DNA of 35,474 bases from Candidatus Bathyarchaeota archaeon (GTDB taxonomy: Archaea; Thermoproteota; Bathyarchaeia; Bathyarchaeales; Bathycorpusculaceae), in NCBI GenBank assembly GCA_030607735.1, contig JAUWJK010000006.1, positions 1-35,474 on the forward strand, given 5' to 3'. The translations under genes and the position numbers were made by a program. Every line of letters starts with the position of its first letter. Position 1 is the first letter of the stretch. Below, one piece after another: positions 1 through 35,474 of this stretch. Under the pieces are notes generated by a model, which did no database searches, had not been told where the DNA came from, and saw only the letters and a program-made list of their open reading frames with translations.

Positions 1-6
1 AAAAAA
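1..6 (-). terminator. oligo-T terminator of tRNA-Arg
   Basis: Read on the minus strand, the bases just past the tRNA-Arg CCA end in a run of six T at the window edge. Archaeal RNA polymerase terminates on such U-runs. The run may continue outside the window. Confidence 0.45.
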
Positions 7-16
7 GAATAATCGG

Positions 17-95
17 TGGCGGGCCCGCTGGGATTTGAACCCAGGGTCTCCTACTCCGCAGGCAGGTGTCATAATCCGTGCTAGACTACGGGCCC
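17..95 (-). tRNA. tRNA-Arg (anticodon GCG), CCA encoded
   Basis: The minus strand folds into a full cloverleaf. A 7-bp acceptor stem GGGCCCG/CGGGCCC (89-95 with 21-27) is closed perfectly. The T arm is CTGGG-TTCAAAT-CCCAG. The anticodon stem CCTGC/GTAGG carries the loop CTGCGGA, so the anticodon is GCG, which reads arginine CGC/CGU codons. The D stem is short, with a T-T opposition at 13-22. The discriminator is G at 20, followed by CCA at 17-19, so the 3' end appears to be encoded, unlike the tRNA-Glu at 7510. There is no intron. Confidence 0.95.
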
Positions 96-307
96 AAACT
101 ACCAGATTAGCACCCTTAATTGTAGCACAATCACCTATTGTACTTTCACCAAAGGTAAAAGGCAGAATACTAAAGACTCTTGTGAAACTTAAAAATAGTG
201 GTCTACAAGAGCAAACAATCAAAATAGTGCGATTCAATTGAAACATTGAGAAGAAAATCTAACATAAGGTTAAAACTGTTAATCATCTATTGCTGGATGA
301 TTGAATT
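96..307. other. tRNA / beta-flower intergenic region
   Basis: I see no convincing gene here. An open frame running out of the antisense of tRNA-Arg (35-241) looks like a shadow. The right end carries the hairpin described at 281-302. No clear TATA element for tRNA-Arg could be picked out. Confidence 0.4.
281..302 (+). promoter_or_regulatory. hairpin overlapping the Shine-Dalgarno site of the beta-flower gene
   Basis: AATCATC (281-287) is the exact reverse complement of GATGATT (296-302), with an 8-base loop. The likely ribosome binding site GGATG (295-299) lies 8 bases before the ATG at 308 and is mostly inside the 3' arm. Folding would hide it, so translational control is possible. The pairing is seen; the control is inferred. 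Confidence 0.4.
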
Positions 308-640
308 ATGACTCTTGGAATTATTGAAGTAGATAAAAAAGGAACAATCACCAGAAATGGTCTCCAGCTTGGAGTCATAGAAAAAAATGGTAATGTTTTT
401 TCATCAGATAAAAAATTAATTGGAATAATTCATGATAATGGAAATATATTTTCCGTAAAAAATGGTATGGCAGGGATCGTCCGAGAAAGTGGAAATATAT
501 TTTCAACAAAACATGGACTTATAGGTCAGCTAAAAGAAAATGGAACCATATATTCAATAAAAAAAGGACAAGTGGGTCTTTTTAAGGGAAATATCCGAAA
601 AATAGGCGGATTCTTGCTTTTATTCTTTGATCAGTTCTAA
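308..640 (+). CDS. beta-flower repeat protein (5-fold beta-flower-like)
   Basis: This 110-residue protein is built from five to six repeats of about 17 residues, with the pattern G-(I/V)-I-x3-(N/S)-G-(N/T)-(I/V)-(F/Y)-S-x-K. They run from residue 4 to about 95, followed by a hydrophobic end rich in Phe and Leu (GGFLLLFF). Short glycine-centred beta repeats ending in a Phe-rich tail are what I recall of bacterial proteins annotated as 4-fold or 5-fold beta-flower proteins, whose function is unknown. There is no signal peptide and no transmembrane helix before the tail. The ATG at 308 has GGATG upstream, inside a hairpin. The gene is transcribed toward the zinc-ribbon and lysS genes on the other strand. 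The repeat architecture is certain; the family name is inference. Confidence 0.7.
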   Translation: MTLGIIEVDKKGTITRNGLQLGVIEKNGNVFSSDKKLIGIIHDNGNIFSVKNGMAGIVRESGNIFSTKHGLIGQLKENGTIYSIKKGQVGLFKGNIRKIGGFLLLFFDQF

Positions 641-711
641 TAAATAATTATCTAAATAGTTCATTTTTTCTAAGATATTTAAATAAAAAATGGATATTTA
701 AAAAAGTGGAA

Positions 712-873
712 TTAGAGTTTATTTCCACAATTACCACAGAATTTGCTGCCTGCTTTATTTTTTGTTTTACATTTTGAACATACAACGTCAGCTTGTTTCA
801 TCTTTGTTCCACAATTACCACAGAATTTCATCTCAGAAGGATTTTCAGTTTTGCATTTTGGACATTTAATCAT
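712..873 (-). CDS. small double zinc-ribbon protein (53 aa)
   Basis: This gene is easy to miss because of its size. The minus strand from ATG at 871-873 to TAA at 712-714 encodes 53 residues with two nearly identical zinc ribbons. The first is CPKC (4-7) with CGNC (18-21). The second is CSKC (32-35) with CGNC (47-50). Each has 10 or 11 residues between its CxxC pairs, and both repeat the phrase KFCGNCG. Such tandem ribbons are common in archaea and usually bind nucleic acid or protein. No specific function can be assigned. The start lies 5 bp past the lysS stop, so it is probably the last gene of the lysS transcript. No strong Shine-Dalgarno site is visible. Confidence 0.8.
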   Translation of the reverse strand: MIKCPKCKTENPSEMKFCGNCGTKMKQADVVCSKCKTKNKAGSKFCGNCGNKL

Positions 874-878
874 TTTTT

Positions 879-2480
879 TCAGCTATTTGAAATTCTTTTT
901 AATGCCTCAATTACGTTCTGTACACCCATAGTTAAAATATAAGGTCCCAACCGAGGACCGTAATTAGCACCCATTAAAATAGAATAAAGAAGTCTAAACA
1001 ATTTCCGAGGTTTAAGATTGTTATTTTTCGCAACATTAAAAATCGTATTTTGAATTTTATCTGCATCATTTTCGTTTTTTAAAAGATTTATTAAATCTAT
1101 TATAGCTTTTTTTTCGTTTTCTTCCAAAACAACTTTTATTTCCTTAAGCTCATCAAAGTCATGGGACCAGTTTAGTGCGTAATCAATTCGTTTGAATAGT
1201 TCAGGATTAATTATCTGGTTTTTGTGTATATAGTGATAACTTTGAAGTTTTTCGAGTAGAAAATCTTCCAAACACTCTGCAGGAGCCATTTTTACTAAAA
1301 ATGATAACAGATTATAAGGAACATGAACATCAGGTTGATCAGGAGGATCCATGACCCAACAATATTTATACAATCCACGGAGTTTTTCAAGCTCTTTTTC
1401 ATCATTTATTTTCTTCTTTCCAAAATATATGTCTTCAAGAGAGTCAAACTCATTCATATAGGTTGGAATATCTGAAACGGCAAGGCTTCTAGTCCCAACA
1501 AATCGCTTTAACATTAATAAAAGAAGTGATTGTGGTGATCCGTACCTAAACCAAACTTGTGGAGTAAAAACATTTCCAGCTGATTTGGAAATTTTCTTCC
1601 CCCCTTTGTCCAGGAACATTTCATATTGAGCATGAGAAGGGGGTTCAAAACAGAGTATTTCCTTGCAGATTCTATCATTTATTCGAACTGAATCCGCAAT
1701 ATCTTTACCAAAGGCTTCAAATCTAATATCTAGAGCTTTCCATCTAGCTGCGAATTCTCCCTTCCAACTCAATTTTCCGTTTCCAGTAGTTATATCTAAT
1801 TCACCTTTGTGGTCACACCCTTGAATTTTGTTTCCTCCTATTTCTATGCCTTCACAAGAATAAACCACTGTGTCACTTTCTGGAATGAATTTAGAGGCTT
1901 TAGTTGTATATATCTTACCACAGTTTTCACAAATAGGAAAATAAGGTAAAACCTCCAAGTATCTATCTTGCCCTACCTCCTCTTTCACTATTTCTCCAAC
2001 TTTTCTAGCGTTAAGAAGGATTGTTCTGATCTCTTCTGTTAACAATCCAGTCTTGTAAGCTTCCGTAGCAGACATAGATTTGTATCTAATATTACATTTA
2101 TCCAAAGATTCCAACAAAAGAGAACTCATATGCTTCCCATAACTCTCATGACATCCAAAAGGATCAGGTATACTTGAAACAGGAAAACCCAAATATTCTT
2201 TTAACGAATCCGGTAGCCCAAATGGTACCTTTCGAAGACCATCTTTATCATCACAAAAGGCTACAAGTTCAGAAGCATAATTCATTTCTTTTAACCCCAA
2301 ACTAACCGCATAAGAACGGGCTGCATCTCCAAGACTACCAATATGAGGAAAACCAGAAGCACCAAGACCCATTTCAGTTCTGATATTAGACAAACTTCGA
2401 TTAAGTTTTTGCTCTCGCTGTATTATCTTTTGAGCCATCATATCATACCATGTACCATGGCCAACAATTTTTTGACTCAT
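879..2480 (-). CDS. lysS: class I lysyl-tRNA synthetase
   Basis: The enzyme charges tRNA-Lys with lysine in the cytoplasm. It is the class I type found in many archaea rather than the class II bacterial/eukaryotic enzyme. The 533-residue protein has the HIGH-type signature PHIGS at 45-49 in the nucleotide-binding fold. The KMSKS-type loop is KISKS at 296-300. Between them is a cysteine-bearing insertion (CENC at 184-187, and a Cys-rich stretch near 209-222) that is probably a zinc site. The C-terminal third is helical, as expected for an anticodon-binding domain. Length is normal for the family. The ATG at 2480 has AAAGGT about 8 bases upstream and a TATA-like element beyond. The 53-aa zinc ribbon follows 5 bp after its stop. 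Confidence 0.96.
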   Translation of the reverse strand: MSQKIVGHGTWYDMMAQKIIQREQKLNRSLSNIRTEMGLGASGFPHIGSLGDAARSYAVSLGLKEMNYASELVAFCDDKDGLRKVPFGLPDSLKEYLGFPVSSIPDPFGCHESYGKHMSSLLLESLDKCNIRYKSMSATEAYKTGLLTEEIRTILLNARKVGEIVKEEVGQDRYLEVLPYFPICENCGKIYTTKASKFIPESDTVVYSCEGIEIGGNKIQGCDHKGELDITTGNGKLSWKGEFAARWKALDIRFEAFGKDIADSVRINDRICKEILCFEPPSHAQYEMFLDKGGKKISKSAGNVFTPQVWFRYGSPQSLLLLMLKRFVGTRSLAVSDIPTYMNEFDSLEDIYFGKKKINDEKELEKLRGLYKYCWVMDPPDQPDVHVPYNLLSFLVKMAPAECLEDFLLEKLQSYHYIHKNQIINPELFKRIDYALNWSHDFDELKEIKVVLEENEKKAIIDLINLLKNENDADKIQNTIFNVAKNNNLKPRKLFRLLYSILMGANYGPRLGPYILTMGVQNVIEALKRISNS

Positions 2481-2513
2481 AATTTAGACCTTTGTAACAA
2501 CGAACATAGAGTA

Positions 2514-2523
2514 ATATAAAAAA
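2514..2523 (-). promoter_or_regulatory. TATA-type promoter of lysS
   Basis: On the minus strand TTTTTTATAT lies 34 bases before the lysS ATG. That places a transcript start about 10 bases upstream of the gene, giving a short leader that still contains AAAGGT. Assignment is by position and composition only. Confidence 0.4.
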
Positions 2524-2575
2524 TCTTCTGATTAAAAATAAAGTAATTAGTATAATCTAGTTATAAACCATTTTC

Positions 2576-3958
2576 TTAAGCCTTCATTTTTTCTCTTTTC
2601 ATGATTTCTCTTGCAACTATAACACCTGAAGCAGAAGCTTGAATAAGACCTCTGGTAACTCCTGCTCCATCACCGATTGTAAACATATTTTTAATTTTGG
2701 ACTCCAGTTCATCATTTAGTTGAAGGTGAGACGAGTAGAATTTAACTTCTATACCATAAAGAAGGGTATCTCTTGAGTGAACACCAGGTACAATTACGTC
2801 TAATGCTTGAAGCATTTCTCTAATGTCTGATAAATAACGATATGGAAGAACAAAACTTAGATCACCTGGTGTCGCATTTTTTAAGGTGGGAGTAACCACA
2901 CTTCTAGCAAGTCGTTCAGGGGTTGAGCGTCTTCCAGAGACTAAATCACCTAACCTTTGAACCATTACACCGCCGCTAAGAAGATTTGAAAGACGAGCTA
3001 CATATTTTCCATATGCAATAGGTTCTTTGAAAGGTTCAGTAAAGGAAGTGCTAACTAAAAGGGCGAAATTAGTATTTTTAGTTTTTCTTTCAGCATAGCT
3101 CTGTCCATTGACTGTTAACACACCATCGTAAGATTCTGTTGTTACTTCTCCATAAGGAGAAACACAAAAAGTTCGGACTTGGTCATCAAAAAGTTTGGAA
3201 AAATAAATTAATTTTGGTTCATAAAGTGTTTTAGTTAGTTTTTCCATAACTGAAGCTAAAACTTCAACTCTGACGCCTACGTCTACTGGGTTATTCACAG
3301 TTTTTAGTCCAAGAAATTGGGCTTCAGTCTGAAACCATTCTGCACCACTTCTACCTGGAGCAATTATTACATATTTGGCATAAAATTTTTCGCCACTTGT
3401 CGTTTTAACCCCTATAACTTTATTGTCCTCAGTGATAAGCCCTTTTACATCAGTTTTTGGGTAAAATGTAACTTTATCGTTAAGTTCTTGTCTCATTCGT
3501 CTCAGAGTTTCTAAACATTTATCCGTTCCCATATGACGAACTTCTTGTCGAATAAGCTTTAATCCTGCCAGAGAAGCTTGCCTATCAATCTCGTCAACCT
3601 TTTCTGTGTCTCCACCATATACTTGTTCACTGGCACCATATTGAATGTATATTCCATCAACATACTTTACTAGTTTTTTAAGTTCTTTTTTAGAAACATA
3701 TTGATTCAACCAGCCGCCAACTTCAGTGGATAAAATTAATTTTCCATCACTGTAAGCACCTGCTCCACCCCAACCTGAAAGAACTGAACAGGGTTCACAA
3801 TGTACACACTCAAACCCTCGACTAGAAGGACATTTACGGAGATCAATATCCAAACCTCTATCTAGAATAAGGACATTTAATTTGTTCTTTTCAGTCAATT
3901 CCAATGCAGAAAATATTCCTGCTGGACCAGCACCAACAATAATTACATCATATTCCAT
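2576..3958 (-). CDS. FAD-dependent dehydrogenase (COG2509-like)
   Basis: This 460-residue flavoprotein resembles the uncharacterised FAD-dependent dehydrogenases of COG2509. The N-terminal Rossmann motif is GAGPAG at 9-14, with an acidic ILDRG after the second strand. It is followed by a cysteine group (C43, C51, C54, C57) and the glycine-rich GWGGAGAYSDG at 62-72, typical of this group. The C-terminal FAD motif is FTIGDGAG, then GLIQASASG. The substrate is unknown, and the four cysteines might bind a metal or form redox disulfides. The start is well supported: GGGAGGT sits 6 bases before the ATG at 3958. It is monocistronic, with a long upstream gap. The family call is firm; the function is open. 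Confidence 0.88.
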   Translation of the reverse strand: MEYDVIIVGAGPAGIFSALELTEKNKLNVLILDRGLDIDLRKCPSSRGFECVHCEPCSVLSGWGGAGAYSDGKLILSTEVGGWLNQYVSKKELKKLVKYVDGIYIQYGASEQVYGGDTEKVDEIDRQASLAGLKLIRQEVRHMGTDKCLETLRRMRQELNDKVTFYPKTDVKGLITEDNKVIGVKTTSGEKFYAKYVIIAPGRSGAEWFQTEAQFLGLKTVNNPVDVGVRVEVLASVMEKLTKTLYEPKLIYFSKLFDDQVRTFCVSPYGEVTTESYDGVLTVNGQSYAERKTKNTNFALLVSTSFTEPFKEPIAYGKYVARLSNLLSGGVMVQRLGDLVSGRRSTPERLARSVVTPTLKNATPGDLSFVLPYRYLSDIREMLQALDVIVPGVHSRDTLLYGIEVKFYSSHLQLNDELESKIKNMFTIGDGAGVTRGLIQASASGVIVAREIMKREKMKA

Positions 3959-4232
3959 AGGTGAACCTCCCGGAAACCTTGGATTAGATATAATAACTGG
4001 AATATATCTGTGATGTTTTCAAATTGAGAAGTATAATAGAGTATATCAACAAATAAAATCATAAAATCCTAATAAATAATAACACAGAATTAAAAGAAAA
4101 AATAGTTTTATAATCAAGATAAGTTATAGTCGATTATAAAAAATTAACTAGAGTATTTTTTATATAAACTGCTTAATAAATCAAAGATAAAATCAGTATA
4201 TAGAAATGATAGATAGGTTAACAGGACTACAG
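3959..4232. other. A+T-rich intergenic region
   Basis: This 274-bp gap carries the upstream region of the FAD dehydrogenase (minus strand) and the 3' flank of the UPF0147 gene. I found no convincing small gene, RNA or repeat in it. Confidence 0.4.
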
Positions 4233-4511
4233 TTAGTCCCTTATTGCTTCAACTAAGCTCATAACGTTCCAAAGTTTCACTCGTGTATAGGGAGGCATAT
4301 TAGGATCCTGCAAAATCTCATCCAACCTAGACACAGCATTTGAAGATCGTACAGCAGGAGTAAATCCAGTATTTCCAAGTACCTCAATCGCTTCCTTAGC
4401 AGCACGTCGAATATTTCTTGGAGTAGTACTGTCTTCAGATACACCATTAAGTACCATCAATGCTTGTTGCATTTTCACTTCATATTCTGCAGCTTTTTTC
4501 TTTCTTACCAT
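4233..4511 (-). CDS. UPF0147 family protein
   Basis: This 92-residue, mostly helical archaeal protein of unknown function matches UPF0147. It has a lysine-rich start, then the conserved stretches TTPRNIRRAAKEA (about 29-41) and LDEILQDPNMPPYTR (about 64-78). No catalytic motif is visible, and a small helical repeat or adaptor fold is likely. The ATG at 4511 has GGATGG nearby upstream. It diverges from the p27-type gene, with a single TATA-like element between the two starts. Confidence 0.9.
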   Translation of the reverse strand: MVRKKKAAEYEVKMQQALMVLNGVSEDSTTPRNIRRAAKEAIEVLGNTGFTPAVRSSNAVSRLDEILQDPNMPPYTRVKLWNVMSLVEAIRD

Positions 4512-4545
4512 TAGTTACCATCCACTCATTCTCGCAGTAATCAAG

Positions 4546-4555
4546 CTATATAAGC
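4546..4555. promoter_or_regulatory. shared, near-palindromic TATA element
   Basis: CTATATAAGC reads GCTTATATAG on the other strand, so it gives a usable TATA box in both directions. It lies 35 bp from the UPF0147 ATG (minus) and 31 bp from the TTG of the p27-type gene (plus). Both fit a TATA at about -26 with a short leader. No other TATA-like element is in the 74-bp gap. Confidence 0.5.
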
Positions 4556-4585
4556 ATTGAGACGTATTTACTTTCGGGTTTTATA

Positions 4586-4939
4586 TTGATCAATGAAAAT
4601 AAAGATGACACAATAAAACGCATGGCTGATTTATTGCGCCAAGGTGCTACATTAACAAATTTATCATGTCCCGCTTGCGCTTCACCTCTTTTTAGACTTG
4701 AAAATCAAACACTATGGTGTGTAAAAGATGAGAAAAAAGTAATAGTGATGAAAAAAGGATCTGAAGAAAAAAAACCAGATTCACCTTACGATAAAATTGA
4801 AAAGACACTTCTGTCTAAAGTTAATAGATTACAGGATAGAATAGAAAATACTGAAAATGTAGATGAACTTCAAAAACTAACCAGTACCCTATCAGAGGTT
4901 TTAACCGCTCTAGAAAAAATTAAAAAAATGAAAAAATAG
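4586..4939 (+). CDS. p27/SSSCA1-type zinc-knuckle protein
   Basis: This 117-residue protein belongs to the Sjogren syndrome/scleroderma autoantigen 1 (p27) family, found in archaea and eukaryotes and without an established enzymatic role. The family block is visible: a helix IKRMADLLRQGAT (10-22), then SCPACASPLFR with C28 and C31, and LWCVKDEK with C45. Family members usually have a second CxxC; here only C45 remains, so the zinc site may be altered. The rest is a charged coiled-coil-like tail (about 70-117). The TTG at 4586 gives the full helix; an ATG at codon 13 is possible but would cut it. It is followed 20 bp later by an unrecognised gene on the same strand. Confidence 0.82.
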   Translation: MINENKDDTIKRMADLLRQGATLTNLSCPACASPLFRLENQTLWCVKDEKKVIVMKKGSEEKKPDSPYDKIEKTLLSKVNRLQDRIENTENVDELQKLTSTLSEVLTALEKIKKMKK

Positions 4940-4959
4940 TAGAGTGGACTTTTTAAAGG

Positions 4960-5478
4960 ATGATAGGATTAAGCGAGAAATTTCCTGAAAACATTCACAG
5001 AATTGAAAGATTTGAAACGACAGTCCCCACTAAGAAAGTACAAAAAGAAATTATTTTGTCTCTAGCTAAGTTTAATTGTAAAACCTTTAGTTTTGAAGAA
5101 ATAACCTATCCAACCATACCTAATTGTAAAATAATCTTTGAGATAGGTTTGGCTGAATCGAAAACATTCAATTATATTGATGAAGAGGAGAAAAATAGAT
5201 TTCTTAAAACTTTGAGAAAAGAAATATTCAAAGTAATAGATTTGTTTTTCGCAATACGTTATTATCGGATCAATCAAAAAAAAAGCAGTCCACTAAATTT
5301 TGACTATTACTTAATGCGAATTATCTTTGAAAAGAAGTTAATAGAATTTAGAGTTTTTCACGAACGTGGACCAAGATATATCTCCCCCGAAGATTTGAGC
5401 TCTATTATTATTAACGAAACCAATAGAAACTCGGTCAAAAAAGGTAAAGTAATATTAAAAAAGTTGAGAGCTAGTTAA
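4960..5478 (+). CDS. conserved-looking protein of unknown function (172 aa)
   Basis: I do not recognise this gene. It encodes a basic, soluble 172-residue protein of mixed alpha/beta character. Features that look conserved are IFEIGLAESKTFNYID (about 50-65), a helix FLKTLRKEIFKVIDLFFAIRYYRIN (about 70-95), and LIEFRVFHERGPRYISPEDL (about 126-145). No signal peptide, membrane segment or metal-binding cysteine cluster is present. It follows the p27-type gene by 20 bp, so the two are probably co-transcribed. Its 3' end overlaps the convergent tmk gene by 8 bp. The region has a normal coding pattern and no competing frame, so I regard it as a real gene. Confidence 0.7.
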   Translation: MIGLSEKFPENIHRIERFETTVPTKKVQKEIILSLAKFNCKTFSFEEITYPTIPNCKIIFEIGLAESKTFNYIDEEEKNRFLKTLRKEIFKVIDLFFAIRYYRINQKKSSPLNFDYYLMRIIFEKKLIEFRVFHERGPRYISPEDLSSIIINETNRNSVKKGKVILKKLRAS

Positions 5479-6064
5479 GATATTTTTTTATAATTGAAAA
5501 TAAGTCTTCAGAAACTTTAGTTTTCGAATTATTACCATTTATAATAGTAAGTTGGCTATCTTCGACAAATTTTAGATAAATTTTTCGAACTTTTATTTGT
5601 GTTTCTAAGTTTTCCATTAAAGATTTTTTCGAGTTTAACCTACACATAGATTTTTCAGGTTCAACATCGATAAATATTGCTAAGTCTGGATAAAGTATAG
5701 CGTTATTTATGGTTTGAATCCAATCTAAACTGGTTCCACTGGCACCTTGGTATGCCAATGAAGAAAAAACATATCTATCACAAATTACCGTTGTACCTTC
5801 ATTTAAGGCAGGAATGATCTCACTTTCAAGATGTTCAATTCTGTCCGCCGCAAAAAGCAACGCTTCAACAAAAGGTGATAAACGTTTTTTACTATACAAA
5901 TAACTCTTACGAATATAGTTTCCAATTAAACCCTTACTTGGTTCTGAGGTATAAAGAACATTAATAGTTTCCTTCAATTTCTGAGCAAGAATTTTGGCTT
6001 GAGTAGTTTTTCCTGAACCATCTAAACCTTCAATACAAATAAATACCCCTTTTTTTTCCACCAT
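5471..6064 (-). CDS. tmk: thymidylate kinase
   Basis: The enzyme phosphorylates dTMP to dTDP with ATP for DNA synthesis. The 197-residue protein has the P-loop GLDGSGKTT at 13-21, the family phrase FICIEGLDG, the DRY motif at 96-98 (VICDRYVFSSLAYQG) that binds the dTMP phosphate, and an Arg/Ser-containing LID region near 145-160. Length is typical. The ATG at 6064 begins the first P-loop strand at the expected distance. It converges on the unknown gene at 4960 with an 8-bp overlap and diverges from the HD phosphohydrolase. Confidence 0.95.
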   Translation of the reverse strand: MVEKKGVFICIEGLDGSGKTTQAKILAQKLKETINVLYTSEPSKGLIGNYIRKSYLYSKKRLSPFVEALLFAADRIEHLESEIIPALNEGTTVICDRYVFSSLAYQGASGTSLDWIQTINNAILYPDLAIFIDVEPEKSMCRLNSKKSLMENLETQIKVRKIYLKFVEDSQLTIINGNNSKTKVSEDLFSIIKKYLN

Positions 6065-6109
6065 TTTCTAAAGCCAGCCAACAATAAAGGTAAACAATAT
6101 AATAGAACC

Positions 6110-6120
6110 CTTAAATATAA
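6110..6120 (+). promoter_or_regulatory. TATA-type promoter of the HD phosphohydrolase
   Basis: CTTAAATATAA lies 31 bp before the ATG at 6151, which has the strong ribosome site TGAGGAGAT (6137-6145) in its short leader. Confidence 0.45.
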
Positions 6121-6150
6121 CTTGGTAAGTCACAGCTGAGGAGATAAAAA

Positions 6151-7431
6151 ATGCCGAAAACGTATTGGGGTGAAATAAAAGATCCAGTACACGGTTATGT
6201 CTATATTACAGAACCAGAAAAAAAAATTATTGATTTATATCCGATACAAAGATTGAGAAGATTGCGACAGTTAGCAGGGTCAGATTATGTTTATCCTGGT
6301 GCAAACCATACTCGTTTTGAACATTGTATAGGAGTCATGTATTTAGCAGGTAAAGTCGTTGAAAATCCCAATATTTCATTGCTTATTAATGATCAAGAAG
6401 TTGACGCTATTAGAATTTCTTCATTATTACATGACGTTGGGCATGGTCCTTTTTCACATGTTTTTGAACATTTACTAATAAAAAAATTGAAGAAAACACA
6501 TGAAGATATGACATCCTGGCTTATTGAAAACAGTGAAATTAGGGAAAAACTTTCTGAAACAGGTTTTAATCCAAAAGAAATCGCGGCTCTTGCAGTAGGA
6601 AAATTACACCAACCAGGAAAAGCATTTCTTGATCAGATAATAAGTAGTGCAGTAGATGTGGATAAACAGGATTTTATTGTGCGAGATACGTTTCATACCG
6701 GAGCTGAATACGGATTTATTGATGTATTTAGATTAATTCACGCTTTGAATGTGTTAGGTGAGAATCTGGCTATTGAGATAAGTGCAATATCAGCAATTGA
6801 AGCCTTTATGATAGCAAGAATTGAGTCTTTTAAGAGCATTTATTTTCACAGGGTGGGGAGAGCAGCACAAATTATGCTAGCTACGGCTATGGAGAAAGCA
6901 GATGATGAGTTGGGATTAACTGCTTTTAAAACTCCTGAAGAGTATTTAGCATTAGATGATTATACAGTTTGGACTGCCTTGAAAAAATGTAAATCTTCTA
7001 GGAACATAATAGATGATTTAGAAAAAAGGAAAATGTTAAAGTGTGCCTATGAAAGAACTTTTTACGAAAAAGACACAATGGTATCAAATATTTTTGGTTT
7101 AGAAACTTACAGGAAACAAATGCAAAATGAAATTGCAAAAGAAGCAAAAGTGGATCCTGAGACTGTTATAATTGATGTACCTACTGTACCTTCGGTTCCC
7201 TATCATAATGCAGTACTTATGGAATCCATGGAAGTTCCAGTATTTAGTAAAAATTCAATAAATGGAAAAAAAGCTTACCGACTTTCTGAAGTTTCAAAAA
7301 TTATTGAAAGCTTAAAAGGATTCATTAACATTTTAAGAGTATATACTAATGAAACAAACAGAGAAAAAGTAGAGAAAGCAACTGTCAAAATATTAGGTGA
7401 AGTCCCGCAAACAACAAAAATATCATATTAA
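6151..7431 (+). CDS. HD-domain phosphohydrolase (COG1078, dNTPase/SAMHD1-like)
   Basis: The 426-residue protein belongs to the HD phosphohydrolases related to dGTPase and SAMHD1, which remove triphosphate from dNTPs. The metal site is complete: H58 in TRFEHCIG, H94-D95 in SSLLHDVGHGPFSH, and D169 in SSAVDVDKQD. The N-terminal signature DPVHGYVYITEPE and the block LYPIQRLRRLRQLAG are characteristic of the family. The substrate has not been shown for most archaeal members; a dNTP role beside tmk is attractive but inferred. The start is clear: TGAGGAGAT, then ATG at 6151. Its 3' flank ends in a strong hairpin before tRNA-Glu. Confidence 0.92.
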   Translation: MPKTYWGEIKDPVHGYVYITEPEKKIIDLYPIQRLRRLRQLAGSDYVYPGANHTRFEHCIGVMYLAGKVVENPNISLLINDQEVDAIRISSLLHDVGHGPFSHVFEHLLIKKLKKTHEDMTSWLIENSEIREKLSETGFNPKEIAALAVGKLHQPGKAFLDQIISSAVDVDKQDFIVRDTFHTGAEYGFIDVFRLIHALNVLGENLAIEISAISAIEAFMIARIESFKSIYFHRVGRAAQIMLATAMEKADDELGLTAFKTPEEYLALDDYTVWTALKKCKSSRNIIDDLEKRKMLKCAYERTFYEKDTMVSNIFGLETYRKQMQNEIAKEAKVDPETVIIDVPTVPSVPYHNAVLMESMEVPVFSKNSINGKKAYRLSEVSKIIESLKGFINILRVYTNETNREKVEKATVKILGEVPQTTKISY

Positions 7432-7457
7432 GAAATATAATAAATAAATAAGAATGA

Positions 7458-7493
7458 GAGCAATGTTTATTCGATTGAATAAACATTTTGCTT
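7458..7493 (+). terminator. strong hairpin between the HD gene and tRNA-Glu
   Basis: AATGTTTATTC (7462-7472) and GAATAAACATT (7477-7487) are perfect inverted repeats of 11 bp with a GATT loop. Allowing a two-base bulge, AGC/GCT extends the stem. Four T overlap its right arm. It may terminate or stabilise the HD mRNA, or act in the 5' leader of tRNA-Glu. The stem is certain; the role is inferred. Confidence 0.5.
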
Positions 7494-7509
7494 GATACTA
7501 TGTCTAAGT

Positions 7510-7584
7510 GCTCCGGTAGTATAGTCCGGTCAAGTATTCCGGCCTTTCGAGCCGAAGACCCGGGTTCGAATCCCGGCCGGAGCA
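7510..7584 (+). tRNA. tRNA-Glu (anticodon TTC)
   Basis: The acceptor stem GCTCCGG/CCGGAGC (7510-7516 with 7577-7583) and the T arm CCGGG-TTCGAAT-CCCGG are perfect. The anticodon loop CTTTCGA gives UUC, reading glutamate GAA/GAG. The anticodon stem has a C-A opposition at 27-43. The D stem pairs through G-U wobbles. The discriminator is A at 7584 and CCA is not encoded. There is no intron. Confidence 0.95.
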
Positions 7585-7683
7585 TAAAAAATTTATTTCT
7601 GTCAGTATTAGTTTCCAATTAATAAACAGAAAAAGTATAAGAAGGCGTATGTTTTCTCTATTGCAAGCCTGGTGCTATATCAC

Positions 7684-7959
7684 ATGAATGTTCCTAAAGA
7701 AATTACAACTTATTGTCCAAAATGTAAGAATCATCAAGCCCACACAGTTAGTTTATATAAACCCGGAAAACGAAGAGCTTTAGCAATAGGAGAACGTCGA
7801 CATGAACGTGCCAAAAAGGGTTATGGTGGACAAAAGTATCCTCTTCAAAAAAAGTTTGCTAAAACAACTAAAAAACAGGTTTTAAAACTTAAATGCAAAG
7901 TTTGTAGCTACATACTACAGAAAGACGGTGTACGTTTAACAAAAGTAAACATAGGATAA
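7684..7959 (+). CDS. rpl44e: 50S ribosomal protein L44e
   Basis: This basic zinc-binding protein of the large subunit lies near the E site. The 91-residue product has two CxxC pairs (YCPKC near 10-14 and KCKVC near 71-75) and the family phrase GYGGQKYP in a lysine/arginine-rich middle. The open frame reaches 4 codons further upstream, but the ATG at 7684 is the family start and has GGTG about 10 bases before it. It is first in a plus-strand run with S27e, aIF2-alpha, Nop10 and PAC2, an arrangement conserved in archaea. Confidence 0.95.
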   Translation: MNVPKEITTYCPKCKNHQAHTVSLYKPGKRRALAIGERRHERAKKGYGGQKYPLQKKFAKTTKKQVLKLKCKVCSYILQKDGVRLTKVNIG

Positions 7960-7972
7960 TGAGGTAGTGAAA

Positions 7973-8170
7973 ATGACAGAATGGGATAAACTTATTCCTA
8001 AACCTCGCAGTAAATTCTGGCGAGTAAGATGTTTAAAATGTAATAATGAACAAATAATATTCAGTAATGTAACAAATAAAATTAGTTGTAATGTTTGTGA
8101 TGAACTACTTGCTGAACCTGCAGGTGGAAGAGCTAAAATTAAAGGCGAAATAATAGCTGTTCTAGAATAG
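7973..8170 (+). CDS. rps27e: 30S ribosomal protein S27e
   Basis: This is a small-subunit zinc-ribbon protein of about 65 residues. The four cysteines are in RCLKC and SCNVC, separated by 14 residues, and the C-terminal block AEPAGGRAKIKGEI is typical. Two starts compete: GTG at 7967 touches GAGGT (7961-7965), whereas ATG at 7973 sits at the ideal 7-base spacing, so I chose the ATG. It begins 13 bp after L44e and ends 5 bp before aIF2-alpha. Confidence 0.95.
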   Translation: MTEWDKLIPKPRSKFWRVRCLKCNNEQIIFSNVTNKISCNVCDELLAEPAGGRAKIKGEIIAVLE

Positions 8171-8175
8171 GATGC

Positions 8176-8973
8176 GTGTTAAAATTGTCCGAAAGGAAGT
8201 CGGAGTGGCCAGAACGTGGAGATTTAGTCATAGCCTCCATTGAATCCGTTACAACTTATGGTGCTTATGCTAACCTTGATGAATATAATAAAAAAGGGTT
8301 ACTCCATATTTCTGAAATTTCATCTTCCTGGATAAGGAATATTAGAGATTTTGTCCGCGAAGGACAAAAAATAGTGCTTAAAGTTGTACGTGTAAAACCA
8401 GAAAAAGGTCAAATCGATGTATCCTTAAGACGAGTTACTAGAAGAGAAAGAATTGAAAAAATAAAAGTTTGGAAAAAAGACAGGAAAGCAGAAACATTAC
8501 TTCGTAACGTAGCTGAAAAATCAGGTTTATCAAAAGATGAAGTTTATAATAAAGCTGGAGTTTTCCTAGACGAAGAATATGGACTGTATGATGGTTTTGA
8601 AAAACTGCTAAAAGAGGGTACCAAAGTCTTAACAGATTTAGGTGCTCCTGAAGATTTAGCAAAGATTTTCTTTGAAGTTGCTGAAGAAAGAATCTTGGTA
8701 AAAATGGTCAAGATTAAAGGTACAATCGAAATTCAGTGTATGAAACCCAATGGAGTTAAAATAATTCAAAACTCTTTTTCAGATGCCTATAAAAATGAAA
8801 AAACAAAAGATACAAAAATTCGTTTTTATGTAAAAGCAGCTCCTAAATATAATATTGAAGTATTAGCAGAAAATTATAAACGCGGAGAAGAAGTTTTTCA
8901 GAAGATCTCCGAACACGTTGTAGCAAACATCATTAGCTCTGGCGGTCAAGGATCTTTTAGAAGGGACAAGTAA
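8176..8973 (+). CDS. translation initiation factor aIF2 subunit alpha
   Basis: This subunit of the aIF2 heterotrimer delivers initiator Met-tRNA to the small subunit. The 265-residue protein has the N-terminal S1-like beta barrel (about 11-85: PERGDLVIASIESVTTYGAYANLDEY and GLLHISEIS). A helical middle domain follows from about 90. The C-terminal alpha/beta domain (about 180-260) contacts the gamma subunit. The start is GTG at 8176, with AGGA only 3 bases upstream; an in-frame TTG three codons later is possible. It overlaps the Nop10 ATG by one base. Confidence 0.95.
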   Translation: MLKLSERKSEWPERGDLVIASIESVTTYGAYANLDEYNKKGLLHISEISSSWIRNIRDFVREGQKIVLKVVRVKPEKGQIDVSLRRVTRRERIEKIKVWKKDRKAETLLRNVAEKSGLSKDEVYNKAGVFLDEEYGLYDGFEKLLKEGTKVLTDLGAPEDLAKIFFEVAEERILVKMVKIKGTIEIQCMKPNGVKIIQNSFSDAYKNEKTKDTKIRFYVKAAPKYNIEVLAENYKRGEEVFQKISEHVVANIISSGGQGSFRRDK

Positions 8974-9143
8974 TGGTTTGGCATTTGAGGAAATGTGTAA
9001 AATGTGGAAATTACACGTTGAATCAGAAAATGTGCCCTCTATGCAATCAATCGGTAAGAATACCTCATCCTCCAAAGTTTTCTCCTCACGATAAATACCT
9101 CAAATACAGGATGAATATAAAAGAAGAGCAGATAACAACTTGA
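8973..9143 (+). CDS. nop10: H/ACA RNP protein Nop10 (56 aa)
   Basis: This small gene runs from ATG at 8973-8975, sharing the last A of the aIF2-alpha stop TAA, to TGA at 9141-9143. The 56-residue protein has the Nop10 zinc ribbon (KCVKCG at 7-12 and CPLC at 21-24). The RNA/Cbf5-binding tail RIPHPPKFSPHDKYLKYR (29-46) contains the invariant HPPKFSP. Nop10 is a core subunit of H/ACA pseudouridylation complexes together with Cbf5, Gar1 and L7Ae. The aIF2-alpha/Nop10/PAC2 order is a known archaeal arrangement. Confidence 0.96.
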   Translation: MVWHLRKCVKCGNYTLNQKMCPLCNQSVRIPHPPKFSPHDKYLKYRMNIKEEQITT

Positions 9144-9913
9144 AAGAAACTTACATTAAAGAACTTAAACAAGTTGAACTAAAAGATCCAATATTAATAG
9201 AGGGACTTCCAGGGTTAGGTCTTGTTGGAAAAATTGCGATACGATATCTAATTAAAAAATTGCAGGCTAAAAAACTTGCATTTTTATATTCGCCCCATTT
9301 TCCATATTATGTTCTTGTAAATAAAAAAGGAAATGTCCGTCTTTTACGCGGAACTTTTTATTATTGGAAAAATAAAAATAAGCAAAACGATTTAATTTTG
9401 TTTACGGGTGATAGTCAATCCCAAACCATTGAAGGGCAATATGAAATAGCTAATTGTATGCTTGATTTTTCTCAGAAAAATAAAGTTAAAACAATTGCGA
9501 CAATAGGTGGTTATAGAAAGGAAATAACCGGAAAGCCACATGTGTATGTCGCAGCTACAAGTCAAAAACTGATTGAGCATGCCTTAAATTCAGGAGCTTC
9601 GTTGGGAAAGTCTGGAAGCCCAATTGTGGGTACTGCAGGATTAATTCTTGGTTTAGCTGGTTTTAAAAAAATCGAAGCTATGTGTCTATTAGGAGAAACT
9701 CGAGGTTATATGCCAGATCCTTTGGCTGCTAAAAGTGTACTAGAAGTACTAAAAACAGCTTTTAATTTTGAAATAGATCTTGATGGTTTAGATGAAGAAA
9801 TTACCAATGCAGAAACTATGGTAATGCGGTTGCAGAAAATTGAAGAAAAAAGAGGTTTACAGGCTGAAGAGACACGAAAAGAGGAAAATAAAAAAGTCAC
9901 TTACATATCATAG
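9140..9913 (+). CDS. PAC2 family proteasome assembly chaperone homologue
   Basis: This 257-residue protein belongs to the PAC2/COG2047 family, related to eukaryotic proteasome assembly chaperones. Visible family blocks are IEGLPGLGLVGKIA (about 19-32), LILFTGDSQ (about 86-94), TIATIGGY and GLAGFKKIEAMCLLGET (about 173-189), and a charged helical C-terminus. The start is TTG at 9140, which overlaps the Nop10 stop as TTGA. There is no ATG near the conserved N-terminal region. It is the last gene of the translation cluster. Confidence 0.9.
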   Translation: MKETYIKELKQVELKDPILIEGLPGLGLVGKIAIRYLIKKLQAKKLAFLYSPHFPYYVLVNKKGNVRLLRGTFYYWKNKNKQNDLILFTGDSQSQTIEGQYEIANCMLDFSQKNKVKTIATIGGYRKEITGKPHVYVAATSQKLIEHALNSGASLGKSGSPIVGTAGLILGLAGFKKIEAMCLLGETRGYMPDPLAAKSVLEVLKTAFNFEIDLDGLDEEITNAETMVMRLQKIEEKRGLQAEETRKEENKKVTYIS

Positions 9914-9966
9914 CGGATTGCAGATCGACACAAACAGTATCTTATTTTTGGCATGTTTAAAAAAAA

Positions 9967-12012
9967 TTAGGTTTTCTTTAGATGACCTTCTCGGGGTTCA
10001 TAAATAGTCCCTTCACGTAATAATTGTGAGATCATTCTTTCAATGTCAGTTCGGGGAACACTATGTTTTTCTTCTAACTCAACAATCAGTGCCGATTTTT
10101 CGACTATACCTGTTTCTTTTTCCATACCCATTAAAACAGAAATAATCACATGAAGTTTATCTCTAACACTCTTGGGTTTTCCAGTCATTATCATATCTAT
10201 ATCAACTTTAGATGAAGAAACATCAATTCCCACTTCACTTAATGACCTTTGCATAATAGCTACAGCTGCCTCTGCGTCCTCTGCCGTAACTTTGTTTCTC
10301 AGAGCTACTCTAGCTCTAGCTTCAGAAATACGAATAAGTGATTCAAGCTGACGAGCAGTTATTGCTATAGGTGATCCTTCACCTTCACTTGCTGAACGCA
10401 TTGCCATATAAAAATCACTAAGAACTTTCAAAGCTCCAGTACTAAGTTCTGGTTTTATTGTTTTTGCATAACTAACATATTTTCGAAGTAAATCAGTATC
10501 TATTTGTGCTGCTATAGGTTGTGAGCCTCTTCTGTGGAGTTCCAAAATGTGTTTTGTGAGTTTTCTGTCAGCTTCTTTGTCAGGAACATCTCTTAAAATG
10601 AAGATCAAATCAAATCGAGAAAGAATCGTTACAGGAAGAGAGATATTCTCAGCTACAGTTCTATGAGGTTCGTATCTGCCTAAAGAGGGATTAGCTGCTG
10701 CAAGTATAGCTGTTCTCGCATTCAAGGTAGCAACAATACCACCTTTTGCAACAGAAACAGTATGTTGTTCCATAGCCTCATGTATTGCAACCCGATCCTC
10801 TGGCCTCATTTTGTCCATTTCGTCAATGCAACATATTCCCTTATCAGCAAGAACCAGTGCACCTGCCTCGAGAGTCATACTACCGCCCTTTTCTCGAACT
10901 ACTGCAGCAGTTAAACCAGCTGCTGTGGTTCCTCGCCCTGAAGTGTATAAACCACGGGGTGCAATTTGAGCTATGTACTGTAAAAGCTGTGATTTAGCAG
11001 TTCCAGGATCACCTATTAAAAGAGCATTCATTTCGCCCCTTATTGTAATATCTGGAAGAGATTTTGAAACTCCTCCGAAAAGAAGATACATAATAGCTTC
11101 TTTGATTCGCTCATAACCATATATTGAAGGAGCTATAGATTTAATTATCTTTAAATGTACTTTCGAATCTTTAGCTATTTCAAGAATTTTTTCTTCCTCC
11201 TCCAGAGAGGCAGGAGTTGCTTCAGGTTCTTTACCTAAGATTTCTATTGAGATTGCGTCTAAATGTAAAGTGAAAGTACGAAGCTTTCCTATTCCGGGTC
11301 TAGTTGGGGCAAATGCACGAACTATTCCTACAAGGGAAACGTGATCCCCAGGTCTAGCAACATCTACTATTTCACTTCCAACTAATTTTACGTTTAGGGC
11401 TCTAGGAAGTTGACCTGGCGGCAAATCTTCGGGTCTTTCTTGGAGTCGAAGATCTTGTGAATCTATAAAAGATGATTCATCTTGAATGAACTCAAAAGGA
11501 CCTTTTTGCCCACAAGATTGATCTTCACACTCAAAAGGAGCTCTCAAAAAAGGACCTGATTGTTCTACATTGGTTACTGTACCACAGCGTTTACATTTAA
11601 AAGACGCCGTCATAACCATCGGTCGAACAGGTGTAGCACGAACAACTATACCTTCAACCAAAACTAGTTTACCAAGTTGCCTTGAACCAAGCTTTCTTAG
11701 TTGTTCTCGTCCTAAGAGCTGAATTATTCGTACTGTAATCTTTTCTAATTTCTGAGAATATTCTAAATCTTCAATCTCAAGCTGCGTATAAGCTGCATTA
11801 CTTGCATATTGTAGAAAATCATCAGGTTTGTCCATTAAACTTTCAGCAAGAAGTTGATCAAAAGCAAACAAATCCTCAAAAAAGACAGTTATTGATTCTT
11901 GACCAGCTATTGCCATTTGTGATATTTTATCGCGATATTTCTCTTTCTTGAAAAATTCAAGAAATCTTTCTTGAGGGTCAACTGTTTCCAACTTATGCCC
12001 CCATTCGATCAA
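9967..12012 (-). CDS. mcm: replicative helicase MCM
   Basis: This is the hexameric ATP-dependent DNA helicase of the archaeal replisome, 681 residues. The N-terminal domain has a zinc site (C140, C143, C162, C167). The AAA+ core has Walker A GDPGTAKSQ at 334-342, Walker B CCIDEMDK at 394-401 and arginine finger SRFD at 465-468. The C-terminal winged helix lies at about 610-681. Nothing is missing. It starts with TTG at 12010-12012, overlapping the TGA of GINS23 as TTGA, with GGAG 5-6 bases before it, so the two are translationally coupled. MCM beside GINS23 is a known archaeal arrangement and the products bind each other in the CMG-type helicase. Confidence 0.97.
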   Translation of the reverse strand: MIEWGHKLETVDPQERFLEFFKKEKYRDKISQMAIAGQESITVFFEDLFAFDQLLAESLMDKPDDFLQYASNAAYTQLEIEDLEYSQKLEKITVRIIQLLGREQLRKLGSRQLGKLVLVEGIVVRATPVRPMVMTASFKCKRCGTVTNVEQSGPFLRAPFECEDQSCGQKGPFEFIQDESSFIDSQDLRLQERPEDLPPGQLPRALNVKLVGSEIVDVARPGDHVSLVGIVRAFAPTRPGIGKLRTFTLHLDAISIEILGKEPEATPASLEEEEKILEIAKDSKVHLKIIKSIAPSIYGYERIKEAIMYLLFGGVSKSLPDITIRGEMNALLIGDPGTAKSQLLQYIAQIAPRGLYTSGRGTTAAGLTAAVVREKGGSMTLEAGALVLADKGICCIDEMDKMRPEDRVAIHEAMEQHTVSVAKGGIVATLNARTAILAAANPSLGRYEPHRTVAENISLPVTILSRFDLIFILRDVPDKEADRKLTKHILELHRRGSQPIAAQIDTDLLRKYVSYAKTIKPELSTGALKVLSDFYMAMRSASEGEGSPIAITARQLESLIRISEARARVALRNKVTAEDAEAAVAIMQRSLSEVGIDVSSSKVDIDMIMTGKPKSVRDKLHVIISVLMGMEKETGIVEKSALIVELEEKHSVPRTDIERMISQLLREGTIYEPREGHLKKT

Positions 12013-12560
12013 TTAACTCCATCGAGATTCAGAATTTGGTCCTTCCAGTTATTGATGATATGACCAAGTTCTTGGTAAAATAACCGTTCTTCATTTGTAA
12101 ATTTTTTTAGAATAAAATCAGTTTGATTTGGGCCTGAAGATAAACTTATTATTTTTTTCAGTCTGGAATTCACTATATCCCAAGCTAGATGTTTTGATTT
12201 TTCATATTCTCTAACTTTTTCGGGATGAATAGCTAGTTCATCTTTTGATTTAGCTAGATATCGACGGAGTTTTGGATAGAATTCTTCTGGGAGTTTTGAT
12301 ATTTGTCCAGCTATTTGAACTCGTTCTTTCCATTGTATTTTATAGAGTTTAGTTGAATCCAGATCTTCGTTACTAAAATGCACAATATTCGAGTTAATTA
12401 GTTCTTGTGCAACCCAATAATAAACTTCGTACTCATTGCCTTCTTTGAAGGGACCAACAGAAAGCCCAGCAAGGTTAATTTTTGGATAATCTGAGTCTGC
12501 AATTACTTTTACAAAAATATTTTCGTAGCAAAAATCCAATTTTTTGATCTTTTTTGTCAT
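12009..12560 (-). CDS. GINS complex subunit, Psf2/Psf3 type (GINS23)
   Basis: GINS joins MCM and the Cdc45/RecJ-like factor in the replicative helicase. The 183-residue protein has the small beta domain first (about 8-60, including LAGLSVGPFKEGNEYEVYYW with the family GPF phrase). The helical A domain follows (LPEEFYPKLRRYL near 90-102, then long helices). This B-then-A order is the GINS23 type. It is immediately upstream of MCM with a 4-base overlap. The start at 12560 has a purine-rich GGAGTGGAGGGGG upstream. Confidence 0.85.
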   Translation of the reverse strand: MTKKIKKLDFCYENIFVKVIADSDYPKINLAGLSVGPFKEGNEYEVYYWVAQELINSNIVHFSNEDLDSTKLYKIQWKERVQIAGQISKLPEEFYPKLRRYLAKSKDELAIHPEKVREYEKSKHLAWDIVNSRLKKIISLSSGPNQTDFILKKFTNEERLFYQELGHIINNWKDQILNLDGVN

Positions 12561-12702
12561 TTAGTAGTCCCCCTCCACTCCTTTAATATAATCCAAATTG
12601 TGTAAACAGCATATAAGAAGCGTAGTTTAAAGATTTAGATATAAAACTCAAGATATTTTGGGAGATTCAAATAACAATCAAATATTGCTATAACTCTCTT
12701 TT

Positions 12703-13950
12703 TTAAGGCCAAAGACCTCTAGTATTAATTGCATTAGCAACTCTACCTACTCCTAGCATCAATGCAGAGGTTCTCATATCACTTTTTTCTTTTTTGGATA
12801 GCCTTTCCACTTCATGAAATGTTTCAATTATTTTAGTTTCTAATTTACTATTAACTTCATCAAGTTTCCAATGTGTTCTTGTAAGATTTTGAACCCATTC
12901 AAAATAACTTACAGTTACTCCTCCTGAATTAGCTAAAATATCAGGAATCAGATAAACTCCTTTTTCAAAAAGAATTTTATCAGCTTTAGGAGTTGTAGGA
13001 CCATTTGCTCCTTCAGAAACTATTTTAGCTCTAATTGTATCAGCATTCTTTTCTGTAATTTGATTTTCCATAGCTGCAGGAATAAGAATATCGCAATTTG
13101 AAGCTAACAAATCTTCATTGGTTATGTTAGTACAATTATCAAAGTTTAGCACAGAACCTGTTTGCACTTTATGTAAATGTAATTGTTCAGGATTTATTCC
13201 ATTGGGACAAAAGATCCCCCCTGAAGAATCACTGATAGCGACAATTTTGCAGCCAATTTGATGCATAACAGTAGCAGCATTATATCCAACAGTTCCAAAT
13301 CCTTGAATAGCGATTGTAGCATTCTTAAGTTTTAATTTCAGTATTTTAGCTGCTTCTTTAGTGCAAAAAGCCACACTATTTGCAGTTGCACATTTTCTAC
13401 CTTCGGAGCCACCTATTTCTATTGGTTTACCAGTGACACTTTCTGGAACACTATACCCTTTTAGCTGACTGTAAGTATCCATTATCCAAGCCATAGTTTG
13501 TTCATTAGTATACAAATCAGGTGCAGGAATATCTCTGTGGGGCCCCAAATAATCGACAATTAGACTAGTGTATCTTCTAGTTAACCGTTCTAATTCATTT
13601 GTTGACATTTTTTTGGGGTTGCAACATATCCCACCCTTTGCACCACCATATGGCAGATTAACAATTGCACATTTCCAGGTCATCCACATTGCCAACGCGG
13701 TCACTTCATCCAAAGATACGTTTGGATGGAATCTAATACCACCTTTAAAGGGACCTTTTACATCCCAATGTTGGACTCGAATTCCTTGAAAAACACCAAT
13801 AGTTTTATTGTCATTTTTTATTGTAACTGATACTAAAATTGACCTTTTAGGTTCTTTTAGTATTTCGTATATCCCTTTGTCTAGACCCAGTTTTTCAGAC
13901 GCTAATTTTAATTGATCTAAAGCGTTAGTTAAAACTTTATGACCTGCCAT
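12703..13950 (-). CDS. gdhA: glutamate dehydrogenase (Glu/Leu/Phe/Val family)
   Basis: The enzyme interconverts glutamate and 2-oxoglutarate plus ammonia with NAD(P)+. The 415-residue protein has the active-site motif PYGGAKGG with catalytic Lys105, upstream substrate contacts GPFKGGIRFHP (66-76), and the dinucleotide motif GFGTVG followed by VAISDSSGG. The C-terminal domain contains the expected NSGGVTVSYFEW. Length is standard. The coenzyme cannot be decided from sequence; the Asp after the second strand is compatible with NAD. It is monocistronic and diverges from the archaeosortase-like gene across 166 bp. Confidence 0.95.
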   Translation of the reverse strand: MAGHKVLTNALDQLKLASEKLGLDKGIYEILKEPKRSILVSVTIKNDNKTIGVFQGIRVQHWDVKGPFKGGIRFHPNVSLDEVTALAMWMTWKCAIVNLPYGGAKGGICCNPKKMSTNELERLTRRYTSLIVDYLGPHRDIPAPDLYTNEQTMAWIMDTYSQLKGYSVPESVTGKPIEIGGSEGRKCATANSVAFCTKEAAKILKLKLKNATIAIQGFGTVGYNAATVMHQIGCKIVAISDSSGGIFCPNGINPEQLHLHKVQTGSVLNFDNCTNITNEDLLASNCDILIPAAMENQITEKNADTIRAKIVSEGANGPTTPKADKILFEKGVYLIPDILANSGGVTVSYFEWVQNLTRTHWKLDEVNSKLETKIIETFHEVERLSKKEKSDMRTSALMLGVGRVANAINTRGLWP

Positions 13951-14116
13951 AAAATATCCAACAATATGCTAAGTGATAAACTTATATTATTAAGAATTCC
14001 TGCTTTTACTCGAAATGTTTCCAGATTTTATTTAACCAAAAGAAAATAATAAACAGTACTTTTTAAAATGAATGATTACCAGTATATGCATATTAATCTA
14101 ATTTTGGTAAGCATTA

Positions 14117-15103
14117 ATGCTAAAAAGAATCAAAGAAATTAAAAAGTTTAAAAAAAGTCTAATAAAAATAGGGCCTTTGATTAGTTTTGGCATTACATGC
14201 TTATGGTTGTATCTATTGGATCCTTTGTCATTTGAAATAATGTGGAAAGGGAGAACATTCCAACTATTTTTTATTTGGCTAATAACAATAGAATTGATAC
14301 TTAACTGGGAATCTATTCAAATTAAGAAAATGACATTTTTTTCGATCAAATCTTTGGGATACATCACTTTATTGACCCTTCCAATTGTTTACGTGGTAGT
14401 TTCGAATTATCTAGGATTAAATGAAATAATCGTTAATCTATCTCAACAAATGGATATTCAATGGTGGGATTCAATGGCACTTTCAATGGAGTATCTTGTG
14501 TTCACATTACTCTTTTGTTTGATATTATTTTTTTCATTTGGAAAAGATGGATTAAAAGAATTTTCAGTTCCACTCTTTTTTCTAGCTGTTGTTGGCACAT
14601 TATATACAATTGACAATATTTTTCCATATGGAGAATTCACACCATTTCAATTAATGGTACCTACAACTGCAATGCTAGCGGCAATTATTTTGGGTTTTTT
14701 GGGTTATGATACGGCATTAATTACAATAGGGAACATGTCACGATTAACAGCTACAGATCCAAGCATAGCAATGAGAAGTGCAACATTTGACATAGCTTGG
14801 CCTTGCGCAGGAATTGAAAGCCTACTTATTTATACTGTAATTATCTTACTTTTCCTTAAAAGAACTCAAATTTCTCAGAAAGGAAAAATAACTTATTTTT
14901 TAATAGGAGCTTTGATAACTTATTTTATAAATGTTTTACGAATTGTAACAATATTTTTAATAGGAATAAATCAAGGGAATTTCCAAGTTTTTCACTTCTA
15001 TTATGGCCCGCTCTATTCCATTTTATGGATTATTATTTATCCGCTAATAATCCTCGCTACTCAAAAATTTAGGAAAAAACTCAAAACCGATACAGTTATT
15101 TAA
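14117..15103 (+). CDS. archaeosortase/exosortase family transpeptidase-like protein
   Basis: This 328-residue multi-pass membrane protein has about eight hydrophobic segments. The proposed catalytic residues of the exosortase/archaeosortase family are all present: Cys230 in WPCAGIESL, Arg275 in INVLRIVTIF and His293 in VFHFYYGPLYS. Members recognise a C-terminal signal (short motif, transmembrane helix, basic cluster) and are thought to cleave it and attach the protein to a lipid or cell-surface anchor. No protein in this window carries such a signal, so the gene acts on substrates encoded elsewhere. It stands alone on the plus strand between gdhA and GINS51, ending 9 bp before the convergent GINS51 stop. 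Subfamily not assigned. Confidence 0.88.
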   Translation: MLKRIKEIKKFKKSLIKIGPLISFGITCLWLYLLDPLSFEIMWKGRTFQLFFIWLITIELILNWESIQIKKMTFFSIKSLGYITLLTLPIVYVVVSNYLGLNEIIVNLSQQMDIQWWDSMALSMEYLVFTLLFCLILFFSFGKDGLKEFSVPLFFLAVVGTLYTIDNIFPYGEFTPFQLMVPTTAMLAAIILGFLGYDTALITIGNMSRLTATDPSIAMRSATFDIAWPCAGIESLLIYTVIILLFLKRTQISQKGKITYFLIGALITYFINVLRIVTIFLIGINQGNFQVFHFYYGPLYSILWIIIYPLIILATQKFRKKLKTDTVI

Positions 15104-15112
15104 GATTTTTAA

Positions 15113-15664
15113 TTAAATAATTAGTTCAACTACTTTTCCTAATCCCTGTTTTTCTAACAGTTCAGCATTTTCTAAGGGTAAAGAGACTATATCTTCCAAT
15201 AGAAAAGGGCCATAAGATTTCATATCTGCCCCCATCAAAGCAGGAACATCTTTTAAAACTCTTAGAATTACCCGTTTTTGCGGTTTTGAATTATCTATTT
15301 TTAAGATAGAACCATCTAATAGATTCTTTTTAAAAAGTTGATATTCTTTAACAAAGGATAAGAAAGGTGAAAAAATCTTCCTTTCCTCAAAAGATAACGC
15401 ACCCACAGGTAATTTCTTTTCATTATCAATATTATTAATAAGTTTGTTATATCGAGTGAATAATAACTCTTGAACCATACAATTTACATGCGTAAGTTCA
15501 TGCGCAAGAAGAACAGAGTTTACTGTTTTTTTATTATCTTGAGTATTTTTATCTCTGAGACAGGTTATATAGTCAGATAACCTGGAGTAAAAATCTAACG
15601 ACAAGTTTCCGATTTCCACATTATCAATTTCAAATTGCCAGGCATTATAAAGTTCGTTATACAT
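15113..15664 (-). CDS. GINS complex subunit, Sld5/Psf1 type (GINS51)
   Basis: This is a 183-residue GINS subunit with the helical A domain first (SLDFYSRLSDYI near 22-33; ELTHVNCMVQELLFTRYNKLI near 56-76). The C-terminal beta domain B follows (ILRVLKDVPALMGADMKSYGPF near 133-154, then EDIVSLPLENAELL). A-then-B order is the GINS51 type, complementing the GINS23 at 12009. The start overlaps the end of priS by 8 bp, so both are probably made from one mRNA. GINS51 next to the primase small subunit is a recurrent archaeal pairing. Confidence 0.87.
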   Translation of the reverse strand: MYNELYNAWQFEIDNVEIGNLSLDFYSRLSDYITCLRDKNTQDNKKTVNSVLLAHELTHVNCMVQELLFTRYNKLINNIDNEKKLPVGALSFEERKIFSPFLSFVKEYQLFKKNLLDGSILKIDNSKPQKRVILRVLKDVPALMGADMKSYGPFLLEDIVSLPLENAELLEKQGLGKVVELII

Positions 15665-16889
15665 CTTTCTTTTTCACCAATTCTGCTCTTTCTTTACAAA
15701 TAAGAAGAACAGCAGCAGCAGTTGAAAGATCAACTACTTGATTTTTATACGGACCAAACATGTTCTCACCTATTCTAAACAAGGGAACATCAGAGACACA
15801 AACTTTAACATTACCCCCATTAAAAGCTACTGCTTCTGTAAATGGATCAAAAGAGTCAATATGTTTAACTGGAAACTCGACTTTTTTAAAACCTGTTTTG
15901 CCGTGCAAAGTATTGTTCATTCTAATCAGACGATGTATATCAGTAGTTACAACTGTATCAATTTGTGAGGATTCAATAGTTTTTATATATTGAAAGAGTT
16001 TTTCCCATGTCTTAGTGCTTAATCCTTTTATGCTATCCCATCTTCCTTGCATAATACATCGATTTAGAATTTTTTCTTTATTGTTAAGTATTGCAGCGTA
16101 ATTCCTTTTAATCCCAACTTTTTTCAAGTCTTCTTTTCTTGTGGAAGAAAGAAATTTTTGTAGTCCTAAGTTTAGTCGTTTCTGCCAACCAAAAGTACCC
16201 AAATTTGAGGCATAATAACTATTTGTTTTTTTATTCTTAAAAAGGGTAACACCAAGACCGGTAACAAAGTCAGTGATTTCTTTACGAGCAAGAGTATCCA
16301 GCGTTTGTACAGAACTATGTTCTACATGGACATGGTATCCACGATGTCCAGAAAAGAAAGTATGTAAATCAGTATGCGAGAAACCAAAATCCTTTTCTAG
16401 AAAAGAAAGTAATTTTTTTGTTTCCTCCTTGGCAGAATCCAAACAAAATTCACAAGGCCAAGTTTTATTGCTAAATTTTTTGCTTCTGCAAAGGGGGCAT
16501 TCTTCTGGCGTAATACCTTTTCCTTCAAAACCACAGGTAACACAAACCCATTTGTCATGTATTTTATCACATGAATTTGATATGTGGTCGGCATCTATAT
16601 CAAAAACTAGGTCAGACCCAAGCCACTCTTTTTCAGCCATTTCAGCTTCTGGGTATTCATAATAAGCGCATGAACGGTATACATCTGAAGGTACGTTCTT
16701 TTTTAAAAAGAAAATTAGCTCTTCAATCGATTGAAATCTTTTATGTCTAATCATCATTTTGCTTTTCAGTAGAAAAAAACCAACCTCTCTTTGATTAAAT
16801 CTAGTTATAGATGGATAAAAAAAAGATTCGCTATCATAGAAATCATGGAAAGTCTTATAGATGAAATCTTGGGAAAAAACATTTACCAT
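15657..16889 (-). CDS. priS: DNA primase small catalytic subunit PriS
   Basis: This is the catalytic subunit of the archaeal-type primase, which makes primers on the lagging strand. The catalytic acidic motif is LVFDIDADH at about 98-106 (counted from an upstream TTG). A zinc-knuckle insertion follows (C120, C123, C135, C138, then C150, C153). The nucleotide-binding SGHRGYHVHVE is at 184-194, and RLIRMNNTLHGKTG lies near the C-terminal side. An in-frame TTG at 16901 would add four residues; I prefer the ATG at 16889. PriL is not in the window. GINS51 overlaps its 3' end. Confidence 0.95.
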   Translation of the reverse strand: MVNVFSQDFIYKTFHDFYDSESFFYPSITRFNQREVGFFLLKSKMMIRHKRFQSIEELIFFLKKNVPSDVYRSCAYYEYPEAEMAEKEWLGSDLVFDIDADHISNSCDKIHDKWVCVTCGFEGKGITPEECPLCRSKKFSNKTWPCEFCLDSAKEETKKLLSFLEKDFGFSHTDLHTFFSGHRGYHVHVEHSSVQTLDTLARKEITDFVTGLGVTLFKNKKTNSYYASNLGTFGWQKRLNLGLQKFLSSTRKEDLKKVGIKRNYAAILNNKEKILNRCIMQGRWDSIKGLSTKTWEKLFQYIKTIESSQIDTVVTTDIHRLIRMNNTLHGKTGFKKVEFPVKHIDSFDPFTEAVAFNGGNVKVCVSDVPLFRIGENMFGPYKNQVVDLSTAAAVLLICKERAELVKKKDV

Positions 16890-16990
16890 CTTTGGTACCA
16901 ACTAATCTATCCAGATAATGATGTTAAGTTCTAAAATTTAACCATTAACTTCTCAAATGTAATTAAAAATAAAGAACCCAAATCTTTTTT

Positions 16991-18667
16991 TTATAAACCA
17001 AGGACTTGACTCCAACCATTTATAACATTTATTGGATTGAAAGAGGATGCTCCAAAAGATAACATTCCAATCATAAAAAGAAGCCAGATTAAAGTTAGTT
17101 CTACATCTCTCTTTTTTTGGGGGATTAAAGAATACACTAAGAAAAAGGGTAAATACCAAATTTGGAAATATCCCAGAAAAAAGCTTGGGATTAAAATAAA
17201 AAGTGATGAAAGTGAAATAATTGGATTCTTGTTAATCATATAAATCGAGAAAACTACCGTTATGGCTAAAGTTAATAATACAGCTAAAGATTGAAGAAGC
17301 CAAGGTATCTGGGAGTGAAGGCTAAATGCAGTTATTCCATTCATAATTGATAGGTTATTTGATTCGATCAAGAAGGGTAGACTTAAAAGAGCGGTATAAA
17401 TAGAAGTCGCTATTAAAAAAATGGCTACAAGTACCTTTTTGTTCTTGAACATCACCAATATTGAATGTTTGTTATAGAGTTTTATTAGCGCAATGACAAT
17501 AAGAGGAAATAAAAAGAGCAAAGGTTGATATTTAAAAATTGAAGAAATCGCAATGAAAAAGAGGAAATAGTCGTATCTTTTAGCTAGGAATAGATTCAGG
17601 GAAATCAAAGAAAAAAAGAAGGGGATAGCATCAAACATCCCATTTGCCGAGTAAACAATTAGAGGAATATAAATAGCGTAAATTCCTATTAACTTCAGTA
17701 ATAAGAAAGAATTTTTTTTCCAGAATTGCTTTAAGAAAAAATATAGACCAGCATGGGAAAAAATGAGGAAAACAAAGATTTCCATTTTATAAACTAAGAT
17801 GTGATTTACTGCATTTTGTAACAAAAAAGCAAACGGGAGAAACAATAAAAAACTACCAACAGGATAGAGATGAGGCATCTGAGGCCAAGTGACAAACTTG
17901 TAATATGAGGTATCGATGTTAGATAAGTCCTCCAAAGATGTATTAAAAATTGATAACCCAAATTTTGTAAAAAGAGTGGAAGAATATGGATGGCGTGCAT
18001 GGTCCGTATACCAATTTTCAAACGTTGCATAAGAGTTGCTATTATTCGCAATTAGTGAAAACCAAAAAATCAATGATAATAAAAGTAAAAATACCGCAAT
18101 CCATTTGCTTCTGCGAGTAAATGGCGGATCAGTTTTTCCAGTTGTTTTATTATCAGAGAAAGAACAAAAATACGAATTTAGGATTATCAAAAAAAGAGAA
18201 GTTATACCTGATAAAAATAAGCCCTTTGCAATGTTATTAAGAGATTCAAATGGAAAAGAAATTTTATTTTTTTGAACTCTAACCTCAAATTGAATCTCAA
18301 TAAATTCATCGGATTGAGAAAAAAATAGTGCCTCGTAATAATTTGCGCTTGCATCAAAGGAATATTCAAGATTAGTAGCTGAATTGTCGGAATACTCTAA
18401 ACCGTTATATGTTAATATTGAAAAATTAATAGAGAGGTTGGGAGATTTAATAGCAGAAACATAAACAGTTTCTCCTCCACTAAAAGAACCAAGACCATAT
18501 CTGAAAGTTTCTAAGGGGGTTAAGTTAAAAGAACTTGTTATAATATCAGTTGTCTCAAGTTCAGAAGATATGATTGGATATATGCTTGCCAGTGCCATGA
18601 AAATACTTAAGAAAACTAAAAAAATAAAAAAGATAATAAGTTTTGAAACTCTAAGATTATTCATCAA
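16991..18667 (-). CDS. GT-C-like membrane glycosyltransferase with N-terminal outer domain
   Basis: This 558-residue protein has a first transmembrane helix (about 8-30), then about 110 mainly beta residues rich in Ser/Asn (33-140). A second helix follows (about 148-166), a short basic loop with TRRSKW, and then about ten further membrane segments. The first large outer loop after the third helix contains WYTDHARHPY (219-228) and later MPHLYPVGSF (264-273). An acidic residue in this loop and a Tyr-Pro motif recall GT-C enzymes that use lipid-phosphate sugars. No close family can be named and the substrate is unknown. A link to N-glycosylation or surface glycolipid is inference. It stands alone, downstream of the pcna 3' hairpins. 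Confidence 0.6.
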   Translation of the reverse strand: MMNNLRVSKLIIFFIFLVFLSIFMALASIYPIISSELETTDIITSSFNLTPLETFRYGLGSFSGGETVYVSAIKSPNLSINFSILTYNGLEYSDNSATNLEYSFDASANYYEALFFSQSDEFIEIQFEVRVQKNKISFPFESLNNIAKGLFLSGITSLFLIILNSYFCSFSDNKTTGKTDPPFTRRSKWIAVFLLLLSLIFWFSLIANNSNSYATFENWYTDHARHPYSSTLFTKFGLSIFNTSLEDLSNIDTSYYKFVTWPQMPHLYPVGSFLLFLPFAFLLQNAVNHILVYKMEIFVFLIFSHAGLYFFLKQFWKKNSFLLLKLIGIYAIYIPLIVYSANGMFDAIPFFFSLISLNLFLAKRYDYFLFFIAISSIFKYQPLLFLFPLIVIALIKLYNKHSILVMFKNKKVLVAIFLIATSIYTALLSLPFLIESNNLSIMNGITAFSLHSQIPWLLQSLAVLLTLAITVVFSIYMINKNPIISLSSLFILIPSFFLGYFQIWYLPFFLVYSLIPQKKRDVELTLIWLLFMIGMLSFGASSFNPINVINGWSQVLGL

Positions 18668-18769
18668 ATTTATTGTCTATAGTACTTCATTTGAAGTTTC
18701 CGTATTAAAAAAAATTAAAATTTTTTTAATTTAAGCTCTATTTTAACAAAAAGTATAGAAAAACGTTCA

Positions 18770-18836
18770 GCATACTTATTTTCCTTATGGGATGGAAAAT
18801 ATGCTTACCCTCTGTTGTATACCAAAGAGGGAAGTA
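18770..18836 (-). ncRNA. two abutting stable hairpins after pcna
   Basis: On the minus strand, 20 bases past the pcna stop, CTTCCCTCT pairs with AGAGGG-T-AAG (one bulged T). TTG/CAA inside extends it to 12 bp around a 5-base loop. Directly after it, GCATATTTTCC pairs with GGAAAA and TATGC, an 11-bp stem with a 4-base bulge. T-rich sequence with two runs of five T follows. It could be a compound terminator, a processed 3'UTR element or an independent small RNA. The pairing is certain; the role is unknown. Confidence 0.5.
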
Positions 18837-18856
18837 ATATCCAAGATTTGACTTAA

Positions 18857-19612
18857 TTAATCAGTTTCAATTCTAGGAGCAAGAAAGAAGGTTAATTTTC
18901 CATCTTTAATCTGCTGAAAATCAATTCTAATTGGCATATCTGTTGAAAACTCAAGGGTAGCAATATCAGATGTTGCAGAAGCAGCTTTAATGATTTCAGA
19001 TAGATAGCTAAGACTAAAAGTAGATTTTGATGTTTCTTTTGCTTCTAAATCTAGAAGTGGCTCACTTCCTTTTTTAAGAGTTATAGTTGCTCCCATTAAG
19101 TCCCCCGAAGCAATTAATACCAATTTTTCTGTATCAGCTTCAATGCTAACGTGATCACTTACTAGTTGGGCATCTTCGATTGCTTGACTCAATCCTTGTG
19201 TTGTAGTTTTTGCCTTTATATTGAAATCAATTTTTGGGGTAGGCACTTCTTCTTCAACAGCGTCCAAAGTGGGCATAGTGAAACTACGACTATATTTTCC
19301 TGTTACTATAATCTGTAAACGACCAGTTTTTTCGTCTAAAGATAATTCCACATTCTCACTTTTTCCAGCTCTTCTAAGTAATTTTAACAGTTCACTTATA
19401 TTGATACAAATTTTTGAAGGAGAAATACACTCGTATTCCTCAAAAATTGTTTTAGGCCATTCAAAATCAATCATAGCAACTCTAGAGGGATCCATAGCGC
19501 GTAATTTCAATCCGTCGGGTTCGATTTTGAATGTAGCTTCATCCACAAGAACCGATATGGCAGTAACCATATCTTTTAAGAGTTTAGCTTCAGATACTTT
19601 GAGTTTAAACAT
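18857..19612 (-). CDS. pcn: DNA polymerase sliding clamp PCNA
   Basis: This is the trimeric ring that tethers polymerase B/D, ligase, FEN1 and other partners to DNA. The 251-residue product starts MFKLKVSEAK, with the conserved IEPDGLKLRAMDPSRVAMIDFEW at about 34-56. The interdomain region is near 115-130, and the C-terminal strand FFLAPRIE forms the partner-binding side. The open frame begins at an ATG three codons earlier (19621), but AAAGGT touches that codon, whereas it lies 9 bases from the ATG at 19612; I chose the latter. Two strong hairpins follow the stop. Confidence 0.95.
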   Translation of the reverse strand: MFKLKVSEAKLLKDMVTAISVLVDEATFKIEPDGLKLRAMDPSRVAMIDFEWPKTIFEEYECISPSKICINISELLKLLRRAGKSENVELSLDEKTGRLQIIVTGKYSRSFTMPTLDAVEEEVPTPKIDFNIKAKTTTQGLSQAIEDAQLVSDHVSIEADTEKLVLIASGDLMGATITLKKGSEPLLDLEAKETSKSTFSLSYLSEIIKAASATSDIATLEFSTDMPIRIDFQQIKDGKLTFFLAPRIETD

Positions 19613-19973
19613 TGGATTCATACCTTTAATGCCTAATCAATGATTTAATTAATTATACACACTTAAGCATAATGCTCGCAAATAAAAATATTCTTAAATA
19701 TTTTTTAAGTTATGATTGTTACATTATCTTTTTTTATAAGGTGTTATTCAATCAATGAAAGATTAATAATTTTTGGATAGCTCAAAAGCTGGTTAAAGGT
19801 TCATTATTAAGTATATTATTCACAGTTTAACAGAAATTTTGGCTGATGTTACATGTTAAGCATTCTAATTAGAAAATAGAGAAAAAATTAGCGATATTTA
19901 TTTTAATTCAATAGCGAAATATCCAACAAAAAGAGTGAAAAAAGAAAAATGTTGATTTTTTTTATATTTAGAG
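19613..19973. other. pcna upstream region
   Basis: This gap of about 360 bp between pcna and rpoL (both minus strand) holds the presumed pcna promoter near 19648-19660 (TATAATTAAT on the minus strand). It also holds several A/T palindromes, for example CTTAAA-TATTT-TTTAAG near 19695, and an inverted GATATTT/AAATATC pair near 19890-19925. I see no coding frame with a ribosome site and no box C/D pattern. Confidence 0.35.
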
Positions 19974-20261
19974 TTATGATTTTAAGGATTTTTCTAGGCT
20001 AACGCTGAACTCTTTATTTAGTTTTAAAGCATTTTTTGTAGCTTTAATAAGCGCTAATTCAGGTTTAGAGGTTCCTTTCATTCTAACGAAAAGTATGGCA
20101 TTTGATGTTAAAGGATGAGGCACATCATATCCTGCCAAATCGACGTTTGGATCTTCCAAAAGTTCCTTTTGTAAAAGATTACAGAGAGTATGACCAGCAC
20201 CTTCAATTTCTATTTTAATTTCACTCTTTGATTTTGATAAGATTTTAATCTTCAATTTCAA
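19974..20261 (-). CDS. rpoL: RNA polymerase subunit Rpo11 (RpoL)
   Basis: This small assembly subunit of archaeal RNA polymerase pairs with Rpo3 and is homologous to the alpha N-terminal dimerisation fold. The 95-residue protein has the signature GAGHTLCNLLQKELLEDPNVDLAGYDVPHP at about 21-50, interrupted by no changes. A C-terminal helix follows with a run of Lys and Leu. The order Dph2 - METTL5-like - Csl4 - RpoL on one strand is a common archaeal cluster. It starts 20 bp after the Csl4 stop. Confidence 0.95.
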   Translation of the reverse strand: MKLKIKILSKSKSEIKIEIEGAGHTLCNLLQKELLEDPNVDLAGYDVPHPLTSNAILFVRMKGTSKPELALIKATKNALKLNKEFSVSLEKSLKS

Positions 20262-20280
20262 TCAATTCCTTTTAACAGAA

Positions 20281-20862
20281 TTAAACAGGCTCTTTCCCGT
20301 AATCCAAAGCAGATTTTCGTCTTTCTATATTTCCACAATTAGGACATTTCATGTCATATCGGTCAGATTCTAACAAATGTGAACAACGTGAACAAAAAGC
20401 GTACAAAACACCTAAACCAGTATCTTTTGTTGATAAGTGATAAGTCTTATTTTTATTACTAATCACTTTAGCACGAATTATATCACCGGGTTTACACACA
20501 TCTGTCATTGAGTCCACATATCTTTCTTGCACATCAGAAATATGAAAAACACCATTAAAAGTTCCCGAAACAGGCCTTGAACCAATCTTAAAAATCTTTA
20601 CAAGAACATTATCAGATTGAGCATTACCTACCTGTCCTGTTACAGTAGACGAAACAGAGGGAACAACTTCTTTTCTAACCAAGGGATAAACAGAAACCTT
20701 CTTGCTAACCAAATCCACCAAAGCAGTTCCAATAACTTGAGAATATATTATGCCATCTCTAACATAAGTACCAGAGTCAGGAATGAACTCTTCTATAACC
20801 CCTAAACGTTCTCCAGGCAAAACTAATTTGCCACTTTTATGTTCTTGTGATTTTAAACTCAT
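20281..20862 (-). CDS. csl4: exosome RNA-binding subunit Csl4
   Basis: Csl4 is a cap subunit of the archaeal RNA exosome that binds and selects RNA for 3'-5' decay or tailing. The 193-residue protein has the N-terminal strand domain (LVLPGERLGVIEEFIPDSGTYV near 13-34). An S1-like domain covers about 65-145. The C-terminal zinc ribbon has C157, C160, C173 and C176. The ATG at 20862 has AAAGGGA about 6 bases before it. RpoL follows 20 bp later. Confidence 0.95.
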   Translation of the reverse strand: MSLKSQEHKSGKLVLPGERLGVIEEFIPDSGTYVRDGIIYSQVIGTALVDLVSKKVSVYPLVRKEVVPSVSSTVTGQVGNAQSDNVLVKIFKIGSRPVSGTFNGVFHISDVQERYVDSMTDVCKPGDIIRAKVISNKNKTYHLSTKDTGLGVLYAFCSRCSHLLESDRYDMKCPNCGNIERRKSALDYGKEPV

Positions 20863-20986
20863 GCATGTTCCCTTTTTAACAGATTACTCTATACAGAGAG
20901 GTATGATTAACGAGCATATCCTAAGTTTATTAGCTTATCAATAAACCTTTTGATTAACCTCTTATTAATTAATAGAAGAAATGAGT

Positions 20987-21703
20987 TTATAGAACATCCG
21001 ATTTCTTACATTTTTCAATCCAATATAAATCAATAATAAATGAGTGCTTCTTTTTTTTATGAAAACTAAACATTTTAGGAATTGTCATCATCATGGAATA
21101 AATAGCGATTATCTTTCCATTGTGTTTCTCTATATATTCTTGAAGAAAAGGAGAAGGACTAACTCTAATTAGTTTATTTGAGGAGTTCCCTAAAAGTTTC
21201 ATCAACTTTTTATCCGTTGAAGGATGGTTATGAATAGAATAAACAATATTCCCTAGTTCTAAAGCTTTTTTTAAGAATCTTCGATCAGCATTTCGCTTTT
21301 GAATTCCGAACGGGGGATTTTGCAAAATAGTATTGAAATGACCTTTTATAACAGAAATATCCCCAATGATCCAGTTTATATTTTTGTTCATTTTTAATCG
21401 CTTGGCAGTTTCGTGAGCAGTTTTTACAGCAGTTTTATCAATGTCAATCCCAACAACTTGATTAGCACCTAAAAAAGAGGCCCCCAAAGTTAATCGTCCT
21501 GTGCCACAGCCCAAATCTACAACAGTTTTTCCAACAATATCAGAATTAGAGTAGGAAGCTAGAAACAATAGTGTTGCAGCGATCGGTTCCGTTGTGGTAT
21601 ATTGTTCAAGACTGGCTTGAGGAAAAGGATGGGGTGCAATAGTAGATAGAAACCGTTCTAAATCTATTTTTCGAATAATCCGATCTTGATCATTTCTTTC
21701 CAT
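20987..21703 (-). CDS. METTL5-like N6-adenine methyltransferase (COG2263)
   Basis: This 238-residue SAM-dependent enzyme belongs to the family that includes human METTL5, an 18S rRNA m6A methylase. The SAM motif is VVDLGCGTGRL (61-71), the acidic IGDIS follows, and the catalytic NPPF is at 129-132. The N-terminal LEQYTTTEPIAATLLFLA is the family signature. The ATG at 21703 lies 40 bp inside dph2 and has GGTGA at good spacing, so the long overlap appears genuine. The rRNA target in archaea is inferred from the family. Confidence 0.9.
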   Translation of the reverse strand: MERNDQDRIIRKIDLERFLSTIAPHPFPQASLEQYTTTEPIAATLLFLASYSNSDIVGKTVVDLGCGTGRLTLGASFLGANQVVGIDIDKTAVKTAHETAKRLKMNKNINWIIGDISVIKGHFNTILQNPPFGIQKRNADRRFLKKALELGNIVYSIHNHPSTDKKLMKLLGNSSNKLIRVSPSPFLQEYIEKHNGKIIAIYSMMMTIPKMFSFHKKKKHSFIIDLYWIEKCKKSDVL

Positions 21704-22674
21704 GAGCAGTCACCAGAAAGTACCTTAAATTCGTTAATAGATAAAACTGGTTGCAAGAATTTCAAGGGGGCATCAAAAGAAACTCTAGGACAAGCAGTAT
21801 TAACATAAGCATCAACAGTTGGAAATTCCATTAAAGCTTCTGGTATTATTTCTCTAAGGAGAATAATTACAGCGTTTTTCCCCATATTTTCGATTATTTT
21901 TTTAATTTTCATCGCATTTTTAAAATTTTCTTGCCCAGGTTTCAAACTAACCAATATTCCAAAATTCTTAGCTTTTTTTGCTTTTTTTATTAAAATCCAG
22001 TGTTGATGGAGCAATTTAGTTACTTGGGTATTTAACAAATAGGTTTTTTGATCAAAAGGATTCGCAAGAATAGTTGGTTTAATTGTGCTTAGAGCTACAC
22101 CTAATGCGTGAAATCTACCCCCTCCAACAAAAAGAAACACTTCAACCTTATCCTCAATGGATCTAACATTACTGTAATTACAACCAGTAACTTGTCCATT
22201 GTTGAGTATTTGATCTGAATTGCCTATGAAAACTGTTTTCCCAGCTTTAACAAGAAGAGCTTGAACAGTTTTTAGAGTCTGTATATGCTGAACTGTGGTA
22301 ACTAATCCGATTTTTGTATACTCTTTTAAAAGTGAAAGAGAGTTTTCTATGGTGTTAGCTATTTTGGCAGTTGACCGAACATCGACATAAATTGTTGGAA
22401 CTTTTTCGGTTTTCACCATCTTTGAGTGCCCAAAATGAATTACAAGATCTATATTGAAACGTTCCACTTCAGTTTCTGGCAAATCACAAGCACCATAACA
22501 AGGATCACCAGATATTATCGGAAGAACACCTGTTTTCTCAATATTTTTAGCTAAATTAGGAGCTTCTGATTTTAGACCTTCAGGTAGTTGAAGCAAAACA
22601 CGAGTAGCTCCTCGCGCAATGATTTCACCGATTAGTTTTTCTTCTTCAAAATCAAAGGCTTTCATAATATTCAC
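21664..22674 (-). CDS. dph2: diphthamide synthase Dph2
   Basis: This radical SAM-type [4Fe-4S] enzyme transfers the 3-amino-3-carboxypropyl group to the target histidine of EF-2, the first diphthamide step. The 336-residue protein keeps the three expected cluster cysteines: C59 (GDPCYGACD), C165 (VTGCNYS) and C294 (NTACPRVSFDAP). N-terminal RVLLQLPEGLK is typical. Its last 40 bp overlap the METTL5-like gene in another frame. Confidence 0.95.
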   Translation of the reverse strand: MNIMKAFDFEEEKLIGEIIARGATRVLLQLPEGLKSEAPNLAKNIEKTGVLPIISGDPCYGACDLPETEVERFNIDLVIHFGHSKMVKTEKVPTIYVDVRSTAKIANTIENSLSLLKEYTKIGLVTTVQHIQTLKTVQALLVKAGKTVFIGNSDQILNNGQVTGCNYSNVRSIEDKVEVFLFVGGGRFHALGVALSTIKPTILANPFDQKTYLLNTQVTKLLHQHWILIKKAKKAKNFGILVSLKPGQENFKNAMKIKKIIENMGKNAVIILLREIIPEALMEFPTVDAYVNTACPRVSFDAPLKFLQPVLSINEFKVLSGDCSWKEMIKIGLFEK

Positions 22675-22730
22675 TGCATTAATTGGACCAAATAAACCTA
22701 TAAAAAAGGTTAGAAAATAAAACAGAGTAA

Positions 22731-25148
22731 TTATAAATCAAAATCATTATCAAATTTTGATTTTTTTCCAGCATAACAACTGAGTATTTTTGATTGTTCA
22801 GCTAAACGTTCTAGAATAATTTTTTGTTCTATACTTGCCACAAGTTTTTTTGTAGAAACCACAGCATCGTTATTCACCGATATACTGTCAATACCTGAAC
22901 GGACTAGAAATTCTGCAAAGTCGGGTAGGTTTGAGGGGCCTTCACCACAAATTGAAACTGTACATCCGTTTTTATGTGCTACGCGAATGAGATGAGATAT
23001 AATTCTTTTAACTGCAGGGTTTCTTTCATCAAAATAACCCATTTGGCCTAGACGCTCAGAGTCTCGGTCAATCATTAATATTCCTTGAGTCATATCATTT
23101 GACCCTATTGAAAATCCATCAACAAGTTTTGAAAACTCGTCAGCCATAATTGCAATCGATGGTGTTTCAGCCATGAACCATATTTTGAAATCTAGAGACC
23201 TCTCTAATTCTTCCTCTTTCATCATTTCAAGTACAGCTTTTGCTTCCCAAAGAGTTCGCACCATTGGAAGCATAACCCATACGTTTTTTAGACGCCATTC
23301 TGATCTGCATTTCTTAATTGCTTTACATTCAAGTCTAAAAGCTTCTTTATACCACTTGCTTATGTATCGGCTGCAACCTCTCCAACCTAACATTGGATTC
23401 TCTTCAACAATCTCATATTTGCTACCACCTTTTAATTCTCTGTATTCATTTGTCTTGAAATCGCTTAATCTAACTACGACTGGACGAGGTTGTATTGTTC
23501 TCGCAACCATGGCTATTGCTTCTGCCATTTTATCAATAAATTCTTGACTTCTTCCAGTTTCAACGAAACTTAAAGGATGTTCACCTATTGTACTCGCCAA
23601 AATGAATTCGGTTCGCATTAAACCGATTCCTTGGAAGGGCAAATTTTTGAAATCTTCTATTTTTTCGGGTACACCTAAATTCATGTATATTTTAGTAGCA
23701 GTAACAGGATCTGAAAGTGTCATATTTGATTGAGTTGTCATTAACTCTGTGGCTTGCTTCAAAATACCTTCGTAAATAATTCCATTTCTAGAATCAACGG
23801 TGTATGTTTTCCCTGTCTTTAATTCTTTGGTAGCGGTTTCTGTGCCTACAACGCATGGAATAGCAAGTTCACGACTAACAATAGCTGCATGAGAGGTGAC
23901 TCCCCCTTTGTTAGTTACTATTGCGCTTGCCATTTTCATAAATGGAACAAAATCTGGATTAGTCATATCAGTTACAAGAACATCTCCTTTTTTCATCAAT
24001 TCAGATGCGTCATCAGGATTTAATACGACTTTTGCTACTCCTGCGCCATAACCTCTTTTTCCTGCGGCTAGTCCTTTAAGAATCACTTTTAAGTCTTCAA
24101 TAGAATTCTTTTCTTCTTCTTGTGATATTTTTTCCATTCCTTTAACACTCCATACTGTTTCTGGACGAGCTTGAACTATAAACATATTATTTGGAAAAGG
24201 CAAGTCTTTATCGATTGCCCATTCGATATCCATTGCTTTTTTATAGTGATTTTCAATAATTTTAGCTAAAGTACCCAAATTGTATATTTCTTCATCAGTT
24301 ATACAGGGCTCCTTTTGTTTATTTTCAGGAACATCTAGATGAAGAGTTTTACCCGTTGAAGGATCACGTAAATATTGAATGGTTTTTCGTGCAAGGCGTC
24401 TTTCCTTTATTTTCAAAGTCTCTTTATCAAGTATAAAATCGTCAGGATTAACTACACCTGAAACCACTGTTTCTCCTAGACCATAGTTACCTTCGATAAC
24501 TATCTCATTTTTTACTCCTGTAACAGGGTTTATTGAGAACATAACTCCAGCTGCTCTGGAATTAACCATTTTTTGAACCCCAACGCTAATGAAAACTTTA
24601 TCGTGATCAAAACCTTTTTCATTGCGATAGAAAATAGCGCGAGGTGTAAACAAACTAGACCAACAATGCACAACTTTATCAAGAAGGTCATCGGAACCCT
24701 TAACATCCAAAAAAGTGTCCTGTTGGCCAGCAAAAGACGCGTCAGGAAGATCTTCTGCTGTTGCACTTGAACGAACTGCTACAAATGAGTTTTTTGTTTC
24801 CAGTTCTTTATTGAGCTTTGCATATGCTGATTTGATTGCGATTACAAGCTCTTTAGGAACTATTGTTTTTTCAATTAATTTACGAATTTCTTTTGAAGCA
24901 GAATCATATTGTTTTGGATCCGTAGGATCTTTAATGGTTTCTTGAATTATTTTATAGATTGTTGTGCTAATTTTTGTTTCTTTTATAAATTTTTCATAGG
25001 CATAAGCTGTAATTGCAAACCCAGGAGGAACTGGCATACCAGCGTTTATCATTTCTCCTAGACTCGCATTTTTGCCCCCAACAATAGGAACATCAGTATT
25101 TCGTACTTTATCAAGCCACAAAATCAGTTCATTGTTGGATTTGCTCAA
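22731..25148 (-). CDS. ppsA: phosphoenolpyruvate synthase
   Basis: The enzyme converts pyruvate plus ATP to PEP, AMP and phosphate, the entry to gluconeogenesis. The 805-residue protein has the ATP-grasp N-terminal half (VGGKNASLGEM near 23-33; FVAVRSSATAEDLPDASFAGQ near 122-142). The swivelling phosphohistidine domain has His420 in GGVTSHAAIVSREL. The C-terminal PEP-binding barrel has GLMRTEF, GSNDMTQG and the catalytic cysteine in CGEGPS. Length is standard. It starts with TTG overlapping the L10e stop as TTGA, with GGAGAAGG upstream, so it is coupled to a ribosomal protein gene, which is unusual company for a gluconeogenic enzyme. Confidence 0.96.
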   Translation of the reverse strand: MSKSNNELILWLDKVRNTDVPIVGGKNASLGEMINAGMPVPPGFAITAYAYEKFIKETKISTTIYKIIQETIKDPTDPKQYDSASKEIRKLIEKTIVPKELVIAIKSAYAKLNKELETKNSFVAVRSSATAEDLPDASFAGQQDTFLDVKGSDDLLDKVVHCWSSLFTPRAIFYRNEKGFDHDKVFISVGVQKMVNSRAAGVMFSINPVTGVKNEIVIEGNYGLGETVVSGVVNPDDFILDKETLKIKERRLARKTIQYLRDPSTGKTLHLDVPENKQKEPCITDEEIYNLGTLAKIIENHYKKAMDIEWAIDKDLPFPNNMFIVQARPETVWSVKGMEKISQEEEKNSIEDLKVILKGLAAGKRGYGAGVAKVVLNPDDASELMKKGDVLVTDMTNPDFVPFMKMASAIVTNKGGVTSHAAIVSRELAIPCVVGTETATKELKTGKTYTVDSRNGIIYEGILKQATELMTTQSNMTLSDPVTATKIYMNLGVPEKIEDFKNLPFQGIGLMRTEFILASTIGEHPLSFVETGRSQEFIDKMAEAIAMVARTIQPRPVVVRLSDFKTNEYRELKGGSKYEIVEENPMLGWRGCSRYISKWYKEAFRLECKAIKKCRSEWRLKNVWVMLPMVRTLWEAKAVLEMMKEEELERSLDFKIWFMAETPSIAIMADEFSKLVDGFSIGSNDMTQGILMIDRDSERLGQMGYFDERNPAVKRIISHLIRVAHKNGCTVSICGEGPSNLPDFAEFLVRSGIDSISVNNDAVVSTKKLVASIEQKIILERLAEQSKILSCYAGKKSKFDNDFDL

Positions 25149-25684
25149 ATTTTTTCCTTCTCCGGCTCTTCTTTTTCGGGAGCTTTTGGAGGTTCAAGTT
25201 TTTTAACTACTATTTTACATGTAACTGGAAATTTTGACTTGCCCCTTTTAAGAGCTAGTTTGGCTGCTTCTAGACCATTCGTATTAACTTTTACAGTTAT
25301 TAATGTTTGACCCGGTTCTACTCGTGCAGCTGAACCCATAGGAGTTCCAAAGGATCTGCGCATTCCTTGTTGTAGCCTATCAGCATGAGCACCAAAAATC
25401 ATTTTGTTCTCTCTTAGGATTTGGTGTGGATAAGGACGAATTTTTACAAAGTATTCTTCTAGTAGCCTATCATTAAGAATACGGTTTACAGCGATTCTAG
25501 CTGCTTCAAGAGCACAATGACGAATTTGAACTCTTTTCAAGCCAATAAGGCTGAGTTCATATTCAAAAGCAGCTTTGGTATCACCCATAGTGAATTTCAC
25601 TATTTTTGGAGGCGGAAACCCTTTTGCAAACTTTTTTCGTGTATAAGCTTGTCCCACTACAGGTCGATAATTTCTTGCATGCAT
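25145..25684 (-). CDS. rpl10e: 50S ribosomal protein L10e (L16 homologue)
   Basis: This large-subunit protein near the P/A-site tRNAs corresponds to bacterial uL16. The 179-residue product has the family features RNYRPVVGQAYTRKKFAKGFPPPKI (about 4-28), ALEAARIAVNR, and IRPYPHQILREN. The loop MRRSFGTPMGSAARV near 127-141 is the part that reaches the peptidyl transferase region. The C-terminal tail is acidic and lysine-rich (KAPEKEEPEKEK). ATG at 25684 has AAGGGAT upstream. It overlaps ppsA by 4 bases. Confidence 0.95.
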   Translation of the reverse strand: MHARNYRPVVGQAYTRKKFAKGFPPPKIVKFTMGDTKAAFEYELSLIGLKRVQIRHCALEAARIAVNRILNDRLLEEYFVKIRPYPHQILRENKMIFGAHADRLQQGMRRSFGTPMGSAARVEPGQTLITVKVNTNGLEAAKLALKRGKSKFPVTCKIVVKKLEPPKAPEKEEPEKEKI

Positions 25685-25854
25685 GAAATATCCCTTTTTA
25701 GCATAACCTTATTGGAAATATTTAAACGATTTGCAGCCGTATTCAACGATTATTCAAATATTTTTCGATATTTTATATTAAATAGACAATCAGGTTGATT
25801 ATTCAAACCTCAAGAAGCGGGTATTTATCTAATAAAGAGTCTATAAGTAGTATA

Positions 25855-27153
25855 ATGTATAATTCAGTTATTATTCCAGGAAAAAATTGGATATTATCCT
25901 TAGCTGAACTAATAGCATTTTTAGAAAGTAGAGAATGCAAATTCAAAATATTGTCATTCTCAAAAGAATATTTTATTGTTTGTTTTGAAAAAAAAATTGA
26001 CTTTTCGATAATCGACGGATTAGGAGGAATAATAAAGATCGGCGAAATCAAAACAACTTTTTCAACAGATATTCTGGATAAGGCTATTGTTCAAAAGGAT
26101 AAACCTTCAAAAAAAGAAATAGAAAATATATTCGCTGATACTACTATAATTGATGATTTAATTAGTTCTACAAAAAAAATATTTTTTGGAGTGAGCGTAT
26201 ATAGTTCAGAAAAAAGATTCCGGAAAATAGCAAAAGTATCACATAGGTTTTTTGGGAGTATTATTAAGAGAAAATTATCTGAACATGGACAAAAATCAAG
26301 ATTTATGGGATTTTCAAAAGACAGAAAATTGCCTCAACTTAGTCATGTAGAAGTTCTTAAGAAGGGACTAATTAGCAACAATGCAGAATTAATTATTGGT
26401 ATTGGAAAAAATAGAATATGGGTATCTATCACAAAAGCCGTCCATAATCCTTTTGAGTTTCAAAAAAGAGACGTGTATAAGCCGATTCAACGAAAAATCT
26501 TTGGAATTCCTCCAAGATTAGCAAAGGCACTAATAAATTTATCATCATGTAACCAAGGAAGCAGTTTACTTGATCCATTCTGTGGGGTCGGTACAATTCT
26601 GCAAGAGGGTTTGTTAACCAAATCAAAAGTTATTGGAGTTGACATAAATCCTTGGTGTATTAAATCTGCTGAAAGAAATTTGGAGTGGTTAAGCAAAGAA
26701 TATGAACTCACAAAACCAGAATACAGAGTATTACAAGGGGATATTAAGGACCTATCTAAAAAAATGGGGTATAATGAAATTGATTGTGTGGCAACTGAGC
26801 CAGACTTGGGTCCAGCATTACGTCAAATACCTACAACACCATATGCCAATAAAATAATAATAAAACTCGATAAGTTATACAGTATATTCTTAAATGAAAC
26901 ATATAAGGTGCTAAGGAAAGATGGCAGATGTGCATTTGTTACTCCGTATTTAAAAACTCGTTCAGGACAAATAGTCACTATGAATGTTGATGAAAAAACA
27001 AAGAATATTGGATTTAGAAGAGTATTTCCTTTTCAAAGAGAGAATTTTGAAAAAATAAGCTCTACAAAAGAAGAAATACTGAAAATCAATTCATTAATAG
27101 ACACCAATGAAAGACACAAAATCGGTAGAGAAATTCATATTTTTCAAAAATAG
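25855..27153 (+). CDS. THUMP/Trm11-like (Trm-G10 family) methyltransferase
   Basis: This 432-residue protein resembles archaeal tRNA guanosine-10 N2-methylase (COG1041). It has an N-terminal alpha/beta region, a THUMP-like middle (FFGVSVYSSEKRF, FMGFSKDRKLPQLSHVEVLKKGL) and a C-terminal SAM fold with LDPFCGVGTILQEGLL and VIGVDINPWCI. In place of the usual DPPYG catalytic motif it has TEPDLGPALR, so substrate or chemistry may differ. The open frame begins at TTG 25795; the ATG at 25855 puts GKNWILSLAEL at the family position and is preferred. It diverges from L10e. Confidence 0.85.
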   Translation: MYNSVIIPGKNWILSLAELIAFLESRECKFKILSFSKEYFIVCFEKKIDFSIIDGLGGIIKIGEIKTTFSTDILDKAIVQKDKPSKKEIENIFADTTIIDDLISSTKKIFFGVSVYSSEKRFRKIAKVSHRFFGSIIKRKLSEHGQKSRFMGFSKDRKLPQLSHVEVLKKGLISNNAELIIGIGKNRIWVSITKAVHNPFEFQKRDVYKPIQRKIFGIPPRLAKALINLSSCNQGSSLLDPFCGVGTILQEGLLTKSKVIGVDINPWCIKSAERNLEWLSKEYELTKPEYRVLQGDIKDLSKKMGYNEIDCVATEPDLGPALRQIPTTPYANKIIIKLDKLYSIFLNETYKVLRKDGRCAFVTPYLKTRSGQIVTMNVDEKTKNIGFRRVFPFQRENFEKISSTKEEILKINSLIDTNERHKIGREIHIFQK

Positions 27154-27208
27154 AATAAAAATAGCATATGTTTTTTTCTAAATAAAAAAAATTCAAAGTA
27201 TAAAGTAG

Positions 27209-27823
27209 TCAGAACATAGCTTCTATGAGAACTAAAGTTTCAAAAAAAGCGGTGGGAAATTCTGCAATTATTTTAGCTGTTAAATTGTGGTCTTTAAAAT
27301 AAGAAAGGGTTTTGGTTACTTCTGAAAGGGTGGATTGTAAAAGAAGAATCCGTCCCCTAAAAGCAAGATGGTCTAGAACTTGTGAAAGAAAAGCCTCAAT
27401 CACTAATCGCCCATCTGAACCGCCAGCCCATGCTCTTTCAATCCACGCAAGGGAGTGGCTTTCATTTTGAGGCAAATAGGGCGTATTAAAAAGAATTACG
27501 TCAAAAAGTTCTTGTTCTTTTAAAGGTCCAAATAAATCCCCTTGAATAAAGGAGATACTACTAGAAATATTATTTAATTCTGCATTTCTTTTAGCACAAT
27601 GTACTGCATAGGGGTTAATGTCAATCCCGATAATTTGTTTAGCATTTGTGGAAGATAGAATCCCTAATATTCCACACCCAGTACCCATATCCAAAACACG
27701 TTCACCTAAGTTTACATCAAGTTTTTCGGCAAAAAGAAATGAGTCTTCAGCAGGTTCGTAAACATGCTCGTTAATGATGAATTTATAATTGCGGAAAAAA
27801 ACTGTTTTATTTTGTGAGTTCAT
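27209..27823 (-). CDS. HemK2/Mtq2-like protein methyltransferase
   Basis: This 204-residue SAM-dependent enzyme resembles archaeal HemK2 (PrmC-related), which methylates a glutamine (release factor GGQ) or other residues. The N-terminal VYEPAEDSFLFAEKL (21-35) and LDMGTGCGILGI (44-55) are characteristic. The catalytic motif reads NTPYLP (113-118) instead of NPPY, keeping the key Asn and aromatic residue. The ATG at 27823 lies 17 bp inside the ksgA gene and has GGAGA at workable spacing. Confidence 0.88.
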   Translation of the reverse strand: MNSQNKTVFFRNYKFIINEHVYEPAEDSFLFAEKLDVNLGERVLDMGTGCGILGILSSTNAKQIIGIDINPYAVHCAKRNAELNNISSSISFIQGDLFGPLKEQELFDVILFNTPYLPQNESHSLAWIERAWAGGSDGRLVIEAFLSQVLDHLAFRGRILLLQSTLSEVTKTLSYFKDHNLTAKIIAEFPTAFFETLVLIEAMF

Positions 27824-28625
27824 TTGTCAATTCTCCAAAATTGTTTGCAGATAGTTGTCTTACACGTTTTTCATGAAACGGAAAAATTTTTAGGAATTGT
27901 TCAGTTTTTAATTTTGAAAAGTTAAATTTCTTTTTAAGAAAAGGGTGAATGGCATTAGCGAGTTTTTTGTTCCGATTAGTAAAAAGGTGTTTTACCATAA
28001 GTCCGAATAATTTTGGGTCAATAACTTTGAAAGGAGGAGAGGTCCAAGGTAATATCTGTACAATGATAGAGTCGACTTCTGGTTTCGGATAAAAAGTCAC
28101 TGATTTTATATCGTCCAAAAGGGCTATTTTGGCATAATATTGAGTAATAACTGTGAGCCACCCATAAGAGTCTGTGTTTACTTTAGCTGAAAGTCTTTCC
28201 GCAAAAGCTTTTTGCATTATTAATACTGCACAATCAATTTTGTGCAGGAATAACCAAGATAACAAACGTGATGATAAATAGTAAGGAGGAATTGAAACAA
28301 CTTTGTTAAATCTCGGTAGATCTACTTTGAGTAGATCGCCTTTAACAACTGATACATTATCTAGAGATTTTAACTGTTCTTTCAAGGCCTCCACAATTTT
28401 TGTGTCTTTTTCAACAGCCACGACATTTTTACAGATTTGTGCTAAAAACTTTGTTAAAAAGCCAAATCCTGCTCCTGCATCCAACACTACATCAGTCTTG
28501 TTGAGCGAAGCATATCCACTAAGTTTAGGAAATAATGATGAATCTATCATGAAATTTTGTCCCATTTTTTTGTTGGGGATTATTCCACGTTCTGCTAGGA
28601 GAAGTTTGGTTTTAAAAAAGCTCAA
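27807..28625 (-). CDS. ksgA: KsgA/Dim1-like rRNA adenine dimethyltransferase with altered motif
   Basis: This 272-residue member of the family dimethylates two adjacent adenines near the 3' end of 16S rRNA. It has the N-terminal MGQNFMID (21-28), SAM motif LDAGAGFGFLT (48-58), VEKD (71-74) and GDLLKVDLP. The catalytic motif, normally N(L/I)PY, here reads SIPPY at 111-115, so the conserved Asn is replaced by Ile or displaced. The C-terminal FTNRNKKLANA block is normal. The start is TTG at 28623-28625. It overlaps the HemK2-like gene by 17 bp and follows DUF655 by 20 bp. Confidence 0.88.
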   Translation of the reverse strand: MSFFKTKLLLAERGIIPNKKMGQNFMIDSSLFPKLSGYASLNKTDVVLDAGAGFGFLTKFLAQICKNVVAVEKDTKIVEALKEQLKSLDNVSVVKGDLLKVDLPRFNKVVSIPPYYLSSRLLSWLFLHKIDCAVLIMQKAFAERLSAKVNTDSYGWLTVITQYYAKIALLDDIKSVTFYPKPEVDSIIVQILPWTSPPFKVIDPKLFGLMVKHLFTNRNKKLANAIHPFLKKKFNFSKLKTEQFLKIFPFHEKRVRQLSANNFGELTNELTK

Positions 28626-28645
28626 TTCTCATGCCTTATGATTAG

Positions 28646-29212
28646 TTAATGAGCGCGAGTAAATAACCTATACTTACTTTCGCCGTCAAGTTCTTCTAAG
28701 ACACGTTTAACTACGAGCTTCACAGGATTAGGCAGTTCAGTTCTTTGGTTTAGATCATCAAAACTCGCAAATGGTCGGCGTTCACGTTCATTTATAACTT
28801 GCCACATGTATTTTTTTCCAATACCAGGCACTAACTCTAAGGCATGCATTCTCGGTGTAATCGCTCGTGCAGTATTAAAAAAATTAACGAACCATTTCTC
28901 ACGATTTTGAACAATACTACCTATAACTCCAGAAAGTTCAGCTTTAGCCGCAGCAGTTAATTCTTCAAAACCAACCCGACCAATAATATATGTAACTTCA
29001 TTTCTAGAAGCTCTACCTACATACACTCGATCATTGGGTGAAAGCGTTAACGTTTCCTTTACTAAAGCCTCTAATAAAGTAAAAAATTCCTCTCCAATAC
29101 ATTGGATCAGAGCACCAGCTCGATATCCTGCTCTACCTGTGGGTCTAAAACCTGGTTTACCGTGAGCTAAAAAATCTAGCACATAAGCATATTCCTCATA
29201 ACGCTTCTCCAT
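28646..29212 (-). CDS. DUF655 family protein
   Basis: This 188-residue archaeal protein of unknown function has an N-terminal EYAYVLDFLAHGKPG, then a middle region with YVGRASRNEVTYIIGRV. The C-terminal helix-hairpin-helix-like stretch LELVPGIGKKYMWQVINERERRPFASFDDL covers about 125-154, suggesting nucleic-acid binding. It is regularly found between Rpo4/L21e and KsgA in archaea, as here, so a role in ribosome or RNA metabolism is likely but unproven. Confidence 0.9.
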   Translation of the reverse strand: MEKRYEEYAYVLDFLAHGKPGFRPTGRAGYRAGALIQCIGEEFFTLLEALVKETLTLSPNDRVYVGRASRNEVTYIIGRVGFEELTAAAKAELSGVIGSIVQNREKWFVNFFNTARAITPRMHALELVPGIGKKYMWQVINERERRPFASFDDLNQRTELPNPVKLVVKRVLEELDGESKYRLFTRAH

Positions 29213-29277
29213 AATGGTCCCTAATCCCTTATCTCTATTGATTATTACTGCTTAAAAATACTTTAGCTAAATTAAGA

Positions 29278-29616
29278 TCACTCAGGGTGCCTAGAATCAT
29301 TTAGAAGGGCAATTATTTTTTCTAACTTCGCTACTTCAATTATTTTTCTACCACCAGCAAGGAAAACTCGCAACTCGTCACCATTTCGAGGCATACAATT
29401 AATAACTGATATAGCTTCGGCTTCATCTAGATGAAAATCCTTCACAAGTTTCTTCAAAAGTTTCTTTGAATCAGTGTTTTTCACTTTGGAAAATTTGTTC
29501 ACATAATCAAGTGTACGTCTTTGAAACTGATCCAAATTTTCTTCACCAATTGAGTCCAATACTTTCTTTACTTCCGGCAAAGTAAGTTTTTTCTCGTTTA
29601 TCTCTCTAATATCCAT
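29278..29616 (-). CDS. rpoF: RNA polymerase subunit Rpo4 (RpoF)
   Basis: This 112-residue Rpb4-type subunit forms the stalk of archaeal RNA polymerase with Rpo7. The N-terminal LTLPEVKKVLDSI and the HRDC-like helices (RTLDYVNKFSKV; LKKLVKDFHLDEAEAISVINCMPRNGDELRVFL) are visible. It starts 2 bp after the L21e stop, in the conserved order L21e - Rpo4 - DUF655 - KsgA - HemK2. Confidence 0.93.
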   Translation of the reverse strand: MDIREINEKKLTLPEVKKVLDSIGEENLDQFQRRTLDYVNKFSKVKNTDSKKLLKKLVKDFHLDEAEAISVINCMPRNGDELRVFLAGGRKIIEVAKLEKIIALLNDSRHPE

Positions 29617-29617
29617 T

Positions 29618-29914
29618 TTAATTACCCCTATATGGTCCTAAATGTTCAGATCTTACAATAATAGTCTTTACAGCTTTACCTTGTTTAACACTAACTACAT
29701 ATCCTCGTCCACGTTTTTCAAGAATAATTCCAATCTTTCCATGAAATCGTCTGTGAGGCAAACTCTTTTGAACACTTGAATCCATCCTAATAATAACTCT
29801 AGATCCAATCTCATATTTAGTAAGCAATTTGCTGATATTCAGCTTACCTGTCTTGCGAACAGGTTTTGTTAATAATTTACGAGCTCCTGCATAATATCCT
29901 TTTGAACCGGCCAT
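29618..29914 (-). CDS. rpl21e: 50S ribosomal protein L21e
   Basis: This 98-residue basic protein of the large subunit has the N-terminal SKGYYAGARKLLTKPVRK, an SH3-like barrel with SRVIIRMDSSVQKSLPHRRFHGKIG (about 38-62) and the terminal block VVSVKQGKAVKTIIVRSEHL. No changes from the family pattern are evident. It begins 10 bp after the pus10 stop. Confidence 0.95.
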   Translation of the reverse strand: MAGSKGYYAGARKLLTKPVRKTGKLNISKLLTKYEIGSRVIIRMDSSVQKSLPHRRFHGKIGIILEKRGRGYVVSVKQGKAVKTIIVRSEHLGPYRGN

Positions 29915-29924
29915 TCTTTTTCAC

Positions 29925-31265
29925 TTACTTTTTATCATTTAAAAAGACGTTTAAAACGTCAAGTTCGAGAGTCTTCGCTTGGTTTTCTAGCAAACTTGAA
30001 ATACTGGGCATTGTTCGTCCTTCATCTCCTGAAACTAATTCCTTCACATAGAGTCCGCCCTGGCAAAGAATTTCCAGCTCAGCCCTCTTAGGTGACACTG
30101 TCTCTACTTTAACGCTATATATGTATCTTTCTCGGATTAAATCCGCTCGACGATGTAAAACCCTTATTGGTGTTTGCTGTTTAATCATGGTTTCAGTCAA
30201 TTTATGTTCTATTAGACGTAAAGAACTCTCAGAAACTTCTTTTTCAAACTCAATTAATACTCGATACTCTTTCTTCGCGGATTCACCTTTTTTTAGGCGT
30301 CTAACAAAATCTTTATTTGCAAACTTTAAATTCGAAATTTCCACTTTTCCAGTAGCACTTTCATTAATCTTTAATCGCAAAAGATCTAAGTCAATAAACC
30401 TATTCTTAGGTTTTGAAACCTCAATAACAAATGGGCGTCCATTTCCCAACATTCGGGCATCAATATCTTCTCTTCCTGATGCGTGAAATTTGGTTTTTTC
30501 ACCTTCTGAAATTTTTAAAAGTATTTCTGAAGTTAATTCTTCAACAGATTCATCGTATAATTTGCCAGTTCCATTACAGTTTGTGCAGCCTTTTCCTCGG
30601 CACTTAGAGCAATGCCATTTTGATTGTGGAATTGTTCTAACGAGTTTTTTATATCTACCAGCAACAAATAGGGGATTTATTTGCAGTCGTATTTTCAGAG
30701 TGAAAGGATTCACTATTATTGAAATATCCGGTTTTTTGTATTCAGGGATTTTGCCTGATAATTCAGCTATTCTTTTGCCTATTAATCGGGCAAATTCATG
30801 TCTTATGCTCTCCCCATAAAGAATATTAAATAAAGATTTGAATTCATCATTGCGTTCTTCGAACTCAACAGGCAATTCTATTCCCACCAAAAAGGTAGTA
30901 TATTCATAATTCGAGAGACGCTTAAGGATTGTTTGGATCAAAGTCTCCAATTTTTGAAAAGTATTATCACATAGAAAACAATTTTTTAATTGACTTTCTG
31001 TTAAATCAGTTTTTTCTAAGTGTTGAAGGGCATGTTTGGCTTCATCGGAAAAAGCGTTTTTTACTAAAACTTTAAGATCATTTGCACCAATAGGTTTTTT
31101 TTCCAAGTACGATTTGCATGATTGTAATACTAATACTAATTTTAGTGCGTTTCCTCTGTTTTTATTTTCAAGATTATAGCCTAAAAGAGCAAATTGTCTA
31201 CCTAGACAGTGATCACATAAAGAATATTTTCTAACCATTTCTAGTGCGTTTTCTAAAAAATCCAT
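29925..31265 (-). CDS. pus10: tRNA pseudouridine synthase Pus10
   Basis: The enzyme makes pseudouridine 54 (and 55 in archaea) in the T loop of tRNA. The 446-residue protein starts with a THUMP-like region containing cysteine pairs (CDHC at 17-20 and CFLC at 96-99). A second zinc-like cluster is CSKCRGKGCTNC (219-230). The catalytic Asp is D267 in ASGREDIDARMLG, equivalent to the GRTD motif of other synthases. GRPFVIEVSKPK follows. It lies 10 bp after SRP54. Confidence 0.93.
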   Translation of the reverse strand: MDFLENALEMVRKYSLCDHCLGRQFALLGYNLENKNRGNALKLVLVLQSCKSYLEKKPIGANDLKVLVKNAFSDEAKHALQHLEKTDLTESQLKNCFLCDNTFQKLETLIQTILKRLSNYEYTTFLVGIELPVEFEERNDEFKSLFNILYGESIRHEFARLIGKRIAELSGKIPEYKKPDISIIVNPFTLKIRLQINPLFVAGRYKKLVRTIPQSKWHCSKCRGKGCTNCNGTGKLYDESVEELTSEILLKISEGEKTKFHASGREDIDARMLGNGRPFVIEVSKPKNRFIDLDLLRLKINESATGKVEISNLKFANKDFVRRLKKGESAKKEYRVLIEFEKEVSESSLRLIEHKLTETMIKQQTPIRVLHRRADLIRERYIYSVKVETVSPKRAELEILCQGGLYVKELVSGDEGRTMPSISSLLENQAKTLELDVLNVFLNDKK

Positions 31266-31275
31266 AATTAGGTGC

Positions 31276-32610
31276 CTACTTAAAACCTGTCGGGAACCCT
31301 TTACCCATAAAAGGTAGTTTCTTTTTTCGTTTGAAGCTCTTCAACATTTTTCTCATCATCACATATTGTTTCAAAAGTTCTTTAACTTCCTTTTCAGTTG
31401 TTCCAGAACCTCGTGCTACACGTCTTACTCTCGAAGAATTCAGAAGTTTAGGATTCTCTTTCTCTTCAACACGCATTGATTGGATAATAACACGCCACTT
31501 CTCAAGTCGACCTTCAGCAGTGTTTAACAGGTCATCTGGTACATTATAGGACATACCGGGTAACATTTTGAAGATTTTCTTAAAAGTACCCATACCTTTT
31601 ACAGCTTCAAATTGTTCGTACATATCAGTAAGTGTAAATTTACCACTTAAGATTGCTTTCACTTTTTTCTTAGGAACTTTGATTTCAGCTTCCCGAACCT
31701 TTTCTAGGAGTGTCTCCAAATCCCCCATTCCTAAAAGTCTACCGACAAATCTAGCTGGAACAAAAGGCTCTAAATCTTCAATTTTTTCACCAGTACCAAC
31801 AAATTTTATAGGAGCCCCCGTTGCAGCCACTGCGGAAAGTGCGCCTCCCCCTCTTGCTGATCCATCCAATTTTGTAACTATAATGGCGCCAATAGGTGTC
31901 GTTTCGTGGAATTTTTTTGCTTGAAGAAGAGCTTGTTGACCAATAGTACCATCAATTACCATAATTACCTCATCAGGTTTGATTTTCTTTTCAAGTTTTT
32001 TCATCTCCTTGATAAGATCATGTTCTTCTTTGTGCCTTCCTGCAGTATCAACGATTACAAGATCCTTTTCAGCAAATATTTTTAGACCTTTAAAAACTAC
32101 TTTTAAAGGATCTTTGATAGTTAAATCCCCATAAACAGGAATGTTTATTCGTTTTGCTAACTGTTTTAGTTGTGCAAATGCACCTGGACGATAAGTATCA
32201 GCACAGATTAATGCTGGTTGTAAACCCTTTTTAAGAAAATAACGAGCAAGTTTTGACGCTACTGTAGTTTTTCCAGATCCCTGTATTCCAACTAACATTA
32301 AGATTTTCCTTTTTCCAGGTTCTAACTTAATTGAAACAGGTTTATCACCTACAAAACGTGTTAACTCTTCATAAACAACCTTTATCACATGTTCCCGTCT
32401 TGCGATGCCAGGTGGAACTTTTTCTTTCAGGGCGCGTTCTTCTATTCGTTTAGATATCTCTAAAACAAGTTTAACATTTACATCTGCTTGAAGAAGAGCT
32501 CTCTGTATATCTCGCACAAGTTCTTTGACTGTAGCCTCGTCTACAACTGAAGCCCCAAAAACTTTTTTTAAAGCTCCATAAAGAGAGGTGCCCAATCGAT
32601 CTAAAACCAT
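31276..32610 (-). CDS. srp54: signal recognition particle GTPase SRP54
   Basis: The protein binds SRP RNA and signal sequences and, with FtsY, targets nascent proteins to the membrane. The 444-residue protein has the helical N domain (1-85). The G domain has GIQGSGKTT at 108-116, DTAGRH and TKLDGSARGGG. The M domain (about 300-444) contains the RNA-binding SSRVRRVARGSG and a basic terminus. The ATG at 32610 has a TATA-like TATTTAAATC further upstream. Pus10 follows 10 bp later. Confidence 0.96.
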   Translation of the reverse strand: MVLDRLGTSLYGALKKVFGASVVDEATVKELVRDIQRALLQADVNVKLVLEISKRIEERALKEKVPPGIARREHVIKVVYEELTRFVGDKPVSIKLEPGKRKILMLVGIQGSGKTTVASKLARYFLKKGLQPALICADTYRPGAFAQLKQLAKRINIPVYGDLTIKDPLKVVFKGLKIFAEKDLVIVDTAGRHKEEHDLIKEMKKLEKKIKPDEVIMVIDGTIGQQALLQAKKFHETTPIGAIIVTKLDGSARGGGALSAVAATGAPIKFVGTGEKIEDLEPFVPARFVGRLLGMGDLETLLEKVREAEIKVPKKKVKAILSGKFTLTDMYEQFEAVKGMGTFKKIFKMLPGMSYNVPDDLLNTAEGRLEKWRVIIQSMRVEEKENPKLLNSSRVRRVARGSGTTEKEVKELLKQYVMMRKMLKSFKRKKKLPFMGKGFPTGFK

Positions 32611-32719
32611 CTATGCTCGCCAACTTTAGAACAACTTAAGGGGATTTAAATACATATTGCACCTAAAAAAAGGGTATAAACTCACAGATTAATGCAATCA
32701 TATTCGGTGATAATTAATA

Positions 32720-32782
32720 AAGCCTCAGTCCCCATTAAGATATCTTCACAAAATCAGACGGCTCTTCATGCATCATCGGCTT
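32720..32782 (-). ncRNA. box C/D guide sRNA
   Basis: The minus strand reads, in order: stem AAGCC, box C ATGATGC (one base off RTGATGA), a 12-base guide, D' box CTGA (32754-32757), 4 T, C' box GTGAAGA (32743-32749, one base off), a 14-base guide, D box CTGA (32725-32728), and stem GGCTT. The terminal stem AAGCC/GGCTT is perfect and all four boxes are correctly ordered and spaced. Archaeal sRNAs of this type bind L7Ae, Nop5 and fibrillarin and direct 2'-O-methylation. The D' guide contains GAAGAGCCG, complementary to CGGCTCTTC, which resembles a conserved stretch of 23S rRNA near the peptidyl transferase centre. That target is from memory. Confidence 0.82.
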
Positions 32783-32815
32783 CATTATTAATTGTCAGAT
32801 AACATAGAAATAAAG

Positions 32816-32823
32816 CTTTAAAG
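32816..32823 (-). promoter_or_regulatory. TATA-like element of the C/D sRNA
   Basis: CTTTAAAG lies about 35 bp upstream of the sRNA 5' stem, inside the 15 bp after the aIF5A stop region. This is consistent with independent transcription rather than processing from the aIF5A mRNA. Confidence 0.35.
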
Positions 32824-32837
32824 AATAAGAAAAAGAG

Positions 32838-33230
32838 CTACTTTACTCTAGTTATTTTTATTCTGCCCAATATTTCCCAATATTCAACTTCAACGCCTAC
32901 AACAAGCTTAGCTTTCATAGCCTCATCTTCAGGAAAAGGAGCATCAATATACGCATATGATTCAAGATCCATTAATTGGACGCCGTTTGGATTTACTGTA
33001 AATACTTGTGCCGGTTTTTTATCAACAATTGGAACCTCGGCTTTAGCACTAACTGGTTTAACTATACTTCTTTTAACATCATCAAAGGTCCCAATAGCAA
33101 CAATTCTGCATTTTGCAGAACCATGTTTCCCAGGCTTTGATTTAGTAATATCAACTATACGACAAGGAATATCATCTATAATTATATAACCGCCAACTCG
33201 TAAAGTTCCCACATCAACTGGTTTGCTCAT
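32838..33230 (-). CDS. translation initiation factor aIF5A
   Basis: This factor promotes peptide-bond formation at difficult sequences. It carries hypusine or deoxyhypusine on Lys35 in SKPGKHGSAK. The 130-residue protein has the SH3-like N domain with that loop, and an OB-fold C domain (about 70-130). The ATG at 33230 has GGTGAT close before it and a TATTTAG promoter element about 30 bp upstream. The box C/D sRNA is encoded directly downstream on the same strand. Confidence 0.95.
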   Translation of the reverse strand: MSKPVDVGTLRVGGYIIIDDIPCRIVDITKSKPGKHGSAKCRIVAIGTFDDVKRSIVKPVSAKAEVPIVDKKPAQVFTVNPNGVQLMDLESYAYIDAPFPEDEAMKAKLVVGVEVEYWEILGRIKITRVK

Positions 33231-33395
33231 ATAATCACCAATAGTCTACTCTAAATAAAGGAAATCTAAATTACATCCATATATAGATTTAGGACAAACT
33301 TTTCGGTACCTTTATACCTGTTTTCAGTTTCAATTCCTTTTTTTATTGCGCGTATAAACTCTCTAAAAAAAGGATCCCCATCAATCAAAAAGGGA

Positions 33396-33413
33396 GTTTG
33401 GCGCGCACCAAAC
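33396..33413 (+). other. G+C-rich hairpin, candidate rolling-circle origin
   Basis: GTTTGG and CCAAAC are perfect inverted repeats around the loop CGCGCA, standing out in A+T-rich DNA 57 bp before the Rep reading frame. HUH initiators often nick in the loop of a hairpin next to their own gene. The assignment as an origin is inference from position and shape. Confidence 0.35.
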
Positions 33414-33469
33414 GACTGGAAATTACAACAGGTAAAAGTTCCTAATCGATTCGACAGCAGAAAAAGGCA

Positions 33470-34365
33470 GTGTCTATTATAGTAAATAGACGCACTATCC
33501 GCCAAGATTTCATTTCTGGATATAAAAGCGTTGATGAAGTTACAGAAGCATATGAAGAATGGTTTAAACAAATTTTCTACATACTTTTGTATAGATTCAA
33601 TAGAACGATAGGTAAATACGAATATTCTTATTTTCGGGGAACAAAAAGAGGCGATCTTAAATATAGTTACGTAATTAGCAGAAAATTTGATGTTTTAAAA
33701 AAATTTAGCAAGAAGCTAGTTTTCTTTTCTAAAAAAGCTCACGGTCTTGTGAAAGGAAGTGCTTTATTATTTACACTAGAGTATAACGCAAACAAGATTA
33801 GAAGGTCAGAAGCTTGGCAAAATATTGGAGTAGATTTTAATCGATTTTTAAGTAGGCTAAAACACAAATACGGAAAGATCAGTATTATTCGTGTTTGGGA
33901 AGCTCACGAGTCAGGTTATCCTCATTGTCATGTTTTAGTTATTTTCCATAATCACACCTTTGACGGAAAAAGGATGTGGAATAAAAGAAAAAACAAGTTT
34001 GTTAATCGTGTTTTTGGGAATACGTTTCTTAGTCTAAAAAGTAAGTGGAAACATGGATTTAGCGATTTAGAGTTAGTTGATAGTTATCATGGGGTGTGCG
34101 ATATCTTTCTAAGTATTTACAAAAAAGCACTTCTTACGCTGAAACAGGTTCTAAAGGTATCAAAACCTTAGCTATGTGTTGGTCGTTTAGTAAACGATCA
34201 TTTTCTTATTCAGGAGACCTGTTTCATGACGAGATCGTAATACATACTAATTCAACAAATAATTCAGAGAAAGAATCCTCTGAAATAAGAAAAATATGTG
34301 TTGGCATGGACTTATACAACAAAAAAATTAATTTTCCAAATAATATTAAGTGGATACAAAATTAG
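33470..34365 (+). pseudogene. rep: HUH-type rolling-circle Rep protein, frameshifted
   Basis: The first frame (33470-34171, GTG start) encodes a basic protein with motif 1 LLFTLEYN (99-106) and the metal-binding HUH motif GYPHCHVLV (149-157). Downstream it ends in nonsense. The shifted frame from about 34096 to 34365 supplies RYLSKYLQK, the expected Y-x3-Y catalytic-tyrosine motif 3, and ends at TAG 34363. Removing one TG from GTGTG at 34094-34098 joins the frames as YHGVRYLSKYLQK. Joined length would be about 297 residues, plausible for an archaeal plasmid or virus Rep. Either the gene is recently dead or the assembly has a 2-base error. A programmed shift is less likely since no slippery heptamer fits. 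Confidence 0.78.
34342..34361 (+). repeat. 20-bp direct repeat, copy 1
   Basis: AATATTAAGTGGATACAAAA at the very 3' end of the rep frame (encoding NIKWIQ) recurs exactly at 34788-34807. The two copies bracket the L35Ae gene. Confidence 0.8.
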
Positions 34366-34631
34366 AGGATTAAGTTGACTAATGTGCCAATTGCTTGACC
34401 AGGTAATCCTTTCTTGAATTTGACTTTAAGAATATCATTCTTTCCGTGGAAACCTGAAATTTTACCAATAAACTCCTTATTTTTACTTTTCCAAAACACT
34501 TTTTGACCAATAAGTTCTCCCGCACGAGATACTAAATCTTCATGATTAAATTGGATCAAACATTCATGTGGGTACTGCGTACTGTTACCTGATCGATAAT
34601 TAGTAATCCTTCCATAAACTGGTGGAGACAA
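34362..34631 (-). CDS. rpl35ae: 50S ribosomal protein L35Ae
   Basis: This large-subunit protein is found in some archaea and all eukaryotes. The product of about 89 residues shows the family pattern: GRITNYRSGNSTQ at the start, LIGQKVFWKSKNKEFIGKISGFHG in the middle, and FKKGLPGQAIGTLV at the end. The open frame begins at GTG 34640, but that codon lies within the ribosome site AAAGGTGA. The in-frame TTG at 34631 is 5 bases past it and is preferred. A TATA element TTTAAAAG lies near 34672-34680 on the minus strand. The gene converges on the Rep remnant with a 4-base overlap, an odd position for a ribosomal gene. Confidence 0.9.
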   Translation of the reverse strand: MSPPVYGRITNYRSGNSTQYPHECLIQFNHEDLVSRAGELIGQKVFWKSKNKEFIGKISGFHGKNDILKVKFKKGLPGQAIGTLVNLIL

Positions 34632-34787
34632 AACATTCACCTTTACAAATCAACTGATAGTACCCCCTATTGCTTTTAAACATGATTCTAGAAAAGAGAT
34701 TAAATCCTAAACAATTATCCTAACAGTTTTTGAATCAAATGGCATTATCCGATATTGGCTACAACAAAAATACTTAGCTTTCGCTGA

Positions 34788-34821
34788 AATATTAAGTGGA
34801 TACAAAAAGCATTAACAAAAT
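34788..34821 (+). repeat. direct repeat, copy 2
   Basis: The first 20 bases equal copy 1 (34342-34361). The part from GGATACAAAA onward, followed by AGCATTAACAAAA, is shared with copy 3 (35284-35305) apart from one base difference and one extra A. It therefore joins two repeat relationships. Confidence 0.75.
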
Positions 34822-34860
34822 CGCTAGGGTTTCCATTGTTTTTTACTCTTTTAAGAGACA

Positions 34861-34872
34861 ACCTTTAAATAT
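34861..34872 (+). promoter_or_regulatory. TATA-type promoter of the 69-aa gene
   Basis: ACCTTTAAATAT is a good archaeal TATA/BRE match. It would place the transcript start near 34895 and give a leader of about 100 bases. A second TATA-like stretch (TATATATAAAT, about 34886-34896) overlaps the leader hairpin. Confidence 0.4.
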
Positions 34873-34890
34873 ACCGTTCATTACATATAT

Positions 34891-34929
34891 ATAAATCTAA
34901 CGATAGATTTATTTAGGTGTCTTTTTTTT
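34891..34929 (+). promoter_or_regulatory. leader hairpin followed by U8: possible attenuator or operator
   Basis: ATAAATCTA (34891-34899) and TAGATTTAT (34904-34912) form a perfect 9-bp inverted repeat around ACGA. Nine bases later a run of eight T begins (34922-34929). As RNA this resembles a premature terminator. As DNA, the palindrome next to a TATA box resembles an operator. Either would act on the 69-aa gene, whose ribosome site is 52 bases further on. Confidence 0.4.
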
Positions 34930-34992
34930 AAAGGTATTCTACTTGTTCTATTTAATTTTAAATATTGGATAAATGTAAAAGGAGGTTAGGTT

Positions 34993-35202
34993 ATGGAAGC
35001 AACATCAGGAATTCATTTCGCAATTGAAGCGAGCATCAAATCAAAACTTGCCGCTGCAGGAGCTATTTCAAGAGATAACGCTGTAACATGTCATCAAGCT
35101 AATTTTAGCATGCAAGAACAAAATTGGATCGACTATATCGCTGGCGGAATGTTTGCAAAAGTGAAAAAAACGGGAACTGGGCGATTCTACGCAGCTATTT
35201 AA
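34993..35202 (+). CDS. small protein of unknown function (69 aa)
   Basis: I do not recognise this protein. The gene is convincing: GGAGGT at 34981-34986 is 6 bases before ATG. The product has a helical first half (GIHFAIEASIKSKLAAAGAIS). A region AVTCHQANFSMQEQNWIDYIAGGMF could be two helices, and a basic beta-like end VKKTGTGRFYAAI resembles a winged-helix wing. One cysteine, no membrane segment. Its codon and amino-acid use (many Ala) differ from the neighbouring Rep. A small DNA-binding regulator is one guess. It has a long, structured leader, and repeat copies 2 and 3 lie on either side. Confidence 0.7.
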   Translation: MEATSGIHFAIEASIKSKLAAAGAISRDNAVTCHQANFSMQEQNWIDYIAGGMFAKVKKTGTGRFYAAI

Positions 35203-35218
35203 TCCGTTGATAGAACTT

Positions 35219-35258
35219 GATTTTAAACTTATTTTCTGTTCTAATAACTTTTAAAATC
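35219..35258 (+). terminator. inverted repeat after the 69-aa gene
   Basis: GATTTTAAA (35219-35227) and TTTAAAATC (35250-35258) are exact inverted repeats of 9 bp with 22 bases between them, beginning 17 bp after the stop codon. T-rich sequence follows. It may be a terminator; the long loop and A/T stem make this tentative. Confidence 0.35.
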
Positions 35259-35283
35259 ATAATTTTCATCAATAATGTTTAAC

Positions 35284-35305
35284 GGATACAAAAGCATCAA
35301 CAAAA
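35284..35305 (+). repeat. direct repeat, copy 3
   Basis: GGATACAAAAGCATCAACAA and the next bases match copy 2 except for one missing A and one T/C change. It lacks the upstream AATATTAAGT part shared by copies 1 and 2. Confidence 0.6.
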
Positions 35306-35474
35306 CACAGTTTATAATGCCTCAAATCATCAGTTCTAAAATAGATATATACTATAAAATCTCGCCGTTTGTATTGAGTATGGTCTAAGAATATGTACAA
35401 ATGTTAACACGACACATTCAAAAAGTTTATATTTTTCTATATAATCTAAAAGACCCCTAACTGCACATCTACCT
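35306..35474. other. window end, no gene seen
   Basis: A+T-rich sequence without a ribosome site or a convincing frame. A gene could begin beyond the right edge. Confidence 0.3.

Follow-up and report, generated by a model that had tools for sequence, protein, structure and literature searches.

What is encoded in the short stretch between the aIF5A and SRP54 genes of this Bathyarchaeia MAG, and, if it is a guide RNA, which nucleotide would it mark? The original prediction placed here a box C/D sRNA with two guides, and we have followed it up in the window (the whole 35,474-nucleotide stretch of DNA that was analysed), in the source genome (130 contigs, with the 16S recovered in pieces) and in related archaea. 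Our preferred reading, to which sequence comparison leads us to give a probability of about 0.9, is a monocistronic box C/D sRNA with its own promoter, whose D' guide would direct fibrillarin to 2'-O-methylate the 23S rRNA nucleotide equivalent to E. coli C2510. A limited literature search turned up nothing published on the box C/D sRNAs of Bathyarchaeia.

The sRNA gene, its promoter and its conservation

A complete archaeal box C/D sRNA lies on the minus strand at window positions 32786-32716, with C, D', C' and D boxes and a terminal stem of 9 bp, which gives a predicted RNA length of about 71 nt. The four boxes were called correctly from the outset; the perfect 5-bp terminal stem described with them was too short. 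The features are listed below in the direction of transcription, with counts over 58 homologues from relatives that are not independent samples.

32838-33230, minus strand: aIF5A gene, upstream neighbour (Pfam IF5A-like_N); synteny conserved
32809-32819, minus strand: TATA-like element AAAGCTTTATT; predicted start near 32786-32790
32778-32786, minus strand: terminal stem, 5' strand AATGAAGCC; pairs with 32716-32724, and the pairs covary in relatives
32777, minus strand: unpaired G between the 5' stem strand and the C box
32770-32776, minus strand: box C, ATGATGC; ATGATG in 58/58 homologues
32758-32769, minus strand: D' spacer ATGAAGAGCCGT; 12 nt in 58/58 homologues, a count that takes in loci fetched by a pattern allowing only 11-13 nt
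32767-32759, minus strand: D' guide core GAAGAGCCG; 9 bp to 23S L042:2565-2573
32754-32757, minus strand: box D', CTGA; CTGA in 50/58 and CGGA in 8/58 homologues
between the D' and C' boxes, minus strand: loop TTTT
32743-32749, minus strand: box C', GTGAAGA; GTGAAGA in 37/58 homologues, other RTGANGA-like forms in the remainder
32729-32742, minus strand: D spacer TATCTTAATGGGGA, containing a TGGGG motif of uncertain target; 9-31 nt in relatives
32725-32728, minus strand: box D, CTGA; CTGA in 57/58 homologues
32716-32724, minus strand: terminal stem, 3' strand GGCTTTATT
31276-32610, minus strand: SRP54 gene, downstream neighbour (Pfam SRP54); synteny conserved

The C box agrees with RUGAUGA at six of seven positions, the final base being C, not A, at a position outside the k-turn core. 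When the box layout was searched as R-TGATG-N, 9-15 nt, CTGA, 3-9 nt, RTGANGA, 8-18 nt, CTGA, it proved unique in the window and appeared in none of 300 dinucleotide-preserving shuffles, whether or not a stem was demanded; folding gives a 10-bp closing stem (z = -2.3). An Rfam 15 scan of the window returned no family above threshold at the sRNA position, where the best match, the plant C/D family snoR77Y (E 0.2), was not accepted as membership. Pfam identified both neighbours, so the placement between aIF5A and SRP54 holds, and a Pus10 gene (Pfam) lies downstream, beyond SRP54. Adjoining aIF5A is a REP_ORF2-G2P replication-associated protein (Pfam, E 4.5e-9; window 33470-34171, plus strand, possibly on into 34096-34365). 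This ORF2/G2P-type Rep frame seems broken into a second ORF and holds a HUH-like motif, PHCHVLV; it resembles a vestige of an integrated rolling-circle element.

Alignment of the 80 bases upstream of the 58 copies brought out a TATA-like (A)AAG[CT]TTAT element; in about 54 of the homologues the first base of its [CT]TTAT lies 36-39 bases upstream of the C box. The looser form [CT]TTA[TA] occurs at -50 to -28 in 55 of 58 copies, against a mean of 17 and a maximum of 30 in shuffles. At this spacing transcription is predicted to begin at the base of the terminal stem, so that the sRNA gene is probably its own transcription unit.

A DNA search with a 161-base query found the region in 31 of 61 relatives, and a covariance model trained on 32 homologues found the sRNA in 61 of 70 genomes of the same family and in nine more of the class, nearly always as a single copy. 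The nine family genomes in which the model detected no copy may reflect MAG incompleteness or loss. Among 398 genomes of the phylum, 32 contain the core pattern and none contains a reversed control. When the genome collection was scanned with a pattern, matches came from Bathyarchaeota, Bathycorpusculum and MCG-1 MAGs, and also from four Njordarchaeota/Asgard records, Nitrosocaldus and Methanomethylicia; scattered bacterial matches, in contexts that are not C/D, were set aside as chance. The terminal stem covaries, with three pairs altered on both sides among relatives; the covariation score was exceeded by one of 500 shuffles and was lost when the partner strand was slid. Almost every copy has retained at least one of its neighbours, aIF5A upstream or SRP54 downstream. 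In three distant class members aIF5A lies within about 1 kb of the sRNA, the Nitrosocaldus sRNA is 1.4 kb upstream of SRP54, and several relatives (e.g. L052) have other genes between the sRNA and SRP54.

Not every copy is intact. The homologue L038 (G014) has broken C and D' boxes and looks degenerate, while L228 (G023) and L229 (G025) keep the gene with drifted D' guides; in L229 the D guide AAACCCAGC is nevertheless intact, so either side can decay. A second, weak model match in G004 (L230, C24:134406-134463, E 3e-4) has C, D' and D-like boxes with a different guide, and is possibly a paralogue or chance.

The D' guide and its probable 23S target

The guide core GAAGAGCCG is nearly invariant among the 58 homologues, as is the exact 12-nt spacing from C to D'. 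The 23S rRNA of the same genome contains CGGCUCUUC at L042:2565-2573, which forms 9 bp with the D' guide, in keeping with the predicted complementarity to 23S rRNA near the peptidyl transferase centre (PTC). The fifth-base rule leads to L042:2568, which alignment with E. coli rrlB puts on C2510, the very base that the original prediction had proposed as the approximate site. The target sequence is unchanged in the related 23S sequences that were read. Shuffled guides reach at least 9 bp in rRNA in 11 of 400 cases, so that the 9-bp match taken by itself is only moderately significant, and the claim of a target rests instead on the conservation of guide, spacing and target together. No better partner than the 23S site was found in the 35 tRNAs of the genome, where the best runs were of 6. 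Several apparent 16S targets on contig C48, in a scan that covered the recovered 16S pieces, lay on the antisense strand and were dropped.

Two of the proteins that the reading calls for are encoded in the same genome, where the fibrillarin (E 3e-91) and Nop5 (E 2e-72) genes stand side by side on contig C107. Architecture, conservation across the class, stem covariation, the conserved promoter and these two genes all speak for the predicted box C/D identity, and the sRNA most likely directs methylation at the nucleotide equivalent to E. coli C2510. We infer expression, RNP assembly and the methylation itself as follows. The monocistronic gene would be transcribed from its own promoter, and its RNA would fold into a C/D k-turn closed by the terminal stem and a C'/D' k-loop. 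The folded sRNA would bind L7Ae, Nop5 and fibrillarin, the D' guide would anneal to CGGCUCUUC in 23S helix 90, and fibrillarin would 2'-O-methylate the C2510 equivalent, beside the peptidyl transferase centre.

Two irregularities turned up in the 23S genes of relatives. In L160/L183 (G001:C111:17355-17702) a segment of 23S domain V is partly duplicated in tandem, by assembly error or real insertion. The 23S of L242 (G123:C16) reads GCTGGGGTT, against GCTGGGTTT in all other relatives; the change falls on a PTC base that is nearly universal (E. coli U2584 in the alignment) and may be a sequencing error.

The D side and rival readings

The spacer between C' and D is 14 nt in this genome and 9-31 nt across the family, with a sequence that depends on the clade. 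No convincing target for it was found in the genome's own 23S, the recovered 16S pieces or the 35 tRNAs, and the original prediction could name none either; the scan of rRNA and tRNA that it proposed gave a result for the D' guide (9 bp in 23S) and nothing convincing for the D guide. An 8-bp, wobble-containing match to 23S at L042:195 was rejected, its pairing motif not being conserved in relatives. A convincing D-side target appears in one clade only. Seven copies (L021, L027, L030, L035, L037, L143 and L229) carry the D guide AAACCCAGC (AAACTCAGC in L030), whose complement lies in the peptidyl transferase loop at E. coli 2578-2587; the common form pairs over 10 bp, 0 of 400 shuffles were as good, and the fifth-base rule names G2581. 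The D sides of other clades gave no identifiable rRNA target, in tests where the rRNA of this genome stood in for that of some relatives. In five further copies (L019, L023, L025, L031 and L153) the D spacer has TGAGGAGAG, which four of them show as CTGAGGAGAG, immediately ahead of CTGAGG, an arrangement that resembles a D-box duplication with a small hairpin; the CTGAGGAGAG class likewise had no target in the proxy rRNA.

The TGGGG motif is shared more widely, occurring in the D spacer of 33 of the 58 copies. A weak 7-bp match joins the D spacer of this genome to UCCCCAU at 23S L042:2531-2537 (E. coli 2473-2479, the H89 loop), 28 nt upstream of the D' target, with a local shuffle p of about 0.03; the possible pairing is 6-8 bp among the TGGGG copies, and in the relative G004 it reaches 8 bp (CGAUGGGG, p 0.0075). 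These matches raise the reading of a true dual guide, in which the D guide UAUCUUAAUGGGGA also methylates the genome's own rRNA, for example at the final C of the H89-loop UCCCC (E. coli 2477). Precedents for such pairs are at hand: as cited in PMC7994747, Lui et al. (2018) describe most rRNA-targeting sRNAs of Pyrobaculum as dual, with targets within 100 nt, and Table 3 of PMC4644070 gives Thermoproteus tenax sR50 a similar pair of alignment sites. The motif, however, lies anywhere from 0 to 16 nt from box D, so no fixed fifth-base target explains it, the rule giving a different nucleotide, or none, in each relative; longer D-side matches also exist elsewhere in 23S. We therefore consider a true dual guide unlikely, and the predicted pair of guides is not supported as two methylation guides: the D side has no convincing target in this genome and varies among relatives in length and sequence. 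Here it probably does not guide methylation, and in the majority clade the TGGGG motif may, tentatively, make an accessory contact with UCCCCAU of the H89 loop.

The same contacts could be taken to mean that the RNA is mainly an rRNA folding chaperone, its two contacts holding H89, H90 and the PTC loop, with methylation secondary. Good or suggestive D targets do fall in the same 23S region, at 2578-2587 in one clade and, more weakly, at 2473-2479 in another, and archaeal C/D sRNAs have been suggested to act in this way (PMC4644070). Yet the D sides of several clades have no match in the region, and the D' spacing stays at the 12 nt that methylation requires, which makes a chiefly chaperone role quite improbable. 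That the element is a leader or trailer structure of aIF5A or SRP54, such as an L7Ae-binding k-turn, instead of a free sRNA would suit its same-strand position between these genes and the regulation of mRNAs by L7Ae through k-turns reported in PMC5539422, but is very hard to credit given the unrelated gene before SRP54 in several relatives (L052), the sRNA's own promoter and the conserved guide complementarity that it would leave unexplained.

Archaeal counterparts and the eukaryotic U49/SNORD49 site

In anatomy and target the Bathyarchaeial element is an archaeal box C/D sRNA. Like the sR RNAs of Pyrococcus, Sulfolobus and Pyrobaculum, it has C, D', C' and D boxes, a k-turn with a terminal stem, a 12-nt D' spacer and a fifth-base target in 23S domain V, in a genome with fibrillarin and Nop5. 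Unlike them, its C'-D spacer ranges over 9-31 nt instead of staying close to 12, conservation is confined to one guide, and the family is single-copy with fixed gene neighbours and its own promoter. PTC helices 90-93 are described as a hotspot by Dennis et al. (2015, PMC4644070), who also suggest that such sRNAs may act as chaperones. A close parallel is T. tenax sR50, a single sRNA for which Table 3 of that paper predicts targets at alignment positions 2783 and 2753; these correspond to about E. coli 2509 and 2479 by our own conversion from the offsets quoted there. They lie close to the two sites considered for the Bathyarchaeial sRNA, with a different D/D' assignment and different exact nucleotides.

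Candidate guides to the C2510 equivalent with full C/D anatomy also occur in Nitrosocaldus, in Methanomethylicia and in the four Njordarchaeota/Asgard records. The Asgard (Njordarchaeota-like) copies, L104:7517, L114:982(-), L137:6023 and L151:5481(-), have symmetric 12/12-nt spacers and the same D' guide; their D guides differ among the four, with CGCCACTCCAGT in two.

Human C4456 is, we presume from the LSU alignment, the equivalent of E. coli C2510. Its modified form, Cm4456 (formerly Cm4426), is guided by SNORD49A/B (PMC9941101) and placed in H90 of the PTC (PMC12288042). At the equivalent site the guide is AtU49 in Arabidopsis (Cm2869; PMC3511168) and PFS9 in Plasmodium, and none is listed for yeast (PMC3511168, PMC2656528). 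The likeness of the Bathyarchaeial sRNA to U49/SNORD49 is one of target position alone, the same nucleotide in H90 of the PTC, and convergence is possible; the U49 families gave no Rfam match in the window scan at E up to 1. Given the same D' guide in the Asgard records, the C2510-equivalent site may be old. A bolder proposal, which we hold to be doubtful, is that the guide is ancestral: the Bathyarchaeia, Nitrosocaldus, Methanomethylicia and Njordarchaeota guides and U49/SNORD49 would all descend from one pre-eukaryotic sRNA, and the Bathyarchaeial D side would have lost methylation while still contacting the peptidyl transferase region. Hoeppner and Poole (2012, PMC3511168) could match an archaeal modification by position to only three ancestral eukaryotic snoRNAs, and a further candidate thus makes the question of shared ancestry testable.

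The gene is a new, well-supported example of an archaeal box C/D sRNA that no Rfam family covers, and its fixed synteny, promoter and near-invariant guide make it a marker sRNA. The 23S site that it indicates falls on the U49/SNORD49 site of human, plant and malaria parasite, which the candidate Asgard guides also target. Finally, turnover on the D side beside a frozen D' guide offers a clean natural series of how dual guides gain and lose their targets.
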